DNA of 64,000 nucleotides from Chitinophagaceae bacterium (lineage in GTDB: Bacteria > Bacteroidota > Bacteroidia > Chitinophagales > Chitinophagaceae), in contig CANCPA010000003.1 of NCBI GenBank assembly GCA_947379895.1, positions 1 through 64,000 of the forward strand. The letters run 5' to 3'. This document shows, one piece after another, positions 1-64,000 of the stretch; positions within the stretch are counted from its first letter, which is position 1, and every line of letters starts with the position of its first letter. Position numbers and translations under genes: made by a program. Under the pieces are notes generated by a model. That model had not been told where the DNA came from and did not search any database. It was given only the letters and a program-made list of their open reading frames with translations.

Positions 1-71
1 TATCCTAAAATAATGCCTGCAAATACAACCATTTCGTATTGCATTAATGGGAATGCTGTTTTATTGAACAT
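1..71 (-). CDS. Possible 5' end of a leftward CDS running off the window (MFNKTAFPLMQYEMVVFAGIILG...)
   Basis: Open minus-strand frame from ATG at 71 to the window edge; hydrophobic N-terminus; too short for family assignment. Confidence 0.35.
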   Translation of the reverse strand, partial: MFNKTAFPLMQYEMVVFAGIILG

Positions 72-196
72 AATATAATTTTTTAAGTTTGAATGAATAA
101 TGTATTTGTAATATACTAAAGTTAATTAGTGTTTAATTGAAGAAAATACATCTTCTTTTAGTCTTTTATAACTAAATACCAAGGTTTTATGATTCA

Positions 197-385
197 CTCA
201 TGAGATATCATTGTATACTCATGAGGTTTCACTGTATGTACATGAGGTGTCACTGTATATTCATGAGGTCTCACCGTATGTTCATGAGGTCTCATGAGCT
301 ATTCGTGGGGTCTTATCAGATATGCATAATAATTTACCATAAACTCATAAAACCTCATCAGACTGTCCGAAGACCTCCAAAATGA
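197..385. repeat. 21-bp-period degenerate tandem array (locus A), about 9 units, consensus like ttcatgaggtctcaccgtatg
   Basis: Unit starts at 197, 218, 239, 260, 281, 302, 323, 344, 365 by eye; also read by the 61-aa ORF as heptads MRYHCIL/MRFHCMY/MRCHCIF/MRSHRMF/MRSHELF/VGSYQIC. Confidence 0.9.
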
Positions 386-704
386 GTATCATCCTGCACT
401 ATGCAGACCCTTACAATGATGAACAGTAGCGATTTGTGAAAAGAAAGAAAAGATGTACGGCTTTAAAACAGGATTTGGAATTGAGTGATTACTGCCATTT
501 CCCACGGGAGGGGTTTTGACTTTTATAACCACTTTATTTATGAACATGTAGCAAAGAGATGTGCTTTATTTTTCTCCACCAAATAAACTTTGTAATAATT
601 GGCGTTTATTTGAAAATACTTTTGTATTTGTGATAAATTAGAAAAATCCCCTATAACACTAATCCACCAAATGGCAACCGTTACGAATATATTTTCTGTT
701 TTTT

Positions 705-2114
705 CTATTTTAATTCATCTAAAACTAAAAACATTTTCCTAACCATTTCACTCGAAGCCCCATCAAAATTATTTACGAGAAAGGCAACTGTATACTCATT
801 TCCCTCTTTACTTTTATGATAACCGGCAAATCCCTTTGTGCCACCAATTGTACCACTCTTTAATTTCATACCATTATATAAGGGAAGCGAAATGTAAAAT
901 GACGAATACCACGACTTATCTCTCGCATATTGCAAAGCGGTTACCAACGCATTTGTTGTCACTCTATTTTGAGGTGAAAGTCCACTACCATCCGAAATGC
1001 GCAATGCACTGCGTTCAATACCTCTTTCTTGCCAAAAATCTTTAATGACTTTAACACCTTCATCCGTTGATCCAATGCCGTTTTTATTAAATGCAATGGT
1101 CTTTAAAAATACCTCTCCATAAAGGTTAACACTCTTACGCATGAACCAAAAATTCATACTATCTAAGGCAGGGGAGTAGTTAGTGAAAAAAATGGTATCC
1201 GCTTTTTCAAGCTTTTGTTTTTCGGTTAACCCCTCAATACTATTTGTTATTTTATTGAATTTAATATGGTGCGAATTAAGTCCGTTCTCAATTATTTTTC
1301 CTATCAGGTGTAATGGATTTGGGTTTGCCCCCGAAATAATTACAGTTTTATTATTGGCAGGCAAACTACCCTCTACCACTCCAATTTTGCTGTAGGGAGG
1401 CATATAAATAGTGGCAAAGTCATTGCTTCCAAACTTATCGGTCTTCATATTATTAATTAAAGGAGCAATTGTTTGCTCGGGTTTAGTAGAGATAATTCTC
1501 GCCGAATCGCCTTCTTTATTGCCCGGCTTTAAGGTTAAGTCATACTGATTTTCAAACCAATTCAAACCCCATGAACCTGCTCCATAATAATTGCCAATAT
1601 CTTCCCATGTCCATCCTCCAGGAATTGGTTGCAAAGAAAAAGAAGAGGTATTCAGGAACACATTTCCTTTAATCTTCTTGATGCCTGTCCCAATTATTGC
1701 ATTCATCCAATTATTTAGTATGGCGGTATCTTTTGTGGTTTTATATCGCCAACTTCCAAGAGTAGGATCGCCAAACCCGTTAATTATCAAGTTTCCTGTT
1801 AATATTCCTTTTTTTATTTTACCGTTATAGCCTAATTCTGTTTTATAATGGTAATCTTTGCCGAGCATTTCAAAGGCGGTGATACTTGTTATAATCTTTT
1901 GACAACTAGCAGGTGCAAGCCCAATTTGACTATTATAGTCAAAAACGACTTCTTTGGTCTTGCTATTAATCACATAAAGGCTAATGCTTGCATGATTTAG
2001 AGAAGAGTCGGTTTTTAGTTTTTCAAATGCGTTTTGAATACGATTTGAAACATTTTGGGAAAAAAGTATTTGATTAAAAAAAAGAGAGATGCCAACTAAA
2101 TAAACATGTTTCAT
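705..2114 (-). CDS. dacB: D-alanyl-D-alanine carboxypeptidase / PBP4, peptidase S13 family
   Basis: SxxK (PASCQK), SDGSGLS and KSGT motifs, signal peptide. Confidence 0.9.
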   Translation of the reverse strand: MKHVYLVGISLFFNQILFSQNVSNRIQNAFEKLKTDSSLNHASISLYVINSKTKEVVFDYNSQIGLAPASCQKIITSITAFEMLGKDYHYKTELGYNGKIKKGILTGNLIINGFGDPTLGSWRYKTTKDTAILNNWMNAIIGTGIKKIKGNVFLNTSSFSLQPIPGGWTWEDIGNYYGAGSWGLNWFENQYDLTLKPGNKEGDSARIISTKPEQTIAPLINNMKTDKFGSNDFATIYMPPYSKIGVVEGSLPANNKTVIISGANPNPLHLIGKIIENGLNSHHIKFNKITNSIEGLTEKQKLEKADTIFFTNYSPALDSMNFWFMRKSVNLYGEVFLKTIAFNKNGIGSTDEGVKVIKDFWQERGIERSALRISDGSGLSPQNRVTTNALVTALQYARDKSWYSSFYISLPLYNGMKLKSGTIGGTKGFAGYHKSKEGNEYTVAFLVNNFDGASSEMVRKMFLVLDELK

Positions 2115-2259
2115 TGTGCTTAATAATATTTAAAATAATATAGTAGGTTAACAATGATAGTAATTAATTACTCTTTTTAATCATTCTTATCGCTCTAAAA
2201 AGGGATAAATGTAAAGAGAAGAATATTAAATGACGAAACAGATTTAAATAAAAGGAATT

Positions 2260-3510
2260 ATGGATACAAATTATGCTTCAATAATAACGATAGGAGATGA
2301 GTTATTGATTGGTCAGGTAGTGGATACAAATAGTGCGTGGATGGCGCAGGAATTAAATAAAATTGGTATTCCTATAAAGCATCGGGTAGCGGTGGGAGAT
2401 GTATGGGACGATATTTGGTATGCCCTTGATGAAGAAAGTAAACATGCCAAAATTATTTTCATTACCGGAGGATTAGGTCCCACATCTGATGATATTACTA
2501 AGCCTCTTTTGTGTAAATATTTTAATGGTAAGCTTAAGATTGACAACGATACGCTGGAACATGTAAAGAATATATTTTTAAATGTATTGAAGCGTCCAAT
2601 GATTGATTTGAATGTAAAGCAAGCCGAAGTGCCGGATACTTGTACTGTTTTGCGGAACGAGAAAGGAACAGCACCGGGAATGATGTTTGAAAAAGACGGA
2701 AAAATATTTATTTCGTTGCCGGGGGTTCCTCACGAAATGAAATGGATAATGAGCAATGTGGTGATTCCGATGTTACCGTCAAGAGTAAAAACTACAAACA
2801 TCGAACACAGAACGTTGTTAACCGCAGGCATTGGAGAAAGTTTTTTGGCCGAATTAATTAAGGACGAAGAGGCTGCATTGCCCCCACAAATAAAATTGGC
2901 CTATCTGCCAAATTCAGGCATGGTGAGGCTTAGGTTGACAGCAAGTGGTGATGACAAGAAATTATTGACAGAAGAAATAAATGTGCACTTCGAGGCGTTT
3001 AAGCAAAAAGTAAAGGACTATTTGGTAATTGATGAGGATTTGCCCATTCATTCGCTGATTGGTCGATTATTGAAGGATAGGGGGCAAACTGTTTCTACTG
3101 CCGAAAGTTGCACAGGAGGGTATATTGCCCATTTAATAACATCAATTCCAGGGGCATCCGCCTACTTTAAAGGCAGTGTTGTTAGTTATGACAATAGCGT
3201 TAAAACATCCGTTTTGGATGTATCAGAAACTACTTTAGCAACTTTTGGAGCCGTGAGCGAAGAAACGGTTATTCAGATGGCAAAAAGAGTCAGAGAAATC
3301 ATGCAAACGGATTATAGTATTGCCGTGAGTGGAATTATGGGGCCTGATGGCGGAACTGTGGAAAAACCTGTGGGAAAAGTTTGGATTGCTATCGCAAATA
3401 AGCAAGAAATCACTACAAAAAGCTTTGACTTGCGCTATAATAGGGAAAGAAATATTGAATTAACGGCAATTAATGCCTTAAATCTGCTCAGAATTGCAAT
3501 ATGTGGATAA
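2260..3510 (+). CDS. cinA: CinA family protein (competence/damage-inducible; nicotinamide-nucleotide amidase C-domain)
   Basis: TIGDELLIGQVVDTNSAW N-terminus; GPTSDD; AESCTGGYIAHLIT and VSGIMGPDGG C-domain. Confidence 0.93.
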   Translation: MDTNYASIITIGDELLIGQVVDTNSAWMAQELNKIGIPIKHRVAVGDVWDDIWYALDEESKHAKIIFITGGLGPTSDDITKPLLCKYFNGKLKIDNDTLEHVKNIFLNVLKRPMIDLNVKQAEVPDTCTVLRNEKGTAPGMMFEKDGKIFISLPGVPHEMKWIMSNVVIPMLPSRVKTTNIEHRTLLTAGIGESFLAELIKDEEAALPPQIKLAYLPNSGMVRLRLTASGDDKKLLTEEINVHFEAFKQKVKDYLVIDEDLPIHSLIGRLLKDRGQTVSTAESCTGGYIAHLITSIPGASAYFKGSVVSYDNSVKTSVLDVSETTLATFGAVSEETVIQMAKRVREIMQTDYSIAVSGIMGPDGGTVEKPVGKVWIAIANKQEITTKSFDLRYNRERNIELTAINALNLLRIAICG

Positions 3511-3678
3511 CCAATGAATAACTTTTGGGCACAAACTTATACTTTTGAATTTAGTTGAGAAAAAGTGTATCGTTTTATTGAATAAACTGATAGTAATTGT
3601 ACACAAAAGCTTGCACAATAAATAAAAACAATTAAAGATTTTACCGGTCTTAACCGACCTTGAAAAAAAATTTGTTGT

Positions 3679-5985
3679 ATGGCAATAGCTGATTTGATAA
3701 TGCCTAAAATGGGCGAGAGCATAATGGAGGCCACTATTTTAAAGTGGCATAAGAAAGTTGGGGATCATGTGAAAGTAGACGAGACTGTTTTGGATATTGC
3801 TACAGATAAAGTTGACAGCGAGATACCTTCACCTGTGGAGGGAATTATTGCAGAAATATTATATCCTGTAAATAATGTAGTTCCTGTTGGAAGTGTTCTT
3901 GCAAAAATTCAAACTGATGTGACTATTGCATCTGCTAATACAAAGTTGCCTCATCCTGTGGATGAGGTTTCGCATGTTGCTGAAATACCATTTATACCTA
4001 CGCCTCATACAATTATTGCTAGCCCTGTTGTTACAGAAATAGCCACACCACAAGTAACCAAATTTATACAAGAGCCTGCAATTATGGAGTCGACGCAAAA
4101 ATCTTACGAAGAGAATACGCCATTTCAGCCCTTTACTACAGCTCCTAAGACTGGAAATAATCGCTTTTTTTCGCCTTTGGTATTAAATATTGCCAATAGT
4201 GAAGGAATTGCTTTAAGCGAATTAGAAAGAATTCCGGGAACAGGTGCAGACGGAAGGGTTTCTAAAAAGGATGTTTTACAATATATTGCCGATAAGAGAG
4301 CGGGAAAAGTGGCTGATTTTGTGCCACAGCAAGCTCCACCACAAGTGGTAAGTGTGCCTCCGCCTCCTGTTCAAGAATATTTTCATCAACCAATAGTTGA
4401 GCCTGCTCCGGTTCAGCATATTGTACAGAATAAAGTTGCTGATACTCCGATATATATTGCTCCTCAACCGATTGTTGAGCCAATTGTTGCACCGGCTATC
4501 GAGCATGAGTTTCAGTATCCACCGATCTCTGAAACATCTTTAGAATTGAATACATTTCAAGAGCCTGTTATTTATCCGCAACCCATACAGGAAAATGTAA
4601 TTCATGAGCACATTGCAGAACCGGTATTTCAACCAATTGTTGAAATGCCGCAACCTGTAGTTGAAACAGTGTACCAACCAATTGTTGAATCTCAACCAAT
4701 TGTAGAACCTGTTTATCAACAAGAACTTGTTGTAGAACCCTATCAACAACAGATTATTGAACCTGTTCAACCTGTTGTACAAACATTTTCTGAACCTGCA
4801 CCACAGACAATAGTTGCACCAATTATTCAACCAATTGAGCCTGTTTTACAACAGACACCTGTTGTTGAGTATGTTGCACCTGTTGCCCCTGTTGTGGAAA
4901 CACCTGTTATTACTCAGCCAATTTTGCAAGAATATACTGCACAACAATTTACTGCTGTAGAGCCTACACCAATTTTTGAACCTGTTTATCAGCCACAACC
5001 AATTGTTGTAGAAGCAGCACCCGTACAACCTGTAGTTGTTGCCGAAATACCTGAACCTGTTATTGTTGCGAAGGAAGAAGTAGCAGTAGCCCCTGTTCAG
5101 GAAACAGTTGTGGTAGCGCCTACACCTACAATTCAGGAGCCTGCACAACAGAAACCTGTTCCTGTTTACATGATACCTGTTACTGCACCTACCATTCCTT
5201 TAGTTACGTTGGCCGAAGGCGAATCAGGGAAATTCACCACGCCTGACTCAGCGCATCCTTCCGGAAATGTAGAAATCATTGAGATGGATAGAATGCGTAA
5301 GCTAATATCTAAACATATGGTGGAAAGCAAACAAACGAGTGCTCATGTAACTAGTTTTACCGAAGCCGATGTTACAAATATGGTGCTTTGGAGAGAAAGA
5401 GTTAAGGTTGATTTTGAGAGAAGAGAAGGCACAAAACTGACCTTTACGCCGATGTTTATCGATTGTATAGTGAAGGTTTTAAAGCGCTATCCTATATTAA
5501 ATGCATCGGTTGAAGGTGATAAGATAATTATTAAAAAAGATTTGAATATCGGTATGGCAACTGCTTTACCTACAGGTAATTTGATTGTACCTGTAATTAA
5601 AGGTGCCGATCAATTGAATATTGTTGGGTTAAGTGCGGCTGTGAATAAATTGGCTACTAATGCAAGGGCTAATCAATTGAAGCCCGATGATGTAACAGGT
5701 GGTACTTTTACGTTTACAAACGTAGGTACTTTTGGAACTTTGATGGGAACGCCAATTATCAATCAGCCACAAGTGGCAATTTTAGCAGTAGGTATCATCA
5801 AGAAAAGACCTGTTGTAATTGAATCTCCAAATAACGATACAATTGGTATTCGTCACATGATGTACTTGTCTTTAAGTTACGATCATCGAGTGATTGATGG
5901 AAGTGTGGGTTCTACTTTCTTGTCGGATGTTGCAAAAGAAATGGAGAATTGGGATTTGAATCGTACATGGTATCATTATTTATAG
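3679..5985 (+). CDS. 2-oxoacid dehydrogenase E2 (dihydrolipoamide acyltransferase) with a very long P/V/E/Q linker
   Basis: Lipoyl domain MPKMGES...DKVDSE; E3-binding domain ERIPGTGADGRVSKKDV; catalytic SYDHRVIDG. Confidence 0.93.
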   Translation: MAIADLIMPKMGESIMEATILKWHKKVGDHVKVDETVLDIATDKVDSEIPSPVEGIIAEILYPVNNVVPVGSVLAKIQTDVTIASANTKLPHPVDEVSHVAEIPFIPTPHTIIASPVVTEIATPQVTKFIQEPAIMESTQKSYEENTPFQPFTTAPKTGNNRFFSPLVLNIANSEGIALSELERIPGTGADGRVSKKDVLQYIADKRAGKVADFVPQQAPPQVVSVPPPPVQEYFHQPIVEPAPVQHIVQNKVADTPIYIAPQPIVEPIVAPAIEHEFQYPPISETSLELNTFQEPVIYPQPIQENVIHEHIAEPVFQPIVEMPQPVVETVYQPIVESQPIVEPVYQQELVVEPYQQQIIEPVQPVVQTFSEPAPQTIVAPIIQPIEPVLQQTPVVEYVAPVAPVVETPVITQPILQEYTAQQFTAVEPTPIFEPVYQPQPIVVEAAPVQPVVVAEIPEPVIVAKEEVAVAPVQETVVVAPTPTIQEPAQQKPVPVYMIPVTAPTIPLVTLAEGESGKFTTPDSAHPSGNVEIIEMDRMRKLISKHMVESKQTSAHVTSFTEADVTNMVLWRERVKVDFERREGTKLTFTPMFIDCIVKVLKRYPILNASVEGDKIIIKKDLNIGMATALPTGNLIVPVIKGADQLNIVGLSAAVNKLATNARANQLKPDDVTGGTFTFTNVGTFGTLMGTPIINQPQVAILAVGIIKKRPVVIESPNNDTIGIRHMMYLSLSYDHRVIDGSVGSTFLSDVAKEMENWDLNRTWYHYL

Positions 5986-6003
5986 TTGAATGTGCATCAT
6001 ATA

Positions 6004-6040
6004 AAAAGAGGCTGTATCAATTTTGATATGGCCTTCTTTA
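6004..6040. terminator. Hairpin terminator after the E2 gene
   Basis: aaagaggctgtatcaattttgatatggccttcttt imperfect stem-loop 19 bp after the stop. Confidence 0.6.
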
Positions 6041-6117
6041 TGCCAATCATTCACCAAAAGTGATCACAAATAACTTAAATTTCATAGTTCAAAAGAACTG
6101 ATTATATTCGCCCACTT

Positions 6118-7128
6118 ATGGCTAAGGAGGTTGTTTTAAGCGGTATCAGACCTACGGGTTTCTTACATCTCGGGAATTATTTTGGAGCGATGCGCAATTA
6201 TGTGCGCATGCAAGATGAATACAATTGTTATTTTTTTGTAGCTAATTGGCATAGCCTAACTACACATCCTGATACAAAAGAATTGCAAAGTGCGGTTCAT
6301 AGAGTAGTTGCTGAAAATGTTGCCTGCGGTCTTGATCCTGAAAAGGTTTCACTTTATGTACAGAGTGATGTTCCGGAAATTGCCGAATTATATTTGTATT
6401 TGAACATGCTTGCCTATAAAGGAGAGCTAGAGAAAACCACTTCGTTTAAAGATAAAGTCAGGTTACAGCCAGAAAATATTAATGCAGGGTTATTGACCTA
6501 TCCGGTTTTAATGGCAGCAGATATATTGATTCATAGGGCTGTAAAAGTGCCGGTAGGTAAAGATCAAGAACAGCATCTTGAAATGGCAAGGAACTTTGCA
6601 CAGCGGTTTAATCACCGATATGGAGAGGTGCTTCCTGAACCACAGGCGTTTAATTTTGGAGGTGAATTAGTGAAAATATTGAGTCTTGATGGTGAAGGGA
6701 AGATGAGTAAGAGCGAAAATCAACTGAATACCTTATATCTAGCGGATAGCGATGAGTTGCTCCGAAAGAAAATTATGAAGGCAAAAACAGATCAAGGTCC
6801 TCTCGAGCCTAATAGTATTAAGCCGGCTTATATAGAAAATTTATTTACACTGATGAAATTAGTCAGTAATCCCGATACCTATTCAAAGTTTGAAGCTGAT
6901 TTTGCTGCAAGTAGTACGGGTAATTGTATTATCAGGTATGGAGATATGAAGAAGCAACTTGCTGAAGACATGGTTCAGTTTATTACTCCAATCAGAGAAA
7001 AGGCTGCTGCTATACAAGAGGATAAAAATTTATTGGCACGCATCATTAAAACAGGGGCTGAAAAGGCAAGAGAGAGTGCACATGCTACGCTGAATGAAGT
7101 TAGGAAGGCAATAGGGATGAACTACTAG
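6118..7128 (+). CDS. trpS: Tryptophan--tRNA ligase
   Basis: GIRPTGFLHLGNYFGA and KMSKS class I signatures. Confidence 0.97.
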   Translation: MAKEVVLSGIRPTGFLHLGNYFGAMRNYVRMQDEYNCYFFVANWHSLTTHPDTKELQSAVHRVVAENVACGLDPEKVSLYVQSDVPEIAELYLYLNMLAYKGELEKTTSFKDKVRLQPENINAGLLTYPVLMAADILIHRAVKVPVGKDQEQHLEMARNFAQRFNHRYGEVLPEPQAFNFGGELVKILSLDGEGKMSKSENQLNTLYLADSDELLRKKIMKAKTDQGPLEPNSIKPAYIENLFTLMKLVSNPDTYSKFEADFAASSTGNCIIRYGDMKKQLAEDMVQFITPIREKAAAIQEDKNLLARIIKTGAEKARESAHATLNEVRKAIGMNY

Positions 7129-7314
7129 AATTAAGTAGTTATTTGCTTTTTTTAATCAGTATGAAAATAAATTAAGATAAAAGAATTCTTTCCTTTATGT
7201 TCGTAATTCTTTTGCAGGATAAATGGTTGTTTTTAAGTGATACTCATTGTTTAAATGAGATTTTAAAAGCAAAATTTCAAAGGTGAATATATTATTGATT
7301 AGATAAATTTCTGT

Positions 7315-7950
7315 ATGACAAATAATAAGAAACCCAAGCATATTGCGATTGCTGGGAACATTGGTGCCGGAAAAACAACCCTCACTGAAATGCTTAGCAA
7401 ACATTATAAATGGATACCTCAGTTTGAGGATGTGGATCATAATCCATATTTAATGGACTTTTATGATGATATGCCGAGGTGGAGTTTTAATTTGCAGATA
7501 TATTTTTTGAATAGCCGATTAAAACAATTGCTAGAGATAAGGAGAGGTACCGAAACTATTATTCAGGATCGTACAATTTATGAAGATGCCAATATTTTTG
7601 CGCCAAATCTACATGATATGAACCTCATGAGTAAGAGAGATTATGATAACTATTTTAGTTTCTTTCAAACCTTAAAATCAATGGTAGAACCTCCTGATTT
7701 ATTAATTTATTTAAAGGCATCTGTCCCAACTTTGGTTTATCAGATTCAAAAAAGAGGTAGAGAATATGAAGAAAATATTCGTTTGGATTATTTAAAGAAA
7801 TTGAATGGTTACTACGAGAAATTCATCGAGGATTATAAAGAGGGACCAATTTTGATTATAGATTGTGATAAAAACAAATTTGCTGAAAGTGAAGAGCATT
7901 TTGGTGAAGTGATTAATAAAATAGACAGTCAATTATTTGGACTGTTTTAA
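7315..7950 (+). CDS. Deoxynucleoside kinase family protein
   Basis: P-loop AIAGNIGAGKTTL; DRTIYED; KRGREYEENIRLDYL lid. Confidence 0.9.
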   Translation: MTNNKKPKHIAIAGNIGAGKTTLTEMLSKHYKWIPQFEDVDHNPYLMDFYDDMPRWSFNLQIYFLNSRLKQLLEIRRGTETIIQDRTIYEDANIFAPNLHDMNLMSKRDYDNYFSFFQTLKSMVEPPDLLIYLKASVPTLVYQIQKRGREYEENIRLDYLKKLNGYYEKFIEDYKEGPILIIDCDKNKFAESEEHFGEVINKIDSQLFGLF

Positions 7951-7971
7951 GATATTAAGTTTGATTTAATT

Positions 7972-8004
7972 AGCCCCTTTCAATATACTTTTAGGGGCTT
8001 TTTT
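7972..8004 (+). terminator. Rho-independent terminator
   Basis: agcccct...aggggct stem followed by a T-tract. Confidence 0.85.
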
Positions 8005-8365
8005 ATTGCTCTTTGTTAAGGTTGACAAGAAGTAAAAATATATTGGGTTCTTGAAATATCAATGGTAAAGGTTGTCTTAATAAGTATTAGAAGCCTGATT
8101 TGAGTGAGATTTGTTATCGTATTTCATAAAATTACCCACAATATTAAAGTTTCCTAAGTTTGAGCGTTATAATAGTGACGTAATCTTTTACATTTGCCAA
8201 CTTACAAAAGTTTCTTAGGGGCGTTGTATAGATAAGTTGAGCATTTTATTTTGTATTACAATAAATTGCATGACTAAAAGCATATCACTTATTACGTACA
8301 ATTTACTTAGTAGGCTTTATACTTGATAATTAATTAATCGGTTTCAAGTTTAGATTTTTAGAAAA

Positions 8366-9166
8366 ATGGCAAGAATAATAGGCGTAGCAAATCAAAAGGG
8401 TGGAGTAGGAAAGACTACTACTGCAATTAATGTGGCAGCTAGTTTTGCAGTACTCGAATATAGAACATTGTTAGTTGATGCAGATCCTCAGGCAAATAGT
8501 ACTACAGGTACAGGCTTTGACTTGCACAATATTACAAGTAGTTTGTACGATTGTATGGTAAACAATACAAGGGCTGAGGATGTAATTCTGAAAAGTGAAA
8601 TTCCTCATCTTGATGTATTGCCTTCTCATATTGATTTGGTTGGGGCTGAGATCGAAATGATTAGCTACCCTCAGCGCGAAAATGTGATGAAGAACATCTT
8701 AGAAGCAGTAAAAGATAAATATGACTTTATAGTTATCGACTGTTCACCTTCACTTGGTTTAATTACCGTCAATTCATTAGTGGCTGCTGATAGTGTGATT
8801 GTACCTGTTCAGTGCGAGTTTTTTGCCTTAGAAGGATTAGGGAAATTATTGAATACAGTTAAAATTGTACAGAATCGTTTAAATCCACAATTACAAATTG
8901 AAGGTATATTAATGACAATGTATGATGGTCGTTTGCGTTTATGTAATCAAGTGGTGAGTGAGTTGAGGAGGCATTTTGATGATATCGTTTTTGCTACAAT
9001 TGTACACAGAAATAGTAAGTTGAGTGAAGCACCGAGTGTAGGAAAGCCTGTGATATTGTACGACGCAGATTGTAAAGGGGCAAATAACTACTTGAATCTC
9101 GCAAAAGAGATACTTCAAAAGAATGAGATGACTAAGATGACGAATGAGCAAAGAATTATTAATTAA
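8366..9166 (+). CDS. parA: ParA/Soj chromosome partitioning ATPase
   Basis: QKGGVGKTTTAINVA deviant Walker A; adjacent to parB. Confidence 0.95.
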   Translation: MARIIGVANQKGGVGKTTTAINVAASFAVLEYRTLLVDADPQANSTTGTGFDLHNITSSLYDCMVNNTRAEDVILKSEIPHLDVLPSHIDLVGAEIEMISYPQRENVMKNILEAVKDKYDFIVIDCSPSLGLITVNSLVAADSVIVPVQCEFFALEGLGKLLNTVKIVQNRLNPQLQIEGILMTMYDGRLRLCNQVVSELRRHFDDIVFATIVHRNSKLSEAPSVGKPVILYDADCKGANNYLNLAKEILQKNEMTKMTNEQRIIN

Positions 9167-9276
9167 TTAAATGCTGCAGCGCTCTTTAGATTACTGAAGT
9201 GCAAATTGCGTGTCTTATCTCAAAACAGGATCAATTAATCGCATGGCTGTTTTAAACAGTTAGTTTATATTAAAAT

Positions 9277-10197
9277 ATGGCATCTTCAAAATTAAAACAA
9301 GATTTATTGGGTAAAGGAATCAGGTCTCTATTGCAAAATATAGATACTGATTTGCAAACAACTGAAGGGAAACTTAAGAATGAGGTAGTAGATAAAGTAA
9401 CTACATCTCAAAGGATTCCTTTAGTGGATATTGTCATTAATCCAAAGCAACCTCGTCGCGATTTTGATCAAACTGCTCTTGAAGAGTTAGCGTCATCAAT
9501 CAAGACTCATGATATCATACAACCGCTTACCGTTTCTCAATTAGCAAATGGTAAGTATCAATTAATAGCAGGTGAGCGTCGTTTTCGTGCAAGCAAGTTA
9601 GCAGGATTAGTTGATGTGCCTGTTTATATTCGTCAGGCAAATGATGCTGAATTATTAGAACTAGCTCTATTAGAGAATTTACAAAGAGAAAATTTAAACG
9701 CAGTTGAAATCGGGCTTAGCTATAAAAGAATGATGGATGAGTTGAGCTACACGCAAGAACAAGTAGCTGAGAGAATGGGAAAAGAGCGTAGCACTGTAAC
9801 CAATTACATACGTTTATTAAAGCTTCCTCCCGATGTACTATTTGCTGTCAGGAATGGTACTTTAAGTATGGGACACGCTAGGGCTTTGATAAATATCGAC
9901 ACTGTAGACAAGCAATTGTATGTATTTAACGAAATAAAGGAAAAAGGGTTAAGTGTAAGGCAAACTGAAGAGTTTGTAAGAAACTTATATAAATCGGAAA
10001 AACCTAGTGCTAAACAAGCGAATACATATACACTTCCACCTGCCTACAAAAAAATTGAAGACAATTTGGCTTCACATTTTAGCACTAAAGTTAAGATGGC
10101 GGTAAATAAAAATGGCACAGGAAGTATTACTCTAGAATACTTTTCGTTAGATGAATTGAATAAGATTCTTGATCAAATGAACGTTGTTGTTAGCTAA
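9277..10197 (+). CDS. parB: ParB/Spo0J partition protein
   Basis: LIAGERRFRASKLAG; ENLQRENLNAVEIG; HTH EQVAERMGKERSTVTNYIRLLKLP. Confidence 0.95.
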   Translation: MASSKLKQDLLGKGIRSLLQNIDTDLQTTEGKLKNEVVDKVTTSQRIPLVDIVINPKQPRRDFDQTALEELASSIKTHDIIQPLTVSQLANGKYQLIAGERRFRASKLAGLVDVPVYIRQANDAELLELALLENLQRENLNAVEIGLSYKRMMDELSYTQEQVAERMGKERSTVTNYIRLLKLPPDVLFAVRNGTLSMGHARALINIDTVDKQLYVFNEIKEKGLSVRQTEEFVRNLYKSEKPSAKQANTYTLPPAYKKIEDNLASHFSTKVKMAVNKNGTGSITLEYFSLDELNKILDQMNVVVS

Positions 10198-10212
10198 ACA
10201 ATATTTACGATT

Positions 10213-10938
10213 GTGCAAGCAATCAATAGTAAGAATTTAAGTATGCCTTTATACCGTTTTTTGATTTTAATTTTAGTCTTCTTAATGGTGGAAAATGGTA
10301 TGAACGCTCAGTCAGATACCTCTAAGCGAGTTAATAATACTGTTTTTACAGTAAAAGATTCTTTAAAAAATTTTTCATTATCTGAATCTTCAGCAAATAC
10401 TAAACCTCATATTCCAAGGATTGCTACACGTAGATCTTTAATGATTCCTGGTTGGGGGCAGGCTTATAATAAAGAATATTGGAAAATTCCCATTGTATAT
10501 GCTGCATTGGCTATTCCTGTTTACACCTACTTCTATAATACAAGTTATTACAAAAAGACAAGCTATGCTTATACCGCAAGGTATAATCAAATGTTTGGTG
10601 ATACAACAACAACAGTCGGAAAACTCGCAATAGCAAATGGGATAGCAGGTATTGACCCTCAGTTGGTAAACCTTGATATGTACTCTCTTGAATCCTATAG
10701 AAATCTGTTTAGAAAAGATCGTGACTACTCAATCTTGTGGTTTATAATACTTTGGGGAGTTAATGTGGCAGATGCAACTGTTTTTGCACATTTAAAAGAT
10801 TTCGACGTGAGTAATAACTTAACAATGCATGTTGAGCCAACATTTCATTCTTCAAATGGAACTTCGGGTATAACGCTTGCTTTTAATCTAAAACCTAAAA
10901 AACATACCCCTAGTTTTCTTACAAAAGAGGGTAATTAA
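10213..10938 (+). CDS. DUF5683-type membrane protein
   Basis: RRSLMIPGWGQAYNKEYWKIPIVYAAL; usual parAB-dapB neighbour in Bacteroidota. ORF track uses a GTG; ATG at 10243 is an alternative start. Confidence 0.75.
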   Translation: MQAINSKNLSMPLYRFLILILVFLMVENGMNAQSDTSKRVNNTVFTVKDSLKNFSLSESSANTKPHIPRIATRRSLMIPGWGQAYNKEYWKIPIVYAALAIPVYTYFYNTSYYKKTSYAYTARYNQMFGDTTTTVGKLAIANGIAGIDPQLVNLDMYSLESYRNLFRKDRDYSILWFIILWGVNVADATVFAHLKDFDVSNNLTMHVEPTFHSSNGTSGITLAFNLKPKKHTPSFLTKEGN

Positions 10939-10962
10939 TTGTAAATCATAAAAGTAATAATA

Positions 10963-11682
10963 ATGAAAATTGCATTGATTGGATATGGTAAAATGGGTAA
11001 GGCAATTGAAGAGATTGCCATCTCAAAAGGACATGAAGTTATCCTGAAACTCGATGTTACAAATCCTCAAGATTTTACAAAGCAAAATTTACAGGCATGC
11101 GATGTGGCAATCGAGTTTACAAGTCCTCATAGTGCTGTAGAGAACTTGAAAAAATGTTTTGATGCAGGTTTACCTGTTGTTTGTGGTAGTACGGGATGGC
11201 TTGCAGAATGGAATGATATACTTAAAGCATGTGAAGCGAATAATGGAGCATTAGTTTATGCGAGTAATTATAGTATTGGAGTTAACTTATTTTTTGAATT
11301 AAATACTTATTTAGCTAAATTAATGAGTAAACATCCCGATTATGAAGTTGCTCTTGAAGAAATTCATCATACCGAAAAAAAGGATTCTCCTAGTGGAACA
11401 GCAATAACATTGGCAGAGCAGGTACTTCGTTTTATTACAAATAAAAAGCAATGGGTTAACCATATTAGTGATAATCATGAAGAACTTGAAATCATTAGCG
11501 AAAGGATTGATCCGGCACCGGGGACTCATAAAATAAAATATACTTCGCCAATTGATGATATCGAAATTATACATACTGCACATAATAGAAAAGGGTTTGC
11601 AGGAGGGGCAGTTTTGGCGGCAGAGTTTCTTGTTGGTAAAAAAGGGATTTTTAATATGAAGCAAGTTCTTGGCTTTGATTAG
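10963..11682 (+). CDS. dapB: 4-hydroxy-tetrahydrodipicolinate reductase
   Basis: IGYGKMGKAIE; EIHHTEKKDSPSGTA. Confidence 0.96.
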   Translation: MKIALIGYGKMGKAIEEIAISKGHEVILKLDVTNPQDFTKQNLQACDVAIEFTSPHSAVENLKKCFDAGLPVVCGSTGWLAEWNDILKACEANNGALVYASNYSIGVNLFFELNTYLAKLMSKHPDYEVALEEIHHTEKKDSPSGTAITLAEQVLRFITNKKQWVNHISDNHEELEIISERIDPAPGTHKIKYTSPIDDIEIIHTAHNRKGFAGGAVLAAEFLVGKKGIFNMKQVLGFD

Positions 11683-11903
11683 TAAATTCTGAGCTAGAGT
11701 CACAGAAGAAAAGCATACTTAATTTATAATTCAATAGGCATTAGAGGAACTTAATTCCTTTAATGCTTAGTAGAAATTACAAAAAGGGAATTAGGGAAGT
11801 CTATAATTCTAGTATAATTCTCAGTGACTTTAATTAATTTTTTTTCACTTTAATTTGATACTACTATCTTAGCAATCTAAAACAACAAGTTAAGTAACGT
11901 TTC

Positions 11904-12536
11904 ATGAAATTAATTTACACAATAGCCACTCTGATATTCCTAAATTCGTGCGGTTACTTTACAGAAACTAATAAGCCGTCAGGAGAGGATTCTTTACCAG
12001 TTCCTAAATCAATGCAATATCAAAAGCCTGGTTCGGTAGAACCAGAGAAAAAGGGAGCAAGTGAAGATCAGGTTACCATTAATGTTGAACCAACTTTAAC
12101 AAGACCTCAGCTTTTTTTAGTGATAAAAGATCAGGCTACTAATGAAAAGGATGCTCGTGAAAAGCTAAAAATCATTTTAAATAATCTTAGTTATATACAA
12201 AAGAAGAATAATCTTGCTTCTGTCGCTCCGATGGTAGCTTGGCATTCACAAAAACCATTTGCTTATATTGAAGAAGGAGGACTTCCACTTGCTACTCCAC
12301 TTAAGTATAATGAACCTGGAACTTATTATCGAAGAATTAAAAGAGAGAAGGCGGCAGTCGCTCATTTCTTTGGAAAACGATCATTAATTAATCGAGCTTA
12401 TGATTCGCTTTATGCTTGGTTAAAAGAAAATAATCAAGAACCAAAAGGATTTCCATGGGAAGAATATACTTCTGATCGTAAGACAATGAAAGACAATGCT
12501 TTTTTAGAAACTGATGTCTATATTTTGGTGAAGTAA
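11904..12536 (+). CDS. Hypothetical lipoprotein
   Basis: Lipobox-like LIFLNSC; no family recognised. Confidence 0.6.
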   Translation: MKLIYTIATLIFLNSCGYFTETNKPSGEDSLPVPKSMQYQKPGSVEPEKKGASEDQVTINVEPTLTRPQLFLVIKDQATNEKDAREKLKIILNNLSYIQKKNNLASVAPMVAWHSQKPFAYIEEGGLPLATPLKYNEPGTYYRRIKREKAAVAHFFGKRSLINRAYDSLYAWLKENNQEPKGFPWEEYTSDRKTMKDNAFLETDVYILVK

Positions 12537-12582
12537 ATGGGGATTACCCATAATTTAATGTGCATCTGAAAATATGATTTGA

Positions 12583-13596
12583 TTATAATACCATTAGGCT
12601 ACATCCTCTTATATCACTGTTATCTAACCTGCCAATTACTTCAAAGCTTCCATCTTCAAACACTATTCCCATGTCATCTGTCGCAATAAACGAACAGCTA
12701 TAAATATTTGCTAAGTCAATAATGTTTAAAATTCCCTTGCCATGAGTGCGTATAGTTAAAGGATCGTCCTCATCTCTAACTAATACTTTCATCCAAGGTG
12801 GACAAATAAATCGACCATCTCCAAGTGAGTAAGCCTGACTTAATAACTCTGTCATGCCATATTCTGAGTGTACTTTCTTTACTCCTAATCCATTTGTGAT
12901 TATATGATGAACTTCTTCTCGTGTTAATTCTTTACGCCTGCCTTTCATACCACCTGTTTCCATAATGGTAGTATGAGTAAGTTGCAATGGAAATTGTTCG
13001 ACAAAGTCTAATAAAGCAAAGGTGACTCCAATCAAGAGTGTTTTCTGCCCCTTTTCTTCTAGTTTTAAGAGAACATCTTTTAAAGCAGAATAATTATTTA
13101 AGTAAAAACCGCTTTCTGGATGACCTGAACCTCTAATAAGTTCATCGACCATAACTATCAAGGATGAATTATTCCTTTCAAGATAGGAGGGAAGTAACCC
13201 AATAATACACCAATCTTTCAGTTCTCCATAAAAAAGATCAAACGCATTTAAAAAACTCGACTTATAAATATCTAAATCCTTTACTAAATGTTTACTATTA
13301 ATTGTTTGTGTTGTTCCACTGCTTTCAAATACTGCTTGTGGTTCATAGGTTGTTGAAACCACTGTTTCACTTTTAAAAAAAGAAATTGGAATAAAGTAAG
13401 GAAGAAAACCTAAGTCTTGTTTTGCTATCAATCCTTTTTGATTATTAACCTTTAAATGTTGATTTTTTCTGATTAGGTCACACCAATTTCGAAAAACCTT
13501 GTTATTATTGTATTGAAATTGAAAGATATCATCTGCAATATCAGAGAAGGTTTCGGTTGTAACTGAAAAAATATTGTTAATGATAGTATGCAACAC
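12583..13596 (-). CDS. LuxE-like acyl-protein synthetase / AMP-ligase-related protein
   Basis: AVFESSGTTQTINSKH; HSEYGMTELLSQAYS; GRLDNSDIRGCSLMV. Confidence 0.75.
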   Translation of the reverse strand: MLHTIINNIFSVTTETFSDIADDIFQFQYNNNKVFRNWCDLIRKNQHLKVNNQKGLIAKQDLGFLPYFIPISFFKSETVVSTTYEPQAVFESSGTTQTINSKHLVKDLDIYKSSFLNAFDLFYGELKDWCIIGLLPSYLERNNSSLIVMVDELIRGSGHPESGFYLNNYSALKDVLLKLEEKGQKTLLIGVTFALLDFVEQFPLQLTHTTIMETGGMKGRRKELTREEVHHIITNGLGVKKVHSEYGMTELLSQAYSLGDGRFICPPWMKVLVRDEDDPLTIRTHGKGILNIIDLANIYSCSFIATDDMGIVFEDGSFEVIGRLDNSDIRGCSLMVL

Positions 13597-13644
13597 AGAA
13601 ATTTGTTAGAATAGATTAAGTAAGTTTGACGCAATTATAAATAT

Positions 13645-14127
13645 ATGAATACAAAAATACTGTTACTAGTTCTAATTACCATTATTCTTTTCGCTTGTAA
13701 TAAAACTAATTCCTCTAATCCTCAACTTACTTTTGTTAGTGTTAATAGTACTTCCTTACATACAGGCGATCAATTAATATTCAACTTAAGCTTTACTGAT
13801 GAACAAGGTGAGGTAGATACTTTGTTTATTAAACGAGTTTCAAAGGTTTGTTCGGATACAGCAAATACAGGTTGGGGATTAGATAGCACGGAATATCCTA
13901 CTCCTATTCCTTCTTATCCCTCAACAAAGCGTCAAAAGGGCACATTATCTATCAATTTTGGATACAGTAAAGACCCAAACAAGATTAATACATGTTATCT
14001 TCTTTCTGATGAAACAAGAGGGACTTCAAAAACAGATACTTCATATTTTAAGTTTTGTCTCAAAGATGCAGCAGGACATTTGAGCGATACGGTAAGTTCT
14101 CCCGCAATAACATTCTTACTTAATTAG
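13645..14127 (+). CDS. Hypothetical lipoprotein
   Basis: LVLITIILFAC lipobox. Confidence 0.6.
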   Translation: MNTKILLLVLITIILFACNKTNSSNPQLTFVSVNSTSLHTGDQLIFNLSFTDEQGEVDTLFIKRVSKVCSDTANTGWGLDSTEYPTPIPSYPSTKRQKGTLSINFGYSKDPNKINTCYLLSDETRGTSKTDTSYFKFCLKDAAGHLSDTVSSPAITFLLN

Positions 14128-14133
14128 TTTTAT

Positions 14134-15039
14134 TTGTACTTACGAATCTTTCGCTCATTCTTTTTTGGTAACTATTTTTATGGTTGTTGTGTATTGTCGC
14201 TTTCATTAGAATCTTCATATCAACAAGTAATTCCACTCAATTCAATTTTGTATTATTTGTCTTTATTTTGTGGTACTGTTATCTATTATACCTATGCCTA
14301 TCAAGGTCAAGCTGCTCCTAATATAATTAACGAAAGGATTTTATGGTATAAAAAGCATAATAGACTAATATCTATTTCTCAATTGTTGTTACTCTTCGGT
14401 TTTATTATATCATTTCTTCTATTTATTAAAAAGCACATTAATAATTTCCAAAGTTTATCTATTTACACATTAGTTTTATTGCTTTTGTTTCCACTAGTAG
14501 CAGTACTATATTACGGAGGCATGTCAACTTCCGGAAAGCATTATAATTTAAGGAGGCAAGGATGGCTCAAACCATTTGTGATTGGTTTTGTTTGGTCTGG
14601 AATTGTAACAGTATATCCTTGTATCGTTTCATCTTTTGAACACAACTTAAATTATTATCTTACTATTTTAAATGGTTTACTCTTTATTAAAAACTTTCTT
14701 TTCATCTCCGTTTTGTGTATAATGTTTGATATTAAAGATTATGCGGATGATTCTAACAAGCAATTAAAAACATTTGTTGTGCGTGTAGGATTGAGAAAAA
14801 CGATATTCTTTATTTTGCTACCACTAAGTATAATCGGTTTTGGTTTGTTTTTATCTTATGCGATGTTGCTAAATTTTTGTACTACTCGGATATTGTTTAA
14901 TACAGTTCCCTTTGTTTTATTAATTTCTGTTGCTTATTCAATGTATAAACGAAAAAGTATTTTCTATTATCTATCTGTTATTGATGGCCTTATGATAATA
15001 AAGGCAGTATGTGGTATTTTGGGTATGATGATCATTTAA
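14134..15039 (+). CDS. UbiA-like polytopic membrane protein (divergent)
   Basis: Multiple TM segments; FDIKDYADDSNKQLKTFVVRVG resembles the second Asp-rich UbiA motif; start codon uncertain (TTG in track). Confidence 0.55.
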   Translation: MYLRIFRSFFFGNYFYGCCVLSLSLESSYQQVIPLNSILYYLSLFCGTVIYYTYAYQGQAAPNIINERILWYKKHNRLISISQLLLLFGFIISFLLFIKKHINNFQSLSIYTLVLLLLFPLVAVLYYGGMSTSGKHYNLRRQGWLKPFVIGFVWSGIVTVYPCIVSSFEHNLNYYLTILNGLLFIKNFLFISVLCIMFDIKDYADDSNKQLKTFVVRVGLRKTIFFILLPLSIIGFGLFLSYAMLLNFCTTRILFNTVPFVLLISVAYSMYKRKSIFYYLSVIDGLMIIKAVCGILGMMII

Positions 15040-15092
15040 CTCTTAATTTATGTCAACAATTCAATTAAAACATTTTTCAAATTGATTCTTTT

Positions 15093-16286
15093 ATGAGCAG
15101 ATATTTTTCCTACTTAAATACAGCAAAGCAAATCGTAAGTGATTATAATGGAACAATTCCACTTGCAGCCTGGTTAAAGAATTTTTTTTCTAATAGGAAA
15201 CAAATGGGTAGCCGGGATAGGAGAGAGGTGGCGCAATTGGTATATCAATATTATCGTTTGGGTAATGCTTGTAAAAACGAAAATATTGATGAGCGATTTG
15301 CCATTTCAATTTTTTTATGTAATGGTAAATCCAATGAATTATTAAATCTTTTAAAACCTGAATGGAACCTGTCTATTGAATTACCTCTTAACGATAAAAT
15401 GTCAATGGTTAAGGGCTTTGATTCTTTAAATATCTTTCCCCTCATAGAAGCTGTTGCGATTGAAAATGAATACAAAAACTCGTTTTGTAAAGCTCATTTA
15501 TTTCAGCCTGATTTATATCTTCGTGTCAGACCCAATAAACTTGAAATAGTTATCAATAAACTTGAATTAAACAATATTAATTTTAGTCAGATTACTGCAA
15601 CCTGTTTGGCATTGAATAATGCTACTAAAATAGACCAAATTCTTTTGTTAGATAAAGAAGTCGTAATTCAGGATTATACATCTCAAAAAGTTGCTGCTTT
15701 CATCCAAATAGTTAAAGAACAATTTAATGGTATAAATCAAACTTTAAAAGTATGGGATTGCTGTGCAGCAAGTGGTGGTAAGTCAATTCTTGCAACAGAT
15801 GTTTTGGGTAAAATAGAGTTAACTGTTAGTGATATTCGTGATTCTATTATAAATAACTTAAGAAAACGTTTCGAGCGGGCAGGAATAGTCAAGTATCGAT
15901 CAATTATTATTGATGCTTCTAAGGAGTTAAATTACTTCAAAAACCAAAAATTTGATTTAATTATCTGTGATGCACCCTGTAGTGGTAGTGGTACTTGGGG
16001 AAGGACACCCGAAAACTTAGTCTTCTTTAAAGAAGAACAAATTCTATTTTACTCAAACCTTCAAAAGTCGATTGCATCAAATGTTATTCCTTATTTAAGC
16101 AAGGGTGGTTGTTTCTTATATATTACTTGTTCAGTTTATCAAGTTGAAAATGAAGGGACTGTTAACTTTCTGTTGAAAGAGTTCCCACACTTATTATTAC
16201 TAAAGCAAGAACTAATTGAAGGGTACACATTGGAAAAAGAAAAAAGGGCCGACAGTATGTTTGCAGCCCTTTTTAAAAATAGTTAA
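15093..16286 (+). CDS. RsmB/NOP-family 16S rRNA (cytosine-C5) methyltransferase
   Basis: WDCCAASGGKS SAM motif; CDAPCSGSGTWGRTPE catalytic motif; ITCSVYQVENEG. Confidence 0.9.
   Translation: MSRYFSYLNTAKQIVSDYNGTIPLAAWLKNFFSNRKQMGSRDRREVAQLVYQYYRLGNACKNENIDERFAISIFLCNGKSNELLNLLKPEWNLSIELPLNDKMSMVKGFDSLNIFPLIEAVAIENEYKNSFCKAHLFQPDLYLRVRPNKLEIVINKLELNNINFSQITATCLALNNATKIDQILLLDKEVVIQDYTSQKVAAFIQIVKEQFNGINQTLKVWDCCAASGGKSILATDVLGKIELTVSDIRDSIINNLRKRFERAGIVKYRSIIIDASKELNYFKNQKFDLIICDAPCSGSGTWGRTPENLVFFKEEQILFYSNLQKSIASNVIPYLSKGGCFLYITCSVYQVENEGTVNFLLKEFPHLLLLKQELIEGYTLEKEKRADSMFAALFKNS
16241..16274. terminator. Bidirectional terminator-like hairpin inside the 3' end of the methyltransferase ORF
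   Basis: aaaaagggc ... gcccttttt, between convergent genes. Confidence 0.6.
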
Positions 16287-16291
16287 TGGTA

Positions 16292-17305
16292 TTAATTTAA
16301 AAAGTTGAATTCTTTAGGAGCAAGCCACGATAAATTAATCTCATCAGGAACCTTCATTCTTTCTGCTATCTTCTTATACCTGCTTGCAAGAGTACATAAA
16401 TAATCCTGTGCCTTGTTTGCTCCATCCTTTAACCCAGTAAGAGAATCTATATTCCAAAGCGAAACTAAGTGTTCAATAATACTAGCATAATCCCAAGTTG
16501 TGTAAACTCCAATTTTTTGAGTGATTGCTGAGAAATCTAAAAATATGTTTGGATCTTTTCCTCCCTTTTCCATTAAAACTGCAGGCATAGTAATTTGCTT
16601 ACGCATCATTTGTTCAAAAGCATGAATTGCTCCGTTTGGATCAATCTCAAATATTTGTGACATAAATGATTTGTATGCTTTTTCATGCCTAGCTTCATCT
16701 CCTGCGATAGTCTTACATATTCTTGAAAGGGTAGTGTCGCCTGCTTTATCTGCTAGTTTTCCTGTATTTACATGAGAAATTTTTGTGGCTCTCTCTTGAA
16801 ACGATGTGTAAACCATTGCCTGATAAGGATCATGGTTTGTATTTGGATTAAACCCATTATAGATAAGTCTGTGAATGGTTTGTTCAACTGCCTTCATATC
16901 ACATCTTCCAGACAAATAAAGGTATTTGTTTAATAAATCTCCATGACGATTTTCTTCGGCTGTCCATGCTCTCGACCATCTTACCCAAGCATTTGGGCTT
17001 GTCAAATCTCTTTCAGTATTCACCATTAAATTGAAATAGGTTTGATAGCTAGGAAGCGCTTCCTCTGTAATCATATTACCGACTAAAGAAGTAATAATTG
17101 TATCAGGGATGTTTGCTGCTCTTTCTCTTAGGGTCTTTATTTGATCAAAAGAATCATTTTTTGTAAGGTCAGGAAGAAAATCTGTTGGCTGCCAACAATC
17201 ATCAGGATCCACAAGTGTAGAATCTATTGTTTCCGAAACAAATCCCTCAAGCATTCCAATCACTTCCATGTTTTTGGCAATCTCATTGCTTTCTTTATTT
17301 TGCAT
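16292..17305 (-). CDS. Soluble acyl-ACP desaturase (fatty acid desaturase type 2)
   Basis: Di-iron motifs EENRHG and DEARHE. Confidence 0.9.
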   Translation of the reverse strand: MQNKESNEIAKNMEVIGMLEGFVSETIDSTLVDPDDCWQPTDFLPDLTKNDSFDQIKTLRERAANIPDTIITSLVGNMITEEALPSYQTYFNLMVNTERDLTSPNAWVRWSRAWTAEENRHGDLLNKYLYLSGRCDMKAVEQTIHRLIYNGFNPNTNHDPYQAMVYTSFQERATKISHVNTGKLADKAGDTTLSRICKTIAGDEARHEKAYKSFMSQIFEIDPNGAIHAFEQMMRKQITMPAVLMEKGGKDPNIFLDFSAITQKIGVYTTWDYASIIEHLVSLWNIDSLTGLKDGANKAQDYLCTLASRYKKIAERMKVPDEINLSWLAPKEFNFLN

Positions 17306-17393
17306 GTTATATTTTGTAAATAATTATAAAAAAGTAAATATAACCGCAGGAAGGTAGTTTAGTTCAAAATCTGTTTTCGATAATGGATTATAT

Positions 17394-18950
17394 TTAATAG
17401 TTACGCTTCTTCCTATTTAAATATTTTTCGTTTATAATAAAACCCATCGATTTATTGTAAACCTTGCTTTCAACCCATGAAATAATATCTAGATAGGCAA
17501 AAGCTCTTGTTTCGAATCTACTTTTCTCATATTTTTTAATAGTCACAAGAAAATTCTCAAATTCTACTTTCATTTTCTTGGGTGATATATGAAATGAGCG
17601 TCTTAAAAATTTAAACATTTCTTCTTCAATGACAGTCAAATTTTGCATTTTTGCCATGAAACGGTAGACCGATTTAATAAGATATTCCATGATCTCGGTA
17701 TTGCCTAATTCATAATGCGCCATCAAGTGCATTAGACGTGCGTAGCATTGTAAATCGTTCCTTAAGCCAACTTGGTCATTTATTATTTTTTGAAGATAGT
17801 CGATGCAGGTAGCATAGTCTCCATTTCCAAAATAAAGAGTAGCAAATTTGTAGTTGAATACCAGGATTCGGTGTCTATCCACAAAAACGGCATCTTCTTC
17901 AAGTGTTTCTTCTATTTTTTTAATTAATGAAAGACCTTCGCTGAAGGTGCCTAACATAAGATGTTGGTTAATTTTTGCACTATTTATATAAATAAAAGTA
18001 TGTATTCTGAAATTATCATGCTGATTAGCCAATGGAGTAATGGCAAAATCTTCAAATTCTTTTAGTGTAATTTCAAACTGATGATAGTTTCTTAAATCAA
18101 AATGTGCATTTAATAAATTGTGCAATCCTTTAATATAGTGACCAATCTCTACTGTCTTCATGATGGTTTCTGACGAAAATAAATCCGCCCATTTTTGACT
18201 ATAGCGGTAATACATCAAAAAGTCCTGCCTAATAAAAGCATACCAAACATAACATTGATAAGAATATAACTTTTCATAGAATCCTGCTTCTACTAAATGT
18301 GTCTCAGGAAAGTTTTCTTTGAAGAACAATTTTATATCTTTCTCATCTTCAACATTTCTTGCATGTCCATTTTTTACATACCATCCATATAATAGTAATG
18401 CGAGATTTGATAGCTTAGTTACTCTGCTGATGTGTTCACTCACAATCCATGCTTCTTCAGCTAGCTTAGTCGTTTTTTCTAAAGTACTACGAGTAATATG
18501 TAATGTTTCAATTTTTTTCTCTAAAGAAATAATCTGATTTAAAAAGCCAATCTTATAGTTTGCCCTAGCTATTTCTTTTGCACGTTCTAGTATCTTCAGG
18601 CTTTGAAGTTTTAAGCCCTTATCATATAAGATTCTAGCATAATCTAAAAACTCATTTAGTTGTAAATCTACGTTTTCTGCACTCTTCAAAAGCCTAAGGC
18701 TTGCTAGTATTTGTTTATATAAATGTGTTTTTAAGTTAGCAAGTTGAGGTTTTTCAATGTTTGGTAGTCGCCTTAGTAATATTTTTTCGTCATAATCATT
18801 CAATTTGTCAAGTGCATCAAAAAGTTGAATAACTTTTAAGTCTTCCTTACCTGAACTTCTTTTTATATATAGCTTAAAATGTCTCTTTTCAGACTTCTCA
18901 AGTGAGTGTATAAGTTGAAATAATATATCTGTTGATCGGTTGGGCATCAT
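17394..18950 (-). CDS. Conserved hypothetical protein, helical/TPR-like
   Basis: Long helical ORF; no catalytic motif recognised. Confidence 0.6.
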   Translation of the reverse strand: MMPNRSTDILFQLIHSLEKSEKRHFKLYIKRSSGKEDLKVIQLFDALDKLNDYDEKILLRRLPNIEKPQLANLKTHLYKQILASLRLLKSAENVDLQLNEFLDYARILYDKGLKLQSLKILERAKEIARANYKIGFLNQIISLEKKIETLHITRSTLEKTTKLAEEAWIVSEHISRVTKLSNLALLLYGWYVKNGHARNVEDEKDIKLFFKENFPETHLVEAGFYEKLYSYQCYVWYAFIRQDFLMYYRYSQKWADLFSSETIMKTVEIGHYIKGLHNLLNAHFDLRNYHQFEITLKEFEDFAITPLANQHDNFRIHTFIYINSAKINQHLMLGTFSEGLSLIKKIEETLEEDAVFVDRHRILVFNYKFATLYFGNGDYATCIDYLQKIINDQVGLRNDLQCYARLMHLMAHYELGNTEIMEYLIKSVYRFMAKMQNLTVIEEEMFKFLRRSFHISPKKMKVEFENFLVTIKKYEKSRFETRAFAYLDIISWVESKVYNKSMGFIINEKYLNRKKRNY

Positions 18951-19037
18951 AATTAAATTTTTTAAAAAGTCAATGCCAAAATGGGTTTCAACTAAAACAT
19001 CCTATTTTTGAAATCAACAAAATCAATAAAAGTTCTC

Positions 19038-19068
19038 TTGAAATACTTCTCTGTTGTTTCTACATTTG
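19038..19068 (+). promoter_or_regulatory. Bacteroidota-type housekeeping promoter (TTG-N20-TAnnTTTG)
   Basis: ttg at 19038, 20-nt spacer, tacatttg at 19061-19068; no ORF directly downstream. Confidence 0.55.
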
Positions 19069-19074
19069 TGTAAC

Positions 19075-19244
19075 AAAACAAAAAAAAGTTCTAATAACAA
19101 GCAATCGTTAGAATAGCAAGTATCGGGAGAGGTCAATTATCAAAGAAACTAAACTACTTGTAGTTTTAAAAATATTTTAAGAATTTTCATATGGCAAGCA
19201 ATCGTTAGAGGTCGTCCTGTTTCTACAGGAGGACCCTTTTTTTG
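19075..19244 (+). ncRNA. Candidate small RNA (about 170 nt) ending at a strong terminator
   Basis: Promoter match upstream, internal hairpin aaactacttgtagttt, duplicated 15-mer caagcaatcgttaga, terminator at the 3' end; no ORF of 60 aa or more. Confidence 0.5.
19209..19244 (+). terminator. Rho-independent terminator
   Basis: ggtcgtcctgtttctacaggaggaccctttttttg. Confidence 0.85.
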
Positions 19245-19525
19245 TTGTGCAAATATAGCCTATGTCTCAATTTTAAACAACATTCAATTCTTAAATTTTC
19301 AAGAAAATTTTAATTTAGGGAACTTCAATTTATAATTTTATTTTTTGATTTTAACGTATCCTATATATTATGTATTATTTTTCATTCTTTTCTGATTGGT
19401 GATTTTATTTTTTTAAACATTTTGTGGTACTATACTCAATTTATAGGTTAATAATTTGAAAAAAAAAGTTGTGTTTTTCACATTGTATAAATCAATTATT
19501 CTCATGTAATTAATTTCTTTTACAT

Positions 19526-20782
19526 TTGTCTAATTTGAAATTGAGATTTTATAGAATGGAGATGCTGTCAGACAATCAAACTAATACTGTTTTGAATTTG
19601 AATTTATTAAATGAGAGAGTTAACAAGTTTACAAGAGCGGAGGAATTAAAGTCCGTTGGGATGTATCCTTATTTTAGGGTTATTGAATCAGATCAGGATA
19701 CGGTTGTAGTCATTAATGGTAAAAAAGTATTAATGTTTGGGTCAAACAGTTATTTGGGTTTGACCAATCATCCTGAAATAAAAAAAGCTACGATTGATGC
19801 TGTAAATAAGTATGGTTCAGGTTGTGCTGGTTCTAGGTTTTTAAACGGGACACTTGATATACATATTCAACTTGAGGAAGAATTAGCCGAATTTGTTGGA
19901 AAAGAAGCTGCCCTCGTATTCAGTACTGGTTTCCAGGTGAATATTGGAGTTATTCCTGCATTGCTTTCACGTAATGATTATTTAATTCTTGATGAACTTG
20001 ATCATGCCTGTATTCTTGAGGCTAGCAGATTGACTTTTGCTAAAACAATGAAATATAAGCACAATGACATGGCTTCGCTTGAAAAGGTTTTGCAAAATTG
20101 TGAGCCTGATAGAATAAAACTTATTGCTTCGGATGGGATTTTTAGTATGGATGGCGATATCGCAAATCTTCCAGGAATTGTTGCTCTTGCAAAAAAATAT
20201 AATGCGAGTATCATGATGGATGATGCCCATTCATTAGGTGTAATTGGTCAAAATGGAAGAGGTACTGCCGATCATTTTGGTTTAACGGATGATGTTGATT
20301 TAATTATGGGTACGTTTAGTAAGTCATTAGCTTCTATAGGTGGGTTTATTGCTGCAAACAATTCTGTTATTGAATATCTTAAACATCATGCTCGTTCGCT
20401 TATTTTTAGTGCAAGTATCTCTCCTGCTTCTACTGCTAGCGTTTTAGCTGCTCTGAAAATTATTAAAAAAGAGCCTGAAAGAATTGATAAACTTTGGGAT
20501 TTAACTAATTATACAATAAAAAGTTTAAAGGAACTTGGTTTTGATACAGGTGTTTCTTGTACCCCGATTGTCCCTATTTATATTCGGGATGATTTGAAGA
20601 CTTTCCAACTCTCTAAAATGCTTCTTGATGAAGGCGTTTTTGTAAATCCTGTAACATCTCCTGCTGTTGCTAAAGATGATACTTTAATTAGATTTAGTTT
20701 AATGGCTACGCATACTAAAGAGCAAATTGATGAGGCTTTAGGAAAGATTTATTCATTGTCAAAAAAGTTGGATATTTTATAG
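19526..20782 (+). CDS. Alpha-oxoamine synthase, likely serine palmitoyltransferase
   Basis: GYGSGCAGSRFLNGTLDIHIQLE; DDAHSLGVIGQNGRG; TFSKSLASIGGF PLP motif; followed by GNAT and epimerase genes. Start probably ATG 19556 or later. Confidence 0.8.
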   Translation: MSNLKLRFYRMEMLSDNQTNTVLNLNLLNERVNKFTRAEELKSVGMYPYFRVIESDQDTVVVINGKKVLMFGSNSYLGLTNHPEIKKATIDAVNKYGSGCAGSRFLNGTLDIHIQLEEELAEFVGKEAALVFSTGFQVNIGVIPALLSRNDYLILDELDHACILEASRLTFAKTMKYKHNDMASLEKVLQNCEPDRIKLIASDGIFSMDGDIANLPGIVALAKKYNASIMMDDAHSLGVIGQNGRGTADHFGLTDDVDLIMGTFSKSLASIGGFIAANNSVIEYLKHHARSLIFSASISPASTASVLAALKIIKKEPERIDKLWDLTNYTIKSLKELGFDTGVSCTPIVPIYIRDDLKTFQLSKMLLDEGVFVNPVTSPAVAKDDTLIRFSLMATHTKEQIDEALGKIYSLSKKLDIL

Positions 20783-20811
20783 TTCAAAAACATTAAACAA
20801 CAAAAAACAAA

Positions 20812-21939
20812 TTGTCGATGAGTATTCAAATCAAGGAAGTGCTTACAAAAGCACAGATGAAGGCTTTTATTCATTTTACAGATACCCTTTACAAAAATCA
20901 TCCTTATTATGTTCCACCCTTAAGCTTTGATGAAGCGGCTACTTTGGATAGGAAAAAGAATCCAGCCTTCGATTATTGCGAAGCACGTTATTGGTTAGCT
21001 TATAAAGGCAGTAAAGTTGTAGGTCGTATAGCAGGAATTATAAATAATTCTTACATTAAAAAATGGGAAAATAAATATATTCGTTTTGGATGGGTTGATT
21101 TTGAAGATGACGAAGAAATAAGTCGTCTTTTGATTGAACAAGTTCAGAATTGGGCTAAGGAAAAGGGATTAGAAGCAATTCATGGTCCACTTGGCTTTAC
21201 AGATTTAGATCATGAGGGAACGCTTATTGAAGGTTTTGATCAATTAGGAACACTTGCATCTATCTATAATTATCCTTATTATCCTAGGCATTTTGAAAAG
21301 CTTGGTTTTGTTAAGGATACTGATTGGGTAGAATATAAAATACAAATTGAAAAGCAAGTCCCTGAAAAGTTTACAAGAATCGCTGCTGTTGTTGAGCGAA
21401 GGTTGAAATTAAAGGTTATAAAGGCTAAGAAGCCGAAGGAGATTCTACCTTATGGTACTGCTATTTTTGAATTGATTAATGATGCATATTCCGATTTATA
21501 CGGAGTAACTCCATTAACACAACGCCAAATGGAGTATTACACAAAGATGTACTTCTCCTTTATGAAAGTTGAGTTTGTAACTATCATAGTTGATAGCGAA
21601 GGTAAATTAGCTGCCTTTGGTATCACAATGCCTTCATTGTCGAAAGCGTTACAAAAGAATAAGGGTAAATTATTGCCTTTTGGTTTTATTCCGATACTTC
21701 AGGCGATGAAGAAAAATAATATGGCCGATTTGTTAATGGTAGCCATCAGAAAGGATTTACAAGGTAAAGGTGTCAATGCTATGCTTATGAAAGAAACTTA
21801 CGAATCTTACGTTAAACATGGTGTTGAAATTGTAGAATCTAATCACGAATTAGAGGACAATACAAAGGTTCAATCTATGTGGGAAGATTTTACTGCCGTT
21901 CAACATAAGCGTCGCAGGTGTTATATTAAAAAGTTTTAA
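20812..21939 (+). CDS. GNAT-fold N-acyltransferase, candidate (dihydro)ceramide synthase
   Basis: GPLGFTDLDHEGTLIEGFDQLGT; position next to the SPT-like gene. Confidence 0.55.
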   Translation: MSMSIQIKEVLTKAQMKAFIHFTDTLYKNHPYYVPPLSFDEAATLDRKKNPAFDYCEARYWLAYKGSKVVGRIAGIINNSYIKKWENKYIRFGWVDFEDDEEISRLLIEQVQNWAKEKGLEAIHGPLGFTDLDHEGTLIEGFDQLGTLASIYNYPYYPRHFEKLGFVKDTDWVEYKIQIEKQVPEKFTRIAAVVERRLKLKVIKAKKPKEILPYGTAIFELINDAYSDLYGVTPLTQRQMEYYTKMYFSFMKVEFVTIIVDSEGKLAAFGITMPSLSKALQKNKGKLLPFGFIPILQAMKKNNMADLLMVAIRKDLQGKGVNAMLMKETYESYVKHGVEIVESNHELEDNTKVQSMWEDFTAVQHKRRRCYIKKF

Positions 21940-22041
21940 CACAAACAAAATGTATAATAAATGGTTGGTAGTTACATGTGCAAAAAAGTTGCCGGTAATT
22001 ATCAACCATTTTTCTTTTCAATAATACTTTAGCATTAAGTT

Positions 22042-23055
22042 ATGAAGCCGAATCTTTTAATTACAGGAGCAAGTGGATTTATTGGTAGTCATTTGATAGA
22101 AGAAGCCTTGACTCAGGATTACCATGTTTTTGCCGCAATACGAAAAAGTAGTCAGTTGATTGTGCCTAATCATACAGATATTCAAATTATTTATCTCGAT
22201 TATAGCCAAACAGAACTTTTAGCTTCACAACTAGTAAATTTGAAAAGTGAGTTCGGTCGGTTTGAATATGTAATTCATAATGCAGGGATTACTAGGGCAA
22301 ATAATGTAGAAGACTTTAATGAAGTAAACAATAAATTACCGCAAAGGCTTGTACAAGCTTTAATTATTGCGGAGAATATTCCTGATAAATTTGTTTTAGT
22401 GAGTTCTATGGCAGCCTTTGGACCAGGCGATAAGAAGTCAAAGAAACCAATTTCAGTTACACAAACAATGAATCCAATTAGCAGTTATGGTGAGAGTAAA
22501 AAGGCCGTTTCAACCTATTTTAAAACTAAATGTACAATTCCCTATTCAATTGTGTATCCTACGGCAGTTTATGGGCCTAAGGACAAGGATTTTATCGAAT
22601 TTGTCCGGTTAATTAATAAAGGGGTCGAGCCTTATTTGGGTTTGTATCGTCAGTTATTATCAATGGTTCATGTAAGCGATTTAAGTTATTCCATTGTGGG
22701 ATTATTGCGAAAGGGGAGAAGCGGGGAACAATATATTGTGAGTGATAATAAAAACTATGATAAAAAGGAGTTAGGTTTTATTGTGAAGAATATTTTGAAA
22801 AAGAAAACCCTGAAGCTTTTTATTCCCGTTACACCTGTTCTTTGGATAGCGGCTTTTATTGAATTTCTTTATAAGATTTTTGCTCCCCAAAAAACGCCTT
22901 TATTAACTAAAGAAAAGATAAATGAAATTAGTGCAGCTAATTGGAGTTGCGATGCAAACGATATTTGGAATGTATTAGGGACAGTTCCTAAATATGATTT
23001 GCAGAGTGGGATGGAACAAACAATTGGATGGTATAAAAGTAATGGGCTATTATAA
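22042..23055 (+). CDS. NAD-dependent epimerase/dehydratase (extended SDR), candidate ceramide reductase
   Basis: ITGASGFIGSHLIEEA; YGESKKAVSTY active site. Confidence 0.75.
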   Translation: MKPNLLITGASGFIGSHLIEEALTQDYHVFAAIRKSSQLIVPNHTDIQIIYLDYSQTELLASQLVNLKSEFGRFEYVIHNAGITRANNVEDFNEVNNKLPQRLVQALIIAENIPDKFVLVSSMAAFGPGDKKSKKPISVTQTMNPISSYGESKKAVSTYFKTKCTIPYSIVYPTAVYGPKDKDFIEFVRLINKGVEPYLGLYRQLLSMVHVSDLSYSIVGLLRKGRSGEQYIVSDNKNYDKKELGFIVKNILKKKTLKLFIPVTPVLWIAAFIEFLYKIFAPQKTPLLTKEKINEISAANWSCDANDIWNVLGTVPKYDLQSGMEQTIGWYKSNGLL

Positions 23056-23156
23056 AAAGTGCATTTTTATTAGTTTGAGTTTCTCTAATAATATGTGCTT
23101 ATTTTAAAGAGGTTAACGCATAAAGTAGGTTTGATATAATGGAAAACCTTAAAGTA

Positions 23157-23188
23157 ATAGCCATTTAATATAATAATTAAATGGCTAT
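23157..23188. terminator. Bidirectional terminator
   Basis: atagccatttaatataataattaaatggctat between convergent genes. Confidence 0.7.
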
Positions 23189-23209
23189 TATTAATTTAAA
23201 ATCAATAAC

Positions 23210-23884
23210 TTAGTTCATTGAAATTGTAATTGGAGTAGCAACACTTAAAGCACTAACACCATTTGAGTTTCCTGAAAATGCGTACGCATTATATTCAGTA
23301 TTTACCTTTAAATTAGTAAATGTCTTTACTCTTTGTTGCGATACATCAAAAATTATTGTAGGATTTGTTCCTGCAGGCAAAATTAATACACCGTTTATGA
23401 ATGAGGTACCCTCAGGTAATAAATTAGCTTCAATTAATAGGATGCCATAATAGTTTGCACCTTCAACTTTATGGTATTCAATTTTTTGTACACCTGTAGC
23501 CATCCGTTGCGTTCTATAAAAATGTGCCACTTCAAGGGTTGTTATCCCACCTGTAATTACATTATTTTCGTGAAATCCAGAAAGTTGTGCCATTTCTGAA
23601 CTTAAATTTGGTAGCAAATTAAGATAACTGTGCAACGAGTCGAGCATTCCTAAAATTATATTCCTTGCTGTAATAAGCGGACCTTTCATTCCTTTACCAC
23701 CCGAAATATAATCTGAACTTGCTTTATTGTATTTTTCTACAGCCTCCAAAAAATTAACTTTCGTTACAGGGGGTAATAAAAAAATTAATACATACGCATA
23801 CAGGCCGTTTGAGATGCCAGTAAGAAACTTTGCAAATGTGGGCTTATCCATATAAGGATAGTCCTTTAAGACGGAAACTTTCAT
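23210..23884 (-). CDS. Uncharacterised 224-aa protein, helical N-terminus and Fn3-like C-terminus
   Basis: C-terminal FTNLKVNTEYNAYAFSGNSNGVSALSVATPITI resembles an Fn3 last half; directly 3' of the locus B array. Confidence 0.65.
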   Translation of the reverse strand: MKVSVLKDYPYMDKPTFAKFLTGISNGLYAYVLIFLLPPVTKVNFLEAVEKYNKASSDYISGGKGMKGPLITARNIILGMLDSLHSYLNLLPNLSSEMAQLSGFHENNVITGGITTLEVAHFYRTQRMATGVQKIEYHKVEGANYYGILLIEANLLPEGTSFINGVLILPAGTNPTIIFDVSQQRVKTFTNLKVNTEYNAYAFSGNSNGVSALSVATPITISMN

Positions 23885-24135
23885 AATTAAACAATTTATT
23901 TGTTAATAATAATGCAAAGTTAGATTGTATATACAAATAATAAATAATTATTTGTGGTTCAAATACCTTATTAATTGGTTTTCAAATATTTTTTTTCACT
24001 TTAAAATCATCATTTATTTTAATATAAGCCGCTGTTGCTTATCAATTTGTACCTAATCTGCTCTCTTTTTTTGATTAGTTTTTAGGCTAATTTAGTTGAT
24101 AACTCTTCCCATTGTTTTAGCATTGAGTGCAGTAT

Positions 24136-24429
24136 TACTAAATAAGCGTTCCCTTATTTAGTGAAAAATAAAAAGAGTCATGTTTTGTTTAAACAGGGTA
24201 ATGTTTTCACTAAACATGACTCTGTTTTGAAATAAAACTTCAATGTTTTGTCAAAACATTACCGTTTTGTATGGTTTCAATGCCAAGGTAGGGGGATGAA
24301 TTGGAGTGTAACAGTGGAAAACAGTAATGTTTAGTGAAAACATTACCCTGTTTTGAAAAAAAACTTCATTGTTTGCGCAAAACATTACTCTTTTTATTTT
24401 TTTCATGATAATGTTTAAAATAGACTTGA
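24136..24429. repeat. 21-bp-register degenerate palindromic tandem array (locus B), about 14 register positions
   Basis: Unit starts 24178, 24199, 24220, 24241, 24262, (divergent 24283), 24304, 24325, 24346, 24367, 24388, 24409; unit taatgttttGTGaaaacatta. Confidence 0.9.
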
Positions 24430-24786
24430 TAAAGCATATTAAAAATGAGTTTTTCTTTTATGTAAACATTAAGGTTTTCCATTGTAACAGGGTGATATTT
24501 AATAAAATAATGGTGAAATTGTCAAAAGATAATTTGGTATTAATGCTCTTGCTTCCATACTTTTTGCACTTTTTTTAAAGCGGCTATTAAAATATTATTA
24601 TGATAAAGGATATTCAGGCTAAAAATGAATCCATAAAAATAAATGACAAGGAAGTTGCTGTATCAAAAGTACATTTTCGAGCATCTGTTTTGAGCAATTA
24701 ACAAAGAAGGTGACAGCTAATCCTAAACTTAACTACACCAATTGTAGTTTAAAAATTTTAAAACATTCATAACTCTTAAGTCACTA

Positions 24787-25368
24787 TTATTTTAAAATTG
24801 CGTTTCCTTTGGCAGCACATTTGCGGCATCTTGGTTCGTACATTTCCTTTTCACCTACTAATATCTGCCCCGATTGTTCGGTCTTTCGGTACGAAATAGA
24901 TGCAATATTTCCGCAGCCAACACAAATAGCATGAAGCTTCGTAATGTAATCTGCAACTGCAAGTAAACTTGGCATTGGTCCAAAGGGTTGTCCAAGATAG
25001 TCCATATCAAGTCCTGCAACAATGACTCTGATCCCTTTTTGGGCAAGTGTTTGACATACATTAACAATCTCTGCATCAAAAAATTGAGCCTCATCAATTC
25101 CAACTACATCTACATCATTTGCCATCAAAAGTATGGTTTGAGAATTGTCGATTGGTGTCGATAATATTGCATTAGAATCATGACTAACAACACGTATTTC
25201 ATCGTAACGAGTGTCGATAGAAGGCTTGAAAATTTCTACTTTCAAGTTAGCAATTTTCACCCGTTTTAATCTACGAATGAGCTCCTCAGTCTTCCCACTA
25301 AACATGCTACCACAGATAACTTCAATCCATCCACTTTTTTCTCCGCTTAAATTTGGCTCAATAAACAT
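24787..25368 (-). CDS. tdk: Thymidine kinase
   Basis: [23 protein letters not shown]; zinc-binding cysteines. Confidence 0.96.
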
Positions 25369-25444
25369 AATGATGCAATATTTTGTCTTAAAATTCGTTA
25401 TATAATAGAACTTTTTATTTTGGCGTCAAAAATATCTTTATATA

Positions 25445-26500
25445 ATGGAAAGAGTAGAATTAATTATTAAGAAATTACAACAACTTATTAACGATAACGC
25501 TAATACTGATGTTTTATTAACAGTTTCTCAAATGCTAGTTGCTCAACTTGAGGAGTTACAAACAGAAACCAATAAATCTGTTTCAGTAATTTTACCTAGG
25601 CATCCTGAAGTAATTACAGAGGTGCCAATTAAAAAAAGCGAACCGTTACCAACCATAATTGCAGCAACGGATGTTCCTTCATTAGTTTCGTCTGTTATTT
25701 TGGAAGAAATTAATAAGGAAGTGAAAGAAGAACCCGTTCATTTTTCGCTTGAGGCACAAAAACAAGAAGATGAAAATGAAAATGAGGTGTTTGATTATGA
25801 GCCATCGATAAAGGAAGATTATTTTGAAACGATTATTGCAAAAGGAGAAAAAGAGGATTCATTGGGAAATTTTCCTGAGATGAATTATGAAGAAATTTCT
25901 AATCCTCCTATTTTTGCCCAAAAAGATAGGTTTAGTTTTTTTAATGAACCACTTAAAGTTGAAACCCAAGAAATATTAACAGAAGCGGAAGTTGCCTTAG
26001 AAGAACCACAAAAGGAATATGTTTTAGAAATTCCTGATGAATTGGCTATTCAAATGGGGGTTCAACCTAAACCTCCGATGTCTGTTTCTCCTAATGATTT
26101 TATATTTGAAGAATTTACTCGGATTCCTACGCTCGATTTAAATGAAAAATCGAATGAAAAATTGAATGAAAACGAAGTTCGGAATTCGAATAATTTAGAT
26201 GAAGAAATAAATAATAAATTTAAAGAACACAAAATTGAAGTAGCTCATTTATTGGAAAATACACATATTAAAGATTTGAAGAAGGCAATTTCAATTAATG
26301 AGCGTTATGTATTCATAAATGATTTATTTAAGGGCGATGAACATCTTTTTGAAAGAAGTGTTAAGCATATTCAAAGCTTTAGTATTTTACCTGAAGCTAC
26401 GTTTTGGATAGAAAGAGAATTAAAAATTCCACTTCAATGGTCAGCAAAAAATGAAGTGGTTCAATTATTTGATCAGTTAGTTAAGAGACGTTTTACTTAG
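25445..26500 (+). CDS. Hypothetical Glu-rich protein
   Basis: Acidic disordered middle; conserved-looking C-terminus INERYVFINDLFKGDEHLFE. Confidence 0.65.
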   Translation: MERVELIIKKLQQLINDNANTDVLLTVSQMLVAQLEELQTETNKSVSVILPRHPEVITEVPIKKSEPLPTIIAATDVPSLVSSVILEEINKEVKEEPVHFSLEAQKQEDENENEVFDYEPSIKEDYFETIIAKGEKEDSLGNFPEMNYEEISNPPIFAQKDRFSFFNEPLKVETQEILTEAEVALEEPQKEYVLEIPDELAIQMGVQPKPPMSVSPNDFIFEEFTRIPTLDLNEKSNEKLNENEVRNSNNLDEEINNKFKEHKIEVAHLLENTHIKDLKKAISINERYVFINDLFKGDEHLFERSVKHIQSFSILPEATFWIERELKIPLQWSAKNEVVQLFDQLVKRRFT

Positions 26501-26555
26501 GATATAAAAAGAAGCAAAAACAACCTTCATTTAGTTTCAATTTTACCGTACAAGA

Positions 26556-27311
26556 ATGAAAGAATACATTGGAGAAGAGTGGAAAGAAATTGTGTTTGAC
26601 TTTGAATACACAAATGAATCGCGTTTTGAAATTTCCAATCATGGACGTATTCGTTCTTTTAATAAATCATCGAATGGAAATATTTTAAAGGGCTCAATGG
26701 TAAATGGATATCGGATAATTGGTTTGAAATTTTTTAAACAAAGAGATCCTAAAATACAGCTTCAGCTTGATACAATGCAAGAACAAGTTTCGAAATTGTC
26801 TAAGCAGTTGACATTAATGAAAAAAAAAGGAGAAAACCAATCTAAAATAGATGATACTACAACACTTCTTGTTTCTTTACAAAAAAATTTGAAGAAAAAG
26901 TATGCAGATGAAACTCTTTCAAGAACTATTTATTGGCGACAATTAGTACATCGTGTTGTTGCCGAATACTTTATTTTAAAGCCATCTGAAAAACACACCC
27001 TTGTTGCACATCTTGATTATGAAAAGTTGAATAATAAAGCAAGTAATTTGGTTTGGATGACTCCTGAAGAAAATTATATACATCAACAAGGTAGTCCTTA
27101 CGTTATAAAGGATAAAGCGGGTAGAAAGGGGGTAATTAGACTACACTCTAAAGCAATGAAATTAACTGTTACAAGAGTGATGTTGTTAAAGAAAATGCTT
27201 AATGAAGGTAAGCCGATGAAAGAATTGGTTAGGTTCTTTAAAGTTACTGAGACGCAAATACTACGCATTAAACGAGGCGAAAACTGGAAAGACGTGGAAC
27301 CTGCACCATAA
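26556..27311 (+). CDS. NUMOD4/HNH-like homing-endonuclease-related protein with C-terminal HTH
   Basis: EEWKEIVFD...RFEISNHGRIRSF (NUMOD4); VHRVVAEYF...VAHLDYEKLNNKASNLVWMTPEEN (HNH-like); C-terminal ETQILRIKRGENWKDV. Confidence 0.75.
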   Translation: MKEYIGEEWKEIVFDFEYTNESRFEISNHGRIRSFNKSSNGNILKGSMVNGYRIIGLKFFKQRDPKIQLQLDTMQEQVSKLSKQLTLMKKKGENQSKIDDTTTLLVSLQKNLKKKYADETLSRTIYWRQLVHRVVAEYFILKPSEKHTLVAHLDYEKLNNKASNLVWMTPEENYIHQQGSPYVIKDKAGRKGVIRLHSKAMKLTVTRVMLLKKMLNEGKPMKELVRFFKVTETQILRIKRGENWKDVEPAP

Positions 27312-27348
27312 AATGTTCTTATTTAATTTTTTCATTTTCCCGTTTAGG

Positions 27349-28929
27349 TTATCTCAAAAACGGCTTACTGATGAGTAAGTAACCGTCCTTAAATGATTTT
27401 AATGTATCGAGGTATCGGTGCAAAGAAATATCTTCAAGCCGCACAATTGCTTTATAGTCAAACTCATTGGTAAACCAAACAATGTAGTTCGTGCCACTAC
27501 CACAATAGTCTGAAAGTTTGGTTGTATGGGCCGTTTCTGGAAGATTAGTTGCATTCCTGCTACTGTAAAAATAAACTGCGTCTGCTGCATTTGAATAAAT
27601 TGGAATCTCGCTCGATAAGTTTGTGTCCACTTGTTTTTTGTCTGTTAGAAACTGAACTATATTACTTTCTTGCCAACTCTTTTCTGTATATCCGGGAATT
27701 CCACTTTCTTTTGTTTCATCAAATAGTGTAACACAATATTCTAATTGACCATACTCGAAAAATATGGTTGTTATAGTTACTATTCCCACAATCATATATT
27801 TTAGATAGATTGTCCTCCTTATCATAGATAAGGAATTGGGAATAAATAAGGTAATACTGATTAAAAACGGTACAAATGCAGGGGATAATAGCCTATTGTT
27901 GATTGGTTCGTATTTAGAAAGTGTTGAACTAAGGATGATGAACCCAAAATAGAAAAAACAGAATAGGGTAGTAATTAATTCGATGGAAGAAAACGTTTTG
28001 TTTAGAAGCAACTTCCATAGAATGATTCCTAATAAAAGGCTCATGACAGAAATGCCAAGCAGAAGTCCAAGATATTTAAATGTGATTATCAGATGAAACC
28101 ACTGTAAAATTGTATTTCCAACATAATCAATATTTGCAAAAAATGACGTTTCACTTTTTTGTCTTATTCCTGCCATTGAACCACTAAGAAAGTTATTACG
28201 GATAATATTTAGTACAATTATCGAACTGCTAAGCATAAAATAGATGGAGCAATCTCTCAATTTCTTTTTTATTGTAAAACTATTTTGTAAGGCAATAATT
28301 GCAAGCCCTGTTCCAATAATACTGATTCCGGCAATTCTAACATCGCAAGCAATTGCTGATATTAAGGCAACAATTAATAAATTAGCTATTGTTGGTATTT
28401 GAAGATATCGGTAGATTAAAAGAACGAAAACTGGTATTAATACAATAAATAAGGTTTCACTCCAAAGCATCGTATACACGTCAAGCATTGACGCACTTAT
28501 TGGTATACTTATTAAGATAATTAATTTGTAGAGCCAAAAAGTATTCTTGTTTTTGAATTTATCAATTATTAAACCATAAAAAAAGACAAGCGAGATCATT
28601 AAGGTGGCATTAATAACTTTAGCTATTGTTAGTAAGTTACAACCTGTAAGTTTTAGGATGAAGCCAAGAAAAAGGGGATATCCTGCAGGAAAAAGAACAA
28701 GCGGTGAATTATTATAATCGGTGATGCCTTTTCCGGAAGCTATATTTTTTGCTGTAGCGAGATATGAAACAGAATCGGGTGATATACCGATGCCATTAAA
28801 GCTAATTAATAGGTAAAAAAGAGTACCTCCTAATCCTGCTATGATAGAAGTTTGAATGAGTGATTTATAAGTCTGTTTTTGTTGTTTTTGATGCATAAAA
28901 ATGTGTTTTAGAACAACCATACCAAACAT
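27349..28929 (-). CDS. Polytopic membrane protein, GT-C/GT39-like glycosyltransferase candidate
   Basis: ISPDSVSYLATAKNIASGKG, FPAGYPLFLGFIL; many TMs. Confidence 0.6.
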   Translation of the reverse strand: MFGMVVLKHIFMHQKQQKQTYKSLIQTSIIAGLGGTLFYLLISFNGIGISPDSVSYLATAKNIASGKGITDYNNSPLVLFPAGYPLFLGFILKLTGCNLLTIAKVINATLMISLVFFYGLIIDKFKNKNTFWLYKLIILISIPISASMLDVYTMLWSETLFIVLIPVFVLLIYRYLQIPTIANLLIVALISAIACDVRIAGISIIGTGLAIIALQNSFTIKKKLRDCSIYFMLSSSIIVLNIIRNNFLSGSMAGIRQKSETSFFANIDYVGNTILQWFHLIITFKYLGLLLGISVMSLLLGIILWKLLLNKTFSSIELITTLFCFFYFGFIILSSTLSKYEPINNRLLSPAFVPFLISITLFIPNSLSMIRRTIYLKYMIVGIVTITTIFFEYGQLEYCVTLFDETKESGIPGYTEKSWQESNIVQFLTDKKQVDTNLSSEIPIYSNAADAVYFYSSRNATNLPETAHTTKLSDYCGSGTNYIVWFTNEFDYKAIVRLEDISLHRYLDTLKSFKDGYLLISKPFLR

Positions 28930-29585
28930 AAATCATCAAAGAAAAGAAAATTTGGAACTAGGTCTATAATTGATTCTTCCAATAAGATTTTTGCAACCAT
29001 ATTTCCATTGATATTTTGGTGCCATTGTTCAATTTTTATCATGTCATTGAATTCTAAATTTCCTTGTCCCCACCATTTATAAATAGCTTCTTTAGCTGAC
29101 CAAATTAATGTAAGCGTCTGAATATTCGAAAGAAACAGTGCATTTAATGCTTCAGTACTTTCAAGAGCGTTAGATTTTAAATTAGGCTGATTTAAATTCA
29201 TCAACTGATTAATTTCCTCTTGATGTAAAAAACGATGAGCAACTTTTGCAACTGTACTTCTTTTGTGCTCAATATCAATACCTACTTGGTTTGTTTTACT
29301 GACAATTGCAGCAGCGTAATTGCCACTATGAGATATAGAAAATTGGTAACTATTATCCTCTAAATAGGGTTTCCCTGAAGGGGAGATTCGTATTAAATTG
29401 AAAGGGAAATCAGCATATAAGTAATGTAATAAATAGCGACCTGCAAGATGCTGAAGACGTTTTTGTGCATGAGAAATTGGATATTGAAGTTTTGCTACTT
29501 GGCCAAAAAATGACTCGCTCTCTTCAATATTCCATACTGCAATTTTTGTGTCGGACGAAATTTCTCTATAATAGAATAATGCCAT
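28908..29585 (-). CDS. 4'-phosphopantetheinyl transferase superfamily protein
   Basis: VGIDIEHK and WSAKEAIYKWWG motifs. Confidence 0.92.
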   Translation of the reverse strand: MALFYYREISSDTKIAVWNIEESESFFGQVAKLQYPISHAQKRLQHLAGRYLLHYLYADFPFNLIRISPSGKPYLEDNSYQFSISHSGNYAAAIVSKTNQVGIDIEHKRSTVAKVAHRFLHQEEINQLMNLNQPNLKSNALESTEALNALFLSNIQTLTLIWSAKEAIYKWWGQGNLEFNDMIKIEQWHQNINGNMVAKILLEESIIDLVPNFLFFDDLCLVWLF

Positions 29586-29748
29586 TAATTATGCGTTATT
29601 GATGAGCAATAAAGCACAAATATTGCCTTTTTTGTTATCAAATCAATTTTTAAGATAAATTACAATTGACAATATGCAAAATTTTAAACCAGATTATAAT
29701 CTTTACTCAGGTGTTTTTACCATTGGTTTACCCCATTTTCTTTAGAAC

Positions 29749-29787
29749 GAAGGGCGCGTAATTATAATTTATAATTACGCGCCCTTC
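29749..29787. repeat. Perfect 18-bp inverted repeat, 3-nt loop, GC-rich base
   Basis: gaagggcgcgtaattata att tataattacgcgcccttc. Confidence 0.9.
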
Positions 29788-29917
29788 TATTTATTTCATT
29801 AAAAAATTTAGTCTTCCTTGTTGTCTAAAAGTTTACTTTGTTGTAAACCTATTAATATGTAATTATATTTTGCTTTTTAGTTCAATAACTAAAGTGCAAT
29901 TATTGGACATTGAATAA

Positions 29918-30787
29918 TTACCTAAGTAGGTCGGCTAATGCTAGAATTTCCTGTTGCTTTGCGAAATCTGTTGGTTTATCATAACAATTACTTAGTTCTT
30001 CCAAAAGTATTCGAATCATTTTCTTATGGCTTAGTGGTTTAAAATAGCCAGGATTAGGAGAGGCTTTCATCTTCTTTAAATAATTTTCTACATCTAAATG
30101 TGCGTATGCTTGACCGTTAGTTCCATCTACATAAAACTGAATCTTTTTTTGTTCTGTCATTTCATTTGAACAATTGATACTATCCGAATTGTAATAGGCT
30201 AATAGGAAATGTTTGGGTATGTTTATTACTTTGGCATTGATTTCGAGCAATTCGCACATAATCTGATAAAATATACCATTTGAAAGCGCATTTCCTTTTT
30301 TATAATCTAAAACTTTATTTAGGAAGAAATCATCTTTTGAGTTGTAATCAACTTCATTTCCTCGCAGATTATAATAGTTATACATCATGCTACTTAAAAC
30401 ATTTGCTTGTTCAAGTGGGGTAAGAAAGTTGTTGAGTTCTAGCCAAACATCCCTCCTTATTTTTTCTATGTCCTTTAAAATCTTTTGAGTTTGTAAATTT
30501 GGATATTCGTATTTAGCCACAAGTAAGGCACCTGTTAAGAGATTATTGTCGGGCGAATCTCTCCATTCGATTATGCTTTCTACAAGTTCCGAATAATTTA
30601 ATTGATGGATAATGCTTCCAATTCTATATTGTACATCTTCACATAAAGAGTTTTCCCATAAGTATTCAAGATTTGGAATAATTTCTTTGCCGTAACTCAA
30701 TATTTTTTCAGTTACAGTTTCATAAACTTCCTGATCGGGGTCATCGATGAGTGTAAACAGCGCTTTTATTTCGGAAGTGTAATTCAT
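29918..30787 (-). CDS. SirB1/transglutaminase-like fold conserved protein
   Basis: VLDYKKGNALSNGIFYQIMCELLEINAKVINIPKHFLLAYY. Confidence 0.65.
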   Translation of the reverse strand: MNYTSEIKALFTLIDDPDQEVYETVTEKILSYGKEIIPNLEYLWENSLCEDVQYRIGSIIHQLNYSELVESIIEWRDSPDNNLLTGALLVAKYEYPNLQTQKILKDIEKIRRDVWLELNNFLTPLEQANVLSSMMYNYYNLRGNEVDYNSKDDFFLNKVLDYKKGNALSNGIFYQIMCELLEINAKVINIPKHFLLAYYNSDSINCSNEMTEQKKIQFYVDGTNGQAYAHLDVENYLKKMKASPNPGYFKPLSHKKMIRILLEELSNCYDKPTDFAKQQEILALADLLR

Positions 30788-31279
30788 AGATGCCCAATAA
30801 GTTTTTAATATTTAAATTTTGTTAATTGCTTTCAATATTCCTCTATATTAAAACGTAAAATCAATTCTATTATTATTCAAAATGGAATAATAGTTATTAG
30901 ACTTTGTGGATATGTGCGTGTTTTTGCGAATCCAAATACACTATTGTTGAGTTATTCACATCTTTAAAGAATAGTAATGAGGTAATATTTTTTCAGTAAT
31001 TATTAGGAAATTGATAATAATAATAAGTTTTAAGTGGTATAAACTTATGAAATAGAGTGAGTATTATATATTCAATCGCACAGAGAATTAGTTGATGAAG
31101 ATGATTTTAATAGTTATAGTTTGATTGATGTTAGTTATGTGAATGGAAAGGATAATTATAGAAATTTACTTCTTGCTTTTTAATTAAGGAAATCTATTGT
31201 TAACTGAGTAATAAATATTTACACATACGGCAGATTACATTATTTTTACCGCAATCTTTTAAGAAATAAATATTATTAC

Positions 31280-32236
31280 ATGAGCTTTTTTGGAAAATTA
31301 TTTGGTAGAAAAGAGAAGGAGACCCTAGATGAAGGATTAAATAAAACAAAAGAAGGTTTTTTATCAAAAATATCTAAAGCAATTATAGGAAAAAGTACAG
31401 TTGATACTGAAGTACTAGATAATTTGGAGGAAGCATTAGTAAGTGCAGATGTAGGAATTGATACAACTATTCAAATTATTGAACGAATAGAAAAGCGAGT
31501 TGAAAAAGATAAATATATAGGTACTAGTGAGCTAAATAGGATTTTACAGGAAGAGATTGAAGCTATTTTGGTTAATGCATCTGACGAGTCCTACAAAGAT
31601 TTTGAATTACCTGCAAATAAAAGGCCTTACATCATATTAGTAGTTGGCGTAAATGGTGTTGGAAAAACGACAACAATTGGTAAACTTGCACACAACTATA
31701 AAAAAGCTGGATATAATGTTCTACTTGGTGCTGCTGATACTTTTAGGGCAGCAGCTGTTGATCAATTGACTATTTGGAGTGATAGGGTAGGAGTGCCAAT
31801 TGTAAAGCAGGCAATGGGTAGCGATCCTAGTGCGGTTGCATTTGATACTGTAAAGAGTGCAATTTCGAAGGGAAGCGATATTGTAATTATTGATACTGCG
31901 GGAAGACTTCACAATAAGGCCTATTTAATGGATGAATTGACGAAAATAAAACGTGTTATAAAGAAAATAATTCCTGATGCACCACACGAAGTAATGCTTG
32001 TATTAGACGGTTCGACAGGACAAAACGCTTTGGAACAAGCCAAACAATTTACTGCAGCCACCGATGTGAATAGTTTAACTATTACCAAATTAGATGGAAC
32101 AGCAAAGGGTGGCGTTGTTTTGGCAATCGCCAATCAATTTAAAATTCCTGTGAAGTTTATTGGTGTAGGTGAAAAAATTGACGACTTACTTGTCTTCGAT
32201 AAACACGAATTTGTAGATAGTCTATTTAAATTATAA
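31280..32236 (+). CDS. ftsY: Signal recognition particle receptor FtsY
   Basis: GVNGVGKTTTIGKLA; DTFRAAAVDQL; DTAGR; TKLDGTAKGG. Confidence 0.97.
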   Translation: MSFFGKLFGRKEKETLDEGLNKTKEGFLSKISKAIIGKSTVDTEVLDNLEEALVSADVGIDTTIQIIERIEKRVEKDKYIGTSELNRILQEEIEAILVNASDESYKDFELPANKRPYIILVVGVNGVGKTTTIGKLAHNYKKAGYNVLLGAADTFRAAAVDQLTIWSDRVGVPIVKQAMGSDPSAVAFDTVKSAISKGSDIVIIDTAGRLHNKAYLMDELTKIKRVIKKIIPDAPHEVMLVLDGSTGQNALEQAKQFTAATDVNSLTITKLDGTAKGGVVLAIANQFKIPVKFIGVGEKIDDLLVFDKHEFVDSLFKL

Positions 32237-32259
32237 ATCGTTCATTTAATTCTATTTTA

Positions 32260-32790
32260 TTAAGAGATTCTCGGCTTTTTAACAAAAGGAACTTTTATGT
32301 CTTTTACAGATTCCTTTCTTAACAGTAGCATCGGAATAACTACTCCTACCGAAAGACTAATTAAGATGAATAATACTTTTAATCCATAATTAATTGTTTC
32401 GAGCAATACTGTGTTGTAAGTAGGTGATTTTACATTTCCTGTTAATGCAATCAAACCTAAAATCATCCTGTAGGCAAATATTCCTGGAATCATTGGAATT
32501 ACAGCGGGTATGTAAAATATTAATGGTGGTGTATGTTTGTGATGCGCCGCAGGAATGCTAAGAAATCCAATTGCAATTGCGCCAATCAGAGAGGCTAAAG
32601 CAATATTTGCCCCAAAATGAAGTAGTAAGAATTTTAGTAGAACACCAATTCCTCCAAATAGAAATATGTGAAATAAACTACGGGCAGGAACATTAAATAA
32701 TGCAGCGAAGCCAATAGCAGCAATTCCACCCCATATTGACTTATATAATATCGTTAATATCCAAACTTTATTTAGAAATATCCAATCCAT
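32260..32790 (-). CDS. ThrE-like threonine/serine exporter, small subunit (DUF3815-type)
   Basis: FYIPAVIPMIPGIFAYRMI; adjacent to the ThrE N-domain gene. Confidence 0.8.
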   Translation of the reverse strand: MDWIFLNKVWILTILYKSIWGGIAAIGFAALFNVPARSLFHIFLFGGIGVLLKFLLLHFGANIALASLIGAIAIGFLSIPAAHHKHTPPLIFYIPAVIPMIPGIFAYRMILGLIALTGNVKSPTYNTVLLETINYGLKVLFILISLSVGVVIPMLLLRKESVKDIKVPFVKKPRIS

Positions 32791-32794
32791 ATTT

Positions 32795-33577
32795 TTAAAA
32801 TTGATAAATTAATGCAGTAGTTAAAATGCCTAATGCGATAGAGAATGAGATTAAAAAGGCAACAAAGCCACGTGTAATTCCGTTTTGTACATTACCATCC
32901 ATAATGTCTGAGAATGCATTGATAAGAGGTACACCTGGAATCAAAAATAAGACTGATGTTACAAAAGCATGATTTTGACTGTCACTTAATCCAAGTTTAG
33001 AAGCAGCACCCGCTATAAGTGAGGCAGAAAGTGCTGCAAAAAAAACAGAAACATAGGGATTAAAATGCGCTTTGATAGATTCCTGACGAACAAATAGTCC
33101 AATGAACGATGCCACAAAAGTAAAGGCTAGATCAGTATGACTGCCGTCGGCTAAAAAGCAAAATCCGGATCCGGCTAATCCAACCATTGTCAATACTTGC
33201 CATCTTGGAAATCGGGCTAGCTGCTCTAATCTATCTAATTCTTCATGAATTTCGTGTAAAGTCCATTGTTCTTCCACAAGACTCCAACTCATTTTACTGA
33301 TACCAGAAATTGTTCTAAAGTTAATAATATGATGAGGTATAACTCTGACAACAGTAAAAACTGAAGATCCGTTCTCATCAAGCATTGTCAACATCATTGC
33401 CCTTTGGCTTATTTGTAGATGAATTGAATAGCCAAATGCTTCAGCTATTCTACTTACTGTAGTTCTGACTCTGCCTGTATTTGCACCTGCACTCATCAGT
33501 AAAGTCCCTGTTTTGAGAATGACATCAGCCATCTCTTTTCTTTCAACCTCTTCTGGACTTGTTCTTAATCCATCCAT
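32795..33577 (-). CDS. ThrE-like threonine/serine exporter, large subunit (DUF1212-type)
   Basis: LMSAGANTGRVRTTVSRIAEAFG; LIPGVPLINAFSDIMDGN. Confidence 0.85.
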   Translation of the reverse strand: MDGLRTSPEEVERKEMADVILKTGTLLMSAGANTGRVRTTVSRIAEAFGYSIHLQISQRAMMLTMLDENGSSVFTVVRVIPHHIINFRTISGISKMSWSLVEEQWTLHEIHEELDRLEQLARFPRWQVLTMVGLAGSGFCFLADGSHTDLAFTFVASFIGLFVRQESIKAHFNPYVSVFFAALSASLIAGAASKLGLSDSQNHAFVTSVLFLIPGVPLINAFSDIMDGNVQNGITRGFVAFLISFSIALGILTTALIYQF

Positions 33578-33825
33578 AATTTATTTGATTAATTAAAAAT
33601 TGTGTGTTTGGGCGAATAAACAAAAATATTCGCAATAATTGTTTATTCAATTGCTTTGTGCATAAGGAAAGTTGTATAATATGGGATTCGCTAATGGTTT
33701 CAATAGAATGGTTTTTACGCTAATGTATATAATTTCTATTACTTAAAAATGAATACATTTTCACATAACAGAAAATTATTAAAAAGAGTAGATTATTCTT
33801 TCAAGTAATTGTATCATCAGATATT

Positions 33826-34581
33826 TTAACTCTTTTTTGCTCTTAAATCAGGGGTATAATAGAAGAACCATCTAAATGTATGATTTTGATCAAAGTAATT
33901 TACTGTTGATTTTTGTTGATCTAGAAGCATGTAGCCTAAGTCGAAACTAAGGCGTTTATTGATCATTTGTTTTATCCCCAAAAAAACTCTGTTTTGCTCA
34001 AAAACATTAAAAACTACTTCTTTTCCGGTTTGAACACATAATTCATCTGATAAAACTACAGAGGGATAATATGGGTTTTTAGAAACAGGTATAGTAAAGC
34101 TTAGCAAATATCTAATTCTGTCTGTAAACTTATTCGTATGTGTGCTAGTATCCTTGGCTATTTTTTCTTGCCATCTTTGTTCATTTCTCAATCTTTGAAG
34201 CATAGATATTTTACCAATTTTGGATGTCATTTGAACTTGCTCATAAATCCTGTTCTCATTAGCATATGTATGCCAACCTGCAATAGTAGGTGCTAACCAC
34301 ATGTGGGCATAACCGATGGTGAATGTGATATTGTCCTGTAACCAATAATTGACGCCTGCTCTTGCAAAATAAAAATTTGGACTTGCAAATATGTTGTTTG
34401 CACGATAATGTAAATCTCCCACCATCCCCCATTTATTAGAGAATCTAGCAGTGGTATTTAAGCTTGTCCAAGATTGTGTTTGATTATTTACGATTCTTTG
34501 TGTTTGTGCTTCGCTTGATAATGTAAAAAGAATGATAAGCAATATAGCTAAGGTGCTATATTTAATAAGAATATTTTTCAT
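33826..34581 (-). CDS. DUF2490-family outer membrane protein
   Basis: QSWTSLNTTARFSNKWGMVGDLHYR; signal peptide. Confidence 0.75.
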   Translation of the reverse strand: MKNILIKYSTLAILLIILFTLSSEAQTQRIVNNQTQSWTSLNTTARFSNKWGMVGDLHYRANNIFASPNFYFARAGVNYWLQDNITFTIGYAHMWLAPTIAGWHTYANENRIYEQVQMTSKIGKISMLQRLRNEQRWQEKIAKDTSTHTNKFTDRIRYLLSFTIPVSKNPYYPSVVLSDELCVQTGKEVVFNVFEQNRVFLGIKQMINKRLSFDLGYMLLDQQKSTVNYFDQNHTFRWFFYYTPDLRAKKS

Positions 34582-34598
34582 GTTGAAATGTTTATTTT

Positions 34599-34643
34599 AA
34601 CTAAGTAAAGTTGAAACCAAAAATGTTTCAACTTTACTTAGTT
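34599..34643. repeat. Perfect 19-bp inverted repeat, 7-nt loop, in the intercistronic gap
   Basis: aactaagtaaagttgaaac caaaaat gtttcaactttacttagtt. Confidence 0.9.
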
Positions 34644-36351
34644 ATGAAAAAAGTAATACAAGTAATTGTGCGCCAATAATGCGCAGAATCATTGTTAGTG
34701 GATAAACCGTAGCATAAGTTGCGGAAGGAATATCTGAATTTGCCATTTTTAATGCAAAAGCTAGTGCGGGAGGGTCGGTTGAAGCACCTGCAAGTAAACC
34801 GCATATTTCGAAATAAGTCTTTTTGAAAAATTTATTGGCAATTACCCCAACAATTAGCAATGGAATCATCGTAATACAAATGCCCATCCAAATCCAGTTC
34901 CAGCCACTTCCATCAGAAAACGCCGAAGATAAATTATGTCCACTCCCTAGGCCTACACCTGCAAGGAATAATGCTATGCCCAATTCTCTAATCATTAAAT
35001 TGGCACTATTAGTAGTATAATTATTCAAGTACATATAACTACCATATCGGCTAAGTAATAGCGCAACGATTAATGGTCCTCCTGCCATTCCAATTTTAAC
35101 GGCAACAGGCATATTTGCTATCTGAAAAGGAATACTACCTAATACTACTCCTAGTGCAATACCAATAAAAATGGGGGCCAAATCTGGAACATCAAGACGT
35201 TTTAAGGAATTTCCAAGTGCTTTAGTTACTCTTTCAACTCCCTCTTCTGTACCCACAACTTTTACCATATCTCCCAATTGTAGATAAATATTACCATTAG
35301 TAACCATCTCAATTCCTGCTCTGTTTAGTCGGGTAAGTGTAAAATCGTGCTGATGCATTTCATCTAAGTCGCCTAGTCTTTTATGCGTTACTTCTTGACG
35401 GGTAACAATAATTTGTCGAGAAATAAGGTTACTATCAGGTGCATTTTTTAGGTTAATATTGGTAGGTGACCCGATTACAATTTTAACCTTATCTACCTGT
35501 GTTTTTGATGTTAATACTAATAAAACATCGCCTTCTGCCAATATGATATCAGGAGTAGGAGTAATGACTTCACCGTGATGAAGCATTCTAGATACTACAA
35601 TAGGTTCGTGAAGTAGTTCAAATATTCTTCTTAATGGTTGACCAAATAATTGATGGTTTTCCAAATTTAAATGAATAGAAACAGGCTTTCCAGAACGTAA
35701 TACATCTAATTTTCTATGCCTTTCTTTTTCTTTTTCAATATTTATACCTAATAGTTTGCGTAATATAATTAATGAAAAAATAATTCCAAATACACCAAAG
35801 GGGTATGCAACTGCATAAGCCAATGTAATTGTTGAATTATCCGTACCGACAATATGTAAATCTTTAAAGGCAGCTTGTGCTGCTCCAAGTCCAGGGGTAT
35901 TTGTAACAGCACCACTCATCACACCTGCCAAAATTGCAATATGATTACCTGTTACAAAATGAAGCGAAATAGTTATGCCAATGCCTAATAAGACAACAGA
36001 CGCAGCTAACACATTATTAATCGCTGCTTTTTGTTTTAATGAAGCAAAAAAACCTGGGCCTACTTGAAGTCCTATTGAGTAAACAAATAAGATAAGACCA
36101 AAATCTCGAAGGAAGTGTTCAATTTCTTTGTTAACAGTAACGCCAATATAGGATAATAAAATACCTATAAATAGTACCCATGTAACACCAAATGAAACAC
36201 CGAATAATTTAACTCTCCCCATCCAAATACCAAATGCAATGGTTATGGCATAAATTAATACGGTTTGTGCTACCGATTCTTGTGTAAATAAATCAATCAA
36301 CCAATTCATATAAATAGTTTCAGAATTAACATAAAAAAAGGGAACAAGCAA
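34642..36351 (-). CDS. AspT/YidE-type transporter with two RCK_C (TrkA-C) domains
   Basis: LRDFGLILFVYSIGLQVGPGFFASL; paired regulatory domains; LLAGASTDPPALAFA. Likely true start M at about 36309 (MNWLIDLF), since the upstream part overlaps a hairpin. Confidence 0.88.
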   Translation of the reverse strand: MLVPFFYVNSETIYMNWLIDLFTQESVAQTVLIYAITIAFGIWMGRVKLFGVSFGVTWVLFIGILLSYIGVTVNKEIEHFLRDFGLILFVYSIGLQVGPGFFASLKQKAAINNVLAASVVLLGIGITISLHFVTGNHIAILAGVMSGAVTNTPGLGAAQAAFKDLHIVGTDNSTITLAYAVAYPFGVFGIIFSLIILRKLLGINIEKEKERHRKLDVLRSGKPVSIHLNLENHQLFGQPLRRIFELLHEPIVVSRMLHHGEVITPTPDIILAEGDVLLVLTSKTQVDKVKIVIGSPTNINLKNAPDSNLISRQIIVTRQEVTHKRLGDLDEMHQHDFTLTRLNRAGIEMVTNGNIYLQLGDMVKVVGTEEGVERVTKALGNSLKRLDVPDLAPIFIGIALGVVLGSIPFQIANMPVAVKIGMAGGPLIVALLLSRYGSYMYLNNYTTNSANLMIRELGIALFLAGVGLGSGHNLSSAFSDGSGWNWIWMGICITMIPLLIVGVIANKFFKKTYFEICGLLAGASTDPPALAFALKMANSDIPSATYATVYPLTMILRIIGAQLLVLLFS

Positions 36352-36375
36352 ATGGCCTGTCCCCCTTTTGTATTT
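36333..36375 (-). terminator. Terminator of pckG
   Basis: Minus strand aaagggggacaggccatttgcttgttccctttttttat. Confidence 0.7.
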
Positions 36376-36381
36376 TGTTTA

Positions 36382-38241
36382 TTAATGGTGTTCTGGCTCA
36401 AGTGCCCAATGTTCAGGAGAACGCCATAATGCAGATAAAAGTAATTCTCTCATGAAATAGAATTCTTTAGGAAGTTTATCATACAATTTTGCAAATAATT
36501 CTTCATGAGAAAGCAATTCTTGTTTCCAAGGTTCTCTATCAATTGTCATAATTTTTGCAAAATCATCTTTGCTAAAGCCTTCAACTCCAGTCCAATCCAT
36601 GTCTTCAAAGCGTGGCATCCATCCAATTGGACTTTCTACTGCTCCTGCACCACCATGTACACGTTGAACGATCCATTTAAGTACACGCATGTTTTCGCCA
36701 AAACCTGGCCATAAGAATTGACCTTTTTCATCTTTTCTAAACCAGTTAACACTAAATATACGAGGCGCATTTGCTAAATCACGACCAAAATCTAACCAAT
36801 GATTTACATAATCACCCATATGATAACCCATAAATGGTAACATCGCAAATGGGTCACGTCTTACTTTTCCAATTTCACCAAATGCAGCAGCTGTCATTTC
36901 ACTACCCATTGTTGCGGCAGTATATACACCAAAGTTCCAGTTGAAAGATTGACAAACCAATGGTACAGCAGTACTTCTTCTTCCACCAAATATGAAGGCT
37001 TCTACAGGTACACCATTCGGATTATCCCATTCGCTGTCAATTGCAGGATTTTGATAAGCAGGTGCAGTAAAGCGAGAGTTAGCATGTGCAGCAGGTTGTC
37101 CACTTGCTGGGTCATGTGCTACTCCTTTCCAGTTAATTAGTCCTGCAGGTACTTCTTTTGTCATTCCTTCCCACCATACATCTCCATCAGGCGTAATAGC
37201 TACGTTTGTGAAAATTGTATTTCCTTTAATGCTTTCCATTGCATTAGGATTGGTTTTGTAGTTTGTTCCTGGTGCAACACCAAAGTAGCCTGCTTCAGGG
37301 TTAATGGCATACAAACGACCATCTTCTCCTTTATGAATCCATGCTATATCATCTCCAACTGTGGTAACTTTCCAGTCATCAACTCCCTTTGCAGGTATCA
37401 TCATAGAAAAATTCGTTTTACCACAAGCACTCGGGAATGCGGCAGCAACATATGTTTTTTGCTTTTCTGGAGATTCTACACCTAAAATTAACATGTGTTC
37501 GGCTAACCAACCTTCTTCTCTTCCTAAAACAGAAGCGATACGAAGTGCAAAACATTTTTTACCCATCAATGCATTTCCACCATATCCACTACCATAAGAA
37601 ATAATTGATCTTTCTTCAGGAAAATGAGAAATATATTTTACTGTTGGATTATTAGGCCATTTTGAATCGGCTTGTCCTTCAGCAAGAGGAGCGCCCACGG
37701 TGTGTAAACATTTTACAAATGCACCCTTTTGTAAATATGGATAAATTTCATTTCCCATACGAGTCATGATATGCATGTTGATTACAACATATTCAGAATC
37801 TGTAATTTGTACGCCATATCTTGATAAAGGAGATCCTACAGGACCCATACAAAAAGGAATAACATATAGTGTACGTCCTTTCATTGAGCCTTGCATCAAA
37901 TCGTTTAAAATTATTTTCATTTGTTTAGGATCCATCCAGTTATTTGTAGGACCTGCATCTTCTTTTCTTCTACTACAAATAAATGTTTTGTCTTCAACAC
38001 GTGCCACATCACTTGGATCACTGAAACATGCAAAACTATTGGGGCGCTTTTCTTGATTAAGCTTAATAAAAGTTCCTTTATCTACTAGCAATTGGCAAAG
38101 CTCGTCGTATTCTTCTTTTGTGCCATCACACCATCTTACTGCTTCCGCATCACAATGACTTCCAATACTGTTTACCCAACTTTCTAATTCAGCTCTTGCG
38201 GGAGAAGTCTGCTGAAATGGGAATTTTGTTTCTTGATACAT
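36382..38241 (-). CDS. pckG: Phosphoenolpyruvate carboxykinase (GTP)
   Basis: [25 protein letters not shown]; about 619 aa. Confidence 0.96.
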
Positions 38242-38825
38242 AAATTGTTTTTTTTAGTTAAATAATCATGCAGTTTTTCTTTTTATACTGCAATTCTTGT
38301 TCTTTATTTTCGGGTGTAAAATTGCAACTATTTTTTTGCATAGATACTGACATTCGTCAAAGAATGCAGAAATATAATATGATTCTTCTCATGCATTTTC
38401 CAATAGAAATTAGTTATTTAAGTATTTAGCTGAAAATGGTTAATTAGGTTAAATAAAAGGGCTGCTTTAATACCTATATTATATATGTATACCCTTTCCA
38501 ATCTTGATTTTTAATATTCGAGAAGAGTAAAAAATTTCTTCGCTTTAATTCCTAAACCTTATAAAGAGTTAAGACTCTTGTCGGGATTATCTTGCGGCGA
38601 ATAACTTTTAATTAACCTATTCAGGTCATTAGGTTTAATTTAATGCTAGAGAAAGTGTATTTAGTGATATCCTTTTTATAGCGAAATCAATTTTTAAATT
38701 AAAACTATGCGATAAGTTTTGTTTCTTGCACCCGAATTTTAATTATTTGAATAAGCTTACATCGTTGTAGTTATTACAACTCTTAATTTTTTTCAATTCT
38801 TTTTTAATAGTTTAAATATTTTTTT

Positions 38826-39869
38826 ATGAATTTTGATTTCAAACAGCATCCTCACAAACGGTTAAATTTATTAACTGGAGAATGGGTATTGGTTAGTCCA
38901 CACCGTACAAAGAGGCCTTGGCAAGGAAAAGTGGAAACTTTACCACAGGATGACAGACCTGAGTATGATGAAAACTGTTATCTGTGTCCTGGAAATAAAA
39001 GGGCTGATGGAACTATTAATCCCGATTATGAAGATTCATTCGTTTTTACCAATGATTTTTCTTCTTTATTAAATGATACTCCTGATGGAAAGATAAATGT
39101 TGAATCTCTGTTGCAGGCAAAAAGTACAAAAGGTATTTGTAGAGTAATTAGCTTTTCTCCAAAGCATAATCTTACTTTACCACTAATGGAAGAAAAGGCT
39201 ATTAAAAAAGTGATTGATTTGTGGCAAGATGAATTCATTTCACTTTCATCAAATGACTATATTAAATATATTCAAATTTTTGAAAATAAGGGGGAGATAA
39301 TGGGTTGTAGTAATCCACATCCTCATGGACAGATTTGGTCTTCTGATGATATTCCTGTTGAAATTGAAAAAGAGACTAAGCAACTTTCCAATTATTATAA
39401 TATGCGGAAGAGAAGTTTATTGACCGATTATTTGAAGTTGGAACTTGAGCAAAAGGAAAGGATAGTAGTAGAAAATGAACATTTTGCTGTAGTTGTACCT
39501 TTTTGGGCTGTTTGGCCATTCGAAACTTTGCTAATTAGCAAAAGACACGTGAGGGATATTACAGAATTTACTCAAGAGGAAAAGATTGCATTAAGTAGTA
39601 TTTTGAAAAAGATATTGATAAAATATGATAACCTCTTTAATGTTTCTTTTCCTTATTCGGGCGGAATGCATCAACGACCTGTTAATGATGGCGAGCACAA
39701 TGAGTGGCATTGGCACATGCATTTTTATCCACCTCTTTTAAGGTCCGCTACTGTAAAGAAATTTATGGTTGGCTATGAGATGCTTTGTAATCCACAGAGA
39801 GATGTAACTCCCGAGTGGGCAGCAGAGCAATTACGGAATGCCTCTGATATACATTATAAACTAAAGTAA
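38826..39869 (+). CDS. galT: Galactose-1-phosphate uridylyltransferase
   Basis: SNPHPHGQIWS; EWHWHMHFYPP. Confidence 0.94.
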   Translation: MNFDFKQHPHKRLNLLTGEWVLVSPHRTKRPWQGKVETLPQDDRPEYDENCYLCPGNKRADGTINPDYEDSFVFTNDFSSLLNDTPDGKINVESLLQAKSTKGICRVISFSPKHNLTLPLMEEKAIKKVIDLWQDEFISLSSNDYIKYIQIFENKGEIMGCSNPHPHGQIWSSDDIPVEIEKETKQLSNYYNMRKRSLLTDYLKLELEQKERIVVENEHFAVVVPFWAVWPFETLLISKRHVRDITEFTQEEKIALSSILKKILIKYDNLFNVSFPYSGGMHQRPVNDGEHNEWHWHMHFYPPLLRSATVKKFMVGYEMLCNPQRDVTPEWAAEQLRNASDIHYKLK

Positions 39870-39883
39870 AGGAATTTTGAAAA

Positions 39884-39924
39884 TAAAAAAGGTGCAGACT
39901 AACTTTAGTGTGCACCTTTTTTAT
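39884..39924. terminator. Bidirectional terminator
   Basis: aaaaaaggtgca...tgcaccttttttatt between convergent genes. Confidence 0.85.
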
Positions 39925-39961
39925 TTTAATTAGTGAAATTAGTATAAACTTTTGAATATAA

Positions 39962-40384
39962 TTATGGCAAACAGGCTGTCTTTACCCAAAAGTCCTGAAT
40001 TGACTTAGCTACATCTGTCAGGTCATCTAAATTTTCTGGTTTTATTACATAGCTGTTTACATGTTTCTGATAAGATTTCAATATGTCTTTTTCTGAAGAA
40101 GAAGTTGTAAACATAATAACAGGAATATGCTTTGTCTTTTCATCATTCTTTATTGTATCTAATACTTCATATCCATCCATTAATGGCATATTAATATCTA
40201 ACAATATTAAATCAGGATTAACGCTGTCTTTATTTGACCCTATTTTGTGTAAATACAACAATGCTTCATAACCATTCTTGGCAATTGCTAATGAATGCGA
40301 AAATTTTGCTTCTTCAAATGCATGTTGCATAAGCATAATATCTCCTTCGCTATCATCAATGTGTAATATATTAATAGGTCTCAT
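39962..40384 (-). CDS. Single-domain response regulator (Rcp1-like)
   Basis: HIDDSEGDIMLMQHAFEEA; LLDINMPLMDG. Confidence 0.9.
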   Translation of the reverse strand: MRPINILHIDDSEGDIMLMQHAFEEAKFSHSLAIAKNGYEALLYLHKIGSNKDSVNPDLILLDINMPLMDGYEVLDTIKNDEKTKHIPVIMFTTSSSEKDILKSYQKHVNSYVIKPENLDDLTDVAKSIQDFWVKTACLP

Positions 40385-40849
40385 TTGTTAATTTTTAATT
40401 ATTGAGCAAATTTATACGATTTTTTTGCAAATAATTGTGTTGTGTTGATATTTAATCGATAAATATTTGATAGTTATTGATTGAATACACATTATTTGAG
40501 AGTAGAACCTTATTACTTAAAACATTGGCCTTTTAATAAATGAGAAAACAGGTTTAAGATGAAAAGGCCCTAGGAGATATAAAGATCTATTTCCTTTTAA
40601 AGTTTAGCCATAAACTATAATCAATAATCAAATTATCACTAAGACTTTCGATTTATTAAAAAATGTAATATTTAACAAGGGTAAGTTATTTTTATTAAAT
40701 AAAGTATGATTTAAGTCAGTTTTATTTCCTAAAGAATCATATTTACTACTGCTTGTTGTCAATATATATTCTGTATCCCCACTCTACATTTGCACTATCA
40801 ATCTGATGGCACAACATCAATTAAATTTATTAAAGTAAAAGTTGTTATT

Positions 40850-41422
40850 ATGAAAAGGTTAAACATCACAAAAACAGTAATTGTAGTTATTTTCTCCGTT
40901 ATTAGTTCGATGAGTATTGGACAAGTTAAATATCATGCAAAAGATGATTTGAATTTATTGGTAAGTGGCACCTCCACTTTACATGATTGGGATATGAAGG
41001 AGGCAAAGGGAGAATGTAATGCAGTATTTACTTTAAATCCAGCGGGTGCAATAACAGGGTTGACTTCGTTATCATTAGTTGTTCCTGCTGAAGGGTTGAA
41101 AAGTGAGCATTCAGGAATGGACAAAAATGCCTATAAGGCATTAAAAACATCAGAGAATCCAAATATTTCTTATTCACTAACCTCTGCAACTGTTGCTGAT
41201 GGAGTAATTAAGTGTCAAGGCAAGCTCACAATAGCTGGTTTTACTCAAAACACAGATCTAGTTGCCAACTATAAGATTAATGCAGATAAAAGTATTACTG
41301 TAACAGGTAAGAAAAATATTAGTATGAAAGATTTTAAAATGGAGCCGCCGACTTTTATGATGGGTACTATTAAAACCGGAAACGACATAGTACTAAAATT
41401 TGATGTATCATTAAGAAAGTAG
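40850..41422 (+). CDS. YceI-like domain protein
   Basis: KDDLNLLVSGTSTLHDWDM; start at MKRLNITKT rather than the 40790 codon. Confidence 0.85.
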   Translation: MKRLNITKTVIVVIFSVISSMSIGQVKYHAKDDLNLLVSGTSTLHDWDMKEAKGECNAVFTLNPAGAITGLTSLSLVVPAEGLKSEHSGMDKNAYKALKTSENPNISYSLTSATVADGVIKCQGKLTIAGFTQNTDLVANYKINADKSITVTGKKNISMKDFKMEPPTFMMGTIKTGNDIVLKFDVSLRK

Positions 41423-41455
41423 TTTCAGTTATTTAACCACAAAAATTAAAAGTAT

Positions 41456-42859
41456 ATGAAAAAGACAAATTTAAAAGCAACAATTGCAGTTGTAATGATG
41501 TGTATTGGACTAGCTCCAGTAGTAGTAATGGCTCAACAGCCAAAAATTGGTCACCTTCGGGCTTATGACCAAAGTGGAATCAACGTTTTTGAAGATTCAA
41601 AAGCAGATTCTGTGCCTTTTGATGGCGTAAAAGTAAGATGGGGTGCAGGATTCACCCAACAGTTTCAGAATTTGAAACATGAAAATTCTGGAGCAGCTAG
41701 TAGTAATGTAGGTGCATTTTCTGGTGGAGTTTCAACACCGGGTAACAAACTTAAAGTGATTACTGCAGGTTTTCAAACAGCTCAGGCTAATTTGTTTATG
41801 GATGTTCAATTAGCAGATGGTGTACGTTTAAATGTAACTTCTTATCTATCATCTAAACACCATAATGAAACTTGGGTAAAAGGTGGATACATACAATTTG
41901 ATAAATTACCACTAAAAGGTAAACTTTTTGAAGATATCATGAAGTATACTACTGTGAAAATAGGTCACTTTGAAGTTGATTATGGTGATGAACATTATCG
42001 CAGAACAGATGGTGGTCAAGCTTTATACAATCCATTTATGGAAGGAAATATCATGGATGAATTTGCAACAGAAATTGGTGGAGAAGTATATGTGAAGAAA
42101 AATGGTTTCTTTGGACTATTCGGACTTTCAAATGGTATGATTAAGGGTAATGTTGATTCATTATATGCGGCTTCTAATCCTGATGGAGAGCTTCATAAAT
42201 CTCCTTCTATTCATTTGAAATTAGGATTAGATAAAAAATTATCTGACGATTTAAGAGTAAGATTAAGTGCATCTTATTATGGTAATCAAAGTTGCGGAAG
42301 CAATACATTATTTGGTGGTGACAGAACAGGTTCTAACTATCAATATGTAATGGAATTAAACTCAACAAATCCTAGTAGCGCTACTGGTGCTGGAACTGGT
42401 CTTGCATTCTCTGGTCGTTTGAACCCTGGATTTAGCAAAAAAATTAATGCATTTATGATTAATGAATTTGTGAAATATAAAGGATTTGAATTATTTGGTA
42501 CTCAAGAAGTTTCTTCAGGAAGAACTGCATCAGAAACAAGTACTCGTAAGGCAAACCAATATTCTGTAGAAGGTCTTTACAGATTTGGTAGTGCAGAAAA
42601 AGTATTCTTAGGTGTTCGTTACAATACTGTTAAGGCTCAGTTAGCTAATAGTAAAAATGGTTTAGGTACTGCTATCTTATTCAATGGAAATGATGTAACT
42701 GTTAATAGATTTGCTATTGCAGGTGGATGGTTCTTGACTAAGAGTGTTTTATTGAAAGCAGAATATGTAAATCAAGTTTACAACGATTTTCCAACTGCTG
42801 ATTACAGATCAACTGGTAAATTCTCCGGATATGTTGTAGAAGCTGTTGTTGGTTTTTAA
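41456..42859 (+). CDS. Outer-membrane porin-like beta-barrel protein
   Basis: Signal peptide; alternating beta-strand pattern; C-terminal aromatic (VEAVVGF). Confidence 0.7.
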   Translation: MKKTNLKATIAVVMMCIGLAPVVVMAQQPKIGHLRAYDQSGINVFEDSKADSVPFDGVKVRWGAGFTQQFQNLKHENSGAASSNVGAFSGGVSTPGNKLKVITAGFQTAQANLFMDVQLADGVRLNVTSYLSSKHHNETWVKGGYIQFDKLPLKGKLFEDIMKYTTVKIGHFEVDYGDEHYRRTDGGQALYNPFMEGNIMDEFATEIGGEVYVKKNGFFGLFGLSNGMIKGNVDSLYAASNPDGELHKSPSIHLKLGLDKKLSDDLRVRLSASYYGNQSCGSNTLFGGDRTGSNYQYVMELNSTNPSSATGAGTGLAFSGRLNPGFSKKINAFMINEFVKYKGFELFGTQEVSSGRTASETSTRKANQYSVEGLYRFGSAEKVFLGVRYNTVKAQLANSKNGLGTAILFNGNDVTVNRFAIAGGWFLTKSVLLKAEYVNQVYNDFPTADYRSTGKFSGYVVEAVVGF

Positions 42860-42880
42860 TGGTTGTTTTTTTCATGTTTT

Positions 42881-42921
42881 ACAGTCAGAATGGATTAATT
42901 TTCATTCTGACTGTTTTTTTT
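42881..42921 (+). terminator. Rho-independent terminator
   Basis: acagtcagaatg...cattctgactgttttttt. Confidence 0.85.
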
Positions 42922-42950
42922 AATAGTAATTTGATTTATTTTCACAAAAT

Positions 42951-43562
42951 ATGCCGTTTCGCAAGCGATTATATTTTATTTTATTCATTCTTACAGGAAT
43001 AATAATTTCCTGGAAGGGGAGTAGTGGTGTAGGAAAAATAAAATGGATTGTCCTTAACAATGGTTCTCTACATGTAAATGGCAGTACCAATATTAATAAT
43101 TTTAGTTGTATCGTAGCCGATGATAGGCCTTTTGATACCTTGACTTGTGTTACTAATAAAGATGCAAGTGTAACTATGAATGGTGAAATAAGTCTTGACA
43201 TATACAACTTTGATTGTCATAATCCATTAATGACGGCAGACCTGAGAAAAACATTGAAAGCTAAAGAATTTCCTAAGATGAAAATTCAGTTTTTAAGTCT
43301 TAATAAGTATCCTGAAATGAAGGGAGTGCAAGAAAATATTAATGGACAAGTGAAAATTGAATTGTCTGGTGTCATTAAATCTTATGAGGTTAATTATAAA
43401 TTTATTTTAGACGATAAGAAAGTCTTGCAATTAATTGGAAATCGGAGAGTAAATTTTTCTGATTTCAATCTGACACCACCTAGAAAATTAGGGGGGATTA
43501 TCAGGGTGAATGATGTACTTGATGTAGAATTTAATTTGAAAATAAAAGTGCAAGGAGGATAG
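42951..43562 (+). CDS. YceI-like domain protein (second copy)
   Basis: NNGSLHVNGSTNINNFSC; VNFSDFNLTPPRKLGG. Confidence 0.75.
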   Translation: MPFRKRLYFILFILTGIIISWKGSSGVGKIKWIVLNNGSLHVNGSTNINNFSCIVADDRPFDTLTCVTNKDASVTMNGEISLDIYNFDCHNPLMTADLRKTLKAKEFPKMKIQFLSLNKYPEMKGVQENINGQVKIELSGVIKSYEVNYKFILDDKKVLQLIGNRRVNFSDFNLTPPRKLGGIIRVNDVLDVEFNLKIKVQGG

Positions 43563-43590
43563 AGTTACAATTAGGGAGATTTTACCACAA

Positions 43591-43712
43591 TGAAAACTAA
43601 GACTTTAGCAAAGAGACACAACGAATAATAGTTTAAACCTATATATTTACTTATTACATTAGAAAACCTTGTGTTCCTTGTTTTTACCTTGTTTACTTCG
43701 TGTTAAGAAAAA
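43591..43712. repeat. Intergenic accaca.../cttcgtgtt-type dispersed repeat (imperfect inverted)
   Basis: ttagcaaagagacacaacgaa ... ccttgtgttccttgtttttaccttgtttacttcgtgttaagaaa; resembles extragenic elements common in this phylum. Confidence 0.4.
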
Positions 43713-44126
43713 CTAAGGATTCATTTTGGAAAATACTAAACCTGCAACTGTAGCTTGAAAAAATCCATATAATAGCCAACTAAAAACCATTGTAAAAGTA
43801 ACTTCCATAGCACTATAGGTTATCCACATAATTGGTAGCAATCCCACCATAGAATATATAAAGCCAAATTCTAATCCTCTTAAAATAAAGTTTCCTTTAA
43901 GCAAAGACTTAAATCTGTCCCAAAACCAAGAAAGTGCAAAGCTGATAATAAAGGCATGTGAGAAAAATAATACATCTTTAATCCCATCTGAGTTTATTAA
44001 AGGATTATTTGCATACGCATCAATAAATAACTGAGGAAAGAATCTAACGGCTAAAAACAAGCCACCATAACTTACAACAAATAAAATGATACCAGCAATT
44101 AAGCCAACTATAAAAATCTTCTTCAT
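43713..44126 (-). CDS. Hypothetical 4-TM membrane protein
   Basis: Four hydrophobic segments. Confidence 0.6.
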   Translation of the reverse strand: MKKIFIVGLIAGIILFVVSYGGLFLAVRFFPQLFIDAYANNPLINSDGIKDVLFFSHAFIISFALSWFWDRFKSLLKGNFILRGLEFGFIYSMVGLLPIMWITYSAMEVTFTMVFSWLLYGFFQATVAGLVFSKMNP

Positions 44127-44415
44127 GTGTTTAATTTTTTAACTATCTATAGTTTTTGAGAAGTTGAATAAATTAGTAATACGCTTCAAGTCTTAAATAG
44201 TTTTTCAGCAAATTTATATTACTGAAAATAATTGCGCTACCTTTTTTTCTGTTGCATAAAAGTAGTTCAATTTGACGAATTTGTGAAAGTAAATTAAAAA
44301 ATCAAATGAAAGTTACGCTTTATAGAATTGTGAAAAAAGTGTTTTGAAAAATGTATCAATATGAATTAACTTAACACATGGAATTTCTTGCAGATAAAAA
44401 GCAGTGTTCTTGTAA

Positions 44416-44456
44416 TAAAAAAAGCCGTTAATACCGAGAAGATATTAACGACTTTT
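44416..44456 (-). terminator. Rho-independent terminator of the 44561-45247 gene
   Basis: Minus strand gtcgttaatatcttctcggtattaacggcttttttta. Confidence 0.8.
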
Positions 44457-44560
44457 AATTAATAATTCAATTAGATAGAAAGTTTAAATGATTTTCCAAT
44501 ATTGAATATAGTGAAGTCTCATATCGTTTCAAAAGTACTTTACTACACCAATCGCTCCAT

Positions 44561-45247
44561 TTATCCTTTTACAAGTATGGATACAATTTCACTCCAATTG
44601 CCAATCTGTACGTTATTATAGCGATAAATAGTCTTATAATTCCACACTTCACTTACTCCTTCAGCAGGCAAAGGTGAATTGTCGATATAATCGGGTTTAT
44701 TACTAACATCTAATTTTATAAATCCTTTTCCAATATCCTTCCATACCTCATAGCCCTCATAGTCACCTAGTGTACAATGCAATCGGGGATGCCCCACATT
44801 TGATTGTTTGGAAGAAAGGTTGGGCTTTCCGGCTATCAAATCAGTAATTACAGGTAATTTTATTAATCCCAAAGTAATTGCCATTGGCTCGGTCATCTTT
44901 CCTGTTGCCATACATAATTGAGTGATTTCTCTAAAAAAGCCAACCACGCCCTGATTGCAAATTGCAGGTATTATTGCAGGATAAACAGGTACTACAGGTA
45001 ATGCATTCATCAAAATCGATGGATTACCTGTACGTAGCAAATCCTTGTAGGACGTTAATTCTAATCCAAAATGTTTAAAATCATGCTGTTTTGTTACTAC
45101 AAATGAAAAGTACGTATGAACTAAACCCAAAGTTGTAATCTTTGCGGGAGGTAGGTTAAGTATAGCTTCATAGTCAGCATAATGTTTGAGAAATTTACCC
45201 ATTTGATCAACTAATCCATCGTCTGTGTTGTCAATTACTATTTCCAT
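44561..45247 (-). CDS. Uncharacterised 228-aa protein adjacent to the locus C array
   Basis: Helical N-terminus; C-terminal YKTIYRYNNVQIGNWSEIVSILV, Fn3-like pattern. Confidence 0.65.
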   Translation of the reverse strand: MEIVIDNTDDGLVDQMGKFLKHYADYEAILNLPPAKITTLGLVHTYFSFVVTKQHDFKHFGLELTSYKDLLRTGNPSILMNALPVVPVYPAIIPAICNQGVVGFFREITQLCMATGKMTEPMAITLGLIKLPVITDLIAGKPNLSSKQSNVGHPRLHCTLGDYEGYEVWKDIGKGFIKLDVSNKPDYIDNSPLPAEGVSEVWNYKTIYRYNNVQIGNWSEIVSILVKG

Positions 45248-45349
45248 ATTTTTTGTTTTGTAAATCCATTATAGATTTTTATGATTAATAAACTATTTAA
45301 AATTCTTTTTATGCTTATTGTACATTATTCCGCATTAGATTCTATTTTT

Positions 45350-45525
45350 TCTTTCTCGAAAAGAACTTTTTCTAACGTAAAAAGGGCTTTTTCTTATATA
45401 GAAAGAGTTCTAGCTTGTTGGAAACAACCCTTTCTATGTTGAAAACAAAACATTCTAACATAGAAAAACTTGTTTCTTCATCAGATAAAGTTGTTTCTTC
45501 TGTGGAAAAACTTCTGAATCAGACA
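45350..45525. repeat. 21-bp-period degenerate tandem array (locus C), 8 or more units
   Basis: Unit starts 45350, 45371, 45392, 45413, 45433, 45454, 45475, 45496, 45517 (spacing 21,21,21,20,21,21,21,21). Confidence 0.85.
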
Positions 45526-45809
45526 AGATTACACGCAAAAACGTGTTGTAGAACTAACTACTGCCGTAAATAAAATGAAAATTGTAAGCTTTTAGTATGA
45601 TGAGGCTAAGCAGGAAAAGTCTTTCTTTTGATATACTTTTTCTTGAACTCTGCAAATTTACATGATTTGCATATACAAGCTAAATAAATTTTAAAAAGAA
45701 TGAATATATTTTAAATAATTTTTATCATAGAGTCATTTATGCTAAAAAATATATTTATTAAATAAGTAACGATGATTTTTTGTTGAAATAGTTTTTTGTA
45801 ATTAAATAA

Positions 45810-45953
45810 CAATGTCGTTAATTTAAGGGCACTAACCGAAATTTAGGGTGTCTGCCTGAGCCTGTCGAAGGCGCACAAAGAAGTAAATAACCATAATTTA
45901 GACCGGTTTCGACAAGCTCAACCTGACAGCTGTTTCTTAACTTAACGACATTG
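45810..45953. mobile_element. MITE-like non-autonomous element, 144 bp
   Basis: TIR caatgtcgttaatttaag / revcomp caatgtcgttaagttaag (17/18); flanked by exact 10-bp direct repeats aattaaataa (45800-45809 and 45954-45963). Confidence 0.8.
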
Positions 45954-46122
45954 AATTAAATAAGATAAGCTGTTATATGCATTGCTGATTAACAGAGTCG
46001 TTCATTTTGAAAGAGCTGTCATTTCGTATATCTCATCAGGCGCATCAGAGATAAATAGAAAAGACGACCTTTACCCAATCATCATAATATACTCCGAATC
46101 GGCTTGACATAATGATTACCCC

Positions 46123-48579
46123 TTATCCTTTTTTCAAAATTCTATCAATTGCTTTTTGCTTTTCTTTTTCGCTCATTTTGCTCTTTTGTACCATTCGGTT
46201 TAGTTGGTATGATATGGTTAGTCTGTAGTTTCGAGTATTCGCTGAACTATAATTTTTGGTTGTGAAATTTGTTCCGTAAATATAAGTGGTATACTGTTGC
46301 ATACTAATTGGATCAATGATGTTAATGCCAATAATCAATCGTTTCTCGAAGAACTTTTTCTGTATACCAAAATTCAAATTAAGGTTACTACGACTACGAC
46401 CTTGAGGATCGGCAAAGTTGCTAAACTTCGCATTGCCATCAAGGGTAATTAAATTGGTAGGCATATAACTAAAGTTGAAACTTGTATAAAAACTACTGCC
46501 ATCACGATATTTAAACAACTTCTTTTCTATTTCACTATAGCTATTAAAAGTATATCCAATACTTGTATTTATTCTAAAGCGTTTTGTAAAGGTATAGCCA
46601 CCCCATGCACTCGCCTCATATTCTTGTCTATTAGCTATATTTTGCCAGGTTGCCTGTGTTTTTCCTCCATCCAATAAGCTTCTTATTTGATAAAATACAT
46701 TTTTTACCTTATTGTAACCTAGCGAGGTATTAATGTAATATTTACCCTTCATCCAACTGCAATTGAAATCGAGATTATCTGCTGTAGATGGTGATAAGTA
46801 AGGATTGCCAAATCGAATATTATTATTGTCACTATAGTCAATATTTGGGTTTAGTTGCCCTAAATTGGGTCTATTTACGCTCCCTCTATAAACAAATGCC
46901 ATATTAAAAGCCTTGCTAAACTCTTTGCGTATGGTGAGATAATGTAAAAAATTCCAGTAATCGTTGCTATTATCTTTCACATTTCCTTTCTTGTATATGA
47001 ATGATGTATATGTTTCCTCTGCTTGAGTGCCGATAATTAACCTTAAATCCTGCTGAATATTTAATGTGAAAGCAGCGCGTACAGTAGCAATGTTTTGATG
47101 AAAAAGAAAGTCGTTACTCAAAAAATCCTTCGTTTCATAACTGCTATCTTGCTTATTAAAGAAACTAGTGTTGAGGGTATTGTGATAAGTACCTAGTTGA
47201 TAAGTTGCACCTGTTGAAAAGAACAACTTTTTGGTAAATGGTTTATCATAGCCAATTCGAATATTTAATGTTTTATTATATGAATCAAAATATTGTGTTT
47301 GTGTACTATCGCCAATAATACTATTAGATGAATTTAGGTATTGTTGATAATAATCTTTGCCATTATCATTCTTGCCAACTCCTATATTTACACTTGAACG
47401 TAAAATCTCACCTATATTTTTACTCTTCCATGTATGGGAAATGGTAATGTTATGATTATAACCATTTCCATCACTACCATTGAGTCTGTTACTATTTTTG
47501 GTTGTTTGAAGTAAACTGTTTAGATTAATATATTGAGTGTTTGTAACATTATCAAAGTAGTTAATGTTGCCTTGATAAGTAAAATTGATGGCGTGTTGCT
47601 TGTTAAATTCATAATCGAATTGACTGCGCAAAGAAGGACGGGTGTTTTTATTTGTCCAAGTATTATTTGTATTGTTGTAAGAAGTGCCTGAAGTATAATA
47701 ATTAGTACGATTTGAATACCCATTTCCAACGTAGTTGTTTGCTGAAACTCCTAATACATTGTTAGTAGAAAAGTTTTTATCACGGTAACTAACATTTCCT
47801 GAAACACTTTCCTCGCCTCTTGTGCCGGCACTAATCGTAACTTTTCCTGTAAAGCCAATCTTTCCTTTTTTGGTTACAATATTGATAACACCACCTTGTT
47901 CTGTGGCATATTGAGGTTCAGGATTGGTTATTAATTCAATTTTTTCAATACTGCTACCCGGCAGACTCTCCAGCAAATCTTTTAATTGATCGGCAGTAAG
48001 GTCGGTAGGCTTATCATCGATTAATATTTTAGGCTCTTTGCCTTTTAATAAAATTTTTCCATTCGGGTCATTACTAACAAGTGGCATATTTTTTAATATT
48101 TCAGCAGTAGACGAGCCATTACTTAATGCACTCTCGCCTACATTATAGGTTATCTTACCATCTTTGTTTTCTATTAATGGTTTTTCTGAATAGACAATTA
48201 CTTCGTTCAGTTCTGAAATAGATGGGGATATTTTAATATCGCCTAAGTTAAAATCAGCACGTTCTGTTCTGAGAAAAATACTATCTAAAATAGTGTTTTT
48301 ATATCCAACAGTTTTCACAATTAATCTATAATAGCCAAGGGGAAGTTTGTCTATTTCAAATGCCCCATTTTTATCGGTGGCTTGCACTATTTTCTTTGAA
48401 GAATCAATACTCGAAACTGCAGAAACAGTAACAAATTGAATGGGTTTACCGGAAATTGCATCTACTACATTGCCAATGATTAAGCCTATGTCATGTTTAT
48501 TTGGTTTTGTTAAACTAGCTTGTGAGTATAAGTCTGTTACAAAAAGTAATATAAAAAAGTATGTAATTAAATATCTCAT
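46123..48579 (-). CDS. TonB-dependent receptor-like outer membrane protein (CarboxypepD_reg-like domain, plug, OMP_b-brl_3 barrel)
   Basis: GNVVDAISGKPIQFVTVSAVS; plug ILLKGKEPKILIDDKPTDL; barrel. Confidence 0.88.
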   Translation of the reverse strand: MRYLITYFFILLFVTDLYSQASLTKPNKHDIGLIIGNVVDAISGKPIQFVTVSAVSSIDSSKKIVQATDKNGAFEIDKLPLGYYRLIVKTVGYKNTILDSIFLRTERADFNLGDIKISPSISELNEVIVYSEKPLIENKDGKITYNVGESALSNGSSTAEILKNMPLVSNDPNGKILLKGKEPKILIDDKPTDLTADQLKDLLESLPGSSIEKIELITNPEPQYATEQGGVINIVTKKGKIGFTGKVTISAGTRGEESVSGNVSYRDKNFSTNNVLGVSANNYVGNGYSNRTNYYTSGTSYNNTNNTWTNKNTRPSLRSQFDYEFNKQHAINFTYQGNINYFDNVTNTQYINLNSLLQTTKNSNRLNGSDGNGYNHNITISHTWKSKNIGEILRSSVNIGVGKNDNGKDYYQQYLNSSNSIIGDSTQTQYFDSYNKTLNIRIGYDKPFTKKLFFSTGATYQLGTYHNTLNTSFFNKQDSSYETKDFLSNDFLFHQNIATVRAAFTLNIQQDLRLIIGTQAEETYTSFIYKKGNVKDNSNDYWNFLHYLTIRKEFSKAFNMAFVYRGSVNRPNLGQLNPNIDYSDNNNIRFGNPYLSPSTADNLDFNCSWMKGKYYINTSLGYNKVKNVFYQIRSLLDGGKTQATWQNIANRQEYEASAWGGYTFTKRFRINTSIGYTFNSYSEIEKKLFKYRDGSSFYTSFNFSYMPTNLITLDGNAKFSNFADPQGRSRSNLNLNFGIQKKFFEKRLIIGINIIDPISMQQYTTYIYGTNFTTKNYSSANTRNYRLTISYQLNRMVQKSKMSEKEKQKAIDRILKKG

Positions 48580-48841
48580 TCTTTAAAAAGTGTAATTGAA
48601 AATCCGAAACAATAAAAAAGTTGTTGTTTAATACCTAATTTCTTGATGTTCACCTAATGATTGATATAAAGGGAATTGGTTTAATTGAAATTCGGGAAAT
48701 GGCAGGAAATTGATTAATTTATATATCAGTGAACCCAATTTAACAAGAGGGCTTTATTTGGTACTATTAAATAAAATGACTTAAAAGTGAATGTTTAGCT
48801 TTAGTAATAAAAAGATTAAAATTAATTAATTTTATTGCAAT

Positions 48842-48865
48842 AATCTCACCCTTTTGGGTGAGATT
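48842..48865. promoter_or_regulatory. Perfect palindrome, copy 1: aatctcaccc tttt gggtgagatt
   Basis: 10-bp arms; same arms as 54657-54680; lies in a divergent intergenic region. Confidence 0.7.
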
Positions 48866-49050
48866 TTGAATTGATTTAATCATGAATTTTGCGTTATCAA
48901 AGAGTACTTAATAATTGTTGTAATATTTTTTAATGTGCGAATTTGAAACGATAAAATTATTTAGCAAAATACTCAGCCGTTATCTTATAAAAATCAAAAA
49001 AACTGTTTGGGTAGGAGGCGAGACTCAAAAAATAGATTGATTAAACCAAC

Positions 49051-49782
49051 GTGATTAAATTTTTTAGAGTAATTAATAAAATGAAGGATATGGAAAAATC
49101 GATTTTGTTTATTATGATTTTTATTGGAATTGTCATTGTTGGCAAATCTCAAAGTGGAATCAAATCAAAAGAGTTAAAAATCAACAGACACCCCGCTTCC
49201 CTACAATTAGGTATAGGGTCTATGGGAGTAACAGGAGATTTTAAAGTCAGAATCAGAAATAAAATTTCTCTTAGGGTAGGTGGTGCTTATGCCTCAATTG
49301 ATAATCTGAATAATTTGTCTTCACTTCCAAATTTTGTGTCGAATAATGTTACTTCGGCTACATTTACAAACACTCATTTAATGATGGAATATTCTCCATT
49401 TAAAGGAGATGGTTTTAGGCTAGTTGGTGGAGTAGGTTATTACTTCAATAGTTCTGTTACCGTGAAAATATTATCAAAGGGAACTTATTATTTTGGTAGC
49501 ATACCACTTAATACCGATGTGGTTGGAACATCAGCACTTATAGGAACTTGGAATGGGATGGCTCCTTATTTGGGCACAGGATTTTTTAAAGGTTTTCCTA
49601 AACACAGACTAAATCTAACATTAGATTTAGGTACCTATTATCTTCCACAACCTGTTGCAAGTGTTTCACAAGGTACTGGATTACTGCAAGGGAATGTAAC
49701 AAGTGTTTCGACGCTACAACAAAATATAAATGAATACAGATGGTTTCCTGTAATTCAACTCAATTTCAACGTTAAATTATAA
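49051..49782 (+). CDS. Hypothetical outer membrane beta-barrel protein
   Basis: Signal peptide; OMP-like; probable start ATG 49081 or 49090. Confidence 0.6.
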   Translation: MIKFFRVINKMKDMEKSILFIMIFIGIVIVGKSQSGIKSKELKINRHPASLQLGIGSMGVTGDFKVRIRNKISLRVGGAYASIDNLNNLSSLPNFVSNNVTSATFTNTHLMMEYSPFKGDGFRLVGGVGYYFNSSVTVKILSKGTYYFGSIPLNTDVVGTSALIGTWNGMAPYLGTGFFKGFPKHRLNLTLDLGTYYLPQPVASVSQGTGLLQGNVTSVSTLQQNINEYRWFPVIQLNFNVKL

Positions 49783-49793
49783 ATTATACAAAA

Positions 49794-51629
49794 ATGAATA
49801 ACATAAACAAATTATTTTTAGTAGTAGTGTTGGGTTTTACATTGATATCTGGATGTAAAAAAATTAGTGATGGACTTGCAATTGGTCTAAACTCGAGTAT
49901 TTCCAAGAATTATGTGGTATTACAATTTAAAGACGCAAGTAATAGTAATATTATACCCTCAGGATTAAATGTGCAAATTGTAGGCCCAGATGCTGATTAT
50001 ATTTATAATGAAGGAGGTAAAAAAGTGTTTACTGTTGGATCGAATGGGGTACTTGGCTTACAGGTAAGCCCCGAGCGTATTGTTACTAAGAGCAATCCTG
50101 TTATATTTTATGTACAGGTTTCCTCTAATAATTACCTTCCAATTACTAAAAGTGTGGTTGTAAATGCGGGAAAATTAGTGACTCAATCAACCTTTAATTT
50201 AGCGAATATAAGCAAACCAGCCCCTGGAGTAAATGTATCGCAAGTTACTTTTAACCTTGTTAATGGTGCAATACCCCAAACGTCTAAACTTTCAACTCTT
50301 GGAGTGGCCGACACTGCTTATTACGATGACGGAAATACTACGGTTTTATTGCCAATAGGGACAACATTCTCGTATTATGCATGGGTGCCTGATGGACATA
50401 TTATAACTATACCATCTAGAACAGATAGTAGTGTAAATTGGGTAACTGATTCTACACAAACTATTGGAAATACTACAACAACTTATCGACATAAACAAAC
50501 AACTTATTACCAAATACAAGCATATAGCTATCAGGAAATGCAATGGAAATTAGTAAAGTATAAAGGAAGTAGTGTGAAATGTGTATTGCAAACTCGTAAG
50601 GCACACAGTATAGATTACTCACTTTTTCCTTATGACAATCCAGATCCAATTCAAACTTTCAATTTGCTAAATGGCGAAAGTTCACGCGAGGATGAATTGT
50701 TATTTGAAAATGCTGTACAACAGTATGTAGTTGGGTTGAATTTTATTGGGGATAATGGGCGAGAAATACTCCCTGATTCAACTGCTGCTTGGTTTACAAG
50801 TTTTGTTTTGAATCCAAATGTTAAAAATAGATTAACTGGTAATCCAATTAAGGAAGGTGATTCGATAGAAGTTGGGCTCGATTACAATACAGGCTTATCA
50901 ATGAAGTCTATAATCTCAAAAACACCAGGTGGTCAATTGCGGGCAGCTTGCCAATCTCCTAGTGCAGGATATTACTATCATGCACCTTATTCAATTTCAT
51001 TTTACAATTCGTATAATACAAATATTGATTCAACAAGAACACTAGATCATTATAATACTAATTACAACCCCATTACTGGAACTTCGGTTCAAACTCCTGT
51101 ATATTTAATAACGGCTCCAATGATACCAGATCCTGAAAACTTAACTGCATCGGCATATTTAAACCTTGGCCCAACTGGCTATTATTACTCTTTTAATCCA
51201 AATGAAGGTTATAGAAGTTATTCGGGAAAGATAAGTGCAAATACACCTGTATCAAATACTTCTAGTGTGAATGTGTATTATGGCAACCAACGAATTAAGA
51301 CGAACGTAAACACTACTGATGTTTTCAATCCTCCATATAGTGTCACGTTACCACCAAAAGTTCATTATTTCTTTACTTTGACTTGTCCCAATGATAATAA
51401 AACAGCAAATCTAACTTGGAATAATGGTTATTGGTTGTCTAATCATGGTTGGCTGAGATTCAATATTAATAATGGAGATTGGAATTCTAGACTCTTTAAT
51501 CAAGGAGAATCTTTTTACCTTGAAGGTACTTCAGGAGATGACCTAATTAAAACAACTATTATTGTTAATAGTGAATATGTTCCTATAAATATTATCTCAA
51601 ATGGAAAAGATTTCTGTAAAGGGTTTTAA
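49794..51629 (+). CDS. Hypothetical lipoprotein
   Basis: VVLGFTLISGCKK lipobox. Confidence 0.65.
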   Translation: MNNINKLFLVVVLGFTLISGCKKISDGLAIGLNSSISKNYVVLQFKDASNSNIIPSGLNVQIVGPDADYIYNEGGKKVFTVGSNGVLGLQVSPERIVTKSNPVIFYVQVSSNNYLPITKSVVVNAGKLVTQSTFNLANISKPAPGVNVSQVTFNLVNGAIPQTSKLSTLGVADTAYYDDGNTTVLLPIGTTFSYYAWVPDGHIITIPSRTDSSVNWVTDSTQTIGNTTTTYRHKQTTYYQIQAYSYQEMQWKLVKYKGSSVKCVLQTRKAHSIDYSLFPYDNPDPIQTFNLLNGESSREDELLFENAVQQYVVGLNFIGDNGREILPDSTAAWFTSFVLNPNVKNRLTGNPIKEGDSIEVGLDYNTGLSMKSIISKTPGGQLRAACQSPSAGYYYHAPYSISFYNSYNTNIDSTRTLDHYNTNYNPITGTSVQTPVYLITAPMIPDPENLTASAYLNLGPTGYYYSFNPNEGYRSYSGKISANTPVSNTSSVNVYYGNQRIKTNVNTTDVFNPPYSVTLPPKVHYFFTLTCPNDNKTANLTWNNGYWLSNHGWLRFNINNGDWNSRLFNQGESFYLEGTSGDDLIKTTIIVNSEYVPINIISNGKDFCKGF

Positions 51630-52016
51630 AGGATTAATTTTTTTGTTTTATAGAATTCACCTTATTTAATAAACTTATTACAATGTTATTGAAAAAAAGT
51701 TAGCTAGAATATTTTTTTAGCGTTATTGCAAATTGAAGTATGTAATTTGATAACAAAGAGATTGAAATATTGGGTTCATCAAGAACAATAGTCTTTTGTT
51801 AAATTGAAATTAATGAATTGTTTTTTTTGTAAAGTAAAATTAATTTAAAAAAAAGTAAAACTGACTAACAAAATAAAAACATTGCTTATACGAAAAGCTT
51901 TTTCAGAATGTGATTTTTAAAATTTAAAATGAATAATCACACGGTATCTGCGTATATGAATATTGGCTTAGTAAATTGCGAAATAATATTTATTCATTCG
52001 ATATATCTCAATTTTC

Positions 52017-52622
52017 TTAAATTCTACTTAAAAGTTGTGCTAACATGGTAACTTTATTGATACCTAGTTTCTCAAATGCATTTTTCTTGTGAGATTTTAC
52101 TGTATCAGGTGAAATATTGTTTTTATCTGCAATTTCTTTAATGTCCATTCCATTTTGTAAATCTCTAATGGTATTTGTTTCACTCTCAGTTAATTTATAT
52201 TTCCTTTTCAAGGGGGCATATAGTTGATGATATATTTCTGTGTCGGTAGGAAATGTTTTTTCTCCATTCATCACTTTGTCTAGTAATGAAATTAGTAAAT
52301 CTTCATCTACCAATTTATTGATAACACCTGAAGCACCTAATAATTTCGCCTTCGATACTAGCCATTCATCAGCATGGGAAGTAATAAAAACAAATTTTGC
52401 TTTGCACTTTTCTTTCAGAATTAATAATGTGTCAATACCGTTAAGAATAGGCATTCTATAGTCTACCATTAACAAGTCAGGTTCCGTATTATTGATTAAA
52501 TCAAGCAATTCTTGACCATTTTTTGCAGTTCCAATTATTCTGTATTTGGAAGAAGAAGTTACCATTAATTCTAAACCTTTTAATACGGTAGGATGGTCGT
52601 CGGCAATGATTGTTTTTATCAT
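52017..52622 (-). CDS. NarL/LuxR-family response regulator
   Basis: REC DYRMPILNG; HTH DIKEIADKNNISPDTVKSHKKNAFEKL. Confidence 0.93.
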   Translation of the reverse strand: MIKTIIADDHPTVLKGLELMVTSSSKYRIIGTAKNGQELLDLINNTEPDLLMVDYRMPILNGIDTLLILKEKCKAKFVFITSHADEWLVSKAKLLGASGVINKLVDEDLLISLLDKVMNGEKTFPTDTEIYHQLYAPLKRKYKLTESETNTIRDLQNGMDIKEIADKNNISPDTVKSHKKNAFEKLGINKVTMLAQLLSRI

Positions 52623-52642
52623 GGTTATTTATTTATGTTTAA

Positions 52643-54550
52643 TTATAATGGAATTGTGATGATCATTTTACAACCTATATTGATTTCAGAGCTGATTTCA
52701 AATTCCCCTTTGAGAGAATCCGCCCTTACTTTCATCGAAAAAAGCCCCTTCCCTAATTTTTCATGATCAATATTAAAACCTTTTCCGTTGTCTTTAATAA
52801 TAATTACAATAGATGAAGTACTAATATTGAGTTGTATTGATGCATTTGTTGCTTCAGAATGTTTGATAATGTTATTTATTGCCTCGAGTATTATTCTAAA
52901 AATATTGATGTTTATCATACTAGGTAAGGTTTCAGGATTCCCTATGTACTCAAAATTAAAATTGATACTGCTATGGGTATTCAGTAATGCTAATCTTTGT
53001 TGAATGAGTGCAATTAGTCCTTTGTCTTCAATGTTAATGTGTGCAAGCGTGTGGGTAATATGCCTAATATTATCAGCCATATCCGTAATTAAGTCTTTCA
53101 TTTCAATTATTAATGTTTCATCAATTGGCTTACCCACATTCTCATTTATTTTTGCTATCCGATCTGTCAGCATTTTTAAACCTAGAAAGTCATTACCTAA
53201 TTGGTCATGTAAATCTTCAGAGATTTTGACACGTTCCATTTCTTGCGCGTGTAAGACCGATTGTCCTACACTCTTTTCTATATCCCTTTTTTCTTGGGTT
53301 AGCTTTTTTGCATTAAGTTTCAAGAAGCGATGGTGATAAGAGAAAAATAAGGTTTGTAATAATAATTCTACTGCAAGCCCAACCATCATATTACCAGGTT
53401 CAATATGGTATATCATGAATTTAAAATAACCATTTATCACAAAACTAATAAACCCTGAAATAATTAGAAATGCGGAAATGAAGTACAGGATGTGTGCAAT
53501 GTTTTTTTTGATGCAGCCAGCTAAAATAAAACCAATAAAAAGGATGTAAGAAATTAATGCTAGGATAGTAGCTAGATTTCGAATGCTCAGTACAATTGCA
53601 TGACTACTTTCCCAAAATAATAATGGAACAATAAATAAGGCAACTAGTGAAAGAACAGTAGCTTTTAGCCATTGTATTAAACGGTAGGTTTTGTTGAAAG
53701 TTAATTTGAGCTCAGTAAATTCCTCGAAAACGTTGATAGCAAAGAAAATTGATAATGCTAAGAAAGTGTTTTTAGGAATTAATACAATCAAATGATGTAA
53801 CCACGCAGGCAAAAGCATTGCATCGTATAATAATTCTACTACATTAAACATACTAATTGAAGTGACATAGAAAAATTGCCACAGATATAGTCGTTTTTGG
53901 GTGAATGCCCACACTAAAAAGTTAAATAACAAAGCAAATAGGAAGAAGCCAAAATACCTGCCAACTAAAAAGCTATAATCCATTTCATATTGAAATATGT
54001 CATCAGGTGTTGTGACATCTGTAGGAACATACATTTGATTAGACGTAGTAATGTTGCATTTAGCCAATAACTTAACCGTTTGTCCGTGAGATAAAAGCAC
54101 TTTAAAGCTAACACATCTTACAGGCAAGCCACGTTTAGAGGTAGGAGTTGCGGTACTATAGCTGCCTATTACTTGAGGGTGGGTGGCATCAGTGATATTA
54201 TAAACCGTAAAAAGGATACCGTCTTCATAAAAGTTCCAAGTTATTGGAAAGTCGATAGTTGTATCATTTTTTATATTAAGAGCCATCCAATAAGGTCTAT
54301 CTGTTTCAGCTTCGTTTAGAACTGAGCATTTTGTGTTTTTCTTAAAGTGGCCTTGTTGTAATTGAATAATCGCATTTTCGATTGTACCCGTATTGTCATC
54401 TTTTAGGAATAGATAATATTTACGTAGATGTGGTTCATAAATACCAGGTTTCATAATAAGTGTATCCGATGAACTGGCAAAACACTGCAATGAAGAACAG
54501 AATAGCAAGCAATAAATAATTAATAAACCCTTTGGTATCTTATTTCGCAT
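52643..54550 (-). CDS. Sensor histidine kinase, 7TMR-DISM + HisKA_3 type
   Basis: 7TM region; SEDLHDQLGNDFLGLKML; DNGKGFN. Confidence 0.9.
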   Translation of the reverse strand: MRNKIPKGLLIIYCLLFCSSLQCFASSSDTLIMKPGIYEPHLRKYYLFLKDDNTGTIENAIIQLQQGHFKKNTKCSVLNEAETDRPYWMALNIKNDTTIDFPITWNFYEDGILFTVYNITDATHPQVIGSYSTATPTSKRGLPVRCVSFKVLLSHGQTVKLLAKCNITTSNQMYVPTDVTTPDDIFQYEMDYSFLVGRYFGFFLFALLFNFLVWAFTQKRLYLWQFFYVTSISMFNVVELLYDAMLLPAWLHHLIVLIPKNTFLALSIFFAINVFEEFTELKLTFNKTYRLIQWLKATVLSLVALFIVPLLFWESSHAIVLSIRNLATILALISYILFIGFILAGCIKKNIAHILYFISAFLIISGFISFVINGYFKFMIYHIEPGNMMVGLAVELLLQTLFFSYHHRFLKLNAKKLTQEKRDIEKSVGQSVLHAQEMERVKISEDLHDQLGNDFLGLKMLTDRIAKINENVGKPIDETLIIEMKDLITDMADNIRHITHTLAHINIEDKGLIALIQQRLALLNTHSSINFNFEYIGNPETLPSMININIFRIILEAINNIIKHSEATNASIQLNISTSSIVIIIKDNGKGFNIDHEKLGKGLFSMKVRADSLKGEFEISSEINIGCKMIITIPL

Positions 54551-54654
54551 AATTAGTTGGTTGAAAATTTTAGCACATTTTTTTTAATGCAATAAGGGTT
54601 AAACAAATATAATGAAAATCTTTTATTTACGAAAAAGGAAAATGAAGACAATAT

Positions 54655-54682
54655 AAAATCTCACCCAAAAGGGTGAGATTTT
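54655..54682. promoter_or_regulatory. Perfect palindrome, copy 2: aaaatctcaccc aaaa gggtgagatttt
   Basis: Same arms as copy 1; divergent intergenic region between the kinase gene and 54725. Confidence 0.7.
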
Positions 54683-54724
54683 GTATTGTTTTTTTGACAA
54701 ATTTTGTAATCTAAAAAGTTTAGT

Positions 54725-55300
54725 TTGAAAATAGTAAGTTTAATCGTAGTTATTATATTGTTTTCAAGTTGTGCTACCATTTTTGGTGGTAGTAGTTATA
54801 TAGCACATGTTAAAGTTGATAAACATCCTTTAGCAAGAATTTCATATAATGGGAAAGAGAAAGGTGTGGGAGATGCTTTTTTTAAAGTTAAGCGAAGGAA
54901 TGCCAATTTGTTAGCAATCATTGTAAAAGATAGCGGATGTGAAACGCAAGTATTTAATTATACACATAGAAATTTAAGAGTATGGCCACTTGCGTTACCT
55001 TTAGGATTTGCAACTCCAATAAGTATATTAACTGCTGCTATTTCTTCAGCAAACTCATCTGCAGAAAATTCTGAAGGCAATCCAATAGGTTCTGCAGACC
55101 CTAGTGTATTTCCTGTTACTTTCATTGGAACATTAATTTTTATTGCAGGGCCCATTGTGATTCCCGATTTGATTACAGGGGCATATTGGCAGCCTGATGT
55201 AGCAGCGGAAAAAGGTGTGACAAAACAAAGCGGCAAATATTTTAATTACAATATCGATTATACAGGATGTAAAGTAAAAGACAGTTTGATAATAAAATAG
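54725..55300 (+). CDS. Hypothetical lipoprotein
   Basis: VVIILFSSCATIFGG lipobox; TTG start in track. Confidence 0.65.
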   Translation: MKIVSLIVVIILFSSCATIFGGSSYIAHVKVDKHPLARISYNGKEKGVGDAFFKVKRRNANLLAIIVKDSGCETQVFNYTHRNLRVWPLALPLGFATPISILTAAISSANSSAENSEGNPIGSADPSVFPVTFIGTLIFIAGPIVIPDLITGAYWQPDVAAEKGVTKQSGKYFNYNIDYTGCKVKDSLIIK

Positions 55301-55774
55301 TTAATATTTAGGGTATAAATTATTTTGATTTACATGATGATAATATAATAATTATTAGAGTGATAATAATGTCATCAGGAACTATATTATTATTTATCAC
55401 AATTTTTATGTTGAAAATGTTCGAAAATAAAACTATTTATAAAAATAGGTATAACTATTCTTTAAAAAAATTTAGAGTAGCAATATCTTTAAAGATATTA
55501 AAAAATTTATCGCTTAATTCTACATAATTGTACAAGTTAATGTCCTAACAATCTAAATTATAAGGGCATTAATTTTAAAGGAAATAGTTTGAGTTAGTTT
55601 ATTTTGATAGACTGTTTAAATTTCGAGGACTAGTTACACTTAAGATTTTAAAATGAGACTAAGTGATGTTGCATAGATTGTGTTTTTATAAGTATTGTAT
55701 ATAAATGAAAAAATCGTCTTTTTTATCAAAATAATTATAGGTGCTTAAAATAAGATTGTACCTATTTTTAATTT

Positions 55775-55822
55775 AAAATAATGGTCGGAATTGAAGAAAC
55801 TAAGTTTTCCGACCATTATTTT
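55775..55822 (-). terminator. Terminator hairpin of the 55857 gene
   Basis: aaaataatggtcggaa...ttccgaccattatttt. Confidence 0.8.
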
Positions 55823-55856
55823 AATGGTTATGAAATTTGTAATACATCTATTGTCA

Positions 55857-58800
55857 CTAATCAAACTTACATAAGTCAGTAATAAATTGACTACTTCCAT
55901 CTGTAATCCAAGCATCTAATTGTGCAGGATCCTTCAATTGTTGTCCCCTCATTCTAGGCACCACCATATAGCCACATTTAATATCAGTCAAGGCAGTCAT
56001 ATCTGTCCAAAGCTTTTCAATTTGTGCTACAGGGTAAATGTCTTCCTGACCATGCCCCCACCTATATTTAACTTCCTTGATAGTTACATAAGTCGGCATT
56101 CTTTGAGCAAGTTTTCTTACCGCTTTAGCCAATTGGGCTTCATCTGCATTTTGTAAATCTGCACGGGTTAGTCCAAAGAGTTTTAATAAAGGATCTATTT
56201 GAATCCAAGTAGTGTTTGAATTGTAATAACTCAATTTCAATTCATCCTCCTCATGTGGCTGTGCCAAGCCTTCCAATAAACGTGCATGACCATTTACCAA
56301 TGCTAAGCCACCCCCTCTATCTTCAATTCTTCTAGGAATAACTTCAAAGGTTAATACATTTTTGGAGGCAAGATGATAACCTAAAGCAATCGGGTCAATA
56401 TCAGCACCAAGCGTATCAATATTATGCAGTATTATTGTTTGAATAGAAGGATTTTCCTTTAATAGTTTCGCTAAAACACCATTACGAATTAAATTAGATA
56501 CCTCGTACCAATGTCCTAAAGGAGAAAATCTTTGTGCGGCAATATTATCCACATAGTCAGCACCTTCGCCCTTTTTCTTCGCCCAACCAATGAGGGTATT
56601 CCTAACAGCTTCCCTTACCTTTTGTTTGTTTTCATCCAATGTTTCTTGAGGCATTTCCTCCCACAAGAAGCGTAAATCGCGTTCTGTTGGTACAAAGCGC
56701 TGCCCAATTGAACGCCCAGTAGATAAGTATGCAGCACCCTTATAACCATAGTTGTTTTGTTGTTTCAGCTTTCTTTCAATTGAAGAATGTGTCAAATAAC
56801 TTGTTGCAACTATATGTGGAATATTCACTTTGTATTCTTCAGATATTCTTCTTGTTTTAGCAAAGTGCAATTCAAGAAAACTCCGATGTCTACCTTTGAT
56901 TTCAACAAATGGATTGATTGCTTTAATTACACCTGCTCCCTTTGTCCAGCGACTTCCAACTCCTGCAGCCAATGTCAAAACAGCAACAGTACCCTTAACA
57001 ATGTTTTCGACACCTTCTGCCTTATACTTTTCGCCATCAGAATACTTCCCTATTGAATCGCCGGAAATATCTTGAATCAGGGTTTCTGCAGGTAATCTAT
57101 TTCTCGATAATCCAATACGCCCCTTAATTAAATCTTCTCTAATTTCTTCATGTTGTATAAAGTCGAATCCATTTTCTTTTTTCACCGCATCTGCCTTATC
57201 ATCTTCGGTACTTCTATTTCCTTGAACAGAAGGATCGGATACCTTAAATAAATTACTGACAATGGTTCTCAATAACGGATAGGCTACATTGTTACTATCT
57301 GTTTTTAGGGTATAGAAATCAATTTCTGCCCTACGTAGATAGGGTATAGTTGCAGCCTCCTTTTTAACCAACTCAGAAACATGAATTCCATAATACTGAT
57401 CAGGCATCAATGCATCGTTACCTTCTAATAAAGTAGACCATGTGCCTCTATGATTAATTTTCCAATCATATACAACGGGTTCAACTGCAAAAGGTAGTGA
57501 ATCAGATAATTCCTTTTTGGTTTGTTTGATTATTTCTAAAACCTTTTCTTTCGATTGATTTTTTTCAGGGTTAATGAACATTCCCATTCCGCCACCCGAC
57601 ATTCCTCCAAGCATTAGGAAACCATAATAATCGTCGCCAAATTCTGCTTTTGCTTTTGCAATTATTTGTTCGGTAAAGAAAGTAGTAGCAAAAGGAATAA
57701 TACGTTTGATAGCTTCATAGAAATTCTTCTCTGTGCTATTCCCTAATTTTTTTATATCTCCTTCTTGAATTGCCTTTTTGATGTCTTCAAAAATTTGATT
57801 AGTATGTTGTCTTGCTTCCCATTCGTTTTCACCCCTCAATAAATACTTCTCTGTCACCATTTCTAATACAGGTCCTACATTAGAGGCCATTCCGCCATGC
57901 ATCAAGACAAGAGATTTCATAATTTTCTCTTCCATTTCAGGATGAATCGCTTCACCACCAAACACTGTATGTTGTGGTAGGAGAGTACCACGACTTATAT
58001 TAAATTCGGGATCTCCTAATTTAGAAAAAGTACCTTCAATAGCCTTTATTCCAGGCCATACACCACCAGAATCCTGCCATCCTCCACCAGAACCTCCAAT
58101 CCATTCTCCTAGTATTGCCCTCGATGCAACTAGTCTTCTCTCATGTTCTAATAATGGCCCTTCGGTGTTCTTTGTTTGGCAAGTTGCCCTCATCAAAACG
58201 CTAATAATAGATCCCAATAAATTAGTGGACACTGCAAATCGTGATCCTTTTGGTATATCGTTCACCTTTGTCACTAATTCAATTCCCATTCCGGGTGCAA
58301 CAACCTTTGCCAAAATATCGGCTAATGATTGATTAGTACCTTCAAATGATGGAGGAATTAAACCTGAGGCAATAACACCTGCCTTAACTAAGCTTAGGTA
58401 ATCATTACCGAAATTAAATAAATCCTCTAGGTCAGCGATATCTTTGGTTGTATCCAAATCAATACTCGTAATTCTAATAACAGGCTCAGTAATGATTCTG
58501 ACAAAGCTATTTAAAGGCGGTCTGATTGTTTTATCCCTTCCAAAAACACCTAAGTCAATCGATAAATTAATCACTCTAGCACCTTCGGGATAATCCATTC
58601 CTAAGAAAAAAATATCCGACCATCCACTATGTGTTAAGTCCATACGAACAGATGTCTGTTCATGTAAAATGGGGTAAAATAGGGAATCTTCCTTTCTGAC
58701 AAATAGAGAAGGATGAATTTTTATGGCATGTTCTTCCTTATGACCCACTCTAAACATCCATTGATTGCCCTTACTGCTACGAACACTTTTGCGAACTTGA

Positions 58801-59189
58801 TTGGCAAGTATCTGAAAGGATAATTGATGGTATCCATCTGCCAAGGCACTCAATAAAGCTGCATTCGGACCCTCATTTTTTACCCCTGTAAGAAAAACAT
58901 TAATGGCACTCTCAAAACGTCTTCCCAATAAATCCTCAAACCCCTCATAATTAATGGTTCCTGCTTGCGGAATTGAAGTATCTTCTGCTAAGAAAAAACG
59001 GAATCCTGCATATAGAAATAAAATTGCCCGCACTTTTTCATATAGATTAGGCGTATTTTTTCTAAACTCTTCAAGTTCTAATAATAATGAAAGTAATTCT
59101 TTTGAGGTAAATGATGAAGCGAGTTTATAAAATGAACGATTCCGTTTTTCGGGTTCTTTAGAGACTATCGTTTCAATAAATATATTCAT
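55857..59189 (-). CDS. GHMP-kinase-like domain fused to UDPGP-type nucleotidyltransferase
   Basis: N-half GGSGGGWQDSGGVWPG and LGGMSGGGMG (GHMP); C-half LTLAAGVGSRWTKGAG...EIKGRHRSFLELHF (pyrophosphorylase). Confidence 0.75.
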   Translation of the reverse strand: MNIFIETIVSKEPEKRNRSFYKLASSFTSKELLSLLLELEEFRKNTPNLYEKVRAILFLYAGFRFFLAEDTSIPQAGTINYEGFEDLLGRRFESAINVFLTGVKNEGPNAALLSALADGYHQLSFQILANQVRKSVRSSKGNQWMFRVGHKEEHAIKIHPSLFVRKEDSLFYPILHEQTSVRMDLTHSGWSDIFFLGMDYPEGARVINLSIDLGVFGRDKTIRPPLNSFVRIITEPVIRITSIDLDTTKDIADLEDLFNFGNDYLSLVKAGVIASGLIPPSFEGTNQSLADILAKVVAPGMGIELVTKVNDIPKGSRFAVSTNLLGSIISVLMRATCQTKNTEGPLLEHERRLVASRAILGEWIGGSGGGWQDSGGVWPGIKAIEGTFSKLGDPEFNISRGTLLPQHTVFGGEAIHPEMEEKIMKSLVLMHGGMASNVGPVLEMVTEKYLLRGENEWEARQHTNQIFEDIKKAIQEGDIKKLGNSTEKNFYEAIKRIIPFATTFFTEQIIAKAKAEFGDDYYGFLMLGGMSGGGMGMFINPEKNQSKEKVLEIIKQTKKELSDSLPFAVEPVVYDWKINHRGTWSTLLEGNDALMPDQYYGIHVSELVKKEAATIPYLRRAEIDFYTLKTDSNNVAYPLLRTIVSNLFKVSDPSVQGNRSTEDDKADAVKKENGFDFIQHEEIREDLIKGRIGLSRNRLPAETLIQDISGDSIGKYSDGEKYKAEGVENIVKGTVAVLTLAAGVGSRWTKGAGVIKAINPFVEIKGRHRSFLELHFAKTRRISEEYKVNIPHIVATSYLTHSSIERKLKQQNNYGYKGAAYLSTGRSIGQRFVPTERDLRFLWEEMPQETLDENKQKVREAVRNTLIGWAKKKGEGADYVDNIAAQRFSPLGHWYEVSNLIRNGVLAKLLKENPSIQTIILHNIDTLGADIDPIALGYHLASKNVLTFEVIPRRIEDRGGGLALVNGHARLLEGLAQPHEEDELKLSYYNSNTTWIQIDPLLKLFGLTRADLQNADEAQLAKAVRKLAQRMPTYVTIKEVKYRWGHGQEDIYPVAQIEKLWTDMTALTDIKCGYMVVPRMRGQQLKDPAQLDAWITDGSSQFITDLCKFD

Positions 59190-59194
59190 GTCTA

Positions 59195-59300
59195 ATAGTT
59201 ATTAATGGTTAGTTGTTAGTGTTTAGTTATTAGTTGTAAGTGGAAGTCGTATTAAGTTTACTTAATAACTAACCACTAACTACTAATAACTAACAACTAA
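59195..59300. repeat. Imperfect inverted repeat of gttagt/actaac motifs filling the intercistronic gap
   Basis: ggttagttgttagtgtttagttattag ... ctaataactaacaactaa. Confidence 0.75.
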
Positions 59301-60232
59301 TGATTTGCTTCTGCAATTAATTCGACTAGTGTAGATAACGTTTCAGATTTACCCACTCCCGCTAGGCCTAATGCTACTTGTGCACGCAATAAACCGTGTT
59401 TACGGCTTAAGTCGTAACGTGAACCCTTAATTTCTGTTGCAAGATACTTTTCCTTTGTAGCTAACTCTTGTAATGCAGGTGTCAATTGCAATAACTCATT
59501 ATCTTTCACTTGGTTTCTAATCAAGTCAAATACATTAGCCGTAAGAACATGCATTCCAAAAAGACATAAATAATAACCTACTCTTAAGCCAGGTGTTTGT
59601 AGTTCTAATTCAGCAATGCTTAAAGAAGGTTTTTCAATAATTTTTTCTATTTGATAAAGATTTCCAACTCCAGGCAATTGTTTTCCTGTAAGGGTACCAT
59701 AGCGAGTTATTTGATGTTCAATAGTAGGATTTACTGCTGATACAGCGCAATTTTCACTTATTGCGATATCAATTAATTGAGCAGCACATCGCTTGTTCTT
59801 ATTTTGAGAGACATATATATAGTCGCCTAAAAGCAAAAGAAAAGGTTCTCCATTTACAAAGGATTCAGACCTTAAAACTGCATCTCCATAACCAAGTGCT
59901 TCTTTCTGTTCTACAAAAATAGTGTTTGCTAATAAATAGGTTATTCTTTCCGCTTGTGTTTTAGCCCAATCTACATCATGAAACGACTTAGTCAAATTAC
60001 TCCTTAATGATTCAAAAGAACTTTTATAGCGTTCACCATCTCCAGGTGCACATACAATACAAATTTCTTCTATTCCACTTTCAAAGGCTTCTTCAGCAAT
60101 GATTTGAATGACAGGTTTGTACAAACCATCAATATCCATAACTGGTAACATCGCCTTTTGAATGGTATCTGCAACAGGATATAGTCGTCCTCCTCTTGCT
60201 GCGGCTGTTATAACTGCTTTTTTAATGCGCAT
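59297..60232 (-). CDS. GalU-like sugar-1-phosphate nucleotidyltransferase (divergent)
   Basis: KKAVITAAARGGRLYPVADTIQKAMLPVMD; LLLLGDYIY. Confidence 0.8.
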   Translation of the reverse strand: MRIKKAVITAAARGGRLYPVADTIQKAMLPVMDIDGLYKPVIQIIAEEAFESGIEEICIVCAPGDGERYKSSFESLRSNLTKSFHDVDWAKTQAERITYLLANTIFVEQKEALGYGDAVLRSESFVNGEPFLLLLGDYIYVSQNKNKRCAAQLIDIAISENCAVSAVNPTIEHQITRYGTLTGKQLPGVGNLYQIEKIIEKPSLSIAELELQTPGLRVGYYLCLFGMHVLTANVFDLIRNQVKDNELLQLTPALQELATKEKYLATEIKGSRYDLSRKHGLLRAQVALGLAGVGKSETLSTLVELIAEANH

Positions 60233-60623
60233 GAATTAAATTTTTGTTGATTTATTAAGCAAAAAGTTGATAGTAATAAAATTGTATATTGATACTATCA
60301 CTGCAAATTAACAGATTGTTTTATGAAATAAATCAAAGAAATGTTTTGATATTCTTGATTTTGTAAATGGCTTAAATTGATATTAATATAGTGTAGGAAT
60401 TTTATATAATTTTCAGATAATTGGATTTAGAGTTTAGCTAATTGACTAAATTATGCATTAAATGGAGAAATTTAAGATTTAATAGTAAGTTACTAAAGGT
60501 CTAAAGTTCAAAGTTAATCTTGTATTTCGCAAATACAAGAAGTATAAATTTCTAACAATAAAAAAGTTTAATCATAAAAAAAGGGAAATAACTCCATTTT
60601 TTTGCTAAATATTGAATTAGAAT

Positions 60624-62126
60624 TTAAACATTATTTTTTATGATATTTAATAGTTCATTAGGATTAAATGGCTTAGTAATAAATCCATTCATTCCAACTT
60701 GATCAGCTTTTTCTTGAATATCGATTGATATTGAAGCAGTTAAAGCGATTATTGGAGTATTTGTATTAAATTTTCTAATCTCTTGGGTTGCAGTATAACC
60801 ATCCATTACAGGCATTTGAATATCCATCAAAATCAAATCATATTCATTTGATTGAACTTTTCCTACGGCAATAAATCCATTCTCCGCTTTATCAACTTTG
60901 GCATTCCAATTATTAAGCATCATTTCTGCAACAAAAATGTTGAATTCAACGTCTTCAACAAGCAAAATTCTAAGACCATTTAAATCAGAAACACTATTAT
61001 TAGATTGTGGTAATTCTTTCTTTTGAGTATCACTATTCTTGAATCTTAATTTAAAGAAAAACTTTGAGCCTTTTCCTACTTCACTTTCAAGATTAATTTC
61101 ACTTCCTTGTAGCAGTAATAATCTTTTTATTATCGTTAATCCAAGCCCTGACCCACCATATTCACGAGTAATATTGTTATTAGCTTGAGTAAATCTTTCA
61201 AAAATTAGATTTTGTTTATCTTCAGGTATACCTATACCTGTATCTGCCACTTCAAAATATAAATCAGAGTATGAGGAGGTCTTTTTAATCAATTGTGCAG
61301 TTACCTTAACTGTACCTTTTCTTGTAAATTTAACAGCATTTGAAATAAGGTTATTTAATATTTGACCTAATCGAAGGTCATCTCCCTTCACAAAATCAGG
61401 GATGTCATCATCAATCATAATTTTTACAACATTTCCTTTTTCCTCTGCCCGCACCTGATTAGCTAATTTAAGATTCTTAAGAAATGCTTTGATTTCTATG
61501 TCCTTTTCGCTAAAACTAATTAAGCCTTCTTCCATTTTACTGAAGTCAAGCACATCATTAATTAAACTCAATAAGTTTTCAGAAGAAATTTCCATGACCC
61601 TCAATAGTTCTTTTTTAACATCATCAAGCCCCGTATGATATTTAAAAAGTGATATTGTACCAATGATTGCATTAAGTGGAGTTCTAATTTCATGACTCAT
61701 TATACTTAAAAACTCACTCTTTGCAAAAGCAGCTTTTTCTGCAACAACCTTTGCTTCAATTAATTCATTTTCAAGTGTTTTTGACTTTTTAATCAATTCA
61801 GAAAGAAATGAAATTATATTGATAATGTTGTCGTCCCCATCCGAAAATTCGTTAGCCCTATCAGGTGCTAAATGTATAATTGCATCTTTTAGTTTCTCAA
61901 TAGATTTTTTAGTGATTTCATTTTGGGCCTTCAAATTTTCAGTTACTATCAAATACTCTTTTTCGCTGATTGTAAATGCATGTTCCGTAATTTTTTTATC
62001 TCTTTCAAACGTTGAATAATGACTGCTAAGTGTATTTAGTAAGCCAACAAAATTAGCATCATCCTGATTGTAACCATCAGGGTAATATTTGCTTAAAAGA
62101 TTCTCTATAATTTTATGAAAGGCCAT
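60624..62126 (-). CDS. Hybrid sensor histidine kinase / receiver
   Basis: MSHEIRTPLNAIIG; YGGSGLGLTI; REC LILMDIQMPVMDG. Confidence 0.95.
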   Translation of the reverse strand: MAFHKIIENLLSKYYPDGYNQDDANFVGLLNTLSSHYSTFERDKKITEHAFTISEKEYLIVTENLKAQNEITKKSIEKLKDAIIHLAPDRANEFSDGDDNIINIISFLSELIKKSKTLENELIEAKVVAEKAAFAKSEFLSIMSHEIRTPLNAIIGTISLFKYHTGLDDVKKELLRVMEISSENLLSLINDVLDFSKMEEGLISFSEKDIEIKAFLKNLKLANQVRAEEKGNVVKIMIDDDIPDFVKGDDLRLGQILNNLISNAVKFTRKGTVKVTAQLIKKTSSYSDLYFEVADTGIGIPEDKQNLIFERFTQANNNITREYGGSGLGLTIIKRLLLLQGSEINLESEVGKGSKFFFKLRFKNSDTQKKELPQSNNSVSDLNGLRILLVEDVEFNIFVAEMMLNNWNAKVDKAENGFIAVGKVQSNEYDLILMDIQMPVMDGYTATQEIRKFNTNTPIIALTASISIDIQEKADQVGMNGFITKPFNPNELLNIIKNNV

Positions 62127-62146
62127 ATTAATTAATTTATAAACAG

Positions 62147-63289
62147 CTATTCTGTTTCAGAAAAAGTAGTAATAGTCATGGTTTGATTATGCAATTCACA
62201 ATTAGTATTCGGATTGAATGGTGAAATTTCCCCGTATGAATAAAACCCTGTGATAGTAGTATTATTCCCAAATATTTGTTTAGCAGCCACTACTTCTTCA
62301 TTTGTTCTTTCTTGCAAAATTAATTTCCTTCCTACACAACTTATCAATATGGCCAATTGTGGTGTTGCACTAATATCTGTAATAGCTTCGCTTGCAGCTT
62401 TTGAAGAGGCCTCTATTAGCTTCTCGAAATTTGCTTTCATCAACCTCACCTTACTACCAACAGGTAAATTCCCTGCAAATGTCATGGATTTTTTTTGTTC
62501 ATCTATTGTAAGGATTGTTCTAACCAGATTTTTATTATTACTCTCAAGTTTGATTGACAAAGGAAAAAGTAAGGCAGAGCCAGGAAGTTCATCAACATAA
62601 GGTCCTAGGTATTCTTTATATAAATCAAGTGCATTTTCATTATCAAGCTCAAACAGTACATTTTTATTGCTTTTAGTTACTATCCGTTCTCTGCCAAACT
62701 CATCCCAGCCACCAAATGAACTATGTCCAACTGTAATGTTTTTTCCATAAAATCCAATGGCCACAATTTTACCTTCCTGTGCAGTGTGATTCAATCCTAC
62801 TAATGTTTGTTTAAATCGAGCAGCATCGCCTGCAAGTCCTCCTGTTATTGAAACTTTCTCAGGCTTATTTTCATTTAGACCGCTAACAAGTTCACTACCA
62901 TTAATAAAGCTGCCTTCAGAAATAACAAATACAGATCTCAAGTCATTGGCAAGTAATTCTTGCATTAAGTGCTTGCCAACTTCAAAACTATTATTATGAT
63001 CAGAGAAGTTTGTTGATACTGCTTTGATAACTGTTTTTTCAAATTCAATTGCAGTTACAACAACTGTATCATCAAATAGGTTATCTCCAATTATCTCTCC
63101 TGATGTGGATGCTGATATTATATCAGCTGATGGGAATTTGTCTTTTAAATAATTAAAAGTTTCTTCAGAACCTACTAATCCAGTTGAACCAAAAGCAAAG
63201 ACTAACTGTGGTGTTAAGTTGCTTGATTGAAGAGAATTTGAAATTTCTTTCCAAGTTGAATTTATATATTGTAGTTGTATATTTTTCAT
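62147..63289 (-). CDS. FIST-domain sensory protein
   Basis: FIST_N ADIISASTSGEIIGDNLFDDTVVVTAIEF; FIST_C LPGSALLFPLSIK; TGFYSYGEISPF. Confidence 0.88.
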   Translation of the reverse strand: MKNIQLQYINSTWKEISNSLQSSNLTPQLVFAFGSTGLVGSEETFNYLKDKFPSADIISASTSGEIIGDNLFDDTVVVTAIEFEKTVIKAVSTNFSDHNNSFEVGKHLMQELLANDLRSVFVISEGSFINGSELVSGLNENKPEKVSITGGLAGDAARFKQTLVGLNHTAQEGKIVAIGFYGKNITVGHSSFGGWDEFGRERIVTKSNKNVLFELDNENALDLYKEYLGPYVDELPGSALLFPLSIKLESNNKNLVRTILTIDEQKKSMTFAGNLPVGSKVRLMKANFEKLIEASSKAASEAITDISATPQLAILISCVGRKLILQERTNEEVVAAKQIFGNNTTITGFYSYGEISPFNPNTNCELHNQTMTITTFSETE

Positions 63290-63616
63290 AAAAAAGCAGT
63301 CATTTACTAAATAAAGTATTTGTTTGAAATAAAAATTAGTCTAATCAAATTTATTACAAACTAAACGTTTTTTTATTAGAATTATTGTTTGAACAAATAT
63401 TTATTAATTTTTTTTTTCTAAATAAAGAAACTAATAATGAATTTATTCAAATATTATAAAAATTTATAGCTTTATTTTAGTGTTTTGTAGTCCGAAATTT
63501 TTTATAAACGCTTTGTAGTAATAAAGTTCTGCATTTAAGATTATTGTTTTCGGAACTTTATAAAAACTTTCTTTATTGTTATTTTATTCAAAATTTTGTG
63601 GGATATTTCTTATTAA

Positions 63617-64000
63617 TTAAAGAATTAATACACTTGTTCCTTTTTGAAACTTCTTAATACCACTGTTTTGGTTATACTCTATAATCCAAATATATGTCCC
63701 TATTTCTTGTTGAATTCCATTAACTCTTCCGTCCCAACCACTGAATAAATCTTTCGTTTTAAAAACTAAACTTCCATATCTGTTATAGACTTTAAAAGAA
63801 TAATTACTTATGAAACTTAAATTCCCAAATGGTTTTAAAAGTCGAGATAATACATTTTGACTGTTCGGCATGAAGCCACTTGGAACAAAAAGTGTATCAC
63901 AATAGCCTTCTGTTTTCATTGGAATGATAACTATAATGCTATCCACAAGACAATTGTAATTGTTATATACAAGTAGCTGATAGGCATCATTGATTAAGTT
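63617..64000 (-). CDS. C-terminal part of a T9SS type B / gliding-motility C-terminal domain protein (truncated by window edge)
   Basis: FVPSGFMPNSQNV...FKVYNRYGSLVFKTKDLFSGWDGRVNG...GTYIWIIEY; frame open to 64000 (LVYNNYNCLVDSIIVI). Confidence 0.88.
   Translation of the reverse strand, partial: NLINDAYQLLVYNNYNCLVDSIIVIIPMKTEGYCDTLFVPSGFMPNSQNVLSRLLKPFGNLSFISNYSFKVYNRYGSLVFKTKDLFSGWDGRVNGIQQEIGTYIWIIEYNQNSGIKKFQKGTSVLIL

Follow-up and report, generated by a model that had tools for sequence, protein, structure and literature searches.

A tandem 21-bp array best explained as the upstream array of a helical and FN3-like gene family in Bacteroidota

Introduction

Near one end of the window, the 64,000-nucleotide stretch of Chitinophagaceae DNA that we analysed as a whole, lies an array of 21-bp units (array A) that an open reading frame (ORF) spans from end to end. 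Does the array encode a peptide of repeated heptads, or is the 21-bp period a property of the DNA, with the ORF incidental? The original prediction entertained both readings. It also pointed to two further arrays of similar layout in the window (loci B and C), and proposed to compare the ORF that starts at position 71 with the proteins linked to them. Here, we describe array A and its neighbouring gene, the protein families to which this gene and its relatives belong, and the wider population of 21-bp arrays, and we weigh what such arrays may do.

Array A and its reading frame

The array is real: TRF reports a 21-bp array at 198-294 (score 124) and a 42-bp dimer at 199-295 (score 138), and the self-match at lag 21 is 0.74 over 126 bp, the highest among lags 15-30 in the window (z=10.8). 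The core unit is about TCATGAGGTCTCAC. Roughly nine units had been claimed; eight stand in register, of which 5-6 are clear at the start and the final 3 are degenerate, and the ninth is decayed (Table 1). The palindromes noticed within the units are present, and lag 21 stands out at loci B and C as well, in keeping with the common layout proposed for the three loci. Predicted folding of array A is modest (z -2.15), Rfam gives no match in the window, and a simple scan of window 1-800, including the interval between array and gene, finds no rho-independent terminator. A weak relative of the array lies at C50:291-569.

The 61-aa ORF exists, but its description as almost entirely heptads does not hold, as only ~35 of its residues are heptad-like. 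In the homologous or related arrays of C335, C50, and L022, stops occur in every frame. The ORF lies on the strand opposite to the neighbouring gene, and most homologous arrays have this frame closed; we judge it incidental, and array A not primarily a coding repeat. The alternative preferred here is the one in which the 21-bp DNA period is primary, and this period is kept in relatives.

Table 1. Features of the window at loci A, C, and B
Feature	Position	Strand	Remarks
First 23 codons of array A gene	3..71	-	ORF start at 71; remainder on contig C8
Leader between array A and start codon	72..181	-	Direct reading
Array A	197..364		Eight 21-bp units (197, 218, 239, 260, 281, 302, 323, 344)
61-aa ORF within array A	200-385	+	Antisense to family gene
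Ninth, decayed unit of array A	365-385		
Conserved block, distal side of array A	381..683		77% identity to C335 over 309 bp
Locus C gene, 224-aa protein	23210..23884	-	Distant type II member (provisional)
Array C, 21-bp units in large inverted repeat	24147..24401		Arms 24164-24228 / 24337-24401
Locus B gene, 228-aa type I family protein	44561..45247	-	Predicted helices then FN3-like sandwich (AF2 pLDDT 92)
Array B, 21-bp units upstream of 228-aa gene	45319..45538 (about 45345-45500)		

The gene beside array A and its flanks

The leftward ORF predicted to start at 71 exists. The start of contig C8 overlaps the start of the window (the end of contig C3) by an exact 149 bp in reverse orientation, and across this overlap the complete gene would be C8:79-744, encoding 221 aa of the type II family described below, with its first 23 residues read from window 71-3(-). 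The join is drawn from the overlap alone, and a repeat at the node could give another continuation. Contig breaks often fall at or close to family genes or arrays (C3, C8, C20, C24, C32, and C335), which suggests near-identical copies or strain variation at these places. Homologues of C8:79-744 are found at C1:36447-37112, in C192 and C375, and as copies in genome G009. The proposed comparison of the left ORF with the array-linked proteins thus yields a full-length 221-aa relative, reached through the C8 dovetail and the profile alignment between families given below; an unrelated housekeeping gene was not found there, and the period is not lost among relatives.

The DNA around the array is conserved in ways that the array is not. 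The motif AAACTTAAAAA..TTATAT stands immediately before the start codon here and in C335 and L022, and four places in G009 match window 350-420 at 89-90% identity. When window A, C335, and G009 are compared, the flanks are conserved and the array between them differs; the G009 copy has only a GAGGTTTC-like core in common with array A. Two type II homologues in G009 (L022 about 1790, and L023) keep the frame and lack the ATG of C335 and C8, possibly reflecting an alternative start or decay.

Two related protein families

Type I has ten paralogs in the genome of the window, among them the 228-aa protein encoded at locus B. The type is present in 11 of 13 genus genomes, 18 of 249 family genomes, and 27 of 395 class genomes; type II is present in 9 of 13 genus genomes and in one genome sharing only the phylum. 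A single-protein search with a family protein matched one Chitinophagaceae MAG. Profile comparison by hhalign aligns 202 columns of types I and II (probability 89%, E=2.2e-6), which marks the two as related families. Provisionally, the locus C protein (224 aa) is counted as type II, without a direct sequence match to P0002. P0002 was not found in phage records, nor was L107 in plasmid records.

Both types are predicted to have helices at the N terminus and an FN3-like sandwich at the C terminus (AF2 pLDDT 92 and 90). In Foldseek, FN3 domains make up most of the best matches (E about 4e-5 to 1e-3), with TM-scores of about 0.5-0.7 when normalised by single-domain targets. There is no Pfam fn3 sequence match, and sequence searches of Pfam, NCBIfam, PHROGs, PADLOC, and PDB gave no convincing match. 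The proteins have a median pI of 6.1 (mildly acidic), and no DNA-binding domain could be recognised in them, nor any transposase or nuclease domain found. None of Pfam, NCBIfam, PHROGs, and PADLOC contains this superfamily, although it is multicopy and occurs in several Bacteroidota families.

Linkage of the families to 21-bp arrays

Array A is best explained as one that accompanies a type II helical/FN3-like gene on its upstream side, a case of the linkage seen at almost every superfamily member. All 10 type I paralogs in the genome of the window carry a period-21 array upstream. Lag 21 is the top upstream lag at 25 of 28 type I loci in the genus (lag 20 in two others), at 17 of 22 elsewhere in the family (second in three more; z 5.4 to 12), and at 18 of the 22 class loci with usable upstream DNA. 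It is likewise top at 19 of 20 type II loci in the genus and at 3 of 3 loci in a genome of another class. Across 2.2 Mb of the genome of the window, it is top for 15/15 family genes versus 255/1252 (20%) other ORFs, where the 15 include six type II-like genes, most of them first spotted via their arrays, and the 1252 are not matched for upstream gap length; 7.7% of the other ORFs have lag 21 upstream at a z of at least 4.4. One type II copy in this genome, C59, has no upstream 21-bp array. Relative to the start codon, the median array spans -337 to -95 (type I) or -283 to -61 (type II), ending 61-95 bp ahead of the ATG. At L055:8489-8626 (contig C24), a 21-bp array lies upstream of a 305-aa protein unmatched to either type.

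Arrays across the genome

The same 2.2 Mb contain 77 period-21 arrays that are not heptamer arrays, from which perhaps ~180 may be extrapolated for this genome. Arrays at neighbouring periods are few: periods 18, 22, 24, and 27 have ten, four, two, and six, respectively, and periods 16, 17, 19, 20, 23, 25, and 26 have none. Relaxing the threshold slightly gives 76 period-21 arrays outside long ORFs and 18 within them; flanking genes occur in every orientation, convergent included. Most arrays have no family gene beside them. Units are contiguous and diverged, without spacers, and higher-order repeats of 42 and 63 bp occur. A separate class of heptamer (7-bp) arrays numbers about 25 in the 2.2 Mb (window 59196-59300, L012:10122, and L014:16189). 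Window 45840-45940, lying between locus B and the gene after it, holds an inverted repeat, gcctgagcctgtcgaagg / cgacaagctcaacctgaca, that resembles a small palindromic repeat element.

Array sequences turn over together with the linked proteins. Arrays are alike in 5/5 gene pairs with protein identity of at least 80%, in 6/10 at 65-80%, and in 2/49 at 50-65%, so that an array sequence is common only to genes whose proteins are at least about 65% identical. In the pairs L109/L111 and L107/L120, the arrays are wholly different between conserved flanks. Since gene-linked arrays differ completely in sequence between relatives while the spacing stays constant, a new protein-DNA (or protein-RNA) recognition module is suggested.

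These properties bear on a neutral explanation, in which replication slippage with a two-turn bias would make minisatellites wherever there is a gap between genes, and the upstream gaps of the family are simply long. Many arrays do lie in ordinary intergenic gaps, and 42- and 63-bp repeats are what slippage typically gives; yet linkage to one superfamily across genera, families, and classes, dyad symmetry, and the presence of array types at unlinked sites make it improbable.

The scattered copies invite another explanation: a selfish module resembling REP/RAYT, whose protein would aid the copying of its array to new extragenic sites. In the genome of the window, the ACGTGC array type occurs at seven loci, one of which adjoins a family gene, and the GTTAAGCGAC type at three. 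G006 has one array type at five loci and G003 at two, with one locus per genome adjoining a known family gene. Flanks of same-type copies are mostly unrelated, with exceptions among C2, C4, C31, and C53, where the likeness may be the array running into the flank. This arrangement, a patchy and multicopy distribution, and the frequent position of gene loci at contig ends are as such a module would have them. Against it stand the lack of a transposase or nuclease domain and of an insertion footprint. The comparison for an empty site was made at the PBP4 neighbourhood, where neighbours differ among relatives with usable flank and the region is too little syntenic to provide one. We consider this explanation unlikely.

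Symmetry, folding, and coding capacity

Units are on average dyad-symmetric: mean z is 2.0 over 60 arrays, with 47% above 2. A set-wide test finds no clear covariation within units (0.000 on one axis, +0.016 on the other, p=0.05). Base-paired hairpins, hinted at by L109, are unsupported by this test. Two-turn spacing, together with symmetry without covariation, favours DNA over RNA as the level at which the arrays act.

The contrary case is an RNA-level module, in which the array would be transcribed from a promoter in the distal block and the repeat RNA would bind or restrain the protein, as in type III toxin-antitoxin systems. It draws on the order of array then gene, the pairing of a hypervariable array with a divergent protein, the conserved block upstream of the array, stop avoidance on the sense strand, and the strong predicted folding of arrays B (z -4.6) and C (z -9.0, very stable as RNA). 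Clear covariation is nevertheless absent, array A folds only modestly and has no terminator-like site before its gene, 21 bp suits B-DNA and not an A-form helix, arrays without a gene are scattered, some between convergent genes, and PADLOC and Pfam toxins give no convincing match. We regard an RNA-level module as a minority possibility, if the least improbable of the alternatives.

The stop avoidance also revives the heptad peptide beyond array A. The period is divisible by three, and gene-linked arrays are open more often in sense than in antisense frames (24 sense-only versus 6 antisense-only, p=0.0014). However, an ATG lies at or before the array start in just 22 of 46 open sense frames, and intergenic arrays of the genome of the window are open about as often as controls (0.30 vs 0.33). 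With the antisense frame at A and the stopped arrays described above, a heptad-peptide gene is very improbable. The sense-frame openness of gene-linked arrays would not be expected under a DNA-only model, and it is the chief observation that our reading leaves unaccounted for.

Proposed role of the arrays

What must be accounted for is that family genes have linked arrays, and that the arrays keep a fixed period, are dyad-symmetric on average, turn over along with the protein, and include scattered copies of one type. We propose, at a probability of roughly 0.42, that the arrays act as DNA, each a set of phased dyad sites for a cognate protein, and that array A is one among many. Each unit would be a dyad site, with a spacing of two B-DNA turns (21.0 bp) between neighbours, and sites so spaced could align a dimeric protein along one face of the helix. 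Either the product of the linked gene or a partner encoded elsewhere may be the binder; it would control its own gene and occupy scattered arrays of the same type, with a regulatory or structural outcome. As some scattered arrays sit between convergent genes, they are not ordinary promoter operators. As with satellite DNA, slippage or unequal exchange might let arrays grow and homogenise.

Several points count against DNA sites: the lack of a recognisable DNA-binding domain, the pI, an FN3 fold that usually binds proteins, the many genome arrays without an adjacent family gene, and the sense-frame bias. In its general form, a proposal we place just short of even odds, each superfamily member would own a private, fast-changing 21-bp dyad array and a few matching scattered arrays, giving many parallel recognition pairs per cell and a new module class in Bacteroidota. 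Should each protein recognise its own array, the superfamily would provide a natural library of co-diverged pairs for studying how specificity evolves, with possible use in conflict, self-recognition, or chromosome organisation. Otherwise, the arrays are a striking bacterial satellite-DNA system in which unit length is constrained and sequence is free.

Comparison with known systems

The link between superfamily and arrays is apparently undescribed: the literature yielded no description of it, with thin coverage of subscription journals. Likeness to FN3 domain proteins consists in the FN3-like beta sandwich of the AF2 models; the usual binding partners of FN3 folds are proteins. Iteron and partition-site arrays are protein-binding repeats spaced by about two turns near the gene of their binder. 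Here, in contrast, there are ~180 arrays per chromosome (extrapolated), mostly each with its own sequence, and the family has no replication or partition protein domain. Unlike in CRISPR, there are no near-identical repeats with unique spacers. The TAACTGA heptamer forms genome-wide intergenic direct repeats, with five Bacteroidetes among the reports (PMC4679880); with its 7-bp period and one fixed sequence, it is comparable to the heptamer class of this genome and differs from the 21-bp arrays.

REP sequences are extragenic palindromes of 20-40 bp tagged by GTAG, with the same type next to one RAYT gene (PMC3733652). Dispersed extragenic palindromic repeats of the gene-flanking type occur here too, but in tandem at a 21-bp period and with many types per genome, and all members lack the HUH tyrosine transposase and have an FN3-like fold instead. 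In type III toxin-antitoxin systems (ToxIN), tandem repeats lie upstream of the toxin gene with a rho-independent terminator between them (PMC5086642). The array directly upstream of a gene and the variable, locus-specific repeats are shared features. The differences are the terminator, not found at locus A; the dyad symmetry of the units; a helical and FN3 fold with no match to ToxN/TenpN/CptN-type endoribonucleases; and cognate arrays elsewhere in the same genome. Because a defining feature of each fails here, the array-gene system is best read as analogous to REP/RAYT and type III toxin-antitoxin systems, and probably a member of neither.

Follow-up and report, generated by a model that had tools for sequence, protein, structure and literature searches.

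Intergenic 21-bp arrays in a Chitinophagaceae genus: fixed step, free sequence, and a possible two-turn geometry

What is a tandem array in strict 21-bp register doing between two genes of a Chitinophagaceae chromosome? The array lies in the window, by which we mean the whole 64,000-nucleotide stretch of DNA analysed here. A first-pass annotation had offered three readings of it: a binding array, a structured transcript, or a decaying or variable heptad module. The array, its internal inverted repeat and its two neighbouring genes are placed as follows.

23210–23884, minus strand: 224-aa neighbour with N-terminal helices and a C-terminal fibronectin type III (Fn3)-like domain (predicted structure, Fn3 chains); the array is upstream of its start
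24170–24400, no strand assigned: 21-bp array of 11 units, most of them near-palindromic, consensus AAACATTGCAATGTTTTGTCA (lag-21 test, unit dyads, paralogues)
24191–24217, no strand assigned: 27-bp perfect inverted repeat, arm 1
24327–24353, no strand assigned: 27-bp perfect inverted repeat, arm 2
24787–25368, minus strand: thymidine kinase (PF00265, E 8e-56); the array lies ~390 bp past its 3' end

The array is real. The self-identity of 24166–24400 is 0.495 at lag 21, 0.487 at lag 42, and 0.633 at lag 126, whereas dinucleotide shuffles (n = 1000) gave 0.286 ± 0.032 at lag 21, with a maximum of 0.383. This comparison had been set beforehand as the test that could refute the array, and the signal is far above the shuffles. 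The four units quoted in the first-pass annotation start at 24199, 24241, 24325, and 24367, all on the register 24178+21n, and the register is maintained, as claimed, across the diverged stretch around 24283–24303. The annotated 27-bp inverted repeat is exact, and the 41-bp direct repeat was recovered as part of an 82-nt repeat with a spacing of 126 and an overall identity of 77%. The dyad of the unit consensus measures 12, against 4.8 in permuted units, and the units are 65% identical to their own consensus. They run head to tail with no spacers, so the array was rightly said not to be a CRISPR, and stops in all six frames of 24170–24400 agree with the earlier denial that it is one clean ORF.

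The 224-aa ORF has no match in Pfam. In its predicted structure (pLDDT 88) the C-terminal domain matches Fn3 chains with a TM score by target of up to ~0.7. The family is divergent, with members in 10 of 13 genomes of the genus. Homologues consistently lacking arrays in their upstream regions would have spoken against a link between gene and array; 14 of 18 upstream gaps contain an array, where 5.1 were expected from length-matched gaps (p 2e-5). Within a fixed 900 bp, arrays lie upstream in 16 of 23 cases and downstream in 2. The association with the family is genuine yet incomplete: most arrays have other genes beside them. We dropped the idea that arrays are exclusive to this family; a profile search of 20-kb stretches brought up no further member of it close to arrays. 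One orthologue pair with and without an array (L067, L073) had no alignable upstream flank and hence gave no empty-site junction. An exact step of 20 bp in place of 21 occurs in some of the arrays that precede relatives of the 224-aa gene (L062, L055, and L069, in genomes G007 and G010). In the window, a TAnnTTTG near 23925, which we take to be a Bacteroidota-type -7 motif, suggests that the array lies upstream of a promoter carrying it.

The window array belongs to a foldback element of ~240–350 bp, of which three dispersed copies with 77–82% identity are present in the 5.3-Mb genome of this organism (G000; C numbers denote its contigs). The further copies, at C176:179-409 and C89:3135-3364, are 77–78% identical to the window copy and ~82% to each other. 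All three have common ends, GAAAAATAAAAAGAGT and ACTCTTTTTATTTTT, and unrelated flanks. The parts of the element in the window are these.

24160–24180, no strand assigned: left outer arm, GAAAAATAAAAAGAGT, where the homology of the three copies begins; base-paired to the right arm when the alignment is folded
24390–24406, no strand assigned: right outer arm, ACTCTTTTTATTTTT (copy comparison, alignment fold)
24403–24511, no strand assigned: right part, non-repetitive, common to the C89 copy (349-bp match)

The homology with the C89 copy extends to 24511 (a 349-bp match to window 24164–24511, 72%), and within the element's right part an inverted copy of 24307–24357 lies at 24439–24489. The combination expected of a MITE or foldback element, namely dispersed copies, common ends, and terminal inverted repeats, was found in the window family only (ends AAAAATAAAAAGAGT/ACTCTTTTTATTTTT). 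The region 24160–24412 folds into a long hairpin, with z-scores of -9.1 as RNA and -11.1 as single-stranded DNA. RNAalifold of the three copies gave 89 pairs, five of them with two-sided change; the covariation term is unfavourable (+4.9), and the three-copy alignment is therefore no proof of an RNA. No target-site duplication is visible in the flanks of the three copies, and no empty site was found. Searched against 150 relatives, the element DNA gave no true homologue beyond its own genome, apart from two weak matches of 30–40 bp; it matched no phage or plasmid, and nothing within the window matched Rfam at gathering score. As a foldback element, the window copy appears to have reached two further places in the genome. 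Elsewhere, dispersed MITE-like elements of ~165 bp with 91–93% identity adjoin arrays (L209:14853-15017, L242:17541-17705, and L215:5173-5336), and a second MITE-like family has members with 80% identity at L027:13719-13879 and L226:2591-2751.

Two further arrays lie in the same window.

About 198–313, no strand assigned: second window array, unit TCATGAGGTCTCACTGTATAT (lag 21)
45340–45520, no strand assigned: third window array, with relatives at C26 and C144 (77–78%)

The G000 assembly comprises 5.32 Mb in 401 contigs and is 99% complete. We scanned 1.25 Mb of it, about one quarter, counting for each lag the places where self-identity over 80 bp reaches 60% or more. This gave 47 places at lag 21 and 43 at lag 42, with 3 each at lags 22 and 41; higher multiples were also well represented (32, 33, and 19 places at lags 63, 84, and 105), and lags 10, 11, 19, 20, 23, 31, 32, 52, and 53 gave none. 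A period of 7 is common as well, at ~30 places in the same 1.25 Mb. The base periods 28, 35, 49, and 56 are absent from it, so that 7 is not the quantum and 21 is a quantum of its own. In a 483-kb scan against locally shuffled triplets, the control had zero matches at every lag. Period-7 arrays were seen at L031:14967-15146 and L010:17427-17594 (GTTTAAG, TTATTGT), and period 7 occurs in other Bacteroidota. Extrapolation from the 1.25 Mb gives a total of ~200–250 arrays in G000.

We called 60 arrays, of which 43 occupy gaps of 150 bp or longer flanked by ORFs of at least 120 aa; nearly all are intergenic and few sit inside ORFs. One 489-aa ORF contains a 42-bp repeat that has 75% identity to an intergenic array at another locus (L042:6842-7311, L223:13835-14181). 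Array density is ~0.25 per kb, equal in co-directional, divergent, and convergent gaps, and frequency grows with gap length, from 2% of gaps of 150–300 bp to 39% of those above 1000 bp. Most arrays in G000 adjoin unrelated genes, housekeeping genes included, among them proC, dut, and trpC and, judged from translations only, engB-, rplU-, and rplI-like genes. On contigs C1–C20 the arrays are spaced by ~16 kb (on C2 at 13.6, 29.8, 46.1, and 61.3 kb), and their spacing is somewhat more regular than expected at random (CV 0.47 vs 0.65, p 0.03). Lengths are mostly 150–380 bp, and short arrays are not in excess, with a KS p of 0.003 at the detection floor and of 0.06 above 140 bp. The even spacing and the shortage of short arrays are weak hints, and assembly limits could affect both. 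The genomes are drafts, in which long perfect arrays may be collapsed.

The 21-bp class is common in the genus, whose members are Chitinophagaceae MAGs, and rare in other genera. Other genus members have 18 lag-21 places in 385 kb, other Chitinophagaceae and Chitinophagales 2 in 818 kb, and other Bacteroidota 5 in 689 kb. The named genomes closest by thymidine kinase are likewise Chitinophagaceae MAGs, and isolate names suggest a lake or pond habitat. The places outside the genus counted under other Bacteroidota include arrays of 21 or 42 bp in a Kiruna MAG (L194:3551-3882, 9282-9558, and 13689-13833) and one array in the cultivated Taibaiella soli R1-15 (L173:19536-19893). An exact 41-bp step occurs in some relatives' arrays. 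In open-access full text, which is what the search covered, we found no account of 21-bp intergenic arrays of Bacteroidota.

Orthologous gaps reveal both persistence and turnover. We compared the syntenic sites proC–dut and trpD–trpC, leaving out the site of an exonuclease-like gene, where synteny is lost, and the rplU site. Synteny at proC–dut was confirmed by tblastn, and arrays are present there in five of seven species: G000 (435 bp), G001 (291), G004 (285), G006 (285), and G007 (312, recognised by eye). These five genomes have four unrelated unit sequences; G004 and G006 differ by 15 mismatches and no gap. The two species without an array at this site, G010 and G011, have gaps of 78 and 89 bp. 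Between trpD and trpC a strong array (score 0.78–0.98) is found in seven of nine genomes, the exceptions being G008, with a 2-bp gap, and G011, with a gap of 1122 bp. Units at both sites are mostly unrelated between species. At trpD–trpC, however, G004, G006, and G007 have a common last unit of the ATGCGGCATTAGATGAAC type, but different units have taken over the interior: CATAAGTTCAAGC in G006, CAAAGTGTTAACC with intermediates in G004, and the more palindromic CTTATGCGGCATAAG form in G007. These arrays show unit-by-unit homogenisation, a case of concerted evolution in place. Taking both sites together, an array is present at 10 of 14 other-species sites. Tested against the long-gap rate of 36%, this has p 0.008; tested against a rate of 4% per junction, which is our own estimate, it has p 9e-12.

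The sequence of the units is thus free to change at one place, and it also varies between the arrays of one genome: we found no motif universal to the arrays, and a dispersed relative was detected for 17 of 60 within the sampled quarter of the genome. The architecture is more constant. Against a control that permutes unit columns and preserves the period, foldback z was -2 or lower in 26 of 43 arrays (~60%; mean -2.7, s.e.m. 0.37), and the remaining ~40% have no foldback excess over the control. Unit-consensus dyads alone, a less informative test than this foldback comparison, are significant in only 13 of 45 arrays, and a unit-level alignment fold returned no structure in 30 of the 49 arrays tested. 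Over 19 arrays we counted 40 two-sided changes between units that preserve a pair, where shuffles gave 18. Five of these arrays are individually significant, but the excess is no more than suggestive, because the units within one array are related. Period-21 waves in R/Y (purine/pyrimidine) and M/K (A,C/G,T) have 1.8 times the permuted power, and the W/S wave has no excess at 21; R/Y and M/K waves of this kind are a product of dyads. A phased A-tract bend was rejected, as AAA/TTT autocorrelation at 10–11 is about -0.02 to 0.00, with no ~10.5-bp phasing. When indels were compared with substitutions in array and non-array pairs, lenient gap costs made compensating gap pairs, and MITE-like controls were gapless too.

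Within a genome, REPs share a single motif and are linked to a RAYT. The arrays resemble REP/BIME and REPIN sequences in being short intergenic palindromes, sometimes tandem, and dispersed through the genome, but each array here has its own sequence, and the window family has 3 copies. Five matches to the Y1 (REP-type/IS200) transposase, PF01797, are present in G000 (C21:27980, C137:10581, C269:8, C240:2, and C69:11758). Bacterial minisatellites or VNTRs likewise have tandem units of ~20 bp and homogenisation; VNTRs, however, are not known to share a single unit length across a genome and genus. Plasmid iterons are argued against by the presence of about one array per 20 kb of chromosome. The nearest described systems are the Borg tandem repeats (PMC9879509) and the TAACTGA heptamers (PMC4679880). 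Borg elements, which are archaeal, contain perfect tandem repeats of various unit lengths, about half of them in ORFs (PMC9879509). Like the 21-bp class, they comprise many locus-specific arrays per genome that arise independently, some intergenic and some foldable, but here the units are diverged, the step is nearly always 21 (or 42) bp, and the setting is the intergenic DNA of a bacterial chromosome. TAACTGA heptamers are found in Beggiatoaceae, Cyanobacteria, and some Bacteroidetes, in the type genome mostly just upstream of start codons, and a regulatory role has been proposed for them (PMC4679880). They too are abundant intergenic direct repeats of patchy distribution, but they are one fixed 7-nt sequence, whereas our arrays are free in sequence, have a step of 21, and do not favour gene starts.

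Twenty-one base pairs are two turns of B-DNA, and the constraint is therefore probably geometric. Our leading reading, which we hold tentatively and a little short of an even chance, is that the window array is a member of a genus-wide class that conserves an architecture, a 21-bp step with often dyad-symmetric units, and not a sequence. The class would act at the DNA level and undergo concerted evolution, and may be a shape-read protein platform. Slippage or unequal exchange in 21-bp steps would alter the units, and hairpin-templated correction would perfect their palindromes. A protein, or supercoiled DNA itself, could read the equally spaced dyads on one helix face with little base specificity, such reading would retain the two-turn step, and the array might serve as an intergenic platform for docking, bridging, or insulation. 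In favour of this reading are the lag profile, the distribution over the genus and beyond, the persistence at orthologous sites, the homogenisation at trpD–trpC, the foldback in excess of periodicity, the period-21 waves, and the fairly even spacing along contigs. The equal density in the three gap orientations favours a DNA-level over an mRNA-level role; the density in divergent gaps, together with the freedom of sequence, argues against a purely RNA-level or motif-specific one. Against this geometric reading stand the ~40% of arrays without foldback excess and the lack of a common motif, the exact 20-bp steps in some relatives' arrays, two orthologous sites that do without an array with no visible harm, and the fact that self-propagating satellites would persist as well.

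The main rival, which we consider nearly as likely, is a functionless mutational satellite: some quirk of replication or repair in the genus would create and homogenise tandem duplications of about two turns and perfect their palindromes, and arrays would regenerate. The unrelated units of different arrays speak for it, as do the rise from 2% to 39% with gap length, by which any long gap serves as a site, the absence of orientation preference, the homogenisation at trpD–trpC, and the independent origin of tandem repeats in Borg elements (PMC9879509). Yet most species carry arrays at the same orthologous gap, above the 36–39% long-gap rate, lengths of mostly 150–380 bp come with no excess of short arrays, and there is no known mutational cause for exactly 21 either.

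The other readings are less probable. That the arrays act as tandem hairpins in transcripts (intercistronic spacers, 3' ends, or small RNAs), in the manner of REP/BIME on mRNA, is unlikely: divergent gaps, not usually transcribed through, are equally dense, ~40% of arrays fold no better than the control, the window has no Rfam match, and the reading offers no reason for 21, even though folds are strong, pair-keeping changes exceed those in shuffles, and one array lies within the trp operon between the co-directional trpD and trpC. We regard it as slightly less likely still that the arrays are non-autonomous mobile foldback (MITE-like) families that happen to consist of 21-bp units. The window family, with three copies, common ends, and outer inverted arms, fits this description, and so do the dispersed relatives of 17 arrays, but for most arrays no relative was detected, nor was a target-site duplication recognised, and the trpD–trpC arrays are inherited in place. 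A coding or formerly coding heptad module is very improbable; 21 bp make seven codons and a few arrays lie in ORFs, but every one of the six frames of the window array is interrupted by stops, relatives have arrays of exactly 20 and 41 bp that cannot hold frame, and arrays are overwhelmingly intergenic. The heptad module thus falls from the readings first offered, and the binding array and the structured transcript both still stand.

Returning to the geometric reading, its fullest form, which we rate somewhat lower, would be a sequence-free cis element: ~200 intergenic platforms per genome in which only the two-turn step and dyad symmetry are conserved, read by a protein or through the geometry of supercoiled DNA and renewed by concerted evolution. 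If this were true, such elements could act in nucleoid organisation, in insulation, or in expression between genes. Because their sequence is not conserved, arrays of this kind are invisible to standard homology searches. Bacterial tandem repeats are usually viewed as sequence families whose unit length is free. In this genus the unit length is constant and the sequence is free, differing between species at one orthologous place. This raises the testable question of whether selection or a mutational machine can act on nothing but helical spacing and symmetry. A protein that reads the arrays would be a chromosome organiser of Bacteroidota that recognises shape; otherwise the arrays would point to a mutational ruler of two helical turns.
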